Under the pieces are notes generated by a model. It was given only the letters and a program-made list of their open reading frames with translations. It was not told the DNA's origin and did no database searches. The position numbers and the translations under genes were made by a program. Positions 1 through 64,000 of a stretch of 64,000 bases of DNA are shown in pieces. The stretch is from [Bacillus] enclensis (GTDB lineage: Bacteria > Bacillota > Bacilli > Bacillales > Bacillaceae_B). The DNA lies in assembly GCF_001456935.1 (NCBI RefSeq), contig NZ_KQ758482.1:1220249-1284248 (forward strand), given 5' to 3'. The first letter of the stretch is position 1; each line of letters begins with the position of its first letter.

Positions 1-331
1 TCTTACCCAGCTTGGTAACCCCGTCCACGAGCATGGCGACTTCTCCATTGAATGCTTCTTCGATTTCTTCCAGGGAGATGTCGGTATCCTCAACCACATC
101 ATGAAGAAACCCGGCTGCGACAGTCGATGGATCCATCTCAAGGTCTGCAAGGATGCCTGCGACTTGAATGGGATGGATGATATAGGGTTCGCCGGATTTG
201 CGGTATTGTTCCTTATGAGCTTCTTTGGCAAATTCGTATGCTTTCTGTACCATTAGCACGTGCTCATCATTCAGATATTCTTTTGTTCTATCGATAACCT
301 GTTCAGGGGTTAGTACTTGATCTTTGGACAT
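1..331 (-). CDS. relA: RelA/SpoT-family (p)ppGpp synthetase/hydrolase, N-terminal part only
   Basis: About 110 N-terminal residues are present; the rest lies beyond the left edge. The fragment starts MSKDQVLTPEQVIDRTKEYL and contains the HD hydrolase-domain signature with HDVVEDTD and the stretch EAHKEQYRKSGEPYIIHP, typical of long RelA/SpoT (Rel) proteins. In this family the N-terminal HD domain hydrolyses (p)ppGpp and the next domain makes it from ATP and GTP or GDP in the stringent response. The ATG at 331 follows an AAAGGTGAT ribosome site. The apt-relA order matches Bacillus. A terminator after apt and a candidate promoter at 394-422 suggest relA has its own transcript. Confidence 0.95.
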   Translation of the reverse strand, partial: MSKDQVLTPEQVIDRTKEYLNDEHVLMVQKAYEFAKEAHKEQYRKSGEPYIIHPIQVAGILADLEMDPSTVAAGFLHDVVEDTDISLEEIEEAFNGEVAMLVDGVTKLGK

Positions 332-393
332 GATCAAAATCACCTTTGTATTTAAAGATTTTCAGTGCTGTTTCAAATTTAATGATTGTTACT

Positions 394-422
394 ATTATCA
401 AAAAAAAACATGGTTCTGTAAA
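394..422 (-). promoter_or_regulatory. Candidate sigma-A promoter of relA
   Basis: Reading the minus strand, TTTACA (plus 417-422) and GATAAT (plus 394-399) are separated by 17 bases, upstream of the relA start at 331. This is a match by eye only. Confidence 0.4.
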
Positions 423-514
423 GGGTTTAGGGTTAAATTCTCAGATTCCCTCTAATTTTGTCGAATTATGTCGAATGTTAATTAACAATATAATTATATA
501 AAGTTCTTCTAATA

Positions 515-650
515 CCGCTTTTGATTTCCGTGCAAAACTCCGCTTTCCGCGGGCGGTTGGTGAGCCTCCTCGTCGCGATGCTCCTGCGGGGTCTCACCTA
601 ACACGCTTTTCCCGCAGGAGTCTACGTTTTGCACTCCAATCAACCGCTGG
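515..650. repeat. Repeat A, copy 1 (structured intergenic palindrome)
   Basis: An imperfect palindrome of about 135 bp. Its nested arms are GTGCAAAAC paired with GTTTTGCAC, and GGTGAG paired with CTCACC, around a GC-rich centre containing CCGCGGG and CCCGCAGGAG. The same element recurs at 28656 (left half), 39540 (interrupted), 43774 and 62548. Arms differ between copies but keep pairing. It lies outside genes in every case. Confidence 0.85.
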
Positions 651-953
651 AATCGGTTTTGAATATGGATAAGTTTACACACTTCCATCCTGAAAAAATG
701 GATTGTAACTTATATTCTTTTGTCTTTATCCTCCTTTTTTATTTGATGGAACAGAAGGTAAGAACACGGCACGAAGGCAAAAATCCTACTGCGGTTAAAA
801 CTCTGATATTCGTGGGTTTTCACATTTTATCTTTCCGTATAAAGGCCTGATCCACTAACTCGGAACGTGAGTTAATCTATTTAGATATATCACACAGGAG
901 GCACGTGGATTTTCCTTTCCGGTTTAAAATTTTGAAACTATCTTTTACTTATA

Positions 954-985
954 TAAAAAAGAACTGACATTTGTGATGCCAGTCC
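954..985 (-). terminator. Rho-independent terminator after apt
   Basis: On the minus strand ACTGGCAT and ATGTCAGT form an 8-bp stem with one G-T pair, followed by TTCTTTTTTATA. It lies just downstream of the apt stop codon. Confidence 0.75.
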
Positions 986-1032
986 CTTTGATTATGTGTA
1001 TAGTATTGACGGTGACGGTAGTTTTTAGATAA

Positions 1033-1545
1033 TTAGTATTGCATTAATGTAAGGACTTCGTATCCTTCTAGTTTGTCACGGCCATCCAGGTATGTGAGTT
1101 CAATGAGGAATGCACAGCCTGCGACGATTCCGCCCAGTTCTTCTACAAGCTTGATGGTGGCTTCGATTGTGCCGCCGGTTGCAAGCAGGTCATCTGTGAT
1201 GAGAACGCGCTGTCCGGGTTTGATTGCATCTTTATGGATTGTGAGTGCATCTTTGCCGTATTCCAACCCGTACTCTTTCTTGATCGTTTCACGAGGCAGT
1301 TTCCCCGGTTTACGCACCGGTGCAAAACCTACGCCGAGTGCGTAAGCTACAGGGCAGCCGATGATGAAGCCCCTTGCTTCCGGTCCGACGATCAGGTCGA
1401 TTCCTTTTTCTTTTGCATATTCTACAATTTGATCTGTAGCATATCTATAAGCATCACCATTGTCCATCAGGGTGGTGATGTCTTTGAATTTGATTCCTTC
1501 TTTCGGCCAGTTTTCAACAATTGTAACATATTGTTTTAAGTCCAT
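1033..1545 (-). CDS. apt: Adenine phosphoribosyltransferase
   Basis: A cytoplasmic purine-salvage enzyme that makes AMP from adenine and PRPP. The 170-residue length is the same as in B. subtilis. The PRPP-binding motif [13 protein letters not shown] is at residues 113-125, and [10 protein letters not shown] near 54-63 is the usual upstream loop. The ATG at 1545 has a GAGGAAG ribosome site and overlaps the 3' end of recJ by about 10 bases, so the two genes are probably translated from one message. A terminator follows the gene. Confidence 0.97.
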
Positions 1546-3902
1546 GCTTCTACTTCCTCCTCAAATGTAACGGACTCTTTTATCCTTTCATTAAACCAAG
1601 CCTTCAGCTCACTGTAAGAAGAATATAACAACTCATTTTCAAGTTCATATTGCTGCTGTTTCTTCTGATATGCCGGGGACTCTGATAAGTCTTTCTTGGT
1701 TTTTACAGGATTAAGAGAAATAAATCCATTGTCTATTGTAACAAACTTCAATTCAAAAAACACCTGCGACATGAAATCTATTGTTTCTTTGGACCATCCT
1801 TTATACTTGGCAAGATCATCTCCATGCTTCTTCAGATCGAAAGAGCCGCGCTTGGATAGAAATGCATAATACCATTTGAAATGCTCACGTGTCGGCATCG
1901 TACTGAAGAAATGGTCTTCATCCTGAAAGAAATGGGCGTAAATGCGGTGTGGACGGCCTTTTCCCACTATTGTCTTCACGAAGTCCTGAGATGATGGCAT
2001 ATCGAGAAACACGATACTGGCACCCGCTGTCGAGATATCGCTGAGTGCGTCCTTATCTTCGATCAGAAGGACATCCTCTCGCTCTTTCATATTCAGCTTC
2101 TCAAGTGTGGAAGAATGGAAACAGAATATTTTTTTATTTTCAGCCGGCACCTGTTTCTCCCATTTTTCAACCTGCCTGATTCCGCGTACGTCAAAAAGCT
2201 GCCACTCTTCTATCTTAATATCATGAAGGAAAATCTGCGGTTTTTTTCGATTATTCCACTCATTGATCGACAGCTCGCCGACGATGGAAGCTTCAGAAAA
2301 CGGAGTGATATGGTCAGCCAGTTCGCCAAGCCCGAAGCCGACACCATCCAATTTAGCAGAATCATTTCCGAGCAATACTTTTAGATGATTTTGATTAGAA
2401 CCGATTTTCTTATAGTGTTCAATGGAAACATTTTCGATGACCCATTTAGGTTTTGGATTCTGCATCCCAAACGGAGCCAGAAGACCGAGTTTTTCAATCG
2501 ATTCAATCGAAATTTCCTCCATTTTCACAGCAGCATCCATGACAGTGACAGGAATGAAGTCTTCTTCAGTCAGTTCATTTCGTGCAATTTCATTCAGTCT
2601 GCTGCGAAGGTCGTGTACATCATCAAGTTTAAGCGTCATACCCGCGGCCATCGGATGTCCCCCGAAATGAGGGAGGATGTCACGGCACTTCGATAAACTG
2701 TTAAATAAATCAAATCCTGCGATGCTGCGGGCCGAGCCCTTTGCCTGCCCTTTCTCTGAATCATAGCTCAATACGATGACAGGGCGATAGAATTTATCCA
2801 CCAACCTTGACGCCACGATCCCGACAACCCCGGGATTCCACCCTTCCTTACCGATTACAAGTACAGAGTTGTCTTCGAGGGGGTAATCGTATTCCACCAT
2901 TTCGATTGCTTCCTGAGTCATTGTATTGACAATGGATTGTCTTTCCTTGTTCAACGCATCGATCTCTTCTGCGAGCGCCTTTGCTTCTTCCTCATCTTCT
3001 GTGAGCATAAGATCCACTGCAGGATCTGCGTCACCCAAACGGCCGACTGCATTGATCCGGGGGGCAATGGTGAAACCGATCGATTCTTCGGTCATTTCAT
3101 GCTGATGTGCATTCGCGGCTTTGCACAAAGCCTTGATCCCTTTACGTTCCGTTATGCGGAGTTTTGAAATCCCCCGCTTAGCAAGCACCCTGTTTTCCCC
3201 TCTCAGCGGCACTAAGTCAGCGATCGTGCCGATCGCAGCAAGGTCCAGCAGATGGTGGGGCAGTTCCCCATAGAGTGCATGCGCCAGTTTAAAGGCGACG
3301 CCAACCCCTGCCAGTTCTTGGAAAGGATATTCCGAACCCTCGATTTTAGGATGGATGATGGAATATGCTTCCGGCAGTGCAGGTCCTGGTTCATGGTGAT
3401 CCGTAATGATCAGATCAATGCCGATTTCTTTAGCTATTTGCGCTTCATGTACAGCTGAAATCCCTGTATCGACCGTGATGATCAAAGTGAATCCTTCATC
3501 ACCGGCCCAGCGGAAAGCTGCTTCATTCGGTCCGTATCCTTCACTGAAGCGGTTCGGGATATAGAATTCCACCTCGGCCCCGATATCACGCAGAACCGTC
3601 ATCATGACAGATGTACTGCTTACGCCATCGGCATCATAATCCCCGTAAACAAGGATTCTTTCGCCATCATTTACTGCCCGTTGAATCCGGTCGACCGTTT
3701 TTTTCATATCATTGAATAAAAACGGGTCATGGAACCCGTCACCTGAATCAAATAAAAAATCCCGAGCTTCTTCCACTGTCGTCAAGTCCCGGTTAAGTAA
3801 TAATTTCGCAACAAGCGATGGTATTTTTAATTCTCTTTGAAATTCCTCTATCTTGTCCTGGTCAGATTCTGCAATCTTCCAGCGTGTTTTAGAATTTAAC
3901 AT
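1536..3902 (-). CDS. recJ: Single-stranded-DNA-specific exonuclease RecJ
   Basis: A 5'-to-3' exonuclease on single-stranded DNA that acts in recombination and repair. DHH-family motifs are all present: [12 protein letters not shown] near residue 84, IITVDTG near 140, ITDHHEPG near 166, and the DHHA1 motif [11 protein letters not shown] near 415. At 788 residues it has the long C-terminal domain usual in Bacillus RecJ. It overlaps apt downstream. Upstream, a strong terminator (3973-4004) separates it from the lapA-like gene, so recJ-apt should have its own promoter close to 3903-3970. Confidence 0.97.
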
Positions 3903-3972
3903 ACGTTCACTCCTCAGCCTTACTAATTATACAAAATTGAAGGAGGTTGTTCAATCACCCGCCCTTTGGAAA

Positions 3973-4004
3973 GCAAAACAAAAACCAGCGGCGGCTGCCG
4001 CTGG
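3973..4004 (-). terminator. Strong terminator after the lapA-like gene
   Basis: A perfect 8-bp stem CCAGCGGC/GCCGCTGG with a 4-base loop, followed on the minus strand by TTTTTGTTTTGC. It starts a few bases after the stop codon at 4011 and separates this unit from recJ. Confidence 0.85.
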
Positions 4005-4010
4005 CTTTTG

Positions 4011-4346
4011 TCATTCCCCTGTTTCCCCGATTGAATCAGGAGCCTGTTTCTTCAAGGAAGTTTCTTTCTTCTTTTTTGTATTTCCATTTTCTGCTTGTTC
4101 TTTTAAGATAAGGTTCTCTTTTTCCAATGTTTTGACTTTACGCTGCACGACATACAACCGAAATAGACCGACGGAACCTATGATGATGCCTCCCATCAGC
4201 ACAGAGCCCAGTATGACCAGGATAAGCGGCCATTCAGCCTGGCCGAATAAATAATTGACCGTCACCGGATCGACATTGATGACTGCAAAAACCGCCACGA
4301 TCAGCGCAAATATGATGCCCAAAAGTAATGTCCATTGAAACTTCAT
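4011..4346 (-). CDS. LapA-domain (DUF1049) small membrane protein, YrvD-like
   Basis: A 111-residue protein with two hydrophobic segments at about residues 4-24 and 41-63, then a basic, coiled-coil-like cytoplasmic tail rich in K and E. The pattern (VFAVINVDPVTVNYLFG between the helices, then a second helix) is the LapA/DUF1049 signature. B. subtilis has yrvD at the same place between recJ and secDF. The ATG at 4346 has a GGGGAGGAA ribosome site. It is 13 bases after the CDF gene and probably cotranscribed with it. The biological role in Bacillus is not known to me. Confidence 0.8.
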   Translation of the reverse strand: MKFQWTLLLGIIFALIVAVFAVINVDPVTVNYLFGQAEWPLILVILGSVLMGGIIIGSVGLFRLYVVQRKVKTLEKENLILKEQAENGNTKKKKETSLKKQAPDSIGETGE

Positions 4347-4359
4347 CCTGATTCCTCCC

Positions 4360-5286
4360 CTACATTAAATCAACCGAATCCACTGAATCCCCTTCTGTTG
4401 GATTATATGGATTGATGTGAACAAATACGTCATTTACATTCGATTCTTCCAGAAGCTTTTTCTTTACGGCTTTCCCTACACGATGTCCCTCTTCCACTGT
4501 CATGAAAGGATCGACGCTGATTTTCAGATCGATGATGACATAGTGGCCGTGTTCCCTTGCATGGAGCTCGTTAATTTCCTTGACTTCCGGCACAGTTTCC
4601 ACAATCTTTCTGAACGGAACGATATCTTCTTCATGAAGGACATGATCCAGTGTATTATGTATGGATTCCTTTCCAAGATGCCAAGCCATTTTCAGCACAA
4701 GAAGTGCTACAAACAACCCTGCCACCGGATCGGCGTAAACCAGCCACGGGATACCGAGTTTTCCTCCAAGAATGGAAGCTGCGATCCCTATAAGTGCAGC
4801 AATGGACGAGAATACATCTGAACGGTGCTCGTGTGCATTCACGATCAAAGCATCACTCTTTAACCTTTTACCCAATCGATATTTATATTGAAACATTGCT
4901 TCTTTCACAATGATGGAAAAGATGACGGCATATATCGCAATCATCCCCGGAGGTGATAACGGGTGAAAAAAAGATTCAATCGACGACTTTCCGATTTCGA
5001 TGCCGACCAGAAATAATAAAACAGCCACAATGATTGCTGCAATCGATTCCGCTTTCCCGTGCCCATAAGGATGGTCCCTGTCCGGAGGCTGCTTGGCAGC
5101 GCGCAGACCGATATAAACCGCCAGTGATCCCGCTACATCTGAAGCAGAATGAACGGCATCCGCGATCAGGGCCCGGCTGTTGCCTGCCACTCCCGCCCAC
5201 CATTTGATGATGGCAAGAAGTATATTCCCCACAATACCGATCATGGCTGCAAATTCGGCTTTTTTAAAACGATCTTCAGGATTCAT
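4360..5286 (-). CDS. Cation diffusion facilitator (CDF) family transporter
   Basis: An inner-membrane metal-ion/proton antiporter of 308 residues. Six hydrophobic segments are followed by a cytoplasmic domain from about residue 210. The paired metal-site motifs of the family are visible: DAVHSASD (43-50) in the second helix and HEHRSD near 152-157 in the fifth. The C-terminal domain includes HAREHGHYVIIDLKI, typical of the dimerising ferredoxin-like fold. The exact metal (Zn, Fe, Mn) cannot be read from sequence. The ribosome site GGAGGAGGG precedes the ATG at 5286. It probably forms an operon with the lapA-like gene. Confidence 0.92.
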   Translation of the reverse strand: MNPEDRFKKAEFAAMIGIVGNILLAIIKWWAGVAGNSRALIADAVHSASDVAGSLAVYIGLRAAKQPPDRDHPYGHGKAESIAAIIVAVLLFLVGIEIGKSSIESFFHPLSPPGMIAIYAVIFSIIVKEAMFQYKYRLGKRLKSDALIVNAHEHRSDVFSSIAALIGIAASILGGKLGIPWLVYADPVAGLFVALLVLKMAWHLGKESIHNTLDHVLHEEDIVPFRKIVETVPEVKEINELHAREHGHYVIIDLKISVDPFMTVEEGHRVGKAVKKKLLEESNVNDVFVHINPYNPTEGDSVDSVDLM

Positions 5287-5371
5287 GAAGTTCCCTCCTC
5301 CTTCCTCTTTCGTTTCTATTGTAACCCAACACCAATGAAAAAACGCGACAGTTCACCAGAGCCCCCAAAAG

Positions 5372-5408
5372 TAAAAGATCCGGGATACTGTTATCCCCGG
5401 ATCTTTTT
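5372..5408 (-). terminator. Terminator after secDF
   Basis: A long stem on the minus strand, AAAGATCCGGG(G)ATA with TATCCCGGATCTTTT, just after the secDF stop. T-rich on both sides, so it may also act on the plus strand. Confidence 0.8.
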
Positions 5409-5416
5409 AGGTGATA

Positions 5417-7681
5417 TTAAACTTGCGGTTCATCCGACCACTTCTTCTTTTCTTTCACCGTTTTGATCGTGCCTTTTTTCTTAAGTTCCTTTTTCTTCAT
5501 GACCAGCCACAACTGAGCAGCGATGAATACAGAAGAATAAGTACCTGCGATCAATCCGACGAGCAATGCGATCGAGAAGTTCAGGATCGATTCGCTTCCA
5601 AAGATAAGAAGGGCAATGACTGCGATGACCACTGTCAGGACGGTGTTCACAGAACGGCCCATTGTTTGACGGAGACTCTGATTCACGACGTCTTCAATGT
5701 CTTCAGCCGTTTTAAGGCGGCGTTTTTTATGAAGATTTTCCCTTATACGGTCGAAGGTGACGATCGTATCATTGATTGAGTACCCGACAATCGTCAGTAC
5801 TGCCGCAATGAATGTGATATCCACTTCAAGTCTTGTCAGACTGAAGAAAGCGATGATAAAGAATGCATCATGCACCAATGCAAGTACGGAAGCAAGTCCC
5901 ATCCTCCACTCAAATCGGAACGTCACGTAGATGATGATTCCTATTGAGGCGATGGCCACGGCAATCATTGCATTTTTTGCAAGCTCTTTACCGATTACCG
6001 GTGATACGGTACTGATGCTTGGTTCAGCTCCATACAGTTTATTGAAGTGATCTTTCAATTTCGCAATCTGATTTTTATTCAAGTCGTCTGTATACCGGAC
6101 GACTGCCACGTTTTGTTCGTCCCCGGAAATGACGATATTATCAGAAGGGAGATTCACTTCTTCCAGCTCTTTTTTCACTTGTTCTGTTTTCAGGCTTTTA
6201 TCGGCAAGGATCTGCATCCTCGATCCACTTTCAAAATCAATTCCCAGATTCAAGCGGAAAATAGCCAGTACGATGATACCTGCTGCCAGTAATATCCCGG
6301 ATAAAGCAAAGAATTTCTTCCGGTTCTTCGCGAAATCAAACTTATCGAATTTCGTCGGCAGATCAAGCGTATCATAATTTTCGGCAAGATCCTTGATTTC
6401 ACTTTGTTTGACCCCGAACCAGCCCGGCTTCTTGTTGAATACCCTGCTGTTGACCCACAGGCTGAGCAGCAGGCGTGAGCCCCAAACCGCCGTGATGAAG
6501 CTAGTCAGGATACTGACGATCAGCATGGTGGCAAAGCCTTTTACAGAGCTTGTGCCGTACACAAACAGCACAGTTGCTGCAAGGATCGTCGTCACATTGG
6601 CATCCAGGATCGTCAGGAATGATGATTTGTTACCAGCCTGGAATGCAGAGCGGATCGGTTTCCCGACTCTCATTTCTTCCTTGATCCGTTCGTAGGTGAT
6701 GATATTGGCATCCACCGCCATACCGACCCCAAGGATTATCGCTGCGATTCCCGGAAGCGTCAATACCCCGTTCATCAGATCAAAGATCAACAATACGAGA
6801 TAAAGATAAACGGACAATGTGATTGTGGCGATCAATCCAGGGAAGCGGTAGTACGCAATCATGAATAAGAAAATGATCGCGATGCCCACGATTCCTGCAA
6901 GGACCGTCTTATCAAGTGCCTGCTGTCCGAATTGCGCACCTACGGAAGTTGAATACACTTCATCCAGTTTCACCGGAAGGGCACCTGCGTTCAATAATGA
7001 AGCGAGGTTTTGCGCTTCTTCCACCGTGAAGCTTCCCTCGATGATGACTTCATCCGAGTTGATCGGTTTGCTTACTGCTGGGGCGGAAAGGAATTTAGGG
7101 TCCTGTTTGCCCGCCTCTTCTTTATAAGAATCTTTTCCCTCTTCATAGTCCAGCCAGATGACCAGCTGATTTTGAGGGGCCATTCCCAAAATGTCCTTCG
7201 TCAATTGATAGAATTTTTCACGATCTTTCAATTTCAATGAAACGATCGGGTTATTCTGCTCATCGAATGTTTGTTTAGCCGCACCTGATACAAGGTCCGA
7301 CCCATCCAGACGAAGCTTATCATTTACGTCCCGGAATGAAAGATTCGCCTCAGTCGAAAGGATTTCCCTCGCCTGATTCTGATCCTCGACACCGGCTAGT
7401 TGAACACGGATCCGGTTTCCGTCCTCGATTTGTATATTCGGTTCACTGACACCCAGGACATTGATACGCTTGTCCAAAGCATCTGCTGTATTGGATACTG
7501 TCTCCTTCGTGATTTCCTGTCCATCTTTCAGAGGCTTTACTTCATAGAGTACTTCGAACCCGCCTTGAAGGTCCAACCCCAATTTAATATTGTCCAGGAT
7601 GTTCTTTGCTGTCCCCCCCATTGTACCTGCAAGTAAAAATACAAGTAAAAAGAAGGCGATTATTCGGCCGCGCTTTACCAT
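5417..7681 (-). CDS. secDF: Protein translocase subunit SecDF (fused SecD-SecF)
   Basis: A membrane partner of SecYEG that uses the proton gradient to help pull exported proteins. The protein is a fusion, as in other Bacillus, with twelve predicted helices: a SecD half with the large extracellular loop (LDLQGGFEVLYEV, ILGVSEPNI-type region) and a SecF half beginning around residue 450 with LNLGIDFESGSRMQI. The ATG at 7681 is chosen because AAGGAGG lies upstream of it and the protein then begins MVKRGRIIAFFLL like its relatives; a GTG 30 bases upstream is less likely. Length is 754 residues against 737 in B. subtilis. Confidence 0.96.
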   Translation of the reverse strand: MVKRGRIIAFFLLVFLLAGTMGGTAKNILDNIKLGLDLQGGFEVLYEVKPLKDGQEITKETVSNTADALDKRINVLGVSEPNIQIEDGNRIRVQLAGVEDQNQAREILSTEANLSFRDVNDKLRLDGSDLVSGAAKQTFDEQNNPIVSLKLKDREKFYQLTKDILGMAPQNQLVIWLDYEEGKDSYKEEAGKQDPKFLSAPAVSKPINSDEVIIEGSFTVEEAQNLASLLNAGALPVKLDEVYSTSVGAQFGQQALDKTVLAGIVGIAIIFLFMIAYYRFPGLIATITLSVYLYLVLLIFDLMNGVLTLPGIAAIILGVGMAVDANIITYERIKEEMRVGKPIRSAFQAGNKSSFLTILDANVTTILAATVLFVYGTSSVKGFATMLIVSILTSFITAVWGSRLLLSLWVNSRVFNKKPGWFGVKQSEIKDLAENYDTLDLPTKFDKFDFAKNRKKFFALSGILLAAGIIVLAIFRLNLGIDFESGSRMQILADKSLKTEQVKKELEEVNLPSDNIVISGDEQNVAVVRYTDDLNKNQIAKLKDHFNKLYGAEPSISTVSPVIGKELAKNAMIAVAIASIGIIIYVTFRFEWRMGLASVLALVHDAFFIIAFFSLTRLEVDITFIAAVLTIVGYSINDTIVTFDRIRENLHKKRRLKTAEDIEDVVNQSLRQTMGRSVNTVLTVVIAVIALLIFGSESILNFSIALLVGLIAGTYSSVFIAAQLWLVMKKKELKKKGTIKTVKEKKKWSDEPQV

Positions 7682-7797
7682 TATGTATGAATCCTCCTTG
7701 CCGTTTTTCACCCAAAATTATTTCTGCTTAAATACTCGATAAATCCAACCTTATTATCTATTACAATGATTAGCGTGTCAATTAAATTTCAGACAAT

Positions 7798-8115
7798 TCA
7801 CCTGTTCTTTCCCGGACGAAGCAGTTCATTTAATTCTTCCTCATTGACCTCCTCGAACCAGTTCGGGGAGCGGTATGCCTCCACCGTTTCAAAGCTCATG
7901 TATTCCCCCGGCTTGACGGTCAGGACATCGCTGACCAGCTGGTACGTTTTCACATTCACTTCAGGCTTCTTCCACTTCTTTTTAGTCAAGTAAGCCCATA
8001 GCCTTTCAACGTCGGCCCTTCCGTACCCCAAAAGCTCAAACTCTTCCACTTTACTTGAAAGTGCTGGTTCCAATGAATCATAAAAACGATCGTAAGGATG
8101 CTGATTCGCCTTCAT
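7798..8115 (-). CDS. comN: Post-transcriptional regulator ComN (YrzD) family
   Basis: A 105-residue acidic, soluble protein with the family core (DRFYDSLEPALSSK, GYGRADVERLWAYLTKKKW, VKPGEYMSFETVEAYRSP). In B. subtilis ComN controls comE mRNA at the division site with DivIVA; that function is taken from the family, not from this sequence. It sits between secDF and spoVB exactly as in B. subtilis. The ATG at 8115 follows a GGCGGTGA site. It is divergent from spoVB. Confidence 0.85.
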   Translation of the reverse strand: MKANQHPYDRFYDSLEPALSSKVEEFELLGYGRADVERLWAYLTKKKWKKPEVNVKTYQLVSDVLTVKPGEYMSFETVEAYRSPNWFEEVNEEELNELLRPGKNR

Positions 8116-8246
8116 TCTTTGTCACCGCCTAGGGCTGAATGTTCACAATCAGCCAGAATTATGTACAACTTGTCATGCTTTGTCCACATGTCTGCATATA
8201 CATTATTGTATACGATTATACCATTTTTGAGAAGGCAGGGAATATT

Positions 8247-9794
8247 ATGTCAAAGTTTCTTAAAGGCACAATCATCTTGATGGCTGCCGCCTTTATTACG
8301 AGGATATTGGGTTTTGTCAATCGGATCGTCGTCGCCAGATTCATCGGCGAAGAAGGCGTGGGACTGTTCATGATGGCATTTCCAACCCTGATCCTTGTCA
8401 TCACCATGACCCAGATCGGGCTCCCGGTAGCCATTTCAAAAAACGTCGCAGAAGCAGAAGCGAAAGGGGATATCCGGAAGGTCAAAAGAATATTGGTCGT
8501 TTCCCTGTCCACTACTTTACTCCTATCCGTCATCTTCACCCCTGCCCTTATATTGCTCGCCCCATTTTTAACCGAAACACTGTTTACGGATGAACGTATT
8601 TATTATCCGCTGGTGGCAATAGCACCGATCATTCCGATCGTGGCCATTTCCTCAGTGATCAGGGGTTATTTCCAGGGGCGTCAGAACATGAAACCGTCCG
8701 CTATTTCACAAGTCATCGAGCAGGTCGTCCGCATCACATTCATTGCCGTATTGACCAAGACATTCCTCCCGTACGGCATCGAATATGCAGCCGCTGCCGC
8801 GATGGCAGCTTCGGTACTTGGTGAACTGGCATCCCTTCTTTATTTGTTTGCAAGCTTCAAGATCAGGAAAAAATTCAAAATAAGAAAGAACTTTTTCAAA
8901 TCCATCAAGGATGGCCGACATACGTTCAGCGAATTAATGAGTGTTGCCCTGCCTGCCACGGGAAGCAGGATGATTGGATCGATCGCCTGGTTTTTCGAAC
9001 CGATCGTTGTCGCTCACAGCCTTGCAATAGCCGGGGTTGCAGCATCTGTTGCCACCAAACAGTACGGTTCGCTTACCGGTTACGCCCTGCCGCTCTTGTT
9101 TCTGCCGTCGTTCGTTACATTGTCCCTGTCTCAATCACTGGTCCCGGCAATCAGTGAAGCGAATTCTAATAAAAACTATTTGCTGATTGAACACCGCCTT
9201 CAGCAGGCATTGCGATTTTGCCTGATTACCGGCGGCATCTCAGTCGTCATTCTTTATATTTACGCAAAACCTCTTATGCAAATCATGTACGGCAGTGAAA
9301 GCGGGGCTGCATTCCTAATGATCATGGCCCCGTTCTTCCTGTTTTATTATTATCAGGGGCCGCTGCAGGCGGTACTGCAGGCTTTGAATCTTGCCAGGGC
9401 CGCCATGATCAACAGCCTCATCGGGGCTGTTGTGAAAACAGCGGTCATTTTCATTCTTGCCTCACAGCCGGCTTTCGGCATCCACGGTGCAGCCCTTGGG
9501 ATCGTAACAGGTTTCATGCTTGTCACCCTGCTTCATTTCATGACGATCCTAAAATATATCCCGATGACGATCTATCTCAGGGATTATGCAAAAATCATCC
9601 TGGTGCTGGCAGCTTCAGGGCTTTGGGGGCATTATTCATTCCTGGCTCTCTTTACAGACGAAGGTCTCATTTGGAGGCTCTTGTTCGGGGTCGTTTCCAC
9701 AACGGTCATTTACACCGGATTGTCCATCGCCTTGAAGCTCATCATCATGGAAGATTTGGCAAGGATCCCTTTTATCCGCAAATTAATTGTTTAA
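8247..9794 (+). CDS. spoVB: Stage V sporulation protein B (MOP-family lipid flippase)
   Basis: A polytopic membrane protein of 515 residues with about 14 hydrophobic segments and the MATE/MurJ-like polysaccharide-lipid exporter pattern (KGTIILMAAAFITRILGF at the start, GVGLFMMAFPT, AISKNVAEAEAKGD). In B. subtilis SpoVB is needed for spore cortex synthesis. The start is placed at ATG 8247, giving MSKFLKGTIILM as in relatives; the frame is open further upstream but that stretch is not conserved-looking. The preceding region contains ATACATT-like bases that could belong to a sigma-E promoter, but I could not find a convincing -35. Ends in a shared hairpin with the converging DUF421 gene. Confidence 0.93.
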   Translation: MSKFLKGTIILMAAAFITRILGFVNRIVVARFIGEEGVGLFMMAFPTLILVITMTQIGLPVAISKNVAEAEAKGDIRKVKRILVVSLSTTLLLSVIFTPALILLAPFLTETLFTDERIYYPLVAIAPIIPIVAISSVIRGYFQGRQNMKPSAISQVIEQVVRITFIAVLTKTFLPYGIEYAAAAAMAASVLGELASLLYLFASFKIRKKFKIRKNFFKSIKDGRHTFSELMSVALPATGSRMIGSIAWFFEPIVVAHSLAIAGVAASVATKQYGSLTGYALPLLFLPSFVTLSLSQSLVPAISEANSNKNYLLIEHRLQQALRFCLITGGISVVILYIYAKPLMQIMYGSESGAAFLMIMAPFFLFYYYQGPLQAVLQALNLARAAMINSLIGAVVKTAVIFILASQPAFGIHGAALGIVTGFMLVTLLHFMTILKYIPMTIYLRDYAKIILVLAASGLWGHYSFLALFTDEGLIWRLLFGVVSTTVIYTGLSIALKLIIMEDLARIPFIRKLIV

Positions 9795-9797
9795 CAA

Positions 9798-9840
9798 ACA
9801 AATCCCCATTCTGACTCTGATGTTCAGAAAGGGGATTTGT
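9798..9840. terminator. Hairpin between converging spoVB and DUF421 gene
   Basis: ACAAATCCCC pairs with GGGGATTTGT and an inner TTCTGA/TCAGAA pair extends the stem. No long T run follows on the plus strand, so termination strength is uncertain. Confidence 0.5.
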
Positions 9841-10484
9841 CAATTATCGATCATATCAATGTGAAACTGCCCGTTATGGAAGCTGCAAAAGGATATTTTT
9901 GTGAGGTCTCTGTACCCTCTTTCCCGCAGCTCCTTCCGCAGCCAGAATGCTGTTTTGCCCATCATGTCGAGATGGGTCGTCTGTACCTGGCCATCGAGGA
10001 TGAGCGGGAGTGTCAGCGAGCCTGAAGACTTTTTTTCTTTTTTTAATACCGACAGGCTGCCGGAGGGTTCAAGAACCGCAAACTCTACGTCTGCCAGATT
10101 GAATACATCCTTCTCCCGCAATTGGAGCAATAAATCGTCAAAATTATACCGTTGTTTTTTCATTGCTTTTTCATCTATCTTCCCATTATGGATCAGTACG
10201 GTCGGTTTTCCATCGACCATTTCCCTGAATGATTTCGAGCGCAGGGAAAACCACGCAGAAATAAATTGGACCAATACCATCACGCCCATGGGAAGTATGG
10301 TATGGATGATTGGATCCGCGGGTTCTTCAATGGCGAGAACAGCCATCTCCGCAATCATGATAAATACTACGAGGTCCAGGATGCTCAATTCCCCGATTTC
10401 CCGTTTGCCCATCATCCGAAAAATGAATGTTATCAATAAATAAAGAAAAAGCGTGCGTATGATGATGACTCCATATTCCTCCAC
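9840..10484 (-). CDS. DUF421 membrane protein, YrbG-like
   Basis: 214 residues: three N-terminal hydrophobic helices (to about residue 80) followed by a soluble domain with the DUF421 signature (GKPTVLIHNGKIDEKAMKK, LLLQLREKDVFNLADVEFAVLEPSGSLSV). B. subtilis carries yrbG at this position beside spoVB. Proteins of this family are found in spore and membrane fractions in Bacillus but their activity is unknown to me. The start is GTG 10484 after GGGGGGAAAAGTT. The bases around it are unremarkable. Confidence 0.85.
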   Translation of the reverse strand: MEEYGVIIIRTLFLYLLITFIFRMMGKREIGELSILDLVVFIMIAEMAVLAIEEPADPIIHTILPMGVMVLVQFISAWFSLRSKSFREMVDGKPTVLIHNGKIDEKAMKKQRYNFDDLLLQLREKDVFNLADVEFAVLEPSGSLSVLKKEKKSSGSLTLPLILDGQVQTTHLDMMGKTAFWLRKELRERGYRDLTKISFCSFHNGQFHIDMIDN

Positions 10485-10555
10485 AACTTTTCCCCCCTAA
10501 AAAAACATTTCACCTGTTAGTATGGGCATTGGGAAAAAAATAATAGGAGGAATTT

Positions 10556-11851
10556 TTATCCTCCCATGAATGGCCGCAAATATTTAAAATAAACGTAAAC
10601 GGAAGAAACAGCGAGTGATATGAACGTTATAGGCACCCCGATCAGAAGATATTGATAAAATTTGATATGTACATTTTCTTTGGCTGCAAGTCCTGCGATG
10701 ACCAGGTTTGAAGAAGAGCCCAGCAGGGTTCCGTTCCCGCCGAGACACGCCCCTAATGCAAGCGACCACCAGACGGGATCCATATTCACCATTCCGAATT
10801 CACCGAATTCCTGTATGACCGGGATCATGGCTGCGACAAAGGGAATATTATCGACCACTGCAGAAAGGATGCCGGTCCCCCACAGGATCGCAAATGACGT
10901 TTTCTGCATGTCCCCGTCAGTCGCCCTGATGATCTCCCGTGCAGCTTCATCGATGAAGCCCGCTTCCTCAATTCCACCAACGAGCAGAAACAATCCAATA
11001 AAAAAGAATAACGTCCCCCACTCCACTTCTTTCAGGATACTTTCAGGAGGATAGATCTTTTCAAGCAGCAGCATCAACAGTACTGCACCTGCAATCGCCA
11101 CCGTTGTCACATCGAGATGGAACATCGGGTACAGTGAAAAACCGGCAAGGACCATCAGAAGAACGGAAATCGATTGAAATAAACCATTATTCTTTTTCAA
11201 GAAATCTTTTGCTTGGACCCCTTTCAGAAGAAGCTTGCGATCTTCTTTGACGTGAATATGTTCCCTGTATACCGCTCCCATGATCAATAACGTGACGACG
11301 TAGACGATCGACACCACGGGCAGCAGGTTTTCCAAAAAGGCATTAAACGTAAAATGCTTCACTGCCTGGCCGATCATCATATTAGGTGGATCCCCGATAA
11401 GCGTGGCCGTCCCCCCAATGTTGCAGGCGAGAATGGTCATGATCAAATAAGGGATCGGCGGCAGATCCAGTAATTTGGTCAGTTTAAATAGAATCGGGAC
11501 GAGCAGCATCGCAATCGTTACATTTGCCAGAAAGGCAGAACCTGCTGCTGCAAGCAGTGAGAAGAAAACGAGCAGAGCGAGGCCGTTCCCGTTCACAAGC
11601 TGTGCCATCCGAATCGCAAGATACTCAAAAAAGCCTGTTTTACTTGTCATCGTAACGATAATCATCATGGCAAACAACAGGGCGATCGTTTTCCAGTCTA
11701 TATACGTGAAGAGTGCTTTTTCGATAGGGAAAGCACCGATTAAAAGCATGACGGCGCCGCCTGCCATCGCAGCGAGGACACGGTTCCATTTTTCGGTTAT
11801 CAATAAAAAGTAGACAAGTATGAAGACGATAAGAACGAGAGTTGGTGACAT
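10556..11851 (-). CDS. ArsB/NhaD-type ion transporter (anion or Na+/H+ antiporter)
   Basis: A 431-residue integral membrane protein of the ion-transporter superfamily with about 11-12 helices. Conserved segments include NIGGTATLIGDPPNMMIG near residue 145 and VVDNIPFVAAMIPV near 320, plus LGGNGTLLGSSSNLV near 375; the paired GDPPN and SSSNLV motifs are typical of ArsB and NhaD relatives. Substrate (arsenite, sodium, dicarboxylate) cannot be assigned. The ATG at 11851 has AGAAGGAG seven bases upstream; the frame is open to 11908, but that part is not membrane-like. No arsenic genes lie nearby, so arsenite export is not supported by context. Confidence 0.85.
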   Translation of the reverse strand: MSPTLVLIVFILVYFLLITEKWNRVLAAMAGGAVMLLIGAFPIEKALFTYIDWKTIALLFAMMIIVTMTSKTGFFEYLAIRMAQLVNGNGLALLVFFSLLAAAGSAFLANVTIAMLLVPILFKLTKLLDLPPIPYLIMTILACNIGGTATLIGDPPNMMIGQAVKHFTFNAFLENLLPVVSIVYVVTLLIMGAVYREHIHVKEDRKLLLKGVQAKDFLKKNNGLFQSISVLLMVLAGFSLYPMFHLDVTTVAIAGAVLLMLLLEKIYPPESILKEVEWGTLFFFIGLFLLVGGIEEAGFIDEAAREIIRATDGDMQKTSFAILWGTGILSAVVDNIPFVAAMIPVIQEFGEFGMVNMDPVWWSLALGACLGGNGTLLGSSSNLVIAGLAAKENVHIKFYQYLLIGVPITFISLAVSSVYVYFKYLRPFMGG

Positions 11852-11998
11852 AATCAAGCTCCTTCTGCCGAAGTGGGAGTTATTCATAAGTCTATGAGGC
11901 TTGACCATAAAAAATTTCTAGTCTTTTTTCGTTTTCCTGAGAATATGCTTGTACTAGTAGAAAAATTAACTAAGAGAGAAGAAAGGGGAGGAAAGATC

Positions 11999-12391
11999 AT
12001 CGAAGCGAAAAAAATCGGAGGTGCCGTACTTTACGGGACTTTGACCATTTTTCTAATAGCGGTTGTGGCAAGTGTAGTATTTTCGTTGATGCTTCGTTTT
12101 ACCGAGCTGACCGAAGGTTCCATATCGTTGTTTGTCACGATCATCTCATTTTTAGCATTATTCATCGGCGGATTCATGTCCGGGGGAAAAGGGAAGATGA
12201 AAGGGTGGATGCTCGGCGGTTCCACCGGGCTGATTTACACTCTGGTCGTATTCTTGTTCCAGTATTTGGGGTACGACAGCCTTTTTTCTATGGAACAGTT
12301 GGTTTATCATGGCTGTTATATCGTGACGGCGATGATGGGCGGCATCCTCGGGGTCAATTTGAGCGGGGGGCCATCAAGTAAATCTTCATGA
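11999..12391 (+). CDS. TIGR04086-type four-helix membrane protein, YrzE-like
   Basis: About 130 residues with four hydrophobic segments and the family opening KKIGGAVLYGTL, ending in a Gly/Ser-rich tail. B. subtilis yrzE lies at the same place near yajC. Function unknown to me. The start is uncertain. The best ribosome site, GGGGAGG at 11985-11991, is followed seven bases later by ATC (11999) in frame, and no ATG, GTG or TTG lies at suitable spacing; the nearest upstream in-frame ATG is at 11945 with a poor site. The start given is therefore a non-canonical ATC and is inference. Confidence 0.7.
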   Translation: MEAKKIGGAVLYGTLTIFLIAVVASVVFSLMLRFTELTEGSISLFVTIISFLALFIGGFMSGGKGKMKGWMLGGSTGLIYTLVVFLFQYLGYDSLFSMEQLVYHGCYIVTAMMGGILGVNLSGGPSSKSS

Positions 12392-12397
12392 CTTAAC

Positions 12398-12445
12398 GAA
12401 AAAAAGGCAGGTCCACTGTGCATACAGATGCGGACCTGCTTTTTC
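12398..12445. terminator. Bidirectional terminator between yrzE-like gene and yajC
   Basis: AAAAAGGCAGGTCC and GGACCTGCTTTTTC enclose a 17-base loop, with A and T runs on both sides, between converging genes. Confidence 0.85.
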
Positions 12446-12453
12446 ATTTACCA

Positions 12454-12714
12454 TTATACATTGACCACTTCTCTGATCGCATTGCGATCATATGTAAGTC
12501 TGCTTCCGTCACCGCACAGGATGACAACCTTGCCTTCCTCGATGGCATCGATTGTTCCATGCAATCCTCCAATCGTGACGATTCTGTCACCTTTGGCAAG
12601 TTCACTCTGCATTTTCGTCACTGCTTTTTGACGCTTTTGCTGCGGACGAATAAGCAGGAAGTAGAAAAGCACGAACATCAGGATCAACGGTAATATCGTT
12701 CCTAAACTTTCCAT
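12454..12714 (-). CDS. yajC: Preprotein translocase accessory subunit YajC
   Basis: 86 residues: an N-terminal membrane helix (about residues 4-22, LGTILPLILMFVLFYFLLI) followed by RPQQKRQK and a small beta-rich domain with GDRIVTIGGLHGTI, the YajC signature. YajC associates with SecDF and SecYEG at the membrane. As in many bacteria it follows tgt, at the end of the ruvA-ruvB-queA-tgt operon. GAAAGGAGGGAAA precedes the ATG. A shared terminator follows. Confidence 0.93.
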   Translation of the reverse strand: MESLGTILPLILMFVLFYFLLIRPQQKRQKAVTKMQSELAKGDRIVTIGGLHGTIDAIEEGKVVILCGDGSRLTYDRNAIREVVNV

Positions 12715-12759
12715 TCCATTTCCCTCCTTTCAAAATAAGGGTTTGACGTTACTATTAGC

Positions 12760-14963
<2,204 letters not shown>

Positions 14964-15000
14964 TTCATGTCACCCAGCTTCTTAATCTCACCTATGAGGT

Positions 15001-15207
15001 CTATTTGAATCGTCCTATGATATAAAAGACAAGAGAAAGTATAACACTTAACAAAATAGATGTCATAAGTGGAAAATAAAATGTTGTATTTTCTTTTTTG
15101 ATCACGATGTCACCAGGGAGTTTCCCTATTTTGATAAACTGCATCAGGAAGCCGATGATCAAGATGATTCCGCCTATGATCATCAAAAGCTTCGGAAGAC
15201 CTGTCAC
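15001..15207 (-). CDS. DUF2905 small membrane protein
   Basis: 68 residues with two hydrophobic helices (about 7-26 and 45-64) joined by the conserved stretch [19 protein letters not shown], the DUF2905 signature. Starts at GTG 15207, which overlaps the ruvB stop TGA (translational coupling likely), with GGAGGTG upstream. It is inserted between ruvB and queA. Function unknown to me. Confidence 0.85.
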
Positions 15208-16205
15208 TTGGCCGGCACCTCCAGTTGAAAATGTTCATACACAAGATGCGTTACGATCCTTCCCCTCGGCGTTCTCTGAAGGAAACCGATCTGCAAAAGA
15301 TAAGGTTCATATACATCCTCGATTGTATGTGATTCTTCCCCTATGCTTGCGGCGATGGTGTCAAGTCCGACCGGACCTCCCCTGAAGCGTTCGATGATGC
15401 CGCGGAGCAGCTTATGATCAATATGATCAAGACCCAGTCTGTCGACTTGGAGCAGCTCAAGTGCTTCTCTCGAAAGCTCTGTGGTTATGTCTCCGTTTCC
15501 TTTGACCTGTGCAAAGTCCCTTACCCGCCGAAGCAGCCTGTTCGCGATCCGCGGGGTCCCCCTTGAGCGTCTTGCCAGTTCTTCAGAGGCCCGCGCTTCG
15601 ATCTTTGTATTCAGGATCGCCGCCGTTCTCTGGACAATTTCATTTAACTGCTCTTCATTATAGTATTCCAAACGGCACAAAACTCCAAACCTGTCCCTGA
15701 GCGGTGCTGAAAGAGCCCCTGCCCTCGTCGTGGCTCCCACAAGCGTGAAAGGCGGAAGATCCAGGCGGACTGACCGTGCACTCGGGCCGTTTCCGATGAC
15801 GATATCGAGGCAGAAATCCTCCATGGCAGGATATAATACTTCTTCGATTGCCCGGGGGAGCCGGTGAATCTCATCGATGAACAATACATCGCCAGGCTCA
15901 AGGGCCGTCAGGACTGCTGCCAGGTCACCGGGCCTTTCGATGGCCGGGCCCGAAGTCGTACGGAGATTCACGCCCATCTCGTTGGCTATGACGGCAGCGA
16001 GGGTCGTTTTCCCAAGTCCCGGCGGACCATAGAGAAGAACATGATCTAATGTTTCCTGACGCATTTTTGCCGCTTCAATGAACACTTCCAGATTATGTTT
16101 CACTTTGTCCTGGCCGATGTATTGTTTAATCGTCTGCGGCCGAAGTGAATATTCAAATGAGTCCTCATTCAATTCAGATTCACCTGATACAATTCTCTCT
16201 TCCAT
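15204..16205 (-). CDS. ruvB: Holliday junction branch migration helicase RuvB
   Basis: AAA+ ATPase motor that, as a hexamer with RuvA, drives branch migration. 333 residues. Walker [10 protein letters not shown] near residue 61-69, Walker [10 protein letters not shown] near 108-116, sensor 1 LVGATTRAG near 154 and the C-terminal winged-helix segment [16 protein letters not shown] are all present. AAAGGAGGAAG precedes the ATG. The gap to ruvA is 27 bases. Confidence 0.97.
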
Positions 16206-16232
16206 TCAGTCTTCCTCCTTTCGCGTTTTAAC

Positions 16233-16847
16233 TTACTTAAGCAGTAGCTGCAGGGCTTTCCGGATGATTTCATCGGCTGACAGACCCTGATCCTTCAATT
16301 TTGGCGTCACTTTCTTTATTTCCCTGTCAGAGTAGCCAAGGGCTTTCAGGGCAAGAAGTCCCTCTTCAAAGGATTCATCTTTCTCACCTGAAGAAGATGC
16401 TGCCCCTTCATGATCATTAAAGAGATTCGGGAAGTAATCCGGTACGACATCCTGAAGCTTCCCTTTCAAGTCGAGGATCATCTGGCGGGCTGTTTTCTTT
16501 CCCACCCCCGGAAACTTCGTAAGAAAACTTTCATTTTCCTCCTCGATCGCGGTGATTACCTGCTGAGGTGCACCCGATGCCAAAATGGCCAAAGCCCCTT
16601 TGGGTCCAATTCCAGAAACATTCAACAATTTCATGAACAATAATTTTTCTTCTAAGGCAAGAAATCCATAAAGAGCGATGAGATCTTCCCGCACATGCTG
16701 ATATGTAAAAATCTGCAGTTCCTGATTCTGATACTTTGAATAAACGAACGGATTCGCCGTATACAGTTGATAACCGATTCCGTTATTCTCCACCACTACA
16801 TACTCGGGCCCCACCTGTGCGACGGTCCCTTTTATATATTCATACAT
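16233..16847 (-). CDS. ruvA: Holliday junction branch migration subunit RuvA
   Basis: 204 residues in the three RuvA domains: an OB fold ([13 protein letters not shown]...IGYQLY), tandem helix-hairpin-helix motifs ([15 protein letters not shown] near 80 and [20 protein letters not shown] near 112) and a C-terminal domain ([14 protein letters not shown]) that contacts RuvB. Upstream of it is the triple repeat-B cluster. Confidence 0.97.
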
Positions 16848-16866
16848 AACGTTCTCTCCCTATCTT

Positions 16867-16988
16867 AAAAGCGGAGGGGCTTTGCTAAGAGGGTGTGGCA
16901 TAAGACGAACCTTCCTAAAAGGCGCTCTTTGCCTTCTTGGATGGTTTGACTTATGACATGTGCCTCTAAGCCCCGCAGCTGGATAATT
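16867..16988. repeat. Repeat B, tandem copy 1
   Basis: About 120 bp, imperfect palindrome: outer arms GGGGCTTTG / TAAGCCCC, then AGAGG / CCTCT, CATAAG / CTTATG, AACC / GGTT and a tip hairpin AAGGCGCTCTTTGCCTT. Nearly the same as copy 3. Confidence 0.85.
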
Positions 16989-17113
16989 TAAAAGCGGAGG
17001 CGGCTCGTTCAGGCCCGACAAGCATAAGATGGATGGGCCATGAAGGCGCTCTTTGCCTTCCTGGTCCATTTAGCTTATGACCTCGAGGGGCTAGCCGCCG
17101 CAGCTGGATAATT
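16989..17113. repeat. Repeat B, tandem copy 2 (divergent, pairing kept)
   Basis: Same architecture as its neighbours but different arm sequences: GGCGGCT pairs with AGCCGCC where copies 1 and 3 use GGGGCTT and AAGCCCC, and TGGATGGGCC pairs with GGTCCATTTA next to the CATAAG/CTTATG stem. Both arms changed together. Confidence 0.85.
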
Positions 17114-17234
17114 TAAAAGCGGAGGGGCTTTGCTAAGAGGCGTGTGGCATAAGACGAACCGGCCTGGAAGGCGCTTTTTGCCTTCTTGGACGGTTTGACT
17201 TATGACATGTGCCTCTAAGCCCCGCAGCTGGATA
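17114..17234. repeat. Repeat B, tandem copy 3
   Basis: Nearly identical to copy 1; joined to copy 2 through the linker GGATAATTTAAAAGCGG, which also joins copies 1 and 2. Confidence 0.85.
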
Positions 17235-17410
17235 CATACTTAAATACTCATTCTATCATATCTTTCCGATTAAAGACGTAAAATCCCCAGCACAAAGAAA
17301 CATCTGTTCTTATTTTATCAAAAAATGATGGATTGTGAACTCAAATAGGGAGAGAAGTTTCTTTTCTTATATAATCAAAGCCTGCACAAGAAAAAATCCT
17401 AATAGAATCC

Positions 17411-17449
17411 AAAAAACAGCCAGAATCTCTTTCATTCTGGCTGCTGTAT
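17411..17449 (-). terminator. Terminator after bofC
   Basis: On the minus strand CAGCCAGAAT and ATTCTGGCTG form a 10-bp stem followed by TTTTTT. Confidence 0.85.
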
Positions 17450-17473
17450 TCAATGTATGAAGTTTATTTGGGG

Positions 17474-18019
17474 TCATTCCGGAACCGAATATTGTTTAAA
17501 GCTTTCCAGTACTTCTTCAAATTTCTGTTTGGATTTCACGGGTATCCCTTTTATTAATGTCTCATGACTATTGCTCTCAAGCTTTTCGACATCGATTTGA
17601 AAGAAAGACTGTATAATCTCAGCCTGGCCCGGTTTTCCATTAAAGATGGACAGTACGCCATTTTCCGAAATCCCGAAGTATCCGTTCGTTTTCAACAATG
17701 GGGAGATATCATCCACCTGCTTTTGGAAAATCACTTCCTCCTCGGTCATATCAATGAGCTGCCAGTCAGCGTATGCAGCCCAGAAGTCTTCCATACTCCA
17801 AATGGTCTCCTGGACGATTTCTTCACTGATTTCCCCGTCAAGATACACTCTTTCAAGCTTCACCGTCACCGTATGGGCGGAAGCAACATCAGCCTGGTCT
17901 TTTATCTGCTGTATTTCTCCCCGGTCGGCAGCCTGCTTTTCTTCTGTATAAAAGAAAGTAAAATAGAATGCGCCCAGCAAAAGCATTACCATAAACACGA
18001 TTCGAATCTTCATCGTCAT
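17474..18019 (-). CDS. bofC: BofC, forespore regulator of the sigma-K checkpoint
   Basis: 181 residues with an N-terminal signal/anchor helix (IVFMVMLLLGAFYFTFFY). The rest matches BofC in domain plan: HTVTVKLERVYLDGEISEE, SMEDFWAAYADWQLIDMTEEEVIFQKQVDDISPLLK, then a second small domain (KTNGYFGISENGVLSIFNGKPG). In B. subtilis it is secreted into the inter-membrane space, inhibits the SpoIVB protease and so delays pro-sigma-K processing by SpoIVFB, which is also in this window. The ATG at 18019 has GAGGTG six bases upstream; GTG 18028 and ATG 18013 are alternatives. A sigma-G-like promoter lies upstream. Confidence 0.9.
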   Translation of the reverse strand: MTMKIRIVFMVMLLLGAFYFTFFYTEEKQAADRGEIQQIKDQADVASAHTVTVKLERVYLDGEISEEIVQETIWSMEDFWAAYADWQLIDMTEEEVIFQKQVDDISPLLKTNGYFGISENGVLSIFNGKPGQAEIIQSFFQIDVEKLESNSHETLIKGIPVKSKQKFEEVLESFKQYSVPE

Positions 18020-18061
18020 CGTGATCACCTCGTACTCGTTTTATGTCTTTCCTTCAATGAC

Positions 18062-18092
18062 TAGTGTGGCCCAATCCTGTTAAGAATATCCA
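18062..18092 (-). promoter_or_regulatory. Candidate sigma-G promoter of bofC
   Basis: On the minus strand TGGATA (plus 18087-18092) and CACACTA (plus 18062-18068) are separated by 18 bases; the forespore sigma-G consensus is close to TGAATA and CATACTA. B. subtilis bofC is sigma-G dependent, which agrees. Confidence 0.5.
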
Positions 18093-18119
18093 ACATCCTC
18101 ACAACTTTTATCTTAATCG

Positions 18120-18163
18120 CAAAAAAAGATCACCAAAAGAGACCTGCTCTTTTAGTGACCTTT
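18120..18163 (-). terminator. Terminator after coxA
   Basis: On the minus strand AGGTCAC(T)AAAAGAG pairs with CTCTTTTGGTGATCT around CAGGT, then TTTTTTT. Two pairs are non-Watson-Crick. Confidence 0.75.
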
Positions 18164-18167
18164 ATGT

Positions 18168-18908
18168 TCATTGATTGTTCTTCAATGATTTTATCATATT
18201 GTGGATATCCAGGTTTATTGCTTCGAACGGCCCGCCGTCACGGAGGTCATTATCAATGTTCCTCACCCGGCTGAATGTCCCTTCATCAACCACCACAGAA
18301 ACAGATCTTCCGTTCAGATACGGCTTCACGGCTTTCTTAATGTTGGATTTGGTTGCTTCTTCTGCCTTTTTACTGTGATCTTGAAGCTCTACAGCAATCA
18401 GAACATCAGAACCGTATGCCACTGCACGCACATCACTTACATTATCAACCTTCCCGGTGACGTCACCGATTTTTTCGGCAAGGTCGCCTTCATAAGCTGT
18501 GTAGTACGATCTGTTGGCTTTTCGGGTATTGTCATCCAAGTGGCCGTGATAATTTGCGTCCCCGTGACTGGCGCGTGCATCCTGTTCAAGGAAGCTCTTA
18601 TCATAATCAGCCAATGGTGCAGAAGGATTCCTCGGATTGCCGTTCTCATCCTTGACTTGAAGATATTCACGTTTTTTCTGGCGAATATCCTTTCCTTCCC
18701 TGCCGACCGCTGAATGATCATACATTTCCGTCAAAGGACCATCCCGGTCGTCCTTTTCATCCCCGCCATGGCCTTCATTGGAATAGAATCCCATTGGTTC
18801 ATAGGAATCCGTATATTTATTCTGAGCTTCTTCTTCGCCTGTATTACAAGCTGTCAGCCCCAACGTCATTACGGCTGTCAATGGTACCATGAATAATCTT
18901 TTATTCAA
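18168..18908 (-). CDS. coxA: YhcN/YlaJ-family sporulation lipoprotein, CoxA
   Basis: 246 residues with a lipoprotein signal: LTAVMTLGLTAC, the lipobox LTAC at about residue 17-20, so the mature N-terminus is a lipid-modified Cys. The middle is hydrophilic and charged; the C-terminal half (VDNVSDVRAVAYGSDVLIAVEL, NGRSVSVVVDEGTFSRVRNI) is the YhcN/YlaJ domain. B. subtilis coxA (yrbB), a spore-cortex protein, lies next to safA as here. Start at TTG 18908 with a GAAGGGGGAA ribosome site; this start gives MNKRLFMVPL, a normal signal peptide. Confidence 0.87.
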   Translation of the reverse strand: MNKRLFMVPLTAVMTLGLTACNTGEEEAQNKYTDSYEPMGFYSNEGHGGDEKDDRDGPLTEMYDHSAVGREGKDIRQKKREYLQVKDENGNPRNPSAPLADYDKSFLEQDARASHGDANYHGHLDDNTRKANRSYYTAYEGDLAEKIGDVTGKVDNVSDVRAVAYGSDVLIAVELQDHSKKAEEATKSNIKKAVKPYLNGRSVSVVVDEGTFSRVRNIDNDLRDGGPFEAINLDIHNMIKSLKNNQ

Positions 18909-18935
18909 TGGTGCTTCCCCCTTCAACCCGCTGAT

Positions 18936-18954
18936 TGAGCATATTACATGCTCA
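18936..18954 (-). promoter_or_regulatory. Small inverted repeat upstream of coxA
   Basis: TGAGCAT-ATTAC-ATGCTCA, a perfect 7-bp inverted repeat 28 bases before the TTG start. Could be an operator or a leader hairpin; nothing distinguishes them. Confidence 0.35.
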
Positions 18955-19016
18955 TCATTAGGTTGTGAAAGAGCGGCTTAGTTCATTCCTTCTAACAGTT
19001 GGTGAGTTCTCCTACA

Positions 19017-20009
19017 TTATGGGTGCATAAGGCGGTTGATTTCTTGATTCACTTCTTGGGAAAACTGCATCCTTTGTGGAAATTGCCCGATTGTCAGCTG
19101 GACGAGATAATCCCACGCCCGCTGTTTATAAGCATAATCTTCCCTGAGGAAACGATTCCACTCCCTGAAGATATCTGTCGGGTATAATAATCCAAGGTAA
19201 AAAAGGGGTTGTTCCAAATAAAGATGATAGGCGCCCATTTGTTTTATTTCATTCAGAGACCAGTCTATATATGGAAGGATCCGATTACAAAATTGCAGAT
19301 CATCCATCAAAGGTGAGGATAGGGCCATCAAATCAAAATCGATTAAATAGATCCTTCCGTCTGTCCCCCTTAAAAAATTGTGATGTGCCACATCTCCGTG
19401 TGTAATGCAGGACGGCTTCTCTTTTATTTTCAGTGCCTCAATATGTGTGACGGCATGTTTTCCCCAGTCCAGATAAGTATAAAGATAATATGGCTGGATG
19501 AAGGTTTGAAGGAAGGGGATATTACGTTCAAATTGATTCAGGCGCTTCTTCCACTTTTTCAGCCATTTATATCTCGGGAGATTTTCCAGCCACTTACCCT
19601 GGAAGTTCCCGGTGATAGCGTGAAATTTTTTAAGTACGTACAGGACATCCATCCTGTCCCGTGCATTCCCATAGCTGATTACGTCACTTGTTTCAAGCCA
19701 CATCGCCAAACCGATGGGTTCACCTTCGAAAATGAGTATTTCCGTTTGATGAATGGGGTGAAAAGGCAGTACATGGGGAAAATTCTGCTGCACCAGCCTT
19801 CTGACCAGTGTTTCCTGCATGATGAATCTGCTCTGATTCGGGTATTTTTTTACAAACCATTTTCCGCTGTTACCGTGCAGCACCCACTTACCTTCTTTTA
19901 ATTTTTTCAGGGATGCGGAATTGTCATTTAATTTATATCTTAAAAAAGAAAGGAGACGATAAGTATAATCGTCTCCTCTCGGATGGATATCAGCTGTCAA
20001 GATCATCAT
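19017..20009 (-). CDS. Aminoglycoside-phosphotransferase-fold protein, CotS/YsxE-like, after safA
   Basis: About 330 residues with the kinase-like fold of the spore-coat CotS/YutH/YsxE group: GNSGKWFVKKYPNQ (N-lobe Lys), a catalytic-loop ITHGDVAHHNFL near residue 220 and the metal-binding IYLIDFDLM about 15 residues later. The HGD-x4-N and DFD elements are intact, so catalysis is possible; the substrate is unknown. The frame is open further upstream, but ATG 20009 (or the adjacent ATG 20006) gives the usual N-lobe. This start lies inside the last codons of safA, and the safA terminator hairpin falls inside the first 25 codons, so expression by read-through should be limited. Confidence 0.8.
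   Translation of the reverse strand: MMILTADIHPRGDDYTYRLLSFLRYKLNDNSASLKKLKEGKWVLHGNSGKWFVKKYPNQSRFIMQETLVRRLVQQNFPHVLPFHPIHQTEILIFEGEPIGLAMWLETSDVISYGNARDRMDVLYVLKKFHAITGNFQGKWLENLPRYKWLKKWKKRLNQFERNIPFLQTFIQPYYLYTYLDWGKHAVTHIEALKIKEKPSCITHGDVAHHNFLRGTDGRIYLIDFDLMALSSPLMDDLQFCNRILPYIDWSLNEIKQMGAYHLYLEQPLFYLGLLYPTDIFREWNRFLREDYAYKQRAWDYLVQLTIGQFPQRMQFSQEVNQEINRLMHP
19941..19977 (-). terminator. safA terminator lying inside the downstream kinase-fold gene
   Basis: A perfect 10-bp stem AGGAGACGAT/ATCGTCTCCT with loop TATACTT, followed on the minus strand by TTCTTTTTTA. It ends safA transcription but is within the start of the next coding region. Confidence 0.85.
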
Positions 20010-21816
20010 CTTGGAAGTTTGGCATGGAGAAGGCTCTTGGTCCAAACATCCCTTGACCCATCGGCATACCCTGCCCCGGCATTCCAGGACCATACCCGTA
20101 CGGGGCCTGCATCCCTTGAGGCTGCATTCCATATCCTTTAGGCCCTCCGCATCCGCAGTCACCTTTATCCCAGGCTCCCATCACGCCGGATGGCTGACCC
20201 ATCGGGGATTGCGCTCCCATCACTCCGGACGGCTGACCCATCGGGGATTGTGCTCCCATTACGCCGGACGGCTGACCCATCGGCCATTGTGCTCCCATTA
20301 CGCCGGACGGCTGACCCATAGGAGATTGTGCTCCCATCACTCCGGATGGCTGACCCATCGGGGATTGTGCTCCCATCACTCCGGATGGCTGACCCATCGG
20401 GGATTGTGCTCCCATCACTCCGGACGGCTGACCCATCGGCCATTGTCCCGAAGAAGGTGATTCCTCCATCGCTCCCTGTACCTGTCCCGGCCACATCGGC
20501 TGGCCATGCATACCTCCAGGGAATCCCGATCCAGGCATTACAGGAGATACCGGGTAGCAATTGTCGTAAGGCATCCCTTGCCACGGCCCCTGTGAAGGCA
20601 TTTGAACAGATGGATAGCCATCGCCCTCATCTGAAGCCCCCATCACTCCGTATGGCTGACCCATTGGGCTTTGCGCTCCCATCACTCCGGACGGCTGACC
20701 CATCGGGCTTTGTGCACCCATCACTCCGGACGGCTGACCCATCGGCCATTGTGCACCCATCACTCCGGACGGCTGACCCATCGGGGATTGTGCTCCCATT
20801 ACTCCGGACGGCTGACCCATCGGGGATTGTGCTCCCATCACACCGTATGGCTGACCCATCGGGCTTTGTGCTCCCATAACACCGGACGGCTGACCCATCG
20901 GGCTTTGGTGCTGCGGCATGTAAGGCATCATTGAAGATTCATCATCATCGTAGCCCATTCCTTGCACCATTGGCATTTGCTGCATTCCCGGCATCATAGC
21001 ACCCTGGACCTGACCACCTGGTCCCATCGGCATCCCGTATCCTGGCTGCATTCCATATCCTGGCTGCATTCCCCCATGAGGTCCTCCGAAACCGGATCCA
21101 GGCATGACGGGTGAAACTGGTACGCAATTACTTGGGTTGAAATACATAGGCTGATTGTACCCTCCTTGTGGTTGTGCAGATTGTGCCGGTTGAGCCGGCA
21201 TTTGCAGACTTTCTTCTTCATCATGGATTCCTTTAACTTGATTTTGCTTTGGCATTTCTTTTTTTGGAGATTCTTCTTTGGCTTGTGGAAGAATATTGGA
21301 AGGTTTAGGCGGCATTTTCGGCTGGGCTTTTGGCTGTGGTTTTGGTTTTGCCTGCTGTATCGGTTTCTGCATTGGTTTTTGCATCGGCTTCTGCATCGGC
21401 TGCTGAACCTGCATATTCGCCATATTCATCATGTAATAGTTATTGATATCGATTTCTGGGATGACTGGCTTAGGCATTTTCGGCGTAAACGGCTTCTGTG
21501 CCTCCTTCGGCTTTTCTTTCTTCGGTTCTTCGGCAACTGGCTGGGTGATCGGCTTCTGTTCTTTAAAAGGATGCTCGGCTTTAGGCATCTCTTTTATCGG
21601 CATTTCCTTCTTAGGCGCTTCCTTGGATCCGAACTTTATCTGTGCTTCTTTTTTCACGGATCCGCCTGATGCCGGAACTTTGATTTTCATGCCCGGCATG
21701 ATCATATCAGGGTTCGAAAGCTGGGCATTCATTTGCTTTAACTCTTCGAAATTCACACCGTACTTCTTGGCGATTTTCCAAAGAGTGTCCCCTTTTTGTA
21801 CAATATGGATTTTCAC
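19990..21816 (-). CDS. safA: SafA, LysM spore-coat morphogenetic protein with long tandem repeats
   Basis: 608 residues. A LysM domain at residues 1-47 (KIHIVQKGDTLWKIAKKYGV...MIMPGMKIKVPA) targets it to cortex peptidoglycan. A K/P/E/Q-rich linker follows, with a short repeat KPMQ x4. The C-terminal half is Met-, Pro- and Gly-rich: two blocks of seven 13-residue units of the type SPMGQPSGVMGAQ, each block preceded by a PVSPVMPGSGF segment. SafA interacts with SpoVID (also here) and builds the inner coat in B. subtilis. Start is GTG 21816 after AGGAGGGAAA. Much longer than the 387-residue B. subtilis protein, mainly through the repeats. Confidence 0.93.
   Translation of the reverse strand: MKIHIVQKGDTLWKIAKKYGVNFEELKQMNAQLSNPDMIMPGMKIKVPASGGSVKKEAQIKFGSKEAPKKEMPIKEMPKAEHPFKEQKPITQPVAEEPKKEKPKEAQKPFTPKMPKPVIPEIDINNYYMMNMANMQVQQPMQKPMQKPMQKPIQQAKPKPQPKAQPKMPPKPSNILPQAKEESPKKEMPKQNQVKGIHDEEESLQMPAQPAQSAQPQGGYNQPMYFNPSNCVPVSPVMPGSGFGGPHGGMQPGYGMQPGYGMPMGPGGQVQGAMMPGMQQMPMVQGMGYDDDESSMMPYMPQHQSPMGQPSGVMGAQSPMGQPYGVMGAQSPMGQPSGVMGAQSPMGQPSGVMGAQWPMGQPSGVMGAQSPMGQPSGVMGAQSPMGQPYGVMGASDEGDGYPSVQMPSQGPWQGMPYDNCYPVSPVMPGSGFPGGMHGQPMWPGQVQGAMEESPSSGQWPMGQPSGVMGAQSPMGQPSGVMGAQSPMGQPSGVMGAQSPMGQPSGVMGAQWPMGQPSGVMGAQSPMGQPSGVMGAQSPMGQPSGVMGAWDKGDCGCGGPKGYGMQPQGMQAPYGYGPGMPGQGMPMGQGMFGPRAFSMPNFQDDDLDS
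20180..20452 (-). repeat. safA repeat block 2 (seven 39-bp units)
   Basis: Seven in-frame 39-bp units encoding (S/W)PMGQPSGVMGAQ. Unit 1 and unit 5 begin with W. Codons at third positions differ between units, so the units are not all recent copies. Confidence 0.9.
20640..20914 (-). repeat. safA repeat block 1 (seven 39-bp units)
   Basis: Seven in-frame 39-bp units of the same 13-residue motif, two of them with Y instead of S at position 7. The block is preceded, like block 2, by a NC(V/Y)PVSPVMPGSGF segment and a VQGAM segment, so the two halves look like an internal segmental duplication. Confidence 0.9.
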
Positions 21817-21959
21817 TCTTATTTCCCTCCTCAGGCATAAGTCTATATATCCTATGACAAGATAGGCAAATTGCTAATCATCTACATAAAAACTTATGAG
21901 CGGGCGAAAAAAAATATACCTGCAGGCAGCCGTAAACGTTTAAATCAATAGGAATCCGC

Positions 21960-21998
21960 ATAAAAAAAGCAGAACAAATTTTTTGCTCTGCTTTTTTA
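21960..21998 (-). terminator. Terminator after nadA
   Basis: On the minus strand AAAAAAGCAGAGCAAA pairs with TTGTTCTGCTTTTTT around AAAT; the T run is part of the stem. Confidence 0.85.
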
Positions 21999-22032
21999 AA
22001 TCTTGATTAAACGATTATTGTAAATATCCCTT

Positions 22033-23145
22033 CTACACGCGTGCCAGCATTCGATCCAAAGCCAATATGGCACCGTCCGAGACATCTTTGCCTACCTTGA
22101 TTATATTCTGAGGTGTTTTCTCCATGATATTCTCCAATGACCAGAGTAAGTGGGGCAAATCGATTCTATTCATCGTCAGGCAGGGGCACATATACGGATT
22201 GAGAGAAATGATTTTCTTGTCGGGATGCTCCTTTATCAATCTCTTAACAAGGTTCATTTCTGTACCGATTGCCCACTGAGAGCCCCCCGGTGCATTCTTG
22301 ATCGTTTCGATGATGAACTTCGTGCTTCCGTTCATATCCGATTTTTCAACAACTTCCCGCCGGCATTCCGGATGAACGATGATTTTCATGTCGGGGTGCG
22401 TATTCCGCACCTGTTCAATGTTTTTTTCGGTAAAATTCTCATGAACGGAGCAGTGCCCTTTCCAGAGGATCACTTTAATCCCGGCCATCTCACCTTCATG
22501 GATCAGACTATTTAGAGCCGGGTCCCAGACTGCCATCTCACTTTCTTGCACTCCGAGATCCGCCGCCGTGTTCCTTCCCAGGTGCTGATCGGGCAGGAAC
22601 AAGATGCGTTCTTTCTCGCCAAGAGCCCATTTCACCATTTTATGCGCGTTTGACGATGTGACTGTAGCTCCGCCGTTCTTTCCGACGAAACTTTTGATGG
22701 CTGCAGTTGAATTGACATAAGTAAGCGGGATGATCGTATCCCCGAAATAATCCTGAAGCTTTGCCCATGCTCTTTCTGTCTGATGGATGTCGGCCATATC
22801 CGCCATTGAACACCCCGCCCTCATATCGGGGAGGATGACCTGCTGATGATCCCCGGTTAAAATATCGGCTGTTTCCGCCATAAAATGAACGCCGCAGAAT
22901 ACGATGAATTCCGCTTCAGAGTTTTGTGAAGAGATTTGAGCCAGCTGCAGGGAATCCCCCACTGCATCGGCAAATTGAATGACTTCATCCTTCTGATAAT
23001 GGTGACCGGGAATGAACAGTCGTTCACCAAGCACCCTTTTGATTTCGCGCACTCTCATTTCCATTTCCTGCTCTGTAAGGCTTGTAATGTATTCAGGAAG
23101 TGTACCTGCTTCTGCCGTCAGTTCTTCAAGCAATCCCATCAACAT
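22033..23145 (-). CDS. nadA: Quinolinate synthase NadA
   Basis: Condenses iminoaspartate with dihydroxyacetone phosphate to quinolinate with a [4Fe-4S] cluster. 370 residues. The three cluster cysteines are at 112, 232 and 322 ([25 protein letters not shown]). If translation begins at the ATG two codons later (23139), they become 110, 230 and 320, the same numbers as in B. subtilis; the ribosome site AGGAGG suits either. Last gene of nadB-nadC-nadA, overlapping nadC by a few bases. Its cluster is probably loaded by the nearby NifS-type desulfurase. Confidence 0.96.
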
Positions 23146-23987
23146 TCAACCTCCTGCCTTAAAACTCTCGCGCTTATATCCAAAGACTTTACTGAATGAG
23201 TCAAATATCCGAGAGATATGTATCCGACCCCGGTGGAAGCATAATCGCTCAGATTTTCTTCCGTGATCCCGCCTGAAGCCTCCGTGATTACAGCGGCAGG
23301 TACACGCGGCAGCCACTCCCTGATCTGATGCGGGCTGCAGTTATCAAACATGATGATGTCAGCGCCGCTATCGACAGCCTCGATCAATCCCTCTTCACTT
23401 TCGATTTCCACTTCAATTTTCACTGTATGACCGCAGTGCTGTTTTGCTTTTTCCACTGCGGCAGCAATCGAGCCTGCGAATGAAATGTGGTTATCCTTCA
23501 ACATGACGGCATCATACAGACCCATCCTGTGATTGAAGCCCCCTCCGGCCCGGACGGCATACTTCTCCAGCATCCTGAGTCCCGGTGTCGTTTTCCTTGT
23601 ATCACAGATCCTGACTCCGCTTCCTTCCACTTTCCGGACCGCTTTTCTGACAGATGTCGCTATACCGCTCATTCGCTGGATGAGATTCAACACGACTCTC
23701 TCTCCCTGCAGAAGCGTCCTCATGCTGCCGCTTACCTTGGCGATCAGCTGTCCTTCTTTCACCTCATCGCCATCTTCGACATGAACCTCTGCAGATGCTG
23801 CGGGACTCAATAACCTAAAGACCGTTTCAATGACCGATCTGCCGCAAAAGACACCATCTTCTTTGACCATTAAGTAAAAACTGCCCTGATCGCTCTCCTC
23901 AAAAACACTCTCGGATGACAGATCACCGTCACCCAGATCTTCTTTCAAAAATTCTTCAAGCATAGATTTTAGTTTGATGTTGTTCAT
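23139..23987 (-). CDS. nadC: Nicotinate-nucleotide pyrophosphorylase (quinolinate phosphoribosyltransferase)
   Basis: Converts quinolinate and PRPP to nicotinate mononucleotide, the third step of de novo NAD synthesis. 282 residues. Conserved: [11 protein letters not shown] near 16-26, [15 protein letters not shown] near 101-115, [23 protein letters not shown] split as DTRKTTPG at 134-141 and KYAVRAGG shortly after, and MLKDNHI near 167. Overlaps nadB upstream by about 30 bases and nadA downstream, a tight operon. Confidence 0.96.
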
Positions 23988-25542
23988 CCTGTACCACCTT
24001 CAACTGATGATTTTCCTTGCGTAAAAAAAGGGACCGCTTAAACCAATCTTCATTATTTTCAATGGGATAATCAGAACGGATATGCCCTCCCCTGCTTTCC
24101 GTCCTTAACAAGGCGGATTGGGTAATCAGCATGCTGACCACCCACATGAGATAAAGCTGGATTCCTTCTCTGGACATGTTGTCGAGTTCTTCCCCGAACG
24201 TGAATGCCTGAGCTTTCAGCCATTCTAAATGACGGGAAAGACCTTTCTGATCCCTTATAATCCCGGCATCCCTTGTCATCCGCTCTTTAAGTTCCTGCCG
24301 GGTAAAAGTGATGCCGGGACGATGATCTCCCTGCTCTGGAGCTTTAAAAATCGTCGACCATGTTTCTGGGTGTCGTGGAGCAGAGACCAGGTGCCATGCC
24401 AGCCTTTCTCCGAAGACAAGACCTTCGAGGAGCGAGTTCGACGCCAGACGGTTTGCCCCATGCAGACCGGTGCAGGCAGCCTCCCCGATTGCATAAAGAC
24501 CCTCTATCGTTGTTTTTCCGTGTTCATCCGTCACAATCCCGCCCATTGTAAAATGACATCCGGGGGAGACGGGGATTTTACCTTGTGACAAGGAGATTCC
24601 ATGGTGTTTACAGATCTTGGTAATCGATGGGAACTTCGATTCGAAATCTTTTATGGAAGTGATATCAAGAAACACCTTTCTCCCTTCCAATATTTCCTGG
24701 TTGATCCTTTCAGCCACGATATGCCGCGGGGCAAGCTCCATCTGCGGGTGGGCCCCTTCCATGATCCGCTCGCCGGCATCATTGATAAGAAAGGCCCCTT
24801 CACCCCTCACGGCTTCTGAAATGAGTCCGCCTGTTTTTCCGCCAAGCGACAGCAGTGTCGGATGAAACTGAATGAATTCCATGTCAGTCAGTTCCGCCCC
24901 GGCCAGAAAAGCCAGCGCCATCCCGTCCCCCGTTACTTCCGGTGCATTGCTGCTTACCGAATAAAGTGAGCCTGCTCCTCCGGTGGCCAGTACGACATGA
25001 TGGGCGGCATAACTTGCTGTGGATCCGTCCTCTCTCTTTGTTTTGACCCCGCAGCAGCGGCCCCTGTCATTCATGATCAGTTCGTAAACCATTTCACCAT
25101 GTACAAGCCTGACTTTTTCCGTCAGTGCAGCCAATAAATATTCAATGATATACTTACCCGTCTGATCGCCGCCGCTATGAAGGATCCTGGGATGACTGTG
25201 GGCCCCTTCCATTCCAAGGGCAAGCTCTCCTCCATTCCTTCTGTCAAACGGAGCGCCCTCATCAATCAAGTATTCTATTATTCTCTTCCCATCCCTGATG
25301 ACGTTTTCCACTGTCTCCGGAGACTGTTGAAAGCAGCCTGCAGTCAATGTGTCCTTTACATGAAGATCAACCGTGTCCATTTTCCCCACCGGTGCCGCTA
25401 CCCCGCCCTGTGCAAGATAGGAATTGCTGTCGGTCACGTGATTCTTTGTGATAATCATCACATTTAAATGGTCCTGAAGCCGGCGGGCAAGCTGCAGCGC
25501 CGCAATTCCGCTTCCCGCTATGATTACATCGTATTTGAGCAT
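23956..25542 (-). CDS. nadB: L-aspartate oxidase
   Basis: FAD enzyme that oxidises aspartate to iminoaspartate, the first step of de novo NAD synthesis. 528 residues. The dinucleotide-binding IIAGSGIAALQLA is at 8-20, then YLAQGGVAAPVG near 43, and the active-site region ITMGGIVTDEHGKT appears as HFTMGGIVTD near 337 with AIGEAACTGLHGANRLASNS nearby. First gene of nadBCA. CAGGAGGATTTTC precedes the ATG. The NiaR-like operator lies just upstream, shared with nifS. Confidence 0.95.
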   Translation of the reverse strand: MLKYDVIIAGSGIAALQLARRLQDHLNVMIITKNHVTDSNSYLAQGGVAAPVGKMDTVDLHVKDTLTAGCFQQSPETVENVIRDGKRIIEYLIDEGAPFDRRNGGELALGMEGAHSHPRILHSGGDQTGKYIIEYLLAALTEKVRLVHGEMVYELIMNDRGRCCGVKTKREDGSTASYAAHHVVLATGGAGSLYSVSSNAPEVTGDGMALAFLAGAELTDMEFIQFHPTLLSLGGKTGGLISEAVRGEGAFLINDAGERIMEGAHPQMELAPRHIVAERINQEILEGRKVFLDITSIKDFESKFPSITKICKHHGISLSQGKIPVSPGCHFTMGGIVTDEHGKTTIEGLYAIGEAACTGLHGANRLASNSLLEGLVFGERLAWHLVSAPRHPETWSTIFKAPEQGDHRPGITFTRQELKERMTRDAGIIRDQKGLSRHLEWLKAQAFTFGEELDNMSREGIQLYLMWVVSMLITQSALLRTESRGGHIRSDYPIENNEDWFKRSLFLRKENHQLKVVQDEQHQTKIYA

Positions 25543-25568
25543 ATGAAAATCCTCCTGTTTATTTACAG

Positions 25569-25580
25569 GTGTCTTGACAC
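25569..25580. promoter_or_regulatory. Probable NiaR operator between nadB and nifS
   Basis: A perfect 12-bp inverted repeat, GTGTC-TT-GACAC, centred between the divergent genes. On the plus strand its TTGACA (25574-25579) can act as the -35 of the nifS promoter with TAAACT (25598-25603) 18 bases on; on the minus strand it lies just past a TTGTAA...TAAATA pair for nadB. The repressor gene niaR is the second gene of the divergent pair. Site identity is inferred from position and from the TGTC/GACA character of Bacillus NiaR sites. Confidence 0.65.
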
Positions 25581-25670
25581 ATATATTTACACATTATTAA
25601 ACTATTTACAAGAGTTTTTTATTCATGATGAAAAGATCGCTGACTTTGGTTCTTTAAAGGAGAATGAGAA

Positions 25671-26807
25671 ATGCTGTATTTCGATTATGCTTCAACGACT
25701 CCGGTCGATCCGGAAAGTTTACAGGTATATGTTAAGGTCAGCGAAGACTATTGGGGGAACCCGAGCAGCCTCCATGATGCAGGCGGAAAAGCCCAGCTGC
25801 TCCTGGAAAATTGCCGGAAGAGGCTGGGTGACCTTCTCGGTGTCCCGGCGGAAGGAATTTCATTCACATCAGGCGGTACAGAGGGAAATCACCTAGCCCT
25901 CCTCTCACTCGCTTTCAGTTATCAAAAAAAAGGGAAACATATCATTGTCAGCGGTGCCGAACACTCTTCCATCCATAGTGCTGCTTCCTTCTTGGACAAA
26001 GAGGGATTCAGAGTGACAAAGATTCCTTTTACCTCGGAGGGAATAATTGACCTCAAAGCACTGGAGGAAGCAATCACAGATGAAACAACCGTCCTTTCCG
26101 TTTGTCATGTAAATGGAGAAATAGGAACCATCCAGCCGCTCCTGGAAATAAAGAAAATGCTGAATGGCAAAGACATCTTATTCCACAGCGATATGGTGCA
26201 ATCCTTCGGCAAGCTCGACCTGAAGGAAGCCGCTTCGATCGTGGACAGCTTGACGATCTCTTCCCATAAAATCTATGGGCCCAAAGGTGCCGGAGCTGTC
26301 TATTTTCATCCTGCATCCGATATCCGCCCCTTTTTGCCGCATCAGACCCACGAACACGGATTCAGAGGAGGCACTGTCAATCTTCCTGCAATTGCCGGGT
26401 TTGTATCTGCCGCAGTAAAGGCGGCTCCCTTTGAGGATTACCGCCGCATTACAGAGATGCGCAGTTTTTTCCTCAATAAGCTGGACAGGTCGATGGACGG
26501 GGATTACACCATCTACGGCGGACAGTCCGGCCATCAGCTCCCGCATGTAATCGGATTGGGCATCAACGGCGTGGAAGGTCAATGGCTCATGCTTGAGTGC
26601 AACCGGAAAGGCATCCATATTTCAACGGGAAGCGCCTGTCAGACAGGCAAACAGGGGATTCCCAAGACTCTTGCCGCCATGGGGATCGGGGCAAGGGCAG
26701 GTAAAGAGTTCATCCGTATTTCCTTTGGCCGCGGCACCACTCATGGCCAGATAGAAGAACTCGCTGCTGTCCTTTCAGAGATTCGACGCGAAGCTTACAT
26801 TTCATAA
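25671..26807 (+). CDS. nifS: Cysteine desulfurase NifS/IscS family (NAD-cluster type)
   Basis: PLP enzyme that moves sulfur from cysteine for Fe-S assembly. 378 residues. N-terminal MLYFDYASTTPVD, the PLP-lysine motif SSHKIYGPKGAGAVYF near 201-216, and the catalytic Cys loop ISTGSACQTG near 324. In B. subtilis the nifS next to nad genes supplies the NadA cluster; the divergent arrangement with nadBCA supports the same role. AAAGGAG lies eight bases before the ATG. niaR follows, so they likely form a two-gene unit. Confidence 0.94.
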   Translation: MLYFDYASTTPVDPESLQVYVKVSEDYWGNPSSLHDAGGKAQLLLENCRKRLGDLLGVPAEGISFTSGGTEGNHLALLSLAFSYQKKGKHIIVSGAEHSSIHSAASFLDKEGFRVTKIPFTSEGIIDLKALEEAITDETTVLSVCHVNGEIGTIQPLLEIKKMLNGKDILFHSDMVQSFGKLDLKEAASIVDSLTISSHKIYGPKGAGAVYFHPASDIRPFLPHQTHEHGFRGGTVNLPAIAGFVSAAVKAAPFEDYRRITEMRSFFLNKLDRSMDGDYTIYGGQSGHQLPHVIGLGINGVEGQWLMLECNRKGIHISTGSACQTGKQGIPKTLAAMGIGARAGKEFIRISFGRGTTHGQIEELAAVLSEIRREAYIS

Positions 26808-26857
26808 AGCAGGTATGGTATGATTTCCTATATAAAAATAGTACGGAGGAGATAGCA

Positions 26858-27400
26858 GTGGCAGGTAAAAAGATTCATGGAGATGAGAGACGTCAAGTCA
26901 TCCTCGACCACCTCATAACAAAACAGGCCCCGATCACAGGAGGTGAACTGGCCAAGACCGCCAATGTAAGCCGGCAGGTCATCGTCAGTGACATCACCCT
27001 TCTTAAAGCAAAAGGGGAGCCGATCATCGCAACGAGTCAAGGGTACCTCTACATGCCGAGCTCCAATCGCGACTCGATGATTGAGCGGATCGTTGCTTGT
27101 CAGCATCCCCCTGAAAGGGCCGAAGAGGAGTTATTCCTGCTGGTCGACCACGGTGTCACCGTGAAGGACGTAAAAATCGAGCACGGCGTATACGGTGACC
27201 TGACAGCCTCCATCATGGTGTCGAACCGGAAGGAAGTGGAGCAGTTCTTAACGAAGATCCAAGAGACACAGGCCGCTTACCTTTCTGAATTGACGGACGG
27301 CGTGCATCTGCACACCCTTATGGCTCAAGACGAGGCAACATTGAAGAAAGCCGAACATGCACTTGAGGAAGCAGGCTTTTTGATGAAGTCTTATAGTTGA
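26858..27400 (+). CDS. niaR: NiaR (YrxA), nicotinate-responsive repressor of NAD genes
   Basis: 180 residues: an N-terminal winged-helix/HTH_11 domain (RRQVILDHLITKQAPITGGELAKTANVSRQVIVSDI appears in pieces between residues 8 and 46) and a C-terminal 3H domain with metal-binding histidines (VACQHPPER, LVDHGVTVKDVKIEHGVYGDL, VHLHTLMA). In B. subtilis it represses nadBCA-nifS when nicotinic acid is present. Start GTG 26858 after GGAGGAGATAGCA, 50 bases after nifS. Ends in a strong terminator. Confidence 0.92.
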   Translation: MAGKKIHGDERRQVILDHLITKQAPITGGELAKTANVSRQVIVSDITLLKAKGEPIIATSQGYLYMPSSNRDSMIERIVACQHPPERAEEELFLLVDHGVTVKDVKIEHGVYGDLTASIMVSNRKEVEQFLTKIQETQAAYLSELTDGVHLHTLMAQDEATLKKAEHALEEAGFLMKSYS

Positions 27401-27405
27401 TATGA

Positions 27406-27438
27406 GCACCCGGCTGAAATTCGGCCGGGTGCTTTTTT
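27406..27438 (+). terminator. Terminator after niaR
   Basis: GCACCCGGC and GCCGGGTGC form a perfect 9-bp stem with loop TGAAATTCG, followed by TTTTTT. Confidence 0.9.
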
Positions 27439-27488
27439 GGAGTCTTGCAAACGGTATAGGGTATAACGATAGTCTGGAGTCTGTATCC

Positions 27489-27580
27489 GAGCATTTATCT
27501 GGGATTTCGAGCATAATCGGATCGCTTCCGAGCATATATTCAATTTTTCGAGCGTAAATAACGAAATTTCGAGCATAAAA
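27489..27580. repeat. Phrase array 1: five GAGCAT phrases at 20/21-bp spacing
   Basis: The phrase TTCGAGCATAAA (with small changes) starts its GAGC at 27489, 27509, 27530, 27550 and 27571. The steps are 20, 21, 20 and 21 bases; about 9 bases between phrases vary freely. It lies between converging niaR and pheA. The non-multiple-of-three steps rule out a coding repeat. Confidence 0.75.
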
Positions 27581-27662
27581 CTTTGCAGGCCACCCTGCGC
27601 ACGTTCAAAATACCCTGCATACACCAGATAACAGAAAATCCAATCCTTGAATGAAAGGCATT

Positions 27663-27705
27663 CATGAAAAAGACAGCCACTTTTTTTAAAAAGAAGCTGC
27701 CTTTC
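27663..27705 (-). terminator. Terminator after pheA
   Basis: On the minus strand GGCAGC(TTCTTTTT) pairs with (AAAAAGTG)GCTGTC, then TTTTTC. Confidence 0.7.
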
Positions 27706-27708
27706 CGT

Positions 27709-28560
27709 TTATTGATCAAGCATATAGGATGAATATGTCCCAATCATCTTGACCTCACATCCAAGGGCCTCCATCTCGCTGATCGCACCCGGAAGCAATA
27801 CCTCGTCCATTCCGTGGGCTACGTCGATGAGGAAGAAATAATCCCCTAGCCCGGTTTTCAGCGGCCTCGACTCGATCTTGCTCAAATTGAGCTGTCTCCA
27901 TGCAAAGGTGGACAGGACCTGATGAAGTGCACCCGACCGGTCTTTAGGAAGTGTCACCATCAGAGTCGTCTTGTCTTCGGATTTGTTTTGCTCGATCGCA
28001 AGCGGATGACTTTTTTTATGCAGCACAATGAAACGGGTGTGGTTATACGCAAAGTCATGGATATTCTCATGACTGATCGAGAGTCCATACTCTTTTGCTG
28101 CCAGTTCATTCCCGATGGCCGCATTCTTTTCCCCCGGGTGCTCACTGACATATTTGGCTGCCGCCGCAGTGGAGGTTGTCTGTTCGAGGGGAGTCCCCCG
28201 GTAAGCTTTGTGCAGGAATTTATGGCACTGGGCGAGTGCATGGGAATGAGACATGATCTTCTCTATTCTCCGTTCACCCCCGCTGTTCTCCGGGTGTACC
28301 ATCAGATGCTGCTGGATCGGTGAAGTCAGCTCGGCCACGATGGATAAATCCGCTTCATGAAATAAATAATCGACCGTAATATGTACTGATCCCTCCAGGG
28401 CGTTCTCCAGCGGGACCACCGCATAATCAACTTCATCTTCAATGACTGCCTCGATGCAGTCCGGTATCGTCACGCATGGAACTTGATGTTCATCAGGGAA
28501 TGCCTTCCTCACGGCCAGGTCCGTGAATGAAGCCTGAGGTCCTAGGTAAGCAATTTTCAA
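27709..28560 (-). CDS. pheA: Prephenate dehydratase
   Basis: Converts prephenate to phenylpyruvate in phenylalanine synthesis. 283 residues, close to B. subtilis. Catalytic domain from KIAYLGPQASFTDLA through AAIGNELAA to YNHTRFIVL (the TRF motif near 172), then a C-terminal ACT domain with the allosteric site GALHQVLSTFAWRQLNLSKIESRP split as GALHQVLSTF and LSKIESRP. Start is TTG 28560 after GAGAGGAAGAG; the frame is open further upstream, through the repeat region, but without similarity. pheB lies upstream on the same strand, separated by a terminator and repeat debris. Confidence 0.94.
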   Translation of the reverse strand: MKIAYLGPQASFTDLAVRKAFPDEHQVPCVTIPDCIEAVIEDEVDYAVVPLENALEGSVHITVDYLFHEADLSIVAELTSPIQQHLMVHPENSGGERRIEKIMSHSHALAQCHKFLHKAYRGTPLEQTTSTAAAAKYVSEHPGEKNAAIGNELAAKEYGLSISHENIHDFAYNHTRFIVLHKKSHPLAIEQNKSEDKTTLMVTLPKDRSGALHQVLSTFAWRQLNLSKIESRPLKTGLGDYFFLIDVAHGMDEVLLPGAISEMEALGCEVKMIGTYSSYMLDQ

Positions 28561-28655
28561 TGGGTCTCTTCCTCTCGAGAAATTTATTGAACATTCTAAC
28601 ACGCGGATGATGGTTTTGTATATACATCTTTTTAAAAAGATAGTTGTATTAAACG

Positions 28656-28716
28656 CCGCTGTTGATTTCCGTGCAAGAGTTCGCTTTCCGCGGGTGACCC
28701 GTGAGCCTCCGGGAAG
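28656..28716. repeat. Repeat A, left half only (copy 5)
   Basis: Begins like the other A copies (CGCTGTTGATTTCC, then GTGCAAGAG, TTTCCGCGGG, GTGAGCCTCC) but stops at the middle, where repeat-B sequence takes over. The right half is missing. Confidence 0.75.
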
Positions 28717-28800
28717 AAAAGTGGAAGGGCTTTGTTCAGAGGCGATTAATCGGACACGAAGGCGTTCTTTGCCTTCTTGGGCAAGTTGGCTTATGAAGAT
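28717..28800. repeat. Repeat B, degenerate copy fused to half of repeat A
   Basis: Matches B: AAAAGTGGAAGGGCTTTG at the start, CACGAAGGCGTTCTTTGCCTTCTTGG in the centre (less than full identity) and GGCTTATGA near the end. The 3' arm is lost; the pheB terminator starts about ten bases further on. Confidence 0.7.
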
Positions 28801-28808
28801 CAACCTCA

Positions 28809-28848
28809 AAAAAAGAAGTGTCAGGCCCCTGAGCCCAACACTTCTACT
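28809..28848 (-). terminator. Terminator overlapping the end of pheB
   Basis: On the minus strand AGAAGTGT pairs with ACACTTCT, then TTTTTTTGAGG. The 5' arm lies in the last codons of pheB. Confidence 0.8.
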
Positions 28849-29276
28849 TTTTCGACAAATTCCAGTCGTCTTAACCCTGCCAATAGTTCTTCCAACCCGA
28901 CGGTTAGGTCCGTTACGTTCAAGGAGAGCGTCACATTCGCTCTTCCCTGCAGCGGGATCGTCTGGTGTATGGTCAATATATTGCATCCATGCTTCGCCGT
29001 TTCACTGAGAAGATGCGATAATGTACCCGACCTGTCTTCAAGATGGAAAAAGAGGGTGATGATCCTCTCTTTTACCACCGTATGGAAAGGGAAGACGGTG
29101 TCGCGGTATTTATAAAATGCACTCCTGCTCAGATCGACACGGTTGACGGCTTCCCAAACTGATTCAGCCTTCCCTCGTTCGATCAGTTCTTTGGCATCGA
29201 GCGTTTTTTTCATCGCTTCCGGCAGGACATCTTCACGGACCAGATAAAATTTACCGTCCTGAAATTTTTTTCCCAA
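28821..29276 (-). CDS. pheB: ACT-domain protein PheB (ThrR family)
   Basis: 151 residues: an N-terminal winged-helix-like region ([42 protein letters not shown]) and a C-terminal ACT domain ([33 protein letters not shown] as overlapping pieces from residue 77). Called PheB for its position between obg and pheA; in B. subtilis the orthologue ThrR represses threonine-synthesis genes. Direct amino-acid sensing by the ACT domain is expected but not shown here. Start TTG 29276 after GGGGGAG. obg is just upstream. Confidence 0.9.
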
Positions 29277-29302
29277 TGATTACTCCCCCAATATGACCAG
29301 GC

Positions 29303-30604
<1,302 letters not shown>

Positions 30605-30639
30605 TTATCCATCCTTCAGCTGATATCATGGTGAACATG

Positions 30640-31173
30640 CTATTCAACAGGAAAATGAATCACAAACGCTTCTTTTTGAAACAGTTCTATTTCTATATTT
30701 TTTCCGCTTAGCTTGAATTTCTCAATCCATTCTTCCAAAACATCCGTTTCTTCTAGTATACCTGTGAAATCAAATATAAAACGGGGATGTTCCTCAGAAA
30801 GATTGATGATCAAAGAAAGCTGGTTTTCAGCACTGGGCTTCACACCGGATTCAAGAAGTTCCATCAATTCTTTGCAAATGAGAACGAGCTTTTGGTCATC
30901 CAGCGTGCCTGCATACCCTGCAGCCCCCACTTCGAACTCCAGTTTCACCAGATGTGTGGACCAGTTATATGTTAAAATCCATTCTGCCAATAATGGAAGT
31001 TTTAGATTCGATAGTTTCGATTCGTTCTGCGCTGTAATCACCATGGTGTCTATGACTTGCTTCGCACGCTCGATCCTGTTCAATTCAAGATTGCCTTTGA
31101 TCAATTGCAAATCGTTCATCCAATCATGACGAGCATGTCTAAGTGCGTCCAGAATATCCCTATTTTCGCTCAT
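30640..31173 (-). CDS. spo0B: Spo0B, sporulation phosphorelay phosphotransferase
   Basis: Passes phosphate from Spo0F to Spo0A. 177 residues (192 in B. subtilis). The dimer helix carries the phospho-acceptor in LRHARHDWMNDLQLIKGNLE; the active His is probably H16, the one before DWMN, equivalent to His30 of B. subtilis. The C-terminal part resembles a degenerate ATPase fold without nucleotide motifs, as expected. Ribosome site AGGAG before ATG 31173. Cotranscribed with obg downstream (50-base gap). Confidence 0.92.
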   Translation of the reverse strand: MSENRDILDALRHARHDWMNDLQLIKGNLELNRIERAKQVIDTMVITAQNESKLSNLKLPLLAEWILTYNWSTHLVKLEFEVGAAGYAGTLDDQKLVLICKELMELLESGVKPSAENQLSLIINLSEEHPRFIFDFTGILEETDVLEEWIEKFKLSGKNIEIELFQKEAFVIHFPVE

Positions 31174-31341
31174 ATAATAACTCCTATACTTTAAGTGCTA
31201 CTAGTTAGTATATCAAACATGAGCCTTGTGCGTATATTGTTTATGAAAAAAGTGTCGAAAGGACGGGAGCATCATGTTGATTGGGTGAATGACAGGATAG
31301 ATGATGCGTGGCTGACAGTGATGATTTGAGCTGGATGGCGT

Positions 31342-31500
31342 TTGGGAATATGCGGGTTGTGGTTGAAGATAAATCGTCTGAGTTGAAAATAAACCTTCTG
31401 GACTTGAAAACAAACCCTCTGGCCTTAAAAATAAACCGATGAAAGTTGAAAATAAATGGTCCGATTAAGGACAAAACCGATGATGTTAGCAGTAAAACTG
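31342..31500. repeat. Phrase array 2: TTGAAAATAAACC phrases at 19-21-bp spacing
   Basis: Phrase TTGAAAATAAA(C) starts at 31363, 31383, 31404, 31425 and 31446, with weaker copies at 31342, 31465 and 31486. Steps: 21, 20, 21, 21, 21, 19, 21. About 8-10 bases between phrases vary. Confidence 0.7.
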
Positions 31501-31580
31501 ACAATATCCGAGAAAAAACAGCTCGAGCCGCTATCCATGAACCCCCGTTATGAATGAATCATCAGTGCCGGGACCGTTAT

Positions 31581-31673
31581 ATTATCAAAAATGGGTCATT
31601 TATTATCAAAAAATCGATTATATTATCAAAAACCAAGGTTTTATTATCAAAAATCCAATTATATTATCAAATC
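31581..31673. repeat. Phrase array 3: five ATTATCAAAAA phrases at 20/21-bp spacing
   Basis: ATTATCAAA starts at 31581, 31602, 31622, 31643 and 31663: steps 21, 20, 21, 20. Four copies read ATTATCAAAAA. The 9-10 bases between them differ. Confidence 0.85.
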
Positions 31674-31765
31674 CGTTATTCGACACCCAAATCGGTTATG
31701 ACCGTTCAACCACCAAACCGGCTCAACCGATACCATCCACTACGCGTATCCCACAAACTCTTCTT

Positions 31766-31806
31766 CAAAAAATAAAACTCTAACCGAAAGTCGGTTAGAG
31801 TTTTCG
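31766..31806 (-). terminator. Terminator after rpmA
   Basis: On the minus strand AAAACTCTAACCGA and TCGGTTAGAGTTTT form a long perfect stem around CTT, followed by ATTTTTTG. Confidence 0.9.
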
Positions 31807-31820
31807 TTAAAGATATGCGA

Positions 31821-32123
<303 letters not shown>

Positions 32124-32456
32124 CTACTTTTTGAAGGTTATTTTAATGAAATCACGATAGTCTCTTTCAATTGTCTGCAGGCTGATTACCATACCATTCA
32201 GCAGGAGCTGGACCTTCGAATCCGTTTCTTCAGGCAAGCCGTCTGGAAAGACGCAGCTGAAATATCCCCCATCGGCGGATTGCTCGATATCGGGTTCTAT
32301 TCCGGTCAATGACATGATGGCATTGACGCTTCCGAATGAAACAGCAGAGGCACCGGCACATACGATATCCTGCCCATGTTCGGCAAAATCTGCATGACCG
32401 TCCATTGAGAAAGAACGAATCCTTCCGCCGGACTTCTCAACGTAAACGTTAATCAT
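32124..32456 (-). CDS. prp: Ribosomal-processing cysteine protease Prp (YsxB)
   Basis: 110 residues. The family's catalytic pair is visible: His in SMDGHADFAEHGQDIVCAGASAVSFG (HAD at about 22, then Cys at 34 in DIVCAGASAVS). Removes the N-terminal extension of L27, encoded immediately downstream. Between rplU and rpmA, as in all Firmicutes with the extended L27. Confidence 0.95.
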   Translation of the reverse strand: MINVYVEKSGGRIRSFSMDGHADFAEHGQDIVCAGASAVSFGSVNAIMSLTGIEPDIEQSADGGYFSCVFPDGLPEETDSKVQLLLNGMVISLQTIERDYRDFIKITFKK

Positions 32457-32467
32457 TCAATCACGCC

Positions 32468-32776
32468 TTACGCGTTGATTTCGTCAATTACAACTTTTGT
32501 GTAAGGTTGACGGTGACCTTGCTTACGACGGTAGTTCTTCTTAGCTTTGTATTTGAATACTACAAGCTTTTTCGCGCGGCCTTGTTTTTCAACTTTCGCT
32601 GTTACAGTAGCTCCATCCACTAATGGACTTCCTACTTTCACATCGTCGCCTCCAACGAAAAGAACCTTGTCGAATGTAACCGTATCACCTTCACCTGCGT
32701 TTAGCTTTTCGATGTAGATTGCTTGACCAGCTTCTACACGGATTTGCTTACCACCTGTTTCGATAATTGCGTACAT
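32468..32776 (-). CDS. rplU: Ribosomal protein bL21
   Basis: 102 residues with the complete L21 sequence: [18 protein letters not shown] at the start, [19 protein letters not shown] in the middle and the basic [19 protein letters not shown] at the C-terminal half. First gene of rplU-prp-rpmA. TAAGGAGGTG precedes the ATG. A structured leader lies upstream. Confidence 0.97.
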
Positions 32777-32884
32777 AATCGCACCTCCTTAATAAACTCA
32801 GACTCGCCAATCACAGGTGCTGGATCACTCCACACTTTAAGACCTGTTCTGAGCGGTTGTAGCACGGGTGCTACAATCAATAAC
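32777..32884 (-). ncRNA. L21 leader (autoregulatory mRNA structure)
   Basis: About 110 transcribed bases before rplU. Two stems can be seen on the minus strand: GTAGCACCCGTGCTAC, and ACAGGT pairing with ACCTGT 29 bases later. Bacillus rplU mRNAs carry an L21-binding leader at this position (Rfam L21_leader); identity is by position and stems, not by alignment. Confidence 0.7.
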
Positions 32885-32890
32885 ATTAGA

Positions 32891-32920
32891 ATCCTATCAC
32901 ATTTCGTCAGGGGGTGTCAA
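32891..32920 (-). promoter_or_regulatory. Promoter of rplU-prp-rpmA
   Basis: TTGACA (plus 32915-32920) and TAGGAT (plus 32891-32896) on the minus strand with 18 bases between, 115-145 bases before rplU, consistent with an untranslated leader. Confidence 0.6.
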
Positions 32921-32935
32921 TATAATTCCCGAAAT

Positions 32936-34381
32936 TCATATGATCTTCGCAATATGATAATGCGGATGTGAATGGGTGATCGTGTGAAGATCCAGTTTCA
33001 GCTTCAATACTTTTTCCAGCCTTTTCCGATGGCGCTGATCACTGCCGGCAAAAACACGCAGCACATCTTCCGTCCCTTCAATGGATATTTCCGATGCATC
33101 CGCCCCCTGATATTCCCACAGATCCCTCTCGAGCTGAAAGGCTTTGCTTTCAGGGCTTACGATCCGGCCGGTCCCGCTGCAGACAGGACATGGAACCGTC
33201 AAATAGTCGTTCAGGGACGGACGGGTCCTCTTTCTTGTCAATTCCAGGACACCGAGTTCGGTGAATCCCAATACGGTAGTGCGCTGGGAATCCCCTTCAA
33301 GGGCTTCCTTGAATGCGGATATGACTTCCTCCTGGTGACCCTTCTTTTTCATATCGATGAAATCAATCAGGATGATGCCGCTGATATTGCGGAGTACAAG
33401 CTGCTTCGCCATCTCGGCAGCAGCAAGTGTATTTGTTTTCAGCACGGTTTGTTCAAGGTCATCCTTGCCTGTGAATTTGCCTGAATTGACATCGACAACG
33501 GTAAGGGCTTCGGTCGATTCAATCAGCAGGAACGCCCCGTTATCAAGCCAGACCACTTTTTTGAGGGCGTTCTTCCAGACAGAGGCTACACCGTAATGCT
33601 GAAAGATATTTTCCCTCTGCTGATAGTGTCCGACCGACCATTTCTCTTTAAAATTGGCCTCCGTCCAGTTTCTGATCTGTTCAAAGCAGCCAAAATCATC
33701 CACATACACGTGCCCGCCTTCCCCTTTATCCAATTGGTTGAAGAGATCCTTATAGAAGGCATCCTCTTTTAGGAGCAGGGAAGGGGCCTTCCCTCTCCGG
33801 CTCAACCGCTCAAAAGCTTCAAACTGAAGGCGCAGTGCATCGAGTTCTTCCATCAGTACTTCCCTATCCGCACCACATGCCTTTGTACGGAATACGACTC
33901 CTTCTTCTTCCTTCTTCCACTCATTGCCGAGCCGTTTCAATTCCCGTCTGTCCTTGTCTTCCAACTTTTTTGATACGGCGATATAATGACCCTCCGGCAT
34001 ATAGACAAGATGCTCTCCCTTGAGCTCGATGACGGCGGTTAGTTTCGGTCCCTTTGTGCCGGCGGCATCCTTCGTTACCTGTACGATGATTTTCTGGCCT
34101 TCATGCACACATTTCGAGATCGGCACAACCGCCGTCCCGCTGTTATATGCCGCAACGTTTTGCGGGAAGTCCTTCTCATGGAGATATCCGTTCTTATTCT
34201 GCCCGATATCCACGAATGCAGCTCCGAGTCCCTTTTGCACCTTGACGACTTTTCCGTAATAGATATTCCCGGCCAGCGTTTCTTCCTGAGGCTGATACGT
34301 ATACAGTCCGCCTACCTTTTGATCCCTACGCAGAACCCATCGTTTTTCCCTGCCTTTTCCATGCACAATGATTTCTTCCAA
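32936..34381 (-). CDS. rng: Ribonuclease E/G family protein (Rng)
   Basis: 481-residue single-strand endoribonuclease of the RNase G type. An S1-like RNA-binding segment at about 35-110 (GNIYYGKVVKVQKGLGAAFVDIG), the catalytic metal-binding pair in VDVNSGKFTG near 300 and LIDFIDM near 345, and the zinc-link CPVCSGTGRI near 410. Start TTG 34381 (MEEIIVHGKG) after AGAGGGAG; the open frame continues 29 codons upstream without similarity. B. subtilis lacks this enzyme but many other Firmicutes have it next to rplU, as here. Confidence 0.93.
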   Translation of the reverse strand: MEEIIVHGKGREKRWVLRRDQKVGGLYTYQPQEETLAGNIYYGKVVKVQKGLGAAFVDIGQNKNGYLHEKDFPQNVAAYNSGTAVVPISKCVHEGQKIIVQVTKDAAGTKGPKLTAVIELKGEHLVYMPEGHYIAVSKKLEDKDRRELKRLGNEWKKEEEGVVFRTKACGADREVLMEELDALRLQFEAFERLSRRGKAPSLLLKEDAFYKDLFNQLDKGEGGHVYVDDFGCFEQIRNWTEANFKEKWSVGHYQQRENIFQHYGVASVWKNALKKVVWLDNGAFLLIESTEALTVVDVNSGKFTGKDDLEQTVLKTNTLAAAEMAKQLVLRNISGIILIDFIDMKKKGHQEEVISAFKEALEGDSQRTTVLGFTELGVLELTRKRTRPSLNDYLTVPCPVCSGTGRIVSPESKAFQLERDLWEYQGADASEISIEGTEDVLRVFAGSDQRHRKRLEKVLKLKLDLHTITHSHPHYHIAKII

Positions 34382-34498
34382 CAGAGGCTCCCTCTTTTCT
34401 ATGTAAAACAAGTCATTTTTAAAAAAGAAAAGGATTGACTTGGCGTCAAACCTTTGTGTAATATCCACTATTCACTTTAAACAGTCTGCGTGCATTCG

Positions 34499-35365
34499 TC
34501 AATAAAGGTAGAGAAGATCCTTCGTTTTGGCATGGGTCATCTTTTCGGCAAAGAATGCATGAAGCAGTTCATATTCATCAAGCTTTCCGACTTCCGTTCC
34601 CTTGTCCAGAACGACAAGCGGATGCTTCACACCCCGTTGAAACCGTTCCACTACCGTTAAAAGAGTATCTTCCCCTTCAATCGGCAGGGGGCGCAGATCA
34701 GCGAACTGATGGCTGTTCCCGTAATATCGCTCGAGCAGGAACTTCATGAAGTTATACCTTCTCTGCTTCCAGTCCATCCACAAGGAAAAATACAGGAATG
34801 AGAGCACGATCCACAGATTTAAATGAAGCGGCGCAATCACCAGTATGGATAAATGAAACAAGATCAGGAGCGCAAAGGAACTAATCAGCGTCATTTCGTA
34901 TGCTTTCAAATAATTAAATTTCAGGGAAAGCAATAAGGAAATCAGCTTTCCGCCGTCCAGTGGCCAGATCGGCAGTAAATTAAAAAGAAGCACCATAAGA
35001 TTCAATTGAAAGAACAGGATGAAAAGATCCCAGCTGATGAAGCTTCCTTTCATCAATAACCATCCAGCACCCACAAGCCAGACATGCTGAAGAGGGCCTG
35101 CCGCAATCACCCAGAACTCCTCGTGAAGGGAACGGTTTCCGTGCTCATCCATCTCAGCCACTCCGCCGAAAGGGAGGAGCGCGATCCGCTTCACCCTCCA
35201 GGAAAAATAGTGAGCTGTCACCCCGTGACCAAGCTCATGAATGGTGATGATCAAAAGAAGCATGATCAGCTCAAGAAAATGAGCCGTCGCTATGCCGATC
35301 GCCATCACAAGCCAGAGCAGCGGGTGAATATAAAGTTTCTTTACTGCCGAAGTTATATTAGTCAA
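34499..35365 (-). CDS. spoIVFB: SpoIVFB, intramembrane metalloprotease for pro-sigma-K
   Basis: 288 residues, site-2 protease family. Zinc site HELGHG near residue 43-48 in the second helix, NLLPIWPLDGGK near 129-140 supplying the Asp ligand, six membrane segments, and a C-terminal CBS-type domain (LPIEGEDTLLTVVERFQRGVKHPLVVLD in part). Cuts pro-sigma-K in the mother cell after the SpoIVB/BofC signal; BofC is also in this window. Start TTG 35365 overlaps spoIVFA. Confidence 0.95.
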   Translation of the reverse strand: MTNITSAVKKLYIHPLLWLVMAIGIATAHFLELIMLLLIITIHELGHGVTAHYFSWRVKRIALLPFGGVAEMDEHGNRSLHEEFWVIAAGPLQHVWLVGAGWLLMKGSFISWDLFILFFQLNLMVLLFNLLPIWPLDGGKLISLLLSLKFNYLKAYEMTLISSFALLILFHLSILVIAPLHLNLWIVLSFLYFSLWMDWKQRRYNFMKFLLERYYGNSHQFADLRPLPIEGEDTLLTVVERFQRGVKHPLVVLDKGTEVGKLDEYELLHAFFAEKMTHAKTKDLLYLY

Positions 35366-36152
35366 ATGATATCACCTGTATCGGGTCGATGAATTCATCA
35401 CCCATTTTGATGGCAAAATAAAATTCCCCGGAGACATCGCTTTCGCCGCTCGTTGAGACTTTCCCGACTGCGGCGCCTTTATCCACATATTCATATTGAT
35501 TGACATCAATCGATTCAAGATGGCCGTACCATGATTCGGACTTATCTTTATGCTGGATGACGACGGTATTCCCCAGCTCATCCTTTTTTCCTGCAAAAAT
35601 GATCAAGCCCCCCTTCATCGCGGCTACATCCTCGCCAAATTCTGTTTCCAGCATGATCCCCTGGCCATTCGTCTTAAAATTCTCAACGACTTTCCCTGCC
35701 ACGGGACGTGCATATTCCTCTGTGCTCACTTCTTCAGAAGATGCGTTCTTTTCCTCCGTGCCGCCGGGCAGCAATGCCAGCGGTTTACCGAACTGCTCTT
35801 CATACCATGAGGAAATGGCGGCGAACTGGAACTCGGTTTCCAGCGTGCGATTGACTACAGTCTTCGCTTCATCAAAAACAGGAGAAGGGCTCTTAAACAT
35901 GATTGCCGTGATCAGCACCATGATGCCTGCGCCGAGGATTTTCATCATGAATGTCTCTTTTTTGAATAATGGATGAAACCCTTCCGGCGGCGGCCCCCCT
36001 TCAAAGCTCGAATATCGCTCTGCCCCATATCGTTCCTCATCACTCGGCAGAAAATAAGAGCTGTTTGAATATCCCCGTTGAGTCGTTGTTTTATTCGTCG
36101 TCCTCTTTCGTTTCGCTATCCGCTTTCTGATTTCATCCGCTCGATTCCCCAT
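35358..36152 (-). CDS. spoIVFA: SpoIVFA, scaffold and inhibitor of SpoIVFB
   Basis: 264 residues. Basic N-terminal cytoplasmic region, one membrane helix (MKILGAGIMVLITAIMF near 93-110), then an outside domain resembling the M23 (LytM) peptidase fold without the usual zinc residues (KDKSESWYGHLESIDVNQYEYVDKG shares the GHL element). Holds SpoIVFB and BofA in a complex and is cut by SpoIVB. ATG 36152 has AAGGA at better spacing than the ATG at 36161. An excellent sigma-E promoter lies upstream. Confidence 0.93.
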   Translation of the reverse strand: MGNRADEIRKRIAKRKRTTNKTTTQRGYSNSSYFLPSDEERYGAERYSSFEGGPPPEGFHPLFKKETFMMKILGAGIMVLITAIMFKSPSPVFDEAKTVVNRTLETEFQFAAISSWYEEQFGKPLALLPGGTEEKNASSEEVSTEEYARPVAGKVVENFKTNGQGIMLETEFGEDVAAMKGGLIIFAGKKDELGNTVVIQHKDKSESWYGHLESIDVNQYEYVDKGAAVGKVSTSGESDVSGEFYFAIKMGDEFIDPIQVISFD

Positions 36153-36222
36153 GAACACCATTCCTTTTTATAAGGTATTAACCGGCCCCGCGCAAAACGA
36201 GCCTGTACTAATCTCATGCTAC

Positions 36223-36251
36223 AATGTATGACTTGTCCGAAGGGAATATTC
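36223..36251 (-). promoter_or_regulatory. Sigma-E promoter of spoIVFA-spoIVFB
   Basis: On the minus strand GAATATT (plus 36245-36251) is 14 bases from CATACATT (plus 36223-36230). This is a full match to the mother-cell sigma-E consensus KMATATT-N14-CATACAHT. It lies about 70 bases before spoIVFA. Confidence 0.85.
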
Positions 36252-36300
36252 GTGAAATAAGACAAAACAGCGGGGGAATTTGGATCGGGACTGAAGAGTG

Positions 36301-36425
36301 GTGCCTGGCTCAGATTGTCCGGTTTGAGCCAGGCTCGGAACCGGGGTATTGAGCCTGGCTCAAATCAGGGCGTTTGTGCCTGGCTCAAACCATGCCGTTT
36401 GTGCCAGGCACAACAGCATCCCGCT
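36301..36425. repeat. Phrase array 4: five 25-bp units with palindromic cores
   Basis: Units start exactly at 36301, 36326, 36351, 36376 and 36401. Each begins with an 11-bp core: GTGCCTGGCTC, GAGCCAGGCTC, GAGCCTGGCTC, GTGCCTGGCTC, GTGCCAGGCAC, followed by variable bases; units 1, 3 and 4 end in GTTT or TTT and unit 2 in ATT. Cores 2, 3 and 5 are perfect palindromes. Confidence 0.88.
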
Positions 36426-36430
36426 GCAGG

Positions 36431-36477
36431 AAAAATAAAAAAACCCGTCAGTGTCCATTTGGACACTGACGGATTTG
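36431..36477 (-). terminator. Terminator after minD
   Basis: On the minus strand CCGTCAGTGTCC and GGACACTGACGG form a 12-bp stem, followed by GTTTTTTTATTTTTC. Confidence 0.92.
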
Positions 36478-36494
36478 GAAAGTCTATTTATCTA

Positions 36495-37298
36495 TTAAGC
36501 TTTAACACCGAATAGTCTCTTGATTTTAGAGAACATTCCCGGTTTGCTGTCTTCAAGCGATTGAAGAGGGACGGATTCCCCGAGGATGCGCCTCGCGATA
36601 TTCCGGTAGGCAATCGACGCTTTGCTTGTGGAATCGAGCGCAATCGGTTCACCCTTATTGGATGATTTGATGACATTATCGTCATCCGCTACAATCCCCA
36701 GAAGATCGATGGATAAGTGCGCAGTGATTTCGTCTACGTCCAGTGCTTCACCGTTTTTCATCATATGGCTGCGGATGCGGTTGATGATCAATTTAGGTGG
36801 TTCGATTTCCTCTTTTTCAAGAAGCCCGATGATCCGGTCGGCATCACGTACTGCTGAAATCTCAGGGGTTGTGACCACGATGGCACGATCTGCGCCCGCC
36901 ACTGCATTTTTGTAGCCCTGTTCGATCCCCGCCGGGCAGTCGATGATGATATAGTCATAATCCTGTTTCAGGTCCGTCACCAGTTTTTTCATCTGATCGG
37001 GATTCACCGCCGATTTATCGCTGGTCTGTGCGGCAGGGAGAAGGAATAATTTATCCTCGAACCGTTTATCCTTCACAAGCGCCTGGTGGATTTTGCAGCG
37101 GCCTTCCACGACATCGACAAGATCGTAGATGATCCTGTTCTCAAGCCCCATGACAACATCCAGGTTCCTGAGACCGATATCCGTATCGATCAGGCAGACT
37201 TTCTTGCCTTGTAGAGCTAATGCTGTACCAACATTGGCAGAAGTGGTGGTCTTGCCCACTCCACCTTTACCTGAAGTAACAACTATGGCTTCACCCAC
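36495..37298 (-). CDS. minD: Septum site-determining ATPase MinD
   Basis: 267 residues. Deviant Walker A SGKGGVGKTT at residues 9-18, DTDIGLRNLDVVMG near 38-51, and IIIDCPAGIEQG near 116. The C-terminal amphipathic helix MFSKIKRLFGVKA binds the membrane. Recruits MinC to the poles and blocks polar division. Start GTG 37298 after AAAGGAGGAAGC. Immediately follows minC. Confidence 0.97.
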   Translation of the reverse strand: MGEAIVVTSGKGGVGKTTTSANVGTALALQGKKVCLIDTDIGLRNLDVVMGLENRIIYDLVDVVEGRCKIHQALVKDKRFEDKLFLLPAAQTSDKSAVNPDQMKKLVTDLKQDYDYIIIDCPAGIEQGYKNAVAGADRAIVVTTPEISAVRDADRIIGLLEKEEIEPPKLIINRIRSHMMKNGEALDVDEITAHLSIDLLGIVADDDNVIKSSNKGEPIALDSTSKASIAYRNIARRILGESVPLQSLEDSKPGMFSKIKRLFGVKA

Positions 37299-37299
37299 A

Positions 37300-37980
37300 T
37301 TAGCTTCCTCCTTTAAAACTCGTAATATTTGGTCTGAGATGCTTCAGTACCTGCAGGCGGTCGACGATGATCTGACCCTGCTCATCGATATAGGCACATT
37401 CCATATCATGCTGGTCTTCGTCTAGCGGCCGGTCAGGTGCGCGATTCAGGCATTCAGCGATGCGCAGCTGGGAGGGAAGCATTTTGGAAGCGACGATGAC
37501 CGCTTCCGTGTTCCCGTTGCAGCCTGCATGGGCAATGCCTTTCAAAGCACCCATTATGTAGATGTTCCCTCCCGCAAGGATCCTTCCGCCCGGGTTGACA
37601 TCGCCGACGATCAGCATGTCCCCCGGTGTTTCGATCACCTGCCCGGAGCGGATGACACCCGTTATGGTTTCTATGTTTCGTTCGTTCATTAATTTTTCTG
37701 CTTCATTTTTTGTGACGACATTACTCCATACTTCATTCACTACCAGATTACGTTTCTGTCTGACGATTTCCTTCAGCTCTTCCACTTGATCTTCTGTCAG
37801 ATAGCGGTTGCCCGTTTGTATATTAACCGTGAGCAGCGGGGTTCCTTCCGTTTCACGATAATGTGCCGACAGCTTTTCGTCCAACTCTTTCTTCAGTTCA
37901 TCGAACGAGCATTGATCATTGAGATGAAGGGTCAGTCCTTCCTTGGTACCCTTGATCATTACATTTGGTTTCTTTTTCAT
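37300..37980 (-). CDS. minC: Septum inhibitor MinC
   Basis: 226 residues from ATG 37980, the same length as in B. subtilis. N-terminal FtsZ-inhibiting domain (VMIKGTKEGLTLHLNDQCSFDELK in part) and a C-terminal beta-helix with DMLIVGDVNPGGRILAGGNIYIMG in part and GAYIDEQ-type ending. GTG 37995 is an in-frame alternative with the ribosome site GAGGTG overlapping it; I prefer ATG 37980 on family length. Pairs with MinD. Confidence 0.95.
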   Translation of the reverse strand: MKKKPNVMIKGTKEGLTLHLNDQCSFDELKKELDEKLSAHYRETEGTPLLTVNIQTGNRYLTEDQVEELKEIVRQKRNLVVNEVWSNVVTKNEAEKLMNERNIETITGVIRSGQVIETPGDMLIVGDVNPGGRILAGGNIYIMGALKGIAHAGCNGNTEAVIVASKMLPSQLRIAECLNRAPDRPLDEDQHDMECAYIDEQGQIIVDRLQVLKHLRPNITSFKGGS

Positions 37981-38094
37981 GGCGCGATTTTTCACCTCAG
38001 TCGTCTATGAATTCGACATTAGCTTATTTATTTCCTTTTTTCATAGGACAATTTTCGCGATTTTTATACGAAAATATAACATTACTTTCCATCA

Positions 38095-38616
38095 TCAATC
38101 TTCAAGCAGCTGCTTCTGCTTCCGCTGCATGAACACTTTGAGTGGATAGGCAAAGATGATATAAAAGACGGCATTCAGTGCCAATGTAGGCCACAGGCGC
38201 AAGTCGGCAAATTGAATGAGCGTCATATCCGTGTGCTTGATGATGACATTGATCTGATAGACCAAAAACTCAAGGACAGAAAGGTTCACCAGCACAATCA
38301 CCGCGAATACAAACAGATTATTGTGCAGCACCTTCATCATCGCATGCGTCAGGAAAACAACAAATGGAAAGAACACAAGGTAAATCCCATTGATTTCAGT
38401 ATAGAAGATATCAAACAGGAACCCAAAGATGAATCCGTATAAGAGGGCCGTTTTATATTGAAAGAAACCGCATATAAAAAGAATGAAGATGATCAGGAAA
38501 TGAGGGACCAGGATACGCTGATCGAATAATTCCGCGCTTGGAAAAAGGAGGACAAACAGACTCTCACTGTAGAAAATCAGCAGAGTCACCAAAGGAAGGA
38601 TGAGCCGGTTGATCAT
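38095..38616 (-). CDS. mreD: Rod-shape protein MreD
   Basis: 173 residues with five hydrophobic segments, charged only at the ends; family features include LPLVTLLIFYSESLFVLLFP at the start and FGFLFDIFYTEINGIY near 64-80. Part of the elongasome with MreB, MreC and RodA. Its start at 38616 overlaps the mreC stop. Confidence 0.93.
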   Translation of the reverse strand: MINRLILPLVTLLIFYSESLFVLLFPSAELFDQRILVPHFLIIFILFICGFFQYKTALLYGFIFGFLFDIFYTEINGIYLVFFPFVVFLTHAMMKVLHNNLFVFAVIVLVNLSVLEFLVYQINVIIKHTDMTLIQFADLRLWPTLALNAVFYIIFAYPLKVFMQRKQKQLLED

Positions 38617-39497
38617 TGCTCTTCCTCCCCGGTTTCCTCTTCAGCCTGTGAATCAGAAACGCCCTTCATCTCGCGGTCGATCACCATCACGTGTTCCAAG
38701 TGGTAAAAGTCGGCTGCCGGTTTGACATAAGCAGTCTGAGTCAGGCCGTATTGATCCGGCTTGACCTCTTTTACTTCACCTACAACCAGACCTTTTGGAA
38801 ATACTCCTCCGAGCCCTGAGGTGATGACTTTCGAACCTTTCTCCACTTTCAGGTCGTTCGGTATTCTCTTGACCAATATCTCTTTTTTATCGCTGTCGTA
38901 GCCTTCAATCCAGCCGTTGATATCCTGTTTACCCTGAATGACGGTCGAAATGCGGTTCTTCGTATTGTTCGTGGAGATGAGCTCCACGGTCGAAGAAAAT
39001 TCATTCACGCTTTTGACTTTACCGATCAAGCCAGCTGCAGAAATGACAGCCATATCGGATTTGATCCCATTGACTTCACCCTTGTCGATCGTGATCAATT
39101 CCTGCCAATGGTCAGGGTTTCTCGCAATGACCGTGGCCTGGATCGTGTCATAACTTCGAAGGTCTTCTTTTTTCTTAAGGACATCTCTCAGTTCTTCATT
39201 ATCCTGTTTAAGGTCCCTTACCTGCGTTTCGAGCTTCACAAGTTCATCAAGGCGGGATTTCAGTTTTTCATTTTCCGTGTATGTATTTTGGAGATCTTTC
39301 ACGTTATCAATGATATCGCCTGTGTAATTTACTGGCTTTGAAACTATTGATTGTCCGAATCCTACCATATCTTTCACAAACTGCTCCGGCCAGCTGATGC
39401 TGTCTCTTTCCCGCAGTGAAAATCCGATCAAGGCTACGAGAACGATAATACTGACGAGCAGAATGATCAATCGTTTATTCAGGAAGAATTGTGGCAT
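38613..39497 (-). CDS. mreC: Rod-shape protein MreC
   Basis: 294 residues: membrane anchor near 9-26, coiled coil at about 65-112 (LQNTYTENEKLKSRLDELV and following) and a beta-barrel domain (QATVIARNPDHWQELITIDKG in part, then VITSGLGGVFPKGLVVGEV). Acidic C-terminus. ATG 39497 has GAGGTG six bases upstream; a GTG three codons earlier is less likely. Separated from mreB by a 470-bp gap with a composite repeat. Confidence 0.95.
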   Translation of the reverse strand: MPQFFLNKRLIILLVSIIVLVALIGFSLRERDSISWPEQFVKDMVGFGQSIVSKPVNYTGDIIDNVKDLQNTYTENEKLKSRLDELVKLETQVRDLKQDNEELRDVLKKKEDLRSYDTIQATVIARNPDHWQELITIDKGEVNGIKSDMAVISAAGLIGKVKSVNEFSSTVELISTNNTKNRISTVIQGKQDINGWIEGYDSDKKEILVKRIPNDLKVEKGSKVITSGLGGVFPKGLVVGEVKEVKPDQYGLTQTAYVKPAADFYHLEHVMVIDREMKGVSDSQAEEETGEEEQ

Positions 39498-39539
39498 GCT
39501 GTACACCTCAACCTTTATTCATTCTTGGCCTGTTAAAAA

Positions 39540-39800
39540 CCGCTGTTGATTTCCGTGCAAGACTCCGCTTTCCGCGGGCGGCCGGTGAGCCTCCTCGTCG
39601 CTAAAGCTCCTGCGGGTTAGAAAAGCGGAGGGGCTTTGTTCAGAGGCTTGTGGCATAAGGTAAATCGGCCACGAAGGCGCTTTCTGCCTTCTTGGTCGGT
39701 TTACCTTATGCCGTGTGCCTCTAAGCCCCGCAGCTGGACAAGTCTCACCTGTCTCGCTTTTCCCGCAGGAGTCTGCGCCTTGCACTCCAATCAACAGCTA
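39540..39800. repeat. Repeat A, copy 4, interrupted by repeat B
   Basis: Left part of A at 39540-39616 and right part at 39742-39800 join without loss: the uninterrupted copy at 515 reads CTGCGGGGTCTCACC where here CTGCGGG and GTCTCACC flank the insert. Arms CTGTTGATT / AATCAACAG still pair. Confidence 0.9.
39617..39741. mobile_element. Repeat B inserted in repeat A, 125 bp
   Basis: Insert from TTAGAAAAGCGG to GCTGGACAA. Arms: GGGGCTTTG / TAAGCCCC, AGAGGC / GCCTCT, CATAAGGTAAA / TTTACCTTATG, tip AAGGCGCTTTCTGCCTT. No target duplication beyond one G. No coding capacity, so it would need an enzyme supplied elsewhere. Confidence 0.8.
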
Positions 39801-39916
39801 GATACAGTTTAAAAACTGTATGCTTTAACATAGCCTAATTCTATTAAATACTATATCAAAATCTTTTCGATATTGATATCATTCCAAATTATTTACTATT
39901 TCGACATTCAGGAAGC

Positions 39917-39966
39917 GAAAAAAGATGGGGACGCCCTAATGTACTTTAAGGAACAGTCCCCACTTC
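39917..39966 (-). terminator. Probable terminator after mreB
   Basis: On the minus strand GTGGGGAC and GTCCCCAT pair around a 28-base loop, then CTTTTTTCGC. The long loop makes it a weaker candidate. Confidence 0.55.
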
Positions 39967-39977
39967 ATTAACATAAA

Positions 39978-40985
39978 TTATTTACCGCGGTTTTTGAATA
40001 AGTGAATGTGATCGAGTGCTTTTCCGGTACCGATGGCCACACAGTCGAGCGGTTCTTCGGCGATAAGGACTGGCATCTTTGTTTCCTCACTGATGACCTT
40101 GTCCATATTGCGGAGCAGCGCCCCTCCCCCGGTAAGGACGATTCCGCGGTCCATGATATCGGCTGCCAGTTCAGGAGGTGTCTTCTCCAGGGTGGTCTTG
40201 ACGGCATCGACAATCGCATAAACTGTATCGTGAAGTGCAGATGCAATTTCAGCAGCTGTCACTTCAATCGTTTTCGGAAGCCCTGTCAAAAGGTCGCGTC
40301 CGCGGATTTCCATTGATTCAATGCCCTCGGAATCCCCGGCTGAACCTACTTCCATCTTGATCGTTTCCGCCGTGCGGTCACCAATCATCAAGTTATACGT
40401 TTTACGGATATAGTTGATGATGCTGTCATCCATTTCATCACCGGCCACACGGATGGACTGGCTTGTCACGATCCCGCCGAGCGAGATGATCGCCACCTCC
40501 GTCGTTCCGCCCCCGATATCGACGACCATGCTCCCAGTAGGTTCCCAGACTGGAAGATTGGCTCCAATGGCAGCGGCAAACGGCTCTTCGATGGTATAGG
40601 CATCCCTTGCACCGGCCTGTCTGGTCGCATCCATGACGGCACGCTCTTCCACACTTGTGATTCCTGAAGGGACACATACCATTACATAAGGCTTTCTGGA
40701 AAAAACGCTTTTACTCATTGTCGCCTGCTTTATGTAATATTTCATCATGGTGGCAGTCGTTTCGTAATCAGCAATGACCCCGTCTTTCATCGGGCGCAGC
40801 GCCACGACATTCCCCGGTGTCCTTCCGATCATATTTTTAGCGTCGTTCCCGACCGCGACGATCTGTTTATTATCCGTTTGGAGTGCAACAACGGAAGGCT
40901 CGCGTACGACGATTCCTTTTCCTTTTACGTACACTAGAGTATTGGCAGTACCTAAATCGATTCCTAAATCTTTCGTTCCAAACAT
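39978..40985 (-). CDS. mreB: Actin-like cell-shape protein MreB
   Basis: 335 residues. [19 protein letters not shown] at the start holds phosphate-1; [18 protein letters not shown] near 157-174 is phosphate-2; [15 protein letters not shown] near 284 is the adenosine motif. Forms membrane filaments that guide side-wall synthesis with MreC and MreD. GAAAGGGAG precedes the ATG. Confidence 0.97.
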
Positions 40986-41097
40986 TACTGGTATCTCCCT
41001 TTCTGATACAAATTGACTGGTCTCTATTTAACTAAGGAGAGTTGTCCAAACTCTTCTTCCCCGAATTTTTTACAATAGTTGATACTTCATGACATAA

Positions 41098-41132
41098 CGA
41101 AAAGACTCGTCCTTTAGGGGACGACTCTTTTT
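41098..41132 (-). terminator. Terminator after radC
   Basis: GAGTCGTCC and GGACGAGTC pair with one mismatch around CCTAAA; TTTTCGTT follows on the minus strand and TTTTTT on the plus strand. It lies between radC and mreB. Confidence 0.7.
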
Positions 41133-41215
41133 TAATGAGCTACGCTTGGAATCAGCATATTGTCAGTAAAAATCATAAAGATAATTATATCGTAACCATT
41201 AAAAAAATCCTAGTG

Positions 41216-41920
41216 TCATAAATACCCTTTTTCTTTTAAACTGATAAATTTTTTCTCGCCGATGATCAGGTGATCGAGTATGTCGATTCCGATGATGCGC
41301 CCGCATTCTACCAATCTCTTCGTCACCTCGATATCTTCCCTGCTCGGGGTGGGGTCGCCTGATGGATGATTATGCACACAGATGATCGACGCAGCCGAGC
41401 GGCGGAACGCTTCCTTGAACACCTCCCGCGGGTGGACGATCGAAGCATTCAGGCTGCCGATGAATATGGTCTGTTTGTGGAGAACTTGATTTTTAGTGTT
41501 GAGGTAAAGGCAAACGAAGTGTTCCTGGGCTAAGAACCGCATATCATTCATTACATAGTTGGCTCCATCTTCCGGGGACCGTATGCTGTACCGGTCATCG
41601 AAAGCAAGGTTGCCGATCCTTCTCCCGAGCTCGACTGCCGCCATGATCTGAACCGCTTTGGCAAGTCCGATGCCTTTCGTTTTGGTTATTTCTTCAAGGG
41701 ACGCATCTTTTAATAGATTCAAACCGTCGAAGCTTGTCAGCAGCCTGTTTGAAAGCTGCAGGACAGATTCTGATTTCGTACCCGTACGGAGAAGGATCGC
41801 AAGTAATTCCTGATTTGACAGGCTGGCTGCCCCGCTTTGGATAAGGCGTTCCCTCGGCCGTTCATCCTGGGGGAAATCGCGGATCATCAAATTGTTCGGT
41901 TTTTCCAATGTTTTTTCCAT
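41216..41920 (-). CDS. radC: RadC-family JAB-domain protein
   Basis: 234 residues. N-terminal helix-hairpin-helix (GAASLSNQELLAILLRTG, TKGIGLAKAVQIMAAVELGRR) and a C-terminal JAB/MPN domain with HNHPSGDPTPSREDIEVT near 181-198, which has the zinc-binding H-x-H...D pattern. Despite the name its biochemical role is unclear. AAAGGAGG precedes the ATG. Follows maf. Confidence 0.95.
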   Translation of the reverse strand: MEKTLEKPNNLMIRDFPQDERPRERLIQSGAASLSNQELLAILLRTGTKSESVLQLSNRLLTSFDGLNLLKDASLEEITKTKGIGLAKAVQIMAAVELGRRIGNLAFDDRYSIRSPEDGANYVMNDMRFLAQEHFVCLYLNTKNQVLHKQTIFIGSLNASIVHPREVFKEAFRRSAASIICVHNHPSGDPTPSREDIEVTKRLVECGRIIGIDILDHLIIGEKKFISLKEKGYL

Positions 41921-41952
41921 AGGTCCTCCTTTGCCGGTCAGAGGAGCCTTTC

Positions 41953-42519
41953 TTATTGAAGATATCCCATTTCGCGGAGAGCTCTGTAGACTTTGGAAAT
42001 CGGCAGGCCGACCACCGCGTAATAGTCCCCTTTTATTTCTTTGACGAGCTTTGCACCAAGACCTTGGATTCCGTAGGCTCCCGCTTTGTCAAATGGTTCT
42101 TCGGATGCGATATATTCTTCGATCTCTGCAGGTGTAAGCTCCCAAAACGCAACATCTGTTTTTTCATAAAATAGAGATTGTTCTTCACCTTTCAAGATTG
42201 CTACACCCGTATAGACCGAGTGTATTTTGCCGGACAGCATGTTCAGCATGCTTCTGGCTTCTTCGTCCGTTTGTGGTTTGCCAAGGATGGCATCACCCAA
42301 TGCAACTACTGTGTCCGATCCCAAAACGTAGGAATCACTGTGTTTCATTGCTATGACCTTTGCCTTTCTAAGTGCGAGTTCCGTGACTACTTCATGGGGT
42401 TTCAAATGTGGTTCAACGGTTTCATCAACGTCGCTGCTGATGGTGGTGAAGGAAAGTTGAAGCTGCTGAAGAAGATCTTTTCGGCGGGGAGATTGTGAAG
42501 CAAGTATGAGGTTGGACAT
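41953..42519 (-). CDS. maf: Maf nucleotide pyrophosphatase
   Basis: 188 residues. Begins NLILASQSPRRKDLLQQL, the Maf signature; YVLGSDTVVALGDAILGKP near 65-83 has the catalytic Asp, and DKAGAYGIQGLGAKLVKEIKGDYYAVVGLP follows in pieces from 144. House-cleaning enzyme on non-canonical or methylated nucleotides; in B. subtilis it also affects septation. Between spoIIB and radC. Confidence 0.95.
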   Translation of the reverse strand: MSNLILASQSPRRKDLLQQLQLSFTTISSDVDETVEPHLKPHEVVTELALRKAKVIAMKHSDSYVLGSDTVVALGDAILGKPQTDEEARSMLNMLSGKIHSVYTGVAILKGEEQSLFYEKTDVAFWELTPAEIEEYIASEEPFDKAGAYGIQGLGAKLVKEIKGDYYAVVGLPISKVYRALREMGYLQ

Positions 42520-42596
42520 TTCCTGTCAGTCCTTTCGGCGTATAGAATGAGAGATACAAAGTAATAGTACCAAATTCTGCCTCCTTAAACAAGCAG

Positions 42597-42630
42597 AAGG
42601 CGACAAGCATCGGTAAGCTTGTCGCCTCAG
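42597..42630 (-). terminator. Terminator after spoIIB
   Basis: GGCGACAAGC and GCTTGTCGCC form a perfect 10-bp stem; the T run after it is interrupted (TTCTGCTTG). Confidence 0.65.
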
Positions 42631-42665
42631 TGGTTATTTCCCGGAAAATAGTCGTAATACAGAAG

Positions 42666-43649
42666 TTATTGTAAACTGCTGTAAGATTCAAGGTAGCCCA
42701 GCAGGTCTCCCTGGACCTTTTCGGCATCCTCTTTCGTTTTCATGGTGACGGTCTGTTTGGCAGCATTTTGAATTGATTCTTTCATTTTGACAATCGGCTC
42801 CTGTGTTACTTCGATTGCTTCTATCTCTTTCAGCACGGGCTCAATGGATCCTGCCGCCGACTCATTCCCCTTCCCGCTCACTACTCCATTACTGCTTTCT
42901 TCAGCAAGGATGGCATAGAGGCCGTTCGCTTTCTCCAGAAATGCTTTTTCGTTATTGCTTGCCTTGATTTCCTTTGCACCAAGCTGAAAGTCCTTGGCGT
43001 ATACGTCTACTCCGTCACCTTTCAGGTCTTCGCCTAGAAGCTTCGCTGTCTCGACATCGGCGGAAACGCCCAAAAGGAGGAACCACTGTCCGTCTTTTTC
43101 AACGGACGCACTGGAAATCCCTTTGGATGTCAAGGTGTCCTGCATCGCAGCGAGTGATTCTTTCGTCGAAAAGACCCCTCCCTGCAGGATAGCCGTAGAC
43201 AGTTCCTTCAGCTTAACGGAACCGGCCGATTCGTTTCCTTCCGTCATACCTGCCGAGGTTTCGTCCTGCAAGGTGGCAGCGGGAGCCGCTTCCCCGTCAG
43301 TATTCGTGATGACCTTCAACGTACCGAATCCCAGTACGGCACCGACAACAACCGCACCGATAATGGACATGATCAGATTGATAGAATCTTGGAATGGATT
43401 TTTGAATGATTTCTTATTCTTTTTTTTCTTGCCGCTCACATAATTGATTTTTTTGTATTCCTTTGGCGGTTGAGGAGTTTCATCCGCCAGGTTCCAGTCA
43501 AAGCCCGTATCCTCAAGTTTTTCTTCGCCTGCCGCCGCTTCGGCATTCCCCAGCTTCCAGTCGTGGACGCGGATGTCCTCTTCATACTCCGTTTTTTCGC
43601 CATTTATTTTGATGGAGATTTTTTTCTTGCCGTCAGGTTTGTCCACCAT
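42666..43649 (-). CDS. spoIIB: SpoIIB, SPOR-domain septal protein
   Basis: 327 residues. A charged cytoplasmic part with repeated WxL-like segments (VHDWKLGN, FDWNLAD), a KKKKNKK stop, one membrane helix near 93-113 (IMSIIGAVVVGAVLGFGTL), then an outside domain with a SPOR-type segment (LQGGVFSTKESLAAMQDTLTSKGISS in part, WFLLLGVSADVETAKLLGEDLK). In B. subtilis it helps place engulfment proteins at the septum. ATG 43649 follows GGGGAGGGT; the upstream frame contains an unlikely FFFLC stretch. Located between maf and the pilus locus. Confidence 0.88.
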   Translation of the reverse strand: MVDKPDGKKKISIKINGEKTEYEEDIRVHDWKLGNAEAAAGEEKLEDTGFDWNLADETPQPPKEYKKINYVSGKKKKNKKSFKNPFQDSINLIMSIIGAVVVGAVLGFGTLKVITNTDGEAAPAATLQDETSAGMTEGNESAGSVKLKELSTAILQGGVFSTKESLAAMQDTLTSKGISSASVEKDGQWFLLLGVSADVETAKLLGEDLKGDGVDVYAKDFQLGAKEIKASNNEKAFLEKANGLYAILAEESSNGVVSGKGNESAAGSIEPVLKEIEAIEVTQEPIVKMKESIQNAAKQTVTMKTKEDAEKVQGDLLGYLESYSSLQ

Positions 43650-43696
43650 CGCCACCCTCCCCTTATCTATTTTTTTCCATGCTATCACATCGCATA

Positions 43697-43732
43697 AAAA
43701 AAAGAACAAGACTTTTGTCGTCTTGCCCTAAG
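43697..43732 (-). terminator. Terminator upstream of spoIIB, end of the pilus operon
   Basis: On the minus strand CAAGAC and GTCTTG pair around GACAAAA, then TTCTTTTTTTT. It lies after the last pilus gene and repeat A. Confidence 0.7.
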
Positions 43733-43773
43733 AGGTTTTCGTCAAATTTTTTAATAGTTTGGTATTTTCATCG

Positions 43774-43905
43774 CCGCTTTTGATTTCCGTGCAAGACTAC
43801 GCTTTCCGCGGGTGTCCCGTGAGCCTCCTCGGCTTCGCCTCCGGGGTCTCACGTTAGCCACTTCTCCCGCAGGAGTCTACGTCTTGCACTCCAATCAAAA
43901 GCTGG
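43774..43905. repeat. Repeat A, copy 2
   Basis: Complete copy between pilO and spoIIB. Arms CTTTTGATT / AATCAAAAG, GTGCAAGAC / GTCTTGCAC and CGTGAG / CTCACG; each differs from copy 1 but keeps pairing. Confidence 0.88.
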
Positions 43906-43944
43906 AACCGACTAGAATCCGCGAATACCTATACCACTATAAAA

Positions 43945-44664
43945 CTACTCCTCGTCCTCTTCCTCCTCTGGAAATTGAGGAAAAGGGTTCTTTTTTAGCG
44001 ATGGTGGAGGGCTTTGGATTTTCGGGAGCCCGTCTTTTAGGTCTTCTAGTCCTGGGATGTAGAAGGCTGATGCTGTTAGTTCGAAGGAGAGAGTCTCTTC
44101 ACTGTAGCCTTCCATGTTTTCTTTTAGCTCCTGCCCGCCCTGGAAGTAGATTCCATTGATTTCGACGATCCGTTCTAGATTTTCGATTTCTTCGAGGAAC
44201 GCTTCCATCTCGAAGTAACCCGGTGATTCTATCGTCATGGTCATCTGCACCCTTTTTAATAGAGAAGGCAGTTGATCTCCGGTCTCGGGTGCAGCAGCTG
44301 ATTCTTCGCCTTCTGCTGTGGCAAGGGCCCCGTCCGTTTTTTCAAAGTTGATGGACTGGATGGTGCTTCCCGAAATCATTTCTGCTTTTTCCAGATCCAA
44401 GATGATTCCTTCCGTTGATGGTTCGACAGGGATTTTCTGCTGAAGTGAGGAGGAATCCAGTGTTTCGTTATCCTCGATGCTGTCCACTTTCGCCTCTACC
44501 GCTTGCTGCAGTTTCACTTGGATCCCTAGCTCTTCTTTTTTGTATTGCAGTCTTTTCTCTGCAGGCTGCAGGACAAAATAGTTCACTCCGGCTAGAATGA
44601 GCATTCCGATGACTGCCGCACTTATCAAAATCGACCACTGCTTTTTTGTAAGATTTATATTCAT
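43945..44664 (-). CDS. pilO: Type IV pilus inner-membrane protein PilO
   Basis: 239 residues: short cytoplasmic start, one membrane helix (ILISAAVIGMLILAGVNYFVL, shown in part, near 12-32), coiled coil (AEKRLQYKKEELGIQVKLQ near 36-55) and a ferredoxin-like domain (MTMTIESPGYFEMEAFLEEI near 137-156, then ELTASAFYIPGL). That plan and the place after pilM-pilN identify PilO. C-terminal tail is Pro- and Glu-rich. Last gene of the operon; its start overlaps pilN as ATGA. Confidence 0.8.
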   Translation of the reverse strand: MNINLTKKQWSILISAAVIGMLILAGVNYFVLQPAEKRLQYKKEELGIQVKLQQAVEAKVDSIEDNETLDSSSLQQKIPVEPSTEGIILDLEKAEMISGSTIQSINFEKTDGALATAEGEESAAAPETGDQLPSLLKRVQMTMTIESPGYFEMEAFLEEIENLERIVEINGIYFQGGQELKENMEGYSEETLSFELTASAFYIPGLEDLKDGLPKIQSPPPSLKKNPFPQFPEEEEDEE

Positions 44665-45254
44665 TCTTCTTCCTCCCCTTGGGAAAGAAGTTCTTCCAGC
44701 TTGCCCTGGTCAATATGAATTTCATATGCAGCCAGATATCTCGGGAGGATGTTTTCGTCTTCTGACTCTCCGGCTTCCACCGTTGTGATTTCGATAATGT
44801 CCGCTTCCTCGATCCATTCAACGGTCTTCAGGCGGGAAAGATAGAAGGCCGCTTCCCTTGAGGAATCAAACTGTACGATTGTGTTGAAGACCGTTCTGTC
44901 TGCGTACTCGAATTCACTGAAAAATCCTCTGTCGGGCAGAAGTGAGATCAGTTCGTTCAAAAGAGGTACGGTCTTCACAGGATAGTCGATCATTTCCTGT
45001 ACCGCTTTGTTAAGCTGATTGACGCTGCCCGATGATTCCGCACCGAGGACTTTCGTCTGCTGAACCTCGATGATCTTTTTGGTTGTATCGATCTCCGCTT
45101 CCGTCCTTTTCGTTTCAGTGAGTGTACTTTTCCAAGTCAGCAGCATAAATAATGCAATGAGCACGACAAGCCCTGCCGTACCGGCGACACTGTATGTAAA
45201 AGCTTTCTGTTTCTTTTCCTTTTGAGGCAATAAGTTGATATCAATAAGTTTCAC
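44661..45254 (-). CDS. pilN: Type IV pilus inner-membrane protein PilN
   Basis: 197 residues. Starts MKLIDINLLPQKEKKQK, the conserved INLLP motif of PilN that binds PilM, then a membrane helix near 21-42 and an outside domain. Overlaps pilM by 14 bases and pilO by 4. Confidence 0.88.
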   Translation of the reverse strand: MKLIDINLLPQKEKKQKAFTYSVAGTAGLVVLIALFMLLTWKSTLTETKRTEAEIDTTKKIIEVQQTKVLGAESSGSVNQLNKAVQEMIDYPVKTVPLLNELISLLPDRGFFSEFEYADRTVFNTIVQFDSSREAAFYLSRLKTVEWIEEADIIEITTVEAGESEDENILPRYLAAYEIHIDQGKLEELLSQGEEEE

Positions 45255-46212
45255 TGAGCTGCACCTCTTTTAAAGCAAGACCGAACGCGATGGCATATCC
45301 CGCCTGGATCTTTTCATCATTGAATGTCGTGACATTCCTCAAGGAAAGCAATTCGACAGGGATTGATATCCGTTCCTGCAATTGCTGACGGAGTTCGATC
45401 AGCCGGGGATGGTCACCGCTGACTATCGTTTTACTTACGGATTGTTCGCCTTTATTCAGAGAGTAACGGTAGAAATTCATCACTTTCTCGATTTCATTCA
45501 AGGTATCTCCTAATAAGTCGACAGGAAGGGATTCCACCACTTCATCATCTTTCTCGGGGCCTTCCAATGGAATCGGTCTTGTGAAAATGGGTTCATGTTT
45601 ATGGAAAATGGAAATCGTCAGCAGCTGTTCATCCATATGAAGCAGCATGGTATGTTCATTCGGTGATGCCTCTTTTTCATGAAGCACCGCACGGTACAAA
45701 GCCAGGGGTGCAATATCTGCTGCAACCGGTTTAAGCTTCACTTCCTCAAGCAGACGCTTATAACCGTCGACGATTTCTTCCTGAGATGCTACGAGTAGAA
45801 CTTCTTGTTTTTCATGGTCGGATTCCAGCAGGGAATAATCAAATACCGGATCTTCAAACGGCAGGTGGATGCTTGATCCTATTTCAAGGAAAAGATAGCC
45901 TTCCACTTCGTCTTCCCTGATATCTGAAGGGATTGATACTTTTCTAAGGATGACAAAAGGATCCGGCACCACATATCGGACCGGTTTCCGTTTGATTTTC
46001 CATTCATCGATGCATTCTTCCAGAATGAATAGGAGTGTTTCCTCATCGACGATCCTTCCCCCTTTGATTACACCATCGGGAAGCCTGCGTTCAGCCATTG
46101 AAGACACCAGCAGCGGGGAAGTCTGTTTCAACTCGAGATATCGGATGCAATGATCGGTGAATACTATATTTGCTGTTTTTTGAGAACTAGAGAGAAACGA
46201 TAGAAAATCCAT
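45241..46212 (-). CDS. pilM: Type IV pilus assembly ATPase-fold protein PilM
   Basis: 323 residues, actin/FtsA-like cytoplasmic protein of the alignment complex. Conserved elements: VFTDHCIRYLELK (start strand), PVRYVVPDPFVILRKVSIPS, PVAADIAPLALYRAVL and KTIVSGDHPRLIELRQQL. Binds the N-terminus of PilN. 25 bases after pilD. Confidence 0.85.
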   Translation of the reverse strand: MDFLSFLSSSQKTANIVFTDHCIRYLELKQTSPLLVSSMAERRLPDGVIKGGRIVDEETLLFILEECIDEWKIKRKPVRYVVPDPFVILRKVSIPSDIREDEVEGYLFLEIGSSIHLPFEDPVFDYSLLESDHEKQEVLLVASQEEIVDGYKRLLEEVKLKPVAADIAPLALYRAVLHEKEASPNEHTMLLHMDEQLLTISIFHKHEPIFTRPIPLEGPEKDDEVVESLPVDLLGDTLNEIEKVMNFYRYSLNKGEQSVSKTIVSGDHPRLIELRQQLQERISIPVELLSLRNVTTFNDEKIQAGYAIAFGLALKEVQLSETY

Positions 46213-46237
46213 GAACCGGATCCTTTCTTTGCACTAA

Positions 46238-46981
46238 TTAATAGAATAGCGACACATAACCAGAGATGATGTTGTCACCATATAAATATGCCAATATTGT
46301 CCCTGCAGCGATGAAGGGGCCGAATGGGATCGGCTTTCCTTTTTCAATCAGCTTGAATGCCAGGGCCGTGAGTCCAATGACCGCCCCAAGGAATGTCGCA
46401 ATCATGAACGAAAGTAGCGTGATCTTAACTCCGACTGCAAGACCGATGACGCCGTAGAGCTTGATATCCCCGCCGCCCATTCCTCCCCTGCTGATGATCG
46501 CGATCAAGAGAAGTAGTCCGAAACCGAGTGCCCCTCCCGCAAGGCTGTCCCACCATGGTGAAAGGGGGATGAAGATGCGTTCGATGATGATCAGAGGAAG
46601 GAAGAACAATAGGACTTTATCGGGGATGACCAAGTATTTAAGGTCAGAGACCGTGATGATGATCAGCATGGAGATAAGGGTCCATGCAGCCAATAGTTCC
46701 ATCTGCATACCGATTTGCAGGTAAGCCAGTACAAAAAGCCCAGCGTTCAATGCCTCCATAAATGGATATAAAGGAGAAATGCGCCCTTTACAGCGGCGGC
46801 ATTTCCCCTTTTGGATGAGATATGAAAAAACCGGGATGAGCTCAAACGCCGCCAGTTGATGACGGCAGTATGGACAGCTCGACCTTGGTTTTACGATTGA
46901 TTTCTTAAGCGGCACCCTCAGGCCTACTACGTTATAGAAGGAGCCTAGGAGGAGTGCGTAGAGGGTGATGATTAGGGTCAT
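46238..46981 (-). CDS. pilD: Prepilin peptidase / N-methyltransferase (PilD/ComC type)
   Basis: 247 residues, polytopic. Zinc loop with four Cys (CPYCRHQL and KCRRCKG near 37-66), catalytic Asp residues in SDLKYLVIPD near 111-120 and GGGDIKLYG near 167-175. Cuts and methylates prepilins. It occupies the place of B. subtilis comC between spoIIB and folC, so it may also process competence pseudopilins of a comG operon outside the window; that is inference. It begins two bases after the pilin gene. Confidence 0.93.
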   Translation of the reverse strand: MTLIITLYALLLGSFYNVVGLRVPLKKSIVKPRSSCPYCRHQLAAFELIPVFSYLIQKGKCRRCKGRISPLYPFMEALNAGLFVLAYLQIGMQMELLAAWTLISMLIIITVSDLKYLVIPDKVLLFFLPLIIIERIFIPLSPWWDSLAGGALGFGLLLLIAIISRGGMGGGDIKLYGVIGLAVGVKITLLSFMIATFLGAVIGLTALAFKLIEKGKPIPFGPFIAAGTILAYLYGDNIISGYVSLFY

Positions 46982-46983
46982 TA

Positions 46984-47442
46984 TTATTGACCTTCTCCTC
47001 CACCGCCACTAGGTGGTGCAGGAATAGTACCTGATGCTGAATCTGCTGCATTTATGTCTTGTACTGTTGCAGAACTAAAAGTTATAGTAACATTTCCCTT
47101 AGTAGCTTCACCATTTAAATTTAACGTCTTTCCATCTGAAGAAGTAACCGAATATTCTTTATTGTCCGTCCATTCAACCCCTCCATTGTCAGTCATGTAT
47201 TCTGCTAATTGTGTTGAATTTAAAGTAGTACTATTATCAATTGGTCCCTCTGAGGCAACATACAGTTTTGCAGCATTCAAAACTTGAATCCCTTCAGCTT
47301 TCACAGCATCTGCCCGCGACTTCTCAATAATATTCCCAATACTCGGCACCGCAATCGCCGCAATAATCCCCAAAATGACAATAACAGCAAGCAGCTCGAC
47401 AAGGGTCAGACCCTTATCATTTTTCAAAATCTTTCTCAACAT
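46984..47442 (-). CDS. pilA: Type IV major pilin precursor
   Basis: 152 residues. Leader MLRKILKNDKG is cut before LTLVELLAVIVILGII; Gly at -1 and Glu at +5 are present. The hydrophobic helix is followed by EKSRADAVKAEGIQVLNAAKLY and a beta-rich head, ending in a flexible APPSGGGGEGQ tail. No cysteines, so no disulfide loop. The head-coding part is visibly more AT-rich than its neighbours. It is the only prepilin in the locus, so it is probably the major subunit. AGGAGG lies seven bases before ATG 47442. Confidence 0.9.
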   Translation of the reverse strand: MLRKILKNDKGLTLVELLAVIVILGIIAAIAVPSIGNIIEKSRADAVKAEGIQVLNAAKLYVASEGPIDNSTTLNSTQLAEYMTDNGGVEWTDNKEYSVTSSDGKTLNLNGEATKGNVTITFSSATVQDINAADSASGTIPAPPSGGGGEGQ

Positions 47443-47479
47443 CTTTTTTCCTCCTGTTTTGGTTAGTATGTAGTACTTT

Positions 47480-47520
47480 AGTACTCTATAAATCTACTAT
47501 CATTATACAATACGTTTCGC
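47480..47520 (-). promoter_or_regulatory. Candidate pilin promoter and small palindrome in its leader
   Basis: On the minus strand TATAAT (plus 47502-47507) lies about 65 bases before the pilin start; no good -35 is seen 17 bases upstream. In the leader AGTACT-TT-AGTACT (plus 47471-47484) is a perfect inverted repeat. The 117-base gap before the pilin is the largest in the operon. Confidence 0.45.
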
Positions 47521-47559
47521 AAAAAAATAGTAAGAATGTGTAAAATATTATCAGAAATG

Positions 47560-48771
47560 CTAGAAATTTTGAACATTGTTAAACATTTCAAACATCGGCA
47601 CCATGATGGCCGTGACGATGGTCCCGACAAGACCTGCAAGAACCACGATCATCAGCGGTTCAATCAGTGATTTAAGCTGGTCGGTGGTGTGCTCGACTTC
47701 TTTTTCATAGAAGTCGGCGATCTTCGAAAGCATAGCGTCGAGAGAACCCGTTTCTTCCCCGATCGAGATCATATGCGAAACGAGAGGCGGGATTGCCCAG
47801 TGGTCTTTCATCGGTTCGGTCAGCGATCCCCCGCTTTCAAGGGAATCCCTTGATTCCTTGATCACCCGTGCGATCACTTCATTTTCAACGACCCTTTCCA
47901 GGATCACCATCGACTGGAGGATGGGCACGGAGCTCGAAAATAAGGAACTGAACGTCCTGGTCATCCTTGCAAGCGCTGCTTTTTGGATCAGGCTACCGAA
48001 GACCGGGATCCTCAGGATAAAATAATCCAGATAATACTTCGTCTCCTTCTTACGCCTGATCAGGGTGATACCAGCAGCGCCAAGGATGACAAGCAATACG
48101 AGTACATACCAATATTTTTGAACGATCTCACTCGCTCCGAGCACTATCCTTGTGATCAGCGGAAGTTCACTTCCCATATCAGCAAACATATCGACGAAGG
48201 TCGGGACGACTGCAAGCAGGAGGAAAATGACGACGCCGATCGCGATGATGCCGACAACCGCCGGATAGGAAAGGGCTGCAATGACTTTCTGCCGGGTCGT
48301 ATGCTGCTTTTCATAATGATCGCCCAGCCGCTCGAGTGTTTCATCCAGGCTCCCGGTCGCTTCCCCCGCTTTCAGCATATTGATGAAAAGCGGCTCAAAG
48401 ATTTTCCGGTGCTTGGCGAACGCCTCCGAAAGGGGGATTCCTTCTTTCAATTCCATTTCCACTTCTGATAGTACCTTCGACAACGCCTTGCTGCTCGTTT
48501 GGGCAGAAAGGATGCGGGTGGCATCGACGACGGTAACCCCGGCTTTCAGCAGCGTAGAAAACTGCCTCAGGAATACGACCATCTGCTGGAGCTTTACAGG
48601 GTTCCCGAGAGTGATTTCCTTTGTAAGCAGCGTTTCGGGTACTTCTTCCGCGGAGATGACGCGGATTCCCTGATTCTTCAGTCTCATCATCGCTTCTTTT
48701 TTCGAAGGTGCGGAAATCACGCCCCGCTTCCGGCCGCTCCTGTCCCTTCCCTCATATTTGAACCGCGTCAT
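47560..48771 (-). CDS. pilC: Type IV pilus platform protein PilC
   Basis: 403 residues, two type II/IV secretion F domains (QMVVFLRQFSTLLKAGV near 63-79 and ARMTRTFSSLFSSSVPI near 267-283) with three membrane helices (around 168-190, 218-236 and 373-396). KLQQ and the N-terminal MTRFKYEGRDRSGRKRGVI are usual. Holds PilB and PilT at the inner face. Its start overlaps the pilT stop (ATGA). Confidence 0.93.
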   Translation of the reverse strand: MTRFKYEGRDRSGRKRGVISAPSKKEAMMRLKNQGIRVISAEEVPETLLTKEITLGNPVKLQQMVVFLRQFSTLLKAGVTVVDATRILSAQTSSKALSKVLSEVEMELKEGIPLSEAFAKHRKIFEPLFINMLKAGEATGSLDETLERLGDHYEKQHTTRQKVIAALSYPAVVGIIAIGVVIFLLLAVVPTFVDMFADMGSELPLITRIVLGASEIVQKYWYVLVLLVILGAAGITLIRRKKETKYYLDYFILRIPVFGSLIQKAALARMTRTFSSLFSSSVPILQSMVILERVVENEVIARVIKESRDSLESGGSLTEPMKDHWAIPPLVSHMISIGEETGSLDAMLSKIADFYEKEVEHTTDQLKSLIEPLMIVVLAGLVGTIVTAIMVPMFEMFNNVQNF

Positions 48772-49811
48772 ACAGTGACAGGCTCCTGCATATAAGGCTG
48801 GGCGGCTTCACGTGATACAAGCCCCGTTTCCACGTATCGCTTGACCGATGAATGAAGGAGCTCCATCCCCATCGCCCTTGAGGTCTGCATGACACTCGGG
48901 ATCTGATGGATTTTTTCGGAGCGTATCAGGTTCGCCACCGCAGAATTATTGAGCAGCACTTCTATGGCAGCCACCCTTCCCTGGCGGTCGGTCGTCGGCA
49001 GGAGGCGCTGGGCGATGATCCCCTGAAGGACCGAGGCAAGCTGAACTCTTACCTGGGCTTGCTGGACCGAAGGAAAGACATCGATGATCCGTTCAATGGT
49101 CGATACGGCACTGGATGTGTGCAGGGTTCCCAGCACAAGATGTCCGGTTTCGGCGGCCGTTATCGCTGTATGGATCGTCTCCAGGTCACGCATCTCACCC
49201 ACCAGGATGACATCCGGATCCTGCCTCAGTGCGCTCCGGAGTCCATAGGCAAATGTTTTCGTATCGAAGCCGACTTCACGCTGATCGATGATAGAAGACC
49301 CGTGCTTATGTAAATACTCGATCGGATCTTCGAGGGTGATGATGTGCTTCCTCATCGTTTGATTCATATAGTGGATCATCGATGCGAGGGTAGTCGATTT
49401 TCCGCTTCCCGTCGGTCCGGTCACGAGCACCAGACCCTGGGGCTTTTCAGCGATCCTCTTCAGTACGTCGGGCAGGTTCAATTCATCAAGCGTCGGTATT
49501 TTCGTTGGTACGACACGCAGTGCGATACTGATGCATGAACGCTGGTGATAGGCGTTCACTCTGAATCGCGACACGCCGGGTATCGCATATGAAAAATCAA
49601 GCTCACCATTTTCCTTGAATTCATCCCACAGCTCTTCAGGTATGACCGCTTTCGCCATTTGTTCCGTATCATGAGGCTTCAGGATTTCCTGTCCGTACCG
49701 TTTCAAGTCTCCGTGAATGCGGAATACGGATGAAGATCCTACGGTGAGATGGATGTCGGAAGCCTTTAATTCGAATGCTGCCCTTAATAATTGATCTATG
49801 CGTTCTTTCAT
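48768..49811 (-). CDS. pilT: Pilus retraction ATPase PilT
   Basis: 347 residues. Walker A GPTGSGKSTTL near 127-137, Asp box ITLEDPIEYLH, Walker B DPDVILVGEMRD near 194-205, His box HTAITAAETGHLVLGTLHT in part, and SAVANLIRSEKIHQIPS near 290, the AIRNLIRE-like motif that marks PilT rather than PilB. Gives pilus retraction and twitching. ATG 49811 follows AAGAAGGTGG. Confidence 0.93.
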   Translation of the reverse strand: MKERIDQLLRAAFELKASDIHLTVGSSSVFRIHGDLKRYGQEILKPHDTEQMAKAVIPEELWDEFKENGELDFSYAIPGVSRFRVNAYHQRSCISIALRVVPTKIPTLDELNLPDVLKRIAEKPQGLVLVTGPTGSGKSTTLASMIHYMNQTMRKHIITLEDPIEYLHKHGSSIIDQREVGFDTKTFAYGLRSALRQDPDVILVGEMRDLETIHTAITAAETGHLVLGTLHTSSAVSTIERIIDVFPSVQQAQVRVQLASVLQGIIAQRLLPTTDRQGRVAAIEVLLNNSAVANLIRSEKIHQIPSVMQTSRAMGMELLHSSVKRYVETGLVSREAAQPYMQEPVTV

Positions 49812-49825
49812 AATGACCACCTTCT

Positions 49826-51484
49826 TTATTCGATTGCTACCCGCAGGATTTCCTCAGTCGTGGTGATCCCCTGCTTCACTTTCAACAAACCATCGTCCAA
49901 AAGGAAAATCGTCTTGGACCTGTGTGCAGCTTCCCTCAGAGTGGACAGCGGTTCGTTGTTCATAATGATTTTCTTCATTTCCTCATTGATGACAAGGACT
50001 TCGTGGATGGCAAGCCTGCCTTTGTATCCGGTCATATTACAGGCTGCACATCCTTTTCCGCGGTTGATTTTCTCTACGGTGAGCCCCCTGCGCTTGAAAA
50101 TATCATATTCCCTTCTCGTCGGGATCTCTTCGACCGCACAGTCGCGGCATACCTTCCGGACGAGGCGCTGGGCCACGATTCCACTGAGGGAGGTCGCCAC
50201 CAGGAACGGTTCGACGCCCATGTCAATGAGACGGGTCACCGTTGTCAGAGAGTCGTTCGTATGGATCGTGCTCAATACTAGATGACCTGTAAGGGATGCA
50301 CGGATGGCGACTTCCACGGTTTCTTTATCCCGGATTTCACCGACCATGATGATATTCGGATCCTGGCGGAGAATCGACCGCAGTCCCGTTGCGAACGTCA
50401 ACCCTACATTTGAATTCACCTGGATTTGATTGATCCCTTCAAGCTGATACTCAACGGGGTCTTCAACGGTGATGATGTTCACTTCTTCACTGTTCAGCTT
50501 GTTCAGAGCCGCATACAGTGTGGACGACTTCCCCGACCCCGTCGGCCCTGTAATGAGTACGATGCCCGTCGGCCGGTCGATCAGGGACTGGAACCGTTTC
50601 ATATTAAGCGAATTGAAGCCGAGCTGCGTCAGGTCGTTCAGCGAGGAGCTCAAATCAAGGATACGCAATACCATCTTTTCCCCGTAAATCGTTGGAAGAG
50701 TCGAGACACGGAGATCGATCGGACGGAAATCGATGTTCGTCTTGATGCGTCCATCCTGCGGTACTCTGTGCTCCGTTATATCAAGCTGGGCCATGATCTT
50801 GATCCTTGCCGATAGCATGCTCTGCATATGTTTCGGGATCGCCCGCTCTGTCCGGAGGATGCCGTCCACCCGGTATCTGATCAACACCCTCGTCTCCTGC
50901 GGATCGATATGGATATCGCTCGCTTTTTGAGTCATCGCGTTCGAAAGGATCTGATTCACCAGCCTGGCAATCGGGGAATCCTGATCCATGATGGTTTCAT
51001 CCTGTCCGTCCTCGTGATCATTGCCCAACCCTTTCAACTCTTCGAAACTTTCATCCATGTCATAAAATTTATTGATCGACCTCAGGATATCATCTTTGGT
51101 CGCAATTGCCGTTTCTATGAAAAATCCGGTGGACAGCCGGAGGTCTTCGATGACATAAAAATCCATCGGGTCCGCCATCGCTACAAACAGCTTGTCCCCT
51201 TCTTTTTTCAACGGGATGATCAAGTTCCTCTTTGCCGTGTCCTTCGGTATCAAGTGAAAAAGGTTCTGATCAAACGGATACCGGAACAGGCTGACGTGAG
51301 GGATGCCCAATTGAAATTCAAGCACCTCGATCAGCTGCTGCTCTGTGATATATCCTCTTTGGAGAATGGCATCACCGAGTTTTTGATCTTTGCTTTTTTC
51401 TTTCAGTGCCTGCTGAAGCTTATCTTCTGTCAGCAGACCTGCTTCGACTAATAAATCACCTAATCGTTTCCGTTCCTGAGCCAT
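49826..51484 (-). CDS. pilB: Pilus extension ATPase PilB (GspE family)
   Basis: 552 residues. N-terminal GspE-N/MshEN domain (RLGDLLVEAGLLTEDKLQQAL and following, to about 150), Walker A GPTGSGKSSTLY near 314-325, Walker B DPNIIMVGEIRDKETVEVA near 380-398, a four-Cys zinc site (CRDC, CAAC) near 455-490. An MshEN domain can bind c-di-GMP in some relatives; a diguanylate cyclase gene lies just upstream of the operon. ATG 51484 follows AGAAGGTGG. Confidence 0.94.
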   Translation of the reverse strand: MAQERKRLGDLLVEAGLLTEDKLQQALKEKSKDQKLGDAILQRGYITEQQLIEVLEFQLGIPHVSLFRYPFDQNLFHLIPKDTAKRNLIIPLKKEGDKLFVAMADPMDFYVIEDLRLSTGFFIETAIATKDDILRSINKFYDMDESFEELKGLGNDHEDGQDETIMDQDSPIARLVNQILSNAMTQKASDIHIDPQETRVLIRYRVDGILRTERAIPKHMQSMLSARIKIMAQLDITEHRVPQDGRIKTNIDFRPIDLRVSTLPTIYGEKMVLRILDLSSSLNDLTQLGFNSLNMKRFQSLIDRPTGIVLITGPTGSGKSSTLYAALNKLNSEEVNIITVEDPVEYQLEGINQIQVNSNVGLTFATGLRSILRQDPNIIMVGEIRDKETVEVAIRASLTGHLVLSTIHTNDSLTTVTRLIDMGVEPFLVATSLSGIVAQRLVRKVCRDCAVEEIPTRREYDIFKRRGLTVEKINRGKGCAACNMTGYKGRLAIHEVLVINEEMKKIIMNNEPLSTLREAAHRSKTIFLLDDGLLKVKQGITTTEEILRVAIE

Positions 51485-51511
51485 TTTCAACCACCTTCTC
51501 TTATACCGCTG

Positions 51512-52624
51512 TTACTTCATATTGGAATCCGGTATGTCCTCCGCGCGCGAAGGCCTGCTTTCGACACTGTCACGTTCCCCTGTATCTGTTTGAGCACCTT
51601 GCGACTCTTCGGCTCCGTCAGATTGTGATCTGTCCTGTTGACTTGCATCAGGAGCTTCAGTACCGGTATCCGTCTCCAGGCTGGTATCCTGTGTTTCATT
51701 TCCGTCACTGACAGAAGGACTGACTGCGCTTCCTTCCTGAGTGCCGTCAGCCACCCTGCTGTCCATATATTCTTCAAGGCTGACAAGCTCTTCACGGTGT
51801 ACAGGCGGATAATAATCACTTGAAATCAATTCTTCCTTCAATACGAATCCCTTTGAATCCAGTGTAGTCTTCCACACATCAACCTTGATTCCTTTTTCAC
51901 CTTCCACTTTCACTTTAGTCTGTCCCCGCTTCACATAGGGAGTGTATTGCCTGATCACCCGCGGTTCGACGGTTTGTTTGTCCTGCAGAGTGATTTCCAC
52001 CTCGTTTGGAAGCTGCGGTCCTTCTAAGACGAAACGGAGCGAATTCCCTTCCATTTTAAAACTGATTATGTATGAAGAGGAGTCAGAATTCGCAAACTTA
52101 AAATCCTGATGAAGTTCTTTGTCTACTCTGGCTTCAAATCCGAGCTCTGCATAGTCAGGAAGTGAAAGCCCCTGATGGCGCTGGACGATTTCAAGGCCGG
52201 AATACAGCAGGACTTCGTACAACCCTGTTGAAACCACACTCATTTCTTCATCCGTCATACTGTCCAGATGCTCGTCTTCCCCAAACTTCAGAAGAGAGAA
52301 AGATGAGACTGGTTCAATCTCAATTTCTGAAAAAGATGAAAGGAATTCTTCCAGCCCCGGGGTCACTTTGATGTTCTCTATCGTACTTTCCGCAAGGACC
52401 ACCCTTGGGTAAGTTTCTTTCCCGGACATTGCAGCGTCTTCGGAATCACCGGTACCCTCACGTTCACCTGACACAGACTTTCCGGCAATTTCCGGTGTGC
52501 TGGCTGTCACGTTTTTAGAATCGGCAGCAAGGTCATACAAGAATGAACCTAAATGTGCCGTTCCAAAAAGATAGACTGTGCACAACACTAAGAAAAAAGA
52601 TGCGGCATACGTTGTTTTTTTCAA
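51512..52624 (-). CDS. VanW-like/G5 protein at the head of the pilus operon
   Basis: 370 residues. An N-terminal membrane helix (TYAASFFLVLCTVYLFG), then a region like VanW (LYEVLLYSGLEIVQRHQGLSLP, AELGFEARVDKELHQDFKFANSDSSSYIIS shown in parts) and a G5-like segment (YVKRGQTKVKVEGEKGIKV). The C-terminal 80 residues are low-complexity, rich in S, T, D, E and Q. Probably an exported, membrane-anchored protein. Its exact role with the pilus is unknown to me. Start TTG 52624 with AGGAGGTA; the open frame upstream overlaps the preceding gene and is not used. Confidence 0.75.
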   Translation of the reverse strand: MKKTTYAASFFLVLCTVYLFGTAHLGSFLYDLAADSKNVTASTPEIAGKSVSGEREGTGDSEDAAMSGKETYPRVVLAESTIENIKVTPGLEEFLSSFSEIEIEPVSSFSLLKFGEDEHLDSMTDEEMSVVSTGLYEVLLYSGLEIVQRHQGLSLPDYAELGFEARVDKELHQDFKFANSDSSSYIISFKMEGNSLRFVLEGPQLPNEVEITLQDKQTVEPRVIRQYTPYVKRGQTKVKVEGEKGIKVDVWKTTLDSKGFVLKEELISSDYYPPVHREELVSLEEYMDSRVADGTQEGSAVSPSVSDGNETQDTSLETDTGTEAPDASQQDRSQSDGAEESQGAQTDTGERDSVESRPSRAEDIPDSNMK

Positions 52625-52643
52625 TGAGGTACCTCCTCCCTGA

Positions 52644-53246
52644 TTATCTGCGTTTTGTTCCTGAAAATAACCGATTATATTCCTCTTCCTCTTCATCCAC
52701 TACTAAAGGAGCTTCAACAGCCTCGGGCAATCTATCATCAATAAACGGAAGCTCTTCCTCATAAACGGGTGCATCTTCCGCTTCTGGTTCAAAGCGCTTA
52801 CCTTCCGTCTCTTCCCATTTCAGTTCTTTTATGTAGTCCTGGTGATCTTCTTCAATGAAATCGTCAGAAGATCCTTCTTGTAAGTTGGATTCTGAAACTG
52901 TTTCATTGCGAGATCCATAGGCATTATTGACAGTTTCATAGTTTTCAGGTTCATGATGAATGGCGGCGGGGAAAGGAGGCTCTGGGTGAAGTTCAGGATG
53001 ATGTGCAGTGCTTTCGCTGTGAATTCTCGTCTGTGCTATATAGGCTGAAAGGCCTGTAAGTAAAATCAATATTGCTACTACACTTATAAAAGGCAGAAAT
53101 TCTTTTCCGATAAGGGCCAGGACGGTTATACAAAAGGAGAGTGATGAGAGCATCACCTTTTGCTTGAGTGTCAGCTTCACAGGAATGAATCTTAGGAAAG
53201 GTAGCAGCAGGGCAAATGCTCCTGCAGCAAACAGCAATGTTTTCAT
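52644..53246 (-). CDS. Unrecognised membrane protein with acidic tail, first gene of the pilus operon
   Basis: About 200 residues: three closely packed hydrophobic segments (about 3-21, 30-47 and 52-70), then a long acidic, Glu-rich cytoplasmic tail. I do not recognise the family. It starts at ATG 53246 with AAAGGAGGATC and is 20 bases from the VanW-like gene, so it belongs to the same transcript. The acidic tail could bind a basic partner such as an assembly ATPase, but nothing shows it. Confidence 0.65.
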   Translation of the reverse strand: MKTLLFAAGAFALLLPFLRFIPVKLTLKQKVMLSSLSFCITVLALIGKEFLPFISVVAILILLTGLSAYIAQTRIHSESTAHHPELHPEPPFPAAIHHEPENYETVNNAYGSRNETVSESNLQEGSSDDFIEEDHQDYIKELKWEETEGKRFEPEAEDAPVYEEELPFIDDRLPEAVEAPLVVDEEEEEYNRLFSGTKRR

Positions 53247-53289
53247 CACGATCCTCCTTTAGTCTTTCGTGGGAATCCTACATTTTTCG

Positions 53290-53320
53290 ACTATTACTAT
53301 TTTATTACACAAACTTTAAA
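53290..53320 (-). promoter_or_regulatory. Weak candidate promoter of the pilus operon
   Basis: On the minus strand TTGTTT and TAATAA are 17 bases apart in the AT-rich stretch before the first gene (about 53290-53330). Both hexamers differ from the consensus. Confidence 0.3.
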
Positions 53321-53387
53321 ATTGAAACAATTTGATTGCATACGAACAGGGAAAAGTGTCATCCACTAACAATAAATACCAAAGTCC

Positions 53388-53422
53388 GTCAAAAAAACAC
53401 CTCCCAGAAAAGGAAGGTGCCT
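53388..53422 (-). terminator. Terminator after the diguanylate cyclase gene
   Basis: On the minus strand CACCTTCC and GGGAGGTG pair with one mismatch around TTTTCT, then TTTTTTTGACGG. It separates this gene from the pilus operon. Confidence 0.75.
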
Positions 53423-55134
53423 TACTTCACATATTCCGCCACACGATTCCGCCCCGCCTGCTTGGCCCCGGTATAGAGCGCCCGGTCGGCGTGCCGGATC
53501 AAGGTCATTGTATCGTCGGCATCATCGGGTGCAGTCGCCACCCCTATGCTTGCGGTGATCCTGACCAATAATTTTCTGTTCGAAGCCTGGAGTGAATCAT
53601 GGAGGACGAATGGCCTGTTTGCAATTGTCTTCCGCACCCGTTCTGCCAGCCTGAGTGCTTCTGCCCTTTCAGTATCCGGAAGGAGGATGACAAATTCTTC
53701 TCCGCCGTACCGGGCTACGGTGCCTTTCTTGCCGATCAGCTTGCATAAGCGGGAGGCAAGTTCGATCAGGATTTCGTTACCACTCTGATGACCGTAGTTA
53801 TCATTGATGACTTTAAAGTGGTCCAGATCGAGCATGATTAGGGATAAGGAAGTCCTGCCGCCTGCTTCCAGTTGATTGAACTCGACTGAAAGCATATCTT
53901 CAAAGTAACGATAATTATATAAATTGGTAAGCGCACATCTTTCACTGTTCTGTTTCGTTTGTTCATGATTTCTTGCATTTTGTATGGCGACACCAAAATA
54001 GGAGCACAGGATTTCTACAATCATCAATTGGAATTTCTCATATGCGCGTTTTTTCGAAGACCCCAGGAGCAGGATTCCTTCTACTTTATGGCTTCTTACA
54101 ATCGGTACGCACAAGACGCTTTCCACATCCGGGGGCATATAGCCGTCCACCATATTGTTCCATTCGGATTTTGAATCATAGATGACCGACCTGCCGGATT
54201 CCCACACCATGCCGCTGATGCCTGATCCCTTTTTCAGGACCGGGAACCTGTGGGCATTTCTCCCTTGCGTTTCAACCCTTTTTAAAAGGATGAGCTCATC
54301 ATCTTTACAATCCAGGATGTAAGCATATTCCACAGGCAGTGTTTCGATGATTTTTTTCAAAAAGATATCGAGAACTTCATCCGCTTTGAGGCTTTCGGTC
54401 AGCTGGTGGCCGATTTCCCCGGCTTTTTGAAGATATTCATTAATTTTTTCCGAGGAATTATACATTTTCAGGATCATTGATAAACTGATGAATGGAATAC
54501 CGATCAGAAGCGAAGCGAATGGACCGATTTGGAACGTGAGGAAATACAGGGACAGGGACATAGGAAACATGATCATATTCGCTATGAAATCCCATACGAA
54601 ATCTTTGCTGTAGAATCTGATATCACTTCCAACAATATAATGCTGATACGCCAGGAGGACAAACTGGTTGATCATGATTGATGCAATCTGGTAGGACAAT
54701 GCCGCAGGCAATATATCAGCGATCGTTCCCGCCCCGACTTCTCCCCCAAGGAGGAAGTAGATCATGCCGCTTGAAACGGACACGATGAAAAACATCAGGG
54801 AATTCAAAGGGATCCTGTGCCAATCATTCTTGGCCATCCTGATGCGGAAAAGCAAAGGGATGATAGAGAACTGCATCAGTATGATCTCCACGAATAATCC
54901 ATACTTCAAAAAACCAACGAGAGTGACCCATTGAATGAAGAAGATGGTCGAACCATTGATGACGATCGGCATGAGCGGAATGAATGTGGCGAACAGCACC
55001 AGCGTGAACAGTTCCCAGCCGTTTCCGTCAACATTTTGAGGAGGATAGAATTGATATGTATAATACAATCCTGCAGGCACGATTGCCAGCCATGCAAAAA
55101 GCAGCACAAGTTTCTTTTTTAGTGACAACTGCAT
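53422..55134 (-). CDS. Membrane GAF-GGDEF diguanylate cyclase
   Basis: 570 residues: about seven N-terminal membrane segments (to about 215), a GAF domain (VEYAYILDCKDDELILLKRVE, GSGISGMVWESGRSVIYDSKSEW in parts) and a GGDEF domain with RYGGEEFVILLP near 490 and LDLDHFKVINDNYGHQSGNE in part near 445. The GGEEF signature is intact, so it should make c-di-GMP. The inhibitory RxxD site normally five residues before GGEEF reads KKGT, so product inhibition is probably absent. Directly upstream of the pilus operon, but with its own terminator. Confidence 0.92.
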   Translation of the reverse strand: MQLSLKKKLVLLFAWLAIVPAGLYYTYQFYPPQNVDGNGWELFTLVLFATFIPLMPIVINGSTIFFIQWVTLVGFLKYGLFVEIILMQFSIIPLLFRIRMAKNDWHRIPLNSLMFFIVSVSSGMIYFLLGGEVGAGTIADILPAALSYQIASIMINQFVLLAYQHYIVGSDIRFYSKDFVWDFIANMIMFPMSLSLYFLTFQIGPFASLLIGIPFISLSMILKMYNSSEKINEYLQKAGEIGHQLTESLKADEVLDIFLKKIIETLPVEYAYILDCKDDELILLKRVETQGRNAHRFPVLKKGSGISGMVWESGRSVIYDSKSEWNNMVDGYMPPDVESVLCVPIVRSHKVEGILLLGSSKKRAYEKFQLMIVEILCSYFGVAIQNARNHEQTKQNSERCALTNLYNYRYFEDMLSVEFNQLEAGGRTSLSLIMLDLDHFKVINDNYGHQSGNEILIELASRLCKLIGKKGTVARYGGEEFVILLPDTERAEALRLAERVRKTIANRPFVLHDSLQASNRKLLVRITASIGVATAPDDADDTMTLIRHADRALYTGAKQAGRNRVAEYVK

Positions 55135-55224
55135 TCCTATCCTCCTCCATTTTCTTATATCATGTCATTTTATAGTCAAATAGTCACAAGTTTAAGAATA
55201 TTTTATCAGAGTAAAAGAATAAAG

Positions 55225-56541
55225 TCACTTGTTTTTTCTAGAATTTTCTAACTTTTGAAGAAGTACAGGTTTTACTTCTGATAAAAAGTAGAGTGAGCCC
55301 GTAATGAACAGTACTTCCCCATCATCCATGACGGGCAGCTTTTCATCTAAATATTGCTGCCAGTCCCCCGCTTTCTTCTTTCGGGGATGATCCGATATAT
55401 CGAAAAGTTCATCCGCACCGGCCACACGCGGAAACGAAAAAGTGGTGAAACATATTTCCGAAGCTGCTTCTTCAAGCAGACTGATCATGTGGTTTAATTC
55501 TTTATCCTTCAGAGCTGAAAAGAGGATGGTCACATTCTTCTGGGAATAGCGCTCTGAAATCGTTGCGGCAAGCGCCTTTATCCCTTCAGGATTATGCGCC
55601 CCGTCCAGGATCACAGCCGGCTTGTCACTTACGACTTCCATCCTGCCCGGCCAGTATGCTTTCTTCAGACCATTACGAAGAGCGGCATCTGGCACGGTGA
55701 TTTCACCCTGTGACTGCAATATTGCGGCCGTCTTTACAGCGATTGCAGCATTTTGCACCTGATGGGCCCCCATCATCGAAATTTCTAAATCACTGCTTTC
55801 CCCGGATGAAATAAAATGAAATCTTTCTCCCCTGCCTGCAGCAAGTGCCCTCTCTGTGTGAAAGTCTTCTCCCAATTGATAGATACCGCTCCCTTTTTCC
55901 TTTGCAGCGTCTGCAATGACCTTTCTTGCAGCATCCTGCGTTACTCCGGAAACGACGGGAACTCCGTCTTTGATGATGCCTGCTTTTTCGGATGATATTT
56001 CTTCGATCGTATCGCCTAGGAAGTTCATATGATCCATTCCGATACTCGTGATCACTGAAACGAGCGGTGTGATCACGTTCGTTGAATCGAGCCTGCCTCC
56101 AAGCCCTACCTCAAATAAAACGATATCGGGTTTGATCGTTTCCGCAAAATAAACCATACTCATCGCCGTGATGACTTCAAATTCGGATGGTTCACCCCAC
56201 TCACTGTCAGCCATTCCTTCTGCAATCGGTTTGACGAGGGACACAAGCGTTACGAGCTCTTCGTCAGGAATGGGAATCCCGTTTACAGAGATACGCTCAT
56301 TGAACCGTTCAAAATAAGGGGATGTGAACGTTCCGACTGTATAACCTGCATCCTGAAGAATATTCCGAAGATAGGTGACTGTCGATCCCTTCCCGTTCGT
56401 CCCTCCGATATGGACGCTCTTTAATTTCTCATGAGGATTCCCAAGTTCTTTTAATAAGTGGTGCATTCGTTGAAGACCGGGCTTTATCCCGAGTCTCAAT
56501 CTTGCATGAATCCACCCGACCGCTTCCTCATATGTATACAT
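55225..56541 (-). CDS. folC: Folylpolyglutamate synthase / dihydrofolate synthase
   Basis: 438 residues. P-loop GGTNGKGSTV near 46-55, VGLGGRLDSTNVI near 147-159, HNPEGI near 315. Adds glutamates to folates. ATG 56541 gives MYTYEEAVGWIHARL, as in the B. subtilis protein; the longer frame from 56562 lies in the valS terminator. Downstream neighbour is the diguanylate cyclase gene. Confidence 0.95.
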   Translation of the reverse strand: MYTYEEAVGWIHARLRLGIKPGLQRMHHLLKELGNPHEKLKSVHIGGTNGKGSTVTYLRNILQDAGYTVGTFTSPYFERFNERISVNGIPIPDEELVTLVSLVKPIAEGMADSEWGEPSEFEVITAMSMVYFAETIKPDIVLFEVGLGGRLDSTNVITPLVSVITSIGMDHMNFLGDTIEEISSEKAGIIKDGVPVVSGVTQDAARKVIADAAKEKGSGIYQLGEDFHTERALAAGRGERFHFISSGESSDLEISMMGAHQVQNAAIAVKTAAILQSQGEITVPDAALRNGLKKAYWPGRMEVVSDKPAVILDGAHNPEGIKALAATISERYSQKNVTILFSALKDKELNHMISLLEEAASEICFTTFSFPRVAGADELFDISDHPRKKKAGDWQQYLDEKLPVMDDGEVLFITGSLYFLSEVKPVLLQKLENSRKNK

Positions 56542-56562
56542 ATGTGATTTCACTCCCATCAA

Positions 56563-56605
56563 AAAAAGGCCGGGGGAAGCCTAGCTGCTTTAGGGGTGCT
56601 TCCCT
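56563..56605 (-). terminator. Probable terminator after valS, just before folC
   Basis: On the minus strand GGGAAGC and GCTTCCC pair around a 17-base loop, then CCCGGCCTTTTTTTG. It overlaps the folC leader, so it could attenuate folC. Confidence 0.55.
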
Positions 56606-56643
56606 GTACAATTAGACTTCTGCTCCCAAGCCATTTTCAAAAT

Positions 56644-59295
56644 TTATACGGTTTTCAATTCCTCGATTCTTGCTTTGACTGTTGCCTGTTTTTCGAGGTA
56701 ATCTTTTTCTTTGGCTTTCTCTTCGTCAACTACTTTTTGAGGGGCTTTGCTGACAAATTTTTCGTTATTCAGCTTGCCTTGGACACGTGACACTTCTTTT
56801 GTCCATTTCTCAAGTTCTTTTTCAAGGCGGGCGATTTCTTCATCGATGTTGATGAGACCTTGAAGCGGAAGGAATAATTCCACTCCGGTCGCAACCGCGG
56901 TCATCGCTTTTTCCGGCGGAGTGATATCCGTGCCCATATCCAATTGCTCAGGGTTACAGAAACGCTCGATGTATCCTTTATTCTTATCCAGGATGTTCAG
57001 GATCTTCTCATCCTTCGCTTTCAGGATCAGCTTGATCTGCTTGCTCATCGGCGTGTTCACTTCGGCACGTACATTCCGGACGGCACGGATGATTTCCACA
57101 AGGAGCTTCATCTCTTCTGCTGCACCGGCATCCGTCAGGTCCTTGTTTACTTCCGGCCAGGCTGCAACTGTGATCGATTCGCCTTTATGCGGCAGGTTCT
57201 GCCATATTTCCTCGGTAATAAACGGCATGAACGGATGCAGAAGTCGCATTGTGTTGTCGAGAACGTACGCCAGGATGGAGCGTGTTGTTTTCTTCGCCGC
57301 TTCGTCTTCCCCGTATAAAGGAAGCTTTGCCATTTCGATATACCAGTCACAGAAATCATCCCAGATGAAGTTGTAAAGGATTCTTCCGACTTCGCCGAAT
57401 TCATAGCGGTCGGCAAGGCGGGTTACACTCTCGATCGTTTCGTTCAGGCGTGTAAGGATCCATTTGTCGGCAACGGATTTTTCACCGCTGAGATCGATTT
57501 CTTCATAGGTCATGCCATCCATATTCATCAGTGCAAAACGGGATGCATTCCAGATTTTATTGGCAAAATTCCAAACGGATTCCACTTTCTCGAATGAGAA
57601 ACGCAGATCTTGACCAGGTGAACTGCCTGTGGATAAGAAGTAACGAAGTGAATCAGCACCATATTTCTCGATGACATCCATCGGATCGACTCCATTGCCG
57701 AGCGATTTACTCATCTTTCGTCCGTCCTCTGCACGGACAAGACCGTGGATGAGGACATCTTTGAATGGACGTTCACCGGTGAACTCAAGTCCTTGGAAAA
57801 TCATGCGCGATACCCAGAACCCGATGATATCGTAGCCTGTTACGAGCGTGTTCGTCGGATAATATCTTTTGAAGTCTTCCGCTTCCGTATCCGGCCAGCC
57901 CATTGTTGAGAACGGCCACAGTGCTGAACTGAACCAGGTATCGAGGACGTCGTCTTCCTGGGTCCAGTTTTCACTGTCTGCCGGTGCTTCGTTTCCTACA
58001 TATACTTCACCGGTTTCCTTGTGATACCATGCCGGGATTCTGTGCCCCCACCATAATTGACGGGAAATACACCAATCGCGGGTATTTTCCATCCAGCGCA
58101 TATATGAAGTCTCGAAACGGTCGGGTACAAAATTCACTTTTTCCCCTTCTTTATCCTGCAGCTTGACTGCTTCCTGAGCGAGTGGATCCATCTTGACGAA
58201 CCATTGAGTCGATAGATACGGCTCAACTACCGCTCCGCTTCGCTCGGAGTGTCCTACTGAGTGCATATGCTCTTCAATTTTGAACAGTACGCCAGATTCC
58301 TGAAGGTCTTTGACGATCTGTTTGCGGCAATCAAAACGGTCCATGCCGTTGTATTTGTCTGCCTTTTCATTCATGCTGCCGTCTTCATTCATCACAAGGA
58401 TGCGTTCAAGATTGTGGCGGTTTCCGATTTCGAAGTCATTTGGATCGTGGGCAGGCGTGATTTTAACCGCCCCTGAACCGAATTCCATATCCACATAATC
58501 GTCCCCGACAATCGGGATTTCGCGTCCGACGATTGGGAGGATGACCGTTTTACCAATCAGATGCTTGTAGCGGTCGTCTTCCGGATGGACGGCAACAGCC
58601 GTATCACCGAGCATCGTTTCAGGACGTGTTGTCGCGATTTCAATATGTCCGCTTCCATCCGATAATGGATACTTCATATGATAGAACGCACCCTGTACAT
58701 CCTGGTGGATAACCTCGATATCGGATAAAGCGGTCTTCGTCGCGGGATCCCAGTTAATGATGTATTCACCGCGGTAAATCAAACCTTTGTTATAAAGGTC
58801 GATGAATACCTTTTGAACGGCATCAGATAAGCCTTCATCCAGCGTAAAACGTTCGCGGCTGTAATCAAGCCCCAGGCCGATTTTCGACCATTGCTTTCGG
58901 ATGTGCTCCGCGTACTCTTCTTTCCAACTCCATGTTTCTTCAACGAACTTCTCACGGCCAAGGTCATGACGTGAAATACCCTGGCTGCGAAGCTTTTCAT
59001 CCACCTTTGCCTGTGTAGCGATCCCTGCATGGTCCATTCCCGGAAGCCATAGGACATCGTAGCCCTGCATGCGCTTCATTCTTGTCAGGATATCTTGAAG
59101 TGTCGTGTCCCAGGCATGGCCGAGATGGAGCTTCCCTGTTACGTTCGGCGGAGGGATGACGATTGAGTACGGTTCCTTTTCCTTTTCACTTTTCGCTTCA
59201 AAAAACTTCCCATCCAGCCACCACTTGTATCTTCCCTGCTCAATGGCGTTGGGATCATATTTCGTCGACATCGACAATTGATCTTGATTTTCCAT
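56644..59295 (-). CDS. valS: Valyl-tRNA synthetase
   Basis: 883 residues, class Ia. HIGH motif in [17 protein letters not shown] (near 47-63), the editing domain ([19 protein letters not shown]), KMSKSLGN near 523-530 and the C-terminal coiled-coil arm ([17 protein letters not shown]). ATG 59295 with AAAGGAGGATAT; the frame is open ten codons further up. Preceded by a T-box leader and followed by folC. Confidence 0.98.
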
Positions 59296-59345
59296 TGTAT
59301 ATCCTCCTTTTAGCTTGTAGGTCATTTAAAAGCATTTTTTTGAAC

Positions 59346-59608
59346 ACAAAAAATCCTTCGCCCTGTAAAAGGACGAAGGATTCGTTTCGCGGTACCACCT
59401 TTTTTCTCAGAAGTCATACTGTCTCCTGAACTCTCAATGAACGATAACGGCTTTTAACCGGTTTCCACTACTGTTTTCATGGAAACAGCTCTGCAGGCGA
59501 CCTTCCATCGTCTTCGCTTGGAAAATCTCTCAGCAAACGATTTTCCTCTCTGAAAGCGGGGGTCAATGTACTCTTCCTGTTCAACGCTTTTAAAAATATT
59601 TATGTAAT
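59346..59608 (-). ncRNA. T-box leader of valS
   Basis: The antiterminator signature GGTGGTACCGCG is at plus 59388-59399 and the competing terminator stem ATCCTTCG/CGAAGGAT at 59353-59381 with a T run. Stem I elements AGAGAGG and GCTGAGAG are present. A GTC (valine) triplet in GGAAGGTCGCC at plus 59499-59501 is the probable specifier. Uncharged tRNA-Val should stabilise the antiterminator and turn on valS. Confidence 0.93.
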
Positions 59609-59614
59609 CATTAT

Positions 59615-59642
59615 AGTATAGGATTCATTGAACTTTCGTCAA
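59615..59642 (-). promoter_or_regulatory. Promoter of the valS T-box transcript
   Basis: On the minus strand TTGACG (plus 59637-59642) and TATACT (plus 59615-59620) are 16 bases apart, placing the start of transcription a few bases before the T-box. Confidence 0.65.
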
Positions 59643-59746
59643 TCATTATCGCCCATTTTCACAAAAAATATTCTCCTTAAAATGCTTTTCGCACCCTTCC
59701 AGACAAAAATCATAAGATAAAGTAGTGAATACACCCAGGAGAGTGA

Positions 59747-59944
59747 GTGACAACCATGAAGAAATTCAATCAATATACCCTGCAGAAGTGGATGGGCAAC
59801 GCGCGGCTGATCTGTAAGCAGTTCATCGTTCCTTTTACCATCTTTCAAGCAATCCGCACGATTCTGCTTCCGACCACTTTCGATGTCCTTTTATTGACCC
59901 TGTTTATCGGAATCGGCCTTGCCATTTACTATGATTGGATTTAA
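59747..59944 (+). CDS. Small two-helix membrane protein, unrecognised
   Basis: 65 residues from GTG 59747 (ATG 59756 is the other option). AGGAG is five bases before the GTG. Basic first half (KKFNQYTLQKWMGNARLICKQ in part) and two hydrophobic segments near 25-40 and 45-60. It is on the plus strand between minus-strand genes, has a ribosome site and a good terminator, so I take it as a real gene. I do not recognise a function. Confidence 0.6.
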   Translation: MTTMKKFNQYTLQKWMGNARLICKQFIVPFTIFQAIRTILLPTTFDVLLLTLFIGIGLAIYYDWI

Positions 59945-59980
59945 GGACTGACGAAACATGGCGTTCGCCAGTCCTTTTTT
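59943..59980. terminator. Terminator between the small gene and ysxE
   Basis: GGACTGACG pairs with CGCCAGTCC (one mismatch) around a short loop, then TTTTTTTT on the plus strand. Confidence 0.8.
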
Positions 59981-61018
59981 TTATGTCTCGGCCTCTGCCG
60001 CGGCTTCCGCTTCTTCTTTTTTCTTGCGTTCGATTTCGTCGAGTCGCATGACCACATATTCGGTATTTTTCAACAGCCAGTAGTGACGCTGCAATTTCCT
60101 CACCGCTTTACGCTCGTTCCTTTTTGCTTTTGGCGTGTGAAAATATTTTTCAGCCATCGCGATCAATGAGCTGGGATAGGCTAAGTAACACATGAACAGC
60201 AGCTTTTCTTCTGTACGGGCAGTAAAATGCTGAAAATACGTTTCCAGCCACTCCACACACTCATCAAAATACTTAGGGTAGGTCTTCAAGGTTCTTGACA
60301 GGAATGGAAGCAGATCATGAAAAGGAGAGGCCACCTTTGACCCTTCGAAGTTATTGAAATACCCAAGACCCCTGTCATCATAGAGGAAATGCTCCGTAGA
60401 TAGTTTGCCATGGATGATGACTGTCCTCACTTTTTCAAGATCTTTTGTGCTTTCATACCATTCGTCGAGTTTATTCCGTGAAAATTTCAATGCTTGTGAT
60501 GCATCCTTATAATACATACAAAAATGGTATTGAAACGGCGACATATACGTTGTTTTTTCACATTCTTCCACGTATTCATCGAGGAACTGCTGCTCCTTTT
60601 CCCACCTGGCAGTAAGCTGTTCGTAGTGAGTTTCCCTTTCTTCTTTATTGATTTTGACATCTTGTGAAGAAATCGTATGGAGCCTGGCAAGTTCGCGGAA
60701 GAGCTTTTGATGCCTTTCAAACCGGTCTTCCTTATCCTGATTATTCAGCCAGGGCATTACATAGTACAGTTCACCGTCGTGCCAGACTGCATAACGTCCA
60801 TCCATGGTCGGATAGATGGGAACAATCCGGTTATACCCCCGCTGGAAAAGGGTTTGGACGTTCCGGACGAAGTCCACCCCCGTCTGGGCGGAGATATGCT
60901 TTACAGCGAGCGTTCCCTTATTTGAGTACACTTTGCTGACTTTCCCCGTGTCTTCAACGAAAAAAGGTTCTACCCCGTAAGGCTGAAGAACAGGTTTTAA
61001 ATGGTCGATCGTCTGCAT
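59981..61018 (-). CDS. ysxE: YsxE, kinase-fold spore-coat protein
   Basis: 345 residues, aminoglycoside-phosphotransferase fold of the CotS/YutH/YsxE group. N-lobe KVSKVYSNKGTLAVKHI in part, hinge YYVMPWLNN, but the catalytic loop reads VIIHGKLSTEHFL: the usual HGD is HGK and the metal Asp motif reads YFNNFEGS, so it is probably a pseudokinase. Ala/Glu-rich C-terminus. B. subtilis ysxE lies next to spoVID as here. ATG 61018 follows AAAGGAGGTG; the longer frame has no support. Confidence 0.88.
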   Translation of the reverse strand: MQTIDHLKPVLQPYGVEPFFVEDTGKVSKVYSNKGTLAVKHISAQTGVDFVRNVQTLFQRGYNRIVPIYPTMDGRYAVWHDGELYYVMPWLNNQDKEDRFERHQKLFRELARLHTISSQDVKINKEERETHYEQLTARWEKEQQFLDEYVEECEKTTYMSPFQYHFCMYYKDASQALKFSRNKLDEWYESTKDLEKVRTVIIHGKLSTEHFLYDDRGLGYFNNFEGSKVASPFHDLLPFLSRTLKTYPKYFDECVEWLETYFQHFTARTEEKLLFMCYLAYPSSLIAMAEKYFHTPKAKRNERKAVRKLQRHYWLLKNTEYVVMRLDEIERKKKEEAEAAAEAET

Positions 61019-61084
61019 GATTTTTTGCACCTCCTTTATATGGACCCCTTTAATTTTGTATGTCCATTCCACCCGCAATGCCTA

Positions 61085-61128
61085 AAGAAAAAAACGGACT
61101 GCCCCCAGTAAATTGGTGTCAGTCCTGA
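61085..61128 (-). terminator. Terminator between spoVID and ysxE
   Basis: On the minus strand GGACTGACACC pairs with GGGGGCAGTCC around a short loop, then GTTTTTTTC. Confidence 0.75.
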
Positions 61129-61161
61129 TACAACGCCGTATTTTATCGTTCTGCTCTTCTG

Positions 61162-62412
61162 TTATGCCTTGAACACCGGATCTTCATTCGGGATGTAAAG
61201 AACCTGGCCGCTGTAAACATCCTGGTTCGCTTCCAGATGATTGACCCGCAGCAGCTGGGCAATGGTCAAATCATATTTTTCTGCGATCTGGTCGAGCGTT
61301 TCCCCTTCTTGTACTATGCACACCCTAAGCATCGCGGCACGTTCCTCTTCTTTGCGGGCGAAGAAATCAGTCAATGAAATCGATTCATATTTCTTTCCTT
61401 TGACTTTTTTCTTCTTCGCAGTCGGCTCTTCCTCCACTTCTTCTTCCATCGAAGAGGATTCTTCTTCCTCTTCCACTTTTTGAACAGGCTCCTGCTTCTG
61501 CATATTCATTTGTTCACTGGCAGGCTGTGGCTGAGGGACTTCCTGCTCCTGAGAGGATTCACTCAATTCATGTTCTGGAAGTTCAAACACATTCTCCTTC
61601 CTGAAGTAGCTCTCTTCCTGTGCAGAGTGGGAATCGTACTGGATATGGACAGGAATCTCGTCTTCTTCCTCAGCAGGCGGTGTTCTCCCTTCAAGGGTGA
61701 ACGGCTGATAATCATCTTCAGGGGATTTACTGATGTCATCTGCTGATTCAACTTCAGTGTTTTCATAGCCATGGTCGTCTTGATCGGCATCTTCCCCATA
61801 TGAGACATGTACCTCTAACTGATCATATGATTCATCATTATCCCGGTCATAGTATTGGGGGCTTTCCGCTTCAGCTTCAGCTTCCTCTGCAGGAGCATCT
61901 GCAAAAGCCGTTGAACGATGGAGCGGGGCGTAAAGTTCCTCCTCCTTGTATTCCACTTCAAGAGGTGTATGGGTCTGCTGCTCTCCGTATATTCCGGTAA
62001 TGGTCAAATCGGCATTCAATTTCAAGCAGGCATTTTCAGGCACAACGTAGTCGAATGACTCGACGAACACATCAATTTCCCCTAAATTGGCAATTCTGTT
62101 TTTAGGGATGGTGACATCGACCGGGAATCGGTGGACAAACTCATTCTCCCCTTTTTCCCTTTTTTCAACGATCTGAACGAATTTACCGCTCGCTTCAAAT
62201 TCGTCTACACCTTCTTCATCCCGCAGTGTTGTAGGCAGATATTCACCTGAAAGATCCAGGGTCCCCCGGATGAGTACATATTGTTCTTGTTCTTGTATCG
62301 TTATATGTGGATCTAAGGAGATGGATAGCAGTTCTTCAACTTCCTGTCCTTTTTTGAACCAAATTGATTCTTCCAAAGAAAATCGCAGGCACGATTGTTG
62401 ATCTTGTGACAA
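61162..62412 (-). CDS. spoVID: SpoVID, coat encasement protein with C-terminal LysM
   Basis: 416 residues. Conserved N-terminal domain (CLRFSLEESIWFKKGQEVEE, about 1-150) that binds coat proteins, a long acidic Glu/Ser/Pro-rich middle, a KKKKVKGKKYESI spacer and a LysM domain near 370-415 (VQEGETLDQIAEKYDLT, then VYSGQVLYIP). Needed for coat layers to surround the spore, with SafA as partner. Start TTG 62412 with AAAGGAGG; a strong sigma-E promoter lies upstream. Confidence 0.93.
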   Translation of the reverse strand: MSQDQQSCLRFSLEESIWFKKGQEVEELLSISLDPHITIQEQEQYVLIRGTLDLSGEYLPTTLRDEEGVDEFEASGKFVQIVEKREKGENEFVHRFPVDVTIPKNRIANLGEIDVFVESFDYVVPENACLKLNADLTITGIYGEQQTHTPLEVEYKEEELYAPLHRSTAFADAPAEEAEAEAESPQYYDRDNDESYDQLEVHVSYGEDADQDDHGYENTEVESADDISKSPEDDYQPFTLEGRTPPAEEEDEIPVHIQYDSHSAQEESYFRKENVFELPEHELSESSQEQEVPQPQPASEQMNMQKQEPVQKVEEEEESSSMEEEVEEEPTAKKKKVKGKKYESISLTDFFARKEEERAAMLRVCIVQEGETLDQIAEKYDLTIAQLLRVNHLEANQDVYSGQVLYIPNEDPVFKA

Positions 62413-62467
62413 AGAAATTCCTCCTTTCAAGTTCCAAACCTAAGAAATATATGACAATGTCATTATC

Positions 62468-62496
62468 ACTTTATGAAACGTAAAGGAGAAATATGA
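62468..62496 (-). promoter_or_regulatory. Sigma-E promoter of spoVID
   Basis: On the minus strand TCATATT (plus 62490-62496) is 14 bases from CATAAAGT (plus 62468-62475); consensus KMATATT-N14-CATACAHT, with two mismatches in the -10. Confidence 0.7.
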
Positions 62497-62547
62497 TAGA
62501 GATGCAGAAGTTTTAAAAAATTGAGATCCTTTAGTGGCCTTCGAATA

Positions 62548-62680
62548 CCGCTTTTGATTTCCGTGCAAGACTTCGCTTTCCGCGGGCGAGCGGGGAGCCT
62601 CCTCGGCTTCGCCTGCGGGGTCTCCCCAGCTTCGCTTTTCCCGCACGAGTCTTCGTCTTGCACTCCAATCAATAGCTGGA
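62548..62680. repeat. Repeat A, copy 3
   Basis: Complete copy between hemL and spoVID. Arms GTGCAAGAC / GTCTTGCAC and GGGGAG / CTCCCC; the latter replaces GGTGAG / CTCACC of copy 1, so both sides changed. Confidence 0.88.
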
Positions 62681-62759
62681 TTCTCTTTGTACAAAGCCTC
62701 GACCTTTTCCGTATTTTTCCTAACTGCCTCACTTCAAAACTTCCCGTCTTTGAATTTTA

Positions 62760-62798
62760 TTAAAAAAAGCCGACCTTCTTATAAAAGGCCGGCTTTCT
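62760..62798 (-). terminator. Terminator after hemL
   Basis: On the minus strand AAAGCCGGCCTT and AAGGTCGGCTTT (one G-T pair) enclose a short loop, followed by TTTTAAT. Confidence 0.85.
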
Positions 62799-62804
62799 CT
62801 TTTG

Positions 62805-64000
62805 TTATTTTTTACTGATCTTCTCAAATGCTTTTTCTGCTGCTTTGATTGTGTTGGTGATGTCTTCGTCGCTGTGGGCAGTGGATAGGAATAGTCCTTC
62901 GAATTGGGAAGGCGGCAGGAATACTCCTTCGTTTGCCATCTCGCGGTAATACTGAGCGAACATTTCTAAGTCAGAGGATTTTGCCCCTTCGTAATTCTTG
63001 ACTTCTTCGTTCGTGAAGAAAAGTCCGACCATGGAGCCTGCACGGTTAATGGTATGAGGGATGCCGTGTTTCTCTGCGGCTCTCTTCAAGCCATCCTCAA
63101 GAAGGTCGGCTTTGCGGCCGAATTCTTCATAGCTCTCAGGCGTCAATTGGCTGAGTGTCTCATAACCGGCCGTCATTGCCAGCGGATTACCTGACAGGGT
63201 TCCCGCCTGATAGATCGGGCCGCTCGGAGCGATCCTTTCCATAATCTCGGCTTTACCGCCGTAAGCCCCTACAGGCAAGCCTCCGCCAATCACTTTCCCC
63301 AGGCAGGTCAGGTCAGGAGTCACATTGAAATATCCTTGCGCACAACCGTATCCTACGCGGAATCCTGTCATGACTTCATCGAAAATCAGCAGGGAACCGT
63401 TTTGTTCGGTGATTTCACGAAGACATTCAAGGAATCCCGGTTGAGGAGGGACGACTCCCATATTCCCTGCAACCGGTTCAACGATCACACCGGCAATATC
63501 ATCGCCATATTGTTCGAATGCATAACGGATGCTTTCAAGGTCGTTGTATGGGACGGTGATCGTATTTTTTGCGACTCCTTCAGGCACTCCCGGGCTGTCG
63601 GGCAGTCCGAGTGTCGCCACTCCCGATCCCGCTTTAATCAAGAGGGAATCCCCGTGTCCATGGTAGCAGCCTTCGAACTTGATGATTTTGTTGCGTCCGG
63701 TATACCCGCGTGCAAGACGGAGGGCACTCATTGTCGCTTCCGTCCCAGAAGATACCATGCGGACAATTTCAATGCTCGGTACACGGTCGATCACCAGTTG
63801 AGCCAGTTTATTTTCAATTTCTGTCGGTGCTCCGAAGCTTGTCCCGCTTTCAGCCACCTTTTTGATTGCTTCCACTACACGGTCATTGCTGTGACCAAGG
63901 ATAAGCGGCCCCCATGACAGGACATAGTCGATATACTCATTACCGTCGATGTCATAGATCTTGGAGCCTTTGCCCCTTTCCATGAAAATGGGATCCATAT
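62805..64000 (-). CDS. hemL: Glutamate-1-semialdehyde 2,1-aminomutase, N-terminus outside the window
   Basis: PLP enzyme that makes 5-aminolevulinate, the entry to haem and sirohaem. About 398 C-terminal residues are present; roughly 30 more are expected upstream. PLP lysine in [34 protein letters not shown] near the phosphate site, and FDEVMTGFR. The ATG at 63998 is internal, by comparison with the family length of about 430. It lies downstream of the hemAXCDB genes in B. subtilis, which are outside the window. Confidence 0.96.

Follow-up and report, generated by a model that had tools for sequence, protein, structure and literature searches.

A 25-bp-step palindromic array beside minD in [Bacillus] enclensis and its dispersed family of probable RAYT-associated repeats

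The array between minD and the SpoIVFA-like gene

The window is the whole stretch of [Bacillus] enclensis DNA that was analysed, 64 kb long. It contains minD and a SpoIVFA-like gene, both on the - strand, and the gap between them holds an array of short palindromes, downstream of the terminator-like hairpin of minD and upstream of the SpoIVFA-like gene. An earlier note on this DNA had placed the array between minD and the upstream region of the SpoIVFA-like gene, and this location is correct. The features are:

35358..36161, - strand: SpoIVFA-like gene, a neighbour (name from the earlier note and gene order)
36230: GACTTGTC, in the upstream region of the SpoIVFA-like gene
36268..36426, no strand: possible short outer inverted repeat around the array, CAGCGGG (36268-36274) and CCCGCTG (36420-36426), weak evidence
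36301..36411, no strand: array, five palindromic cores of 11 bp, each centred on W, repeated every 25 bp with four differing 14-nt spacers between them, by direct count
36301..36311, no strand: core 1, GTGCCTGGCTC, a hybrid "head" unit at the array edge, with a G before it (GGTGCC)
36326..36336, no strand: core 2, GAGCCAGGCTC, arms complementary
36351..36361, no strand: core 3, GAGCCTGGCTC, arms complementary
36376..36386, no strand: core 4, GTGCCTGGCTC, hybrid arms, in the interior of the array
36401..36411, no strand: core 5, GTGCCAGGCAC, arms complementary
36441..36476, - strand: intrinsic-terminator-like hairpin after minD, outside the array
36495..37298, - strand: minD (TIGR01968), a neighbour and not part of the element

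The five cores have the form G[AT]GCC-W-GGC[AT]C, and their successive starts are exactly 25 bp apart. The pattern GWGCCNGGCWC has five matches in the 64-kb window, every one within the array, while shuffled windows hold 0.14 on average and one at most, with 0 of 100 shuffles reaching five. Direct count and shuffles thus bear out the five evenly spaced 11-bp palindromes first noticed here. No two of the four spacers are alike, and the variation of spacers that was noticed with them also extends to the relative G020, with spacers differing at 23.8% of sites over 12 ortholog pairs. The spacer after core 3, AAATCAGGGCGTTT, is the one that is amplified together with GTGCCTGGCTC in G020. The G020 ortholog of core 5 has T at its centre, and the positions of the outer inverted repeat read CGGCGGGG and CCCCGCCG in that genome.

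Tandem Repeats Finder scores the array as 2.6 copies. Its folding z is -5.8 as single-stranded DNA, and -9.6 against shuffles for the region as RNA, where the folded stretch includes the minD terminator. A known Rfam RNA was rejected, since none of six matches at E up to 1 came near the gathering score. The matches of the SpoIVFA-like gene in NCBIfam are to M23-type hydrolases and SpoIIQ, all under cut-off. Elsewhere in the window there are a 39-bp repeat of about 19 copies with 71% match (20174-20902), three copies of a 125-bp repeat (16865-17234), and two short arrays side by side with 21-bp and 20-bp units (31362-31671).

A genome-wide family of arrays

The cores at minD are part of a dispersed repeat population and not a local feature of that site. 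The [Bacillus] enclensis assembly has 18 contigs and 4.48 Mb. In it the pair pattern GWGCCWGGCWC-N14-GWGCCWGGCWC occurs at 44 places, compared with 0 for the reversed control, and single cores number 110 compared with 4. A sister core, GTACCWGGTAC, forms 19 further 25-bp pairs, again with 0 for the reversed control.

A cluster scan took in 29 stretches around GWGCC pairs and some single cores, plus the window array and the locus L007 (see below); four GTACC-only places (C4:16613, C4:264458, C4:290281 and C5:67497) lie outside it. It returned 30 clusters with two or more cores, 28 of them with a 25-bp step. These array counts are lower bounds, since the scanner allows one mismatch per core and misses degenerate units; L007, for one, was not called as an array. 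Most core-to-core gaps in the 30 clusters are exactly 25 bp (75 of 105), and nine more are 50, 75 or 100 bp. Clusters have two to 11 units, with seven of the 30 having two. The spacers of the 25-bp steps are all distinct (75/75) and have a variable middle, with 67 of the 75 starting with A and 67 finishing with T.

By crude ORF calls, 15 of the 28 arrays are clear of reading frames and 13 overlap one, though 12 of the 13 overlapped ORFs are doubtful frames of 82-112 aa. The gene arrangements around the at least 28 array loci are varied, as far as these little-informative calls go. At L149 the array (2233-2335) overlaps a 607-aa open frame at its beginning, and the true start of the frame may be downstream.

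Core types, block ends and hybrid units

Three core types, GAGCC, GTGCC and GTACC, are grouped in blocks that often adjoin within one composite array. Hybrid cores (GTGCC-W-GGCTC) with a neighbour 25 bp to the right are at an edge in 20 of 23 cases and interior in three. The outer arm is GTG at 38 edges and GAG at 27, as opposed to 10 and 34 in the interior (p 3e-4), and a G precedes the edge GTG arm in 26 of the 38, giving GGTGCC...GGCACC ends. Exact hybrid units in head orientation have a T centre in 22 of 23 cases, while cores with complementary arms are an A/T mixture.

The arms match within the core in 79 of 116 cases (shuffle mean 38.5) and across the spacer in 57 of 75 (27.7), both counts being confounded by block homogeneity. 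The co-variation of the two arms proposed in the earlier note is real, but it arises largely because core sub-families lie in blocks with hybrids at block ends. Of the two window units that the note had called mixed, core 1 is at an edge, like most hybrids, and core 4 is not. A longer conserved stem was considered and dropped, as pairing into the spacers is no greater than in shuffles. The smallest complete element, L148, is an inverted repeat of 38 bp in which 16-bp arms enclose a 6-nt loop, GGTGCCTGGCTC-AAAAGAGGTGTTTT-GAGCCAGGCACC.

A RAYT gene inside an array

The [Bacillus] enclensis genome has three Y1_Tnp genes. One of them, the RAYT gene C5:18321-18869, encodes 183 aa and is flanked on both sides by 25-bp-step palindromic cores (locus L007). 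Its neighbours are degV on one side and a comFA-like reading frame on the other, names that we take from B. subtilis gene order and from sequence. The protein matches Pfam Y1_Tnp over cut-off (E 3e-13), NCBIfam REP_Tyr_transpos at 74.8 bits (under the cut-off of 80) and TnpArep, PDB 4er8, at E 3e-4. No domain other than Y1_Tnp was found in it at E up to 1e-3, and it has no HTH tail. Residues N59, H60, H62, Y119, N123 and P124 are invariant across 17 aligned rows. The lineage motifs are NHIH or NHVH, FQ (FE in one of the 17 rows) and Y[IV]HLNP, except in L022, which has YIYLNP.

The RAYT lineage has a single copy in [Bacillus] enclensis, and the other two Y1 genes have 30-32% identity to it. 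No such core was found in 3.3 kb around each of these two genes with one mismatch allowed. The second Y1 gene (L005, 1090-1878, - strand) encodes 262 aa, has no arrays and has a weak HTH_23 match below cut-off; the gene just upstream of it is presumably a ComM-like ATPase gene.

RAYT lineage and arrays in relatives

Cores lie beside all 20 RAYT-lineage loci examined, intact or decayed, a lineage that was delimited first by its arrays and checked by tree afterwards. The 15 best-match loci (L008-L022) all have 25-step cores; a looser scan places them on both sides in nine and 3' only in six, and a stricter one on both sides in seven, 3' only in six, 5' only in one and on neither side in one. Exact cores are also present at all five decayed copies (L231-L235), which were placed in the lineage by BLAST identity (best stretch 56-68%). 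Cores of the G[AT]GCC or GTACC type were found at none of 10 clade-2 RAYT loci (L023-L032) and at none of the 25 other Y1 paralog loci examined (L212-L230 and L236-L241). These locus counts leave out further RAYT fragments and paralogs, such as those in G004:C47, G007:C13 and G015:C146:16254. One exception is L094 (R. aquimaris EaN35-1), where a Y1 gene outside the lineage has one GTGCC and one GTACC core upstream, 48 bp apart at about 2290-2340.

The scan for RAYT relatives used the best 80 of 575, and the tree has 59 open-frame rows from L008-L037 and L068-L104. The fork that sets off the lineage is moderately supported at 86/92 (13 rows, including two named duplicates), while its halves have 99/98 and 100/96, and clade 2 has 100/100. 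Identity alone (53-54%) does not separate the lineage from clade 2.

The 61 genomes searched comprise 36 of the genus, of which 27 have GWGCC pairs and 22 have GTACC pairs, and 25 others, of which none has either. We infer that this genus is Rossellomorea; R. aquimaris (L068) and R. vietnamensis (L069) have RAYTs of the array lineage with arrays like those of [Bacillus] enclensis. The RAYT is beside degV at five of 110 loci tested, in [Bacillus] enclensis, G020, G015, G023 and R. aquimaris L068. The search of the genome and of related genomes that the earlier note had proposed thus shows an array with further copies in the genome and counterparts in some close relatives.

In 19 of 20 cases the core type next to the RAYT is also the dominant core of the genome (Fisher p 0.001, uncorrected for kinship, with flank core types and lineage presence assigned by hand). 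GTACC pairs dominate in all four genomes with GTACC beside the RAYT, and GWGCC pairs in 15 of 16 with GWGCC beside it, the exception being G016. Genomes with the lineage, intact or decayed, have a median of 31.5 pairs (n=20), compared with 10 in genomes lacking it (n=16, range 0-19). For the GTACC arrays of [Bacillus] enclensis, no GTACC-flanked RAYT was found in that genome.

Other Y1 genes have palindromes of their own. Among the clade-2 RAYTs of genus-mates, 25-step palindromes of other sequence lie at five of 10 loci (three with TCAGCWGCTGA, two with TTACC/TTAAC types), and L030 has TTTAACAGGCAAA-like repeats. Related Y1 genes of many Bacillota, and of some other phyla, have palindromes of the GGGGTCWGACCCC or GGGGACWGTCCCC type next to them (L033, L036, L070, L072, L074, L075, L084, L108, L113-L115, L126 and L133). 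L103, from a Clostridiales MAG, has GTACCAGGTAC cores downstream of a distant RAYT (about 2030-2100), three of them at 22-bp steps, and may be an independent tandem array.

Site history and divergence

The minD site has an array in three of 22 genus members ([Bacillus] enclensis, G020 and G015) and none in 19. The distance from GACTTGTC to the end of minD is 78-88 bp in 14 of the 19 empty sites, compared with 266, 307 and 343 bp in the filled ones; in the other five empty sites the distance is 219-534 bp or the GACTTGTC motif was not found. G020 and G015 have tandem copies of one unit at minD, with near-identical spacers. The L148 element is intact in G020, reduced to one core in G015 and missing from 15 of the 17 further genus members that were compared, with stray related cores near its site in G009 and G012.

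Recent movement between [Bacillus] enclensis and G020 is not evident, because the 11 G020 array stretches among the matches listed all map to [Bacillus] enclensis loci examined for cores; one of these loci, L161, lacks a 25-step array. Neither excision nor transposition was observed, nor a target-site duplication, which could not be defined because the sites compared, filled and empty, are too diverged.

Orthologs were compared with G020 in 12 pairs, with gapped sites left out and the pair L161/L184 excluded, the [Bacillus] enclensis copy of which has no 25-step array. Divergence is 8.3% in cores (52/626), 23.8% in spacers (116/488) and 10.7% in flanks (337/3150), with p 0.07 for cores against flanks. 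The [Bacillus] enclensis cores were chosen by pattern match, which lowers core divergence by up to half; when doubled, it is still under that of spacers but not under that of flanks, and purifying selection is therefore not claimed. As to whether the cores decay at a neutral rate in relatives, a point raised in the earlier note, their divergence is lower than that of spacers, though not clearly lower than that of flanks.

In the ungapped cores (54 of 64) the ten arm positions together changed at 31 of 540 sites (5.7%). The centre base differs in 18 of these 54 orthologous cores, and all 18 differences are exchanges between A and T, none to G or C. The flanks have 52 such exchanges at 1723 A/T sites (p 2e-13 against core centres). 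Inversion of whole units was considered as the source of these flips and rejected, as adjacent spacers keep their orientation (mean identity 0.76 as is and 0.31 inverted, 14 spacers). Local hairpin opening, template switching or conversion between units could each produce them.

Proposed origin of the arrays

The array is probably a non-autonomous cluster of RAYT-associated palindromic repeats, REP/TIR-like and belonging to the Y1/HuH transposase world, with the RAYT C5:18321-18869 as the likely maker of its copies. This single RAYT, which lies inside a like-built array, would have mobilised the elements and perhaps still does. One 25-bp step may consist of one W and one stretch able to form a single-stranded DNA hairpin, such as GGCTC-N14-GAGCC or the core palindrome. 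By analogy with TnpAREP enzymes, the RAYT would recognise the hairpin on single-stranded DNA and cut and rejoin beside it. The arrays held in common with the closest relative appear to be inherited in place, some of them growing by tandem duplication of the 25-bp unit, and arms would stay alike while spacers drift. An effect on minD or spoIVFA is neither needed nor supported here.

TnpAREP is described as working on single-stranded REP hairpins and cutting at CT, with one enzyme also cutting at CA (PMC8266576). The C-W-G centre fits these dinucleotides, making the palindrome centre a candidate junction with putative cutting between the central C and W. Each recurring palindrome type named beside these RAYTs has a C-W-G centre, which for G[AT]GCC and GTACC the search pattern required. 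Outside the genus, the density of CWG-centred odd palindromes (arms of 5 or more) around Y1 genes is 0.545 per kb within 450 bp, falling to 0.256 per kb beyond 900 bp (p 0.009), while palindromes with other centres are level (1.238 and 1.131 per kb). Loci with a CWG palindrome number 19 of 76 near and 35 of 76 far, the far stretch being more than three times longer. The pattern suggests cutting at the centre and a 25-nt module made up of W plus a hairpin. No GT[AG]G guide at a fixed place was found in 75 spacers, so the known cutting scheme is not directly transferable.

A more speculative extension, which we hold only tentatively and consider rather doubtful, is that the arrays represent a third, tag-less kind of RAYT repeat. 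The CWG centre (C-T on one strand, C-A on the other) would be the point of cleavage and joining, the 25-nt hairpin unit would be the mobile, amplifying module, and the exchanges between A and T would be scars of hairpin opening and rejoining. A CWG rule might then apply throughout the subclass 2.1 RAYTs of many Bacillota, with palindromes such as GGGGTCWGACCCC, GGGGACWGTCCCC, TCAGCWGCTGA and GTACCWGGTAC.

Other explanations

The palindromic cores and their fixed spacing could also suggest an operator array, in which a dimeric regulator or nucleoid protein would bind CCWGG-centred palindromes repeated every 25 bp, and the low change of arms (31/540, 5.7%) next to that of spacers (116/488, 23.8%) between close relatives is what such sites might show. 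We consider this very unlikely, as the site is empty in 19 of 22 genus members, the arrays are spread over at least 28 loci with varied gene arrangements, they are tied to one RAYT lineage whose identity the core sequence tracks, and 25 bp does not correspond to an integral number of helical turns. The earlier note had offered binding sites for a dimeric protein or repeated small hairpins; site turnover and the RAYT tie disfavour the former, while conserved arms, fixed step and spacer turnover agree with hairpin-forming sites. RAYT-derived arrays may instead have been taken up by the cell in a secondary role, as RNA hairpins, barriers to transcription or replication, or anchors for gyrase or nucleoid. 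Such use would explain why arms stay alike after insertion, and it is in line with arms changing less than spacers in the 12 ortholog pairs and with the RNA fold (z -9.6 against shuffles, minD terminator included). It is nonetheless unlikely: core divergence of 8.3%, a figure lowered by up to half by pattern selection, is not clearly under the 10.7% of flanks (p 0.07), template switching or conversion can give perfect palindromes without selection, the minD array sits between a terminator and the next gene, and none of the six Rfam matches at E up to 1 is near the gathering score.

Plain tandem slippage from ancestral palindromes, with a RAYT in one array by chance, would fit the way units were amplified at minD in G020 and G015, where the spacers are near-identical. 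It gives no account of dispersal to at least 28 loci or of the tie to the RAYT lineage (20/20 examined loci, 0/25 paralogs), and is highly improbable as the whole explanation. A CRISPR-like or other repeat-spacer memory array is called to mind by short palindromic repeats with 75 distinct spacers out of 75, but is close to inconceivable here. The repeat is 11 bp and the spacer 14 bp, compared with 24-48 bp for CRISPR repeats (PMC3733652). The cores are variable and not near-identical, the spacers are mostly A...T, there are many loci, and the gene inside an array is a RAYT.

Comparison with known systems

RAYTs are the best-known domesticated bacterial transposases, and REP biology is built on GTAG-tagged repeats. 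In the Gram-positive genus described here, RAYT lineages have palindromes of their own, genomes are populated with the core that matches, sites occur both with and without an array, and decayed RAYTs lie next to arrays. The co-evolution of RAYT and repeat, together with a possible rule of cleavage between C and W in the CWG centre, could be tested with oligonucleotides. The RAYT reading also explains a 25-bp pattern that could pass for regulator sites in annotation.

Like members of the RAYT / TnpAREP family, the gene has a Y1_Tnp domain with HuH and Y...NP motifs and is single-copy, not amplified as an IS. The arrays resemble the REPs and REPINs of REPtrons in being dispersed, mostly extragenic short palindromes, with clusters beside a RAYT that is single per lineage (PMC3116915, PMC2817692, PMC8266576). 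They also share a core type that tracks the RAYT lineage and an inverted-pair minimal form (L148). Unlike REPs, the units have no GT[AG]G foot (GTAG in one and GTGG in six of 75 spacers, either strand), and they consist of 5-bp arms around one W, with an apparent preference for strict 25-bp runs over inverted doublets.

BIME units carry GTAG REPs. The BIMEs of enterobacteria are likewise tandem, regularly spaced palindromic clusters, but their units alternate in orientation while those here are near-symmetric (PMC2817692). The MITEs, including bcr1 from Bacillus, are also small dispersed non-coding repeats (PMC3733652), but the arrays here repeat internally every 25 bp, and the gene that goes with them is a Y1 RAYT.

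Also among the nearest known systems are TIRtrons/TIRYTs, RAYT-like genes with TIRs, some of which share GGGGWSAS and some of which are clustered in certain genomes (Di Nocera et al. 2013, PMC3733652), and the subclass 2.1 TnpAY1, for which automatic and manual searches are reported to have ended without REPs (Quentin et al. 2018, PMC6006769). With such RAYT and TIRYT palindromes described (PMC3733652, PMC6006769), the statement in the earlier note that no element of this form was known is too strong. Subclass 2.1 motifs are NHVH or NH[YF]H, W[EQ] or FQ, and YIELNP or Y[IV]HLNP (Table 1, PMC6006769). The RAYT lineage fits them, with NHIH differing at the u position. Both here and there a Y1/HuH gene with NHxH, FQ and Y[IV]HLNP is flanked by GTAG-less palindromic repeats. 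TIRYT and subclass 2.1 proteins have a C-terminal HTH-like domain and a median length of 238 aa (PMC3733652, PMC6006769), while the RAYT here has 183 aa and no HTH tail. The repeats differ too, being tandem 25-bp arrays of 11-bp CWG-centred cores, and the GGGGWSAS TIRs of many, though not all, TIRYTs are replaced by edges that are mostly GGTGCC / GGCACC.

A search of open-access literature did not turn up a published description of this GTAG-less tandem form with its 25-bp step, and for the letters GTGCCTGGCAC, GAGCCTGGCTC and GTACCTGGTAC and the GGGGTC/GGGGAC palindromes the papers listed had only off-topic titles. By term search, the main texts of PMC3733652, PMC6006769 and PMC2817692 do not discuss Bacillus RAYTs, and a passage of a Geobacillus paper lists RayT genes by COG only. 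In our reading the arrays are a variant of RAYT/TIRYT-associated repeats that is tandemly arrayed and has no GTAG, and their transposase falls in a subclass that is reported to have no REPs. They are a little-studied, differently built relative of REP repeats.
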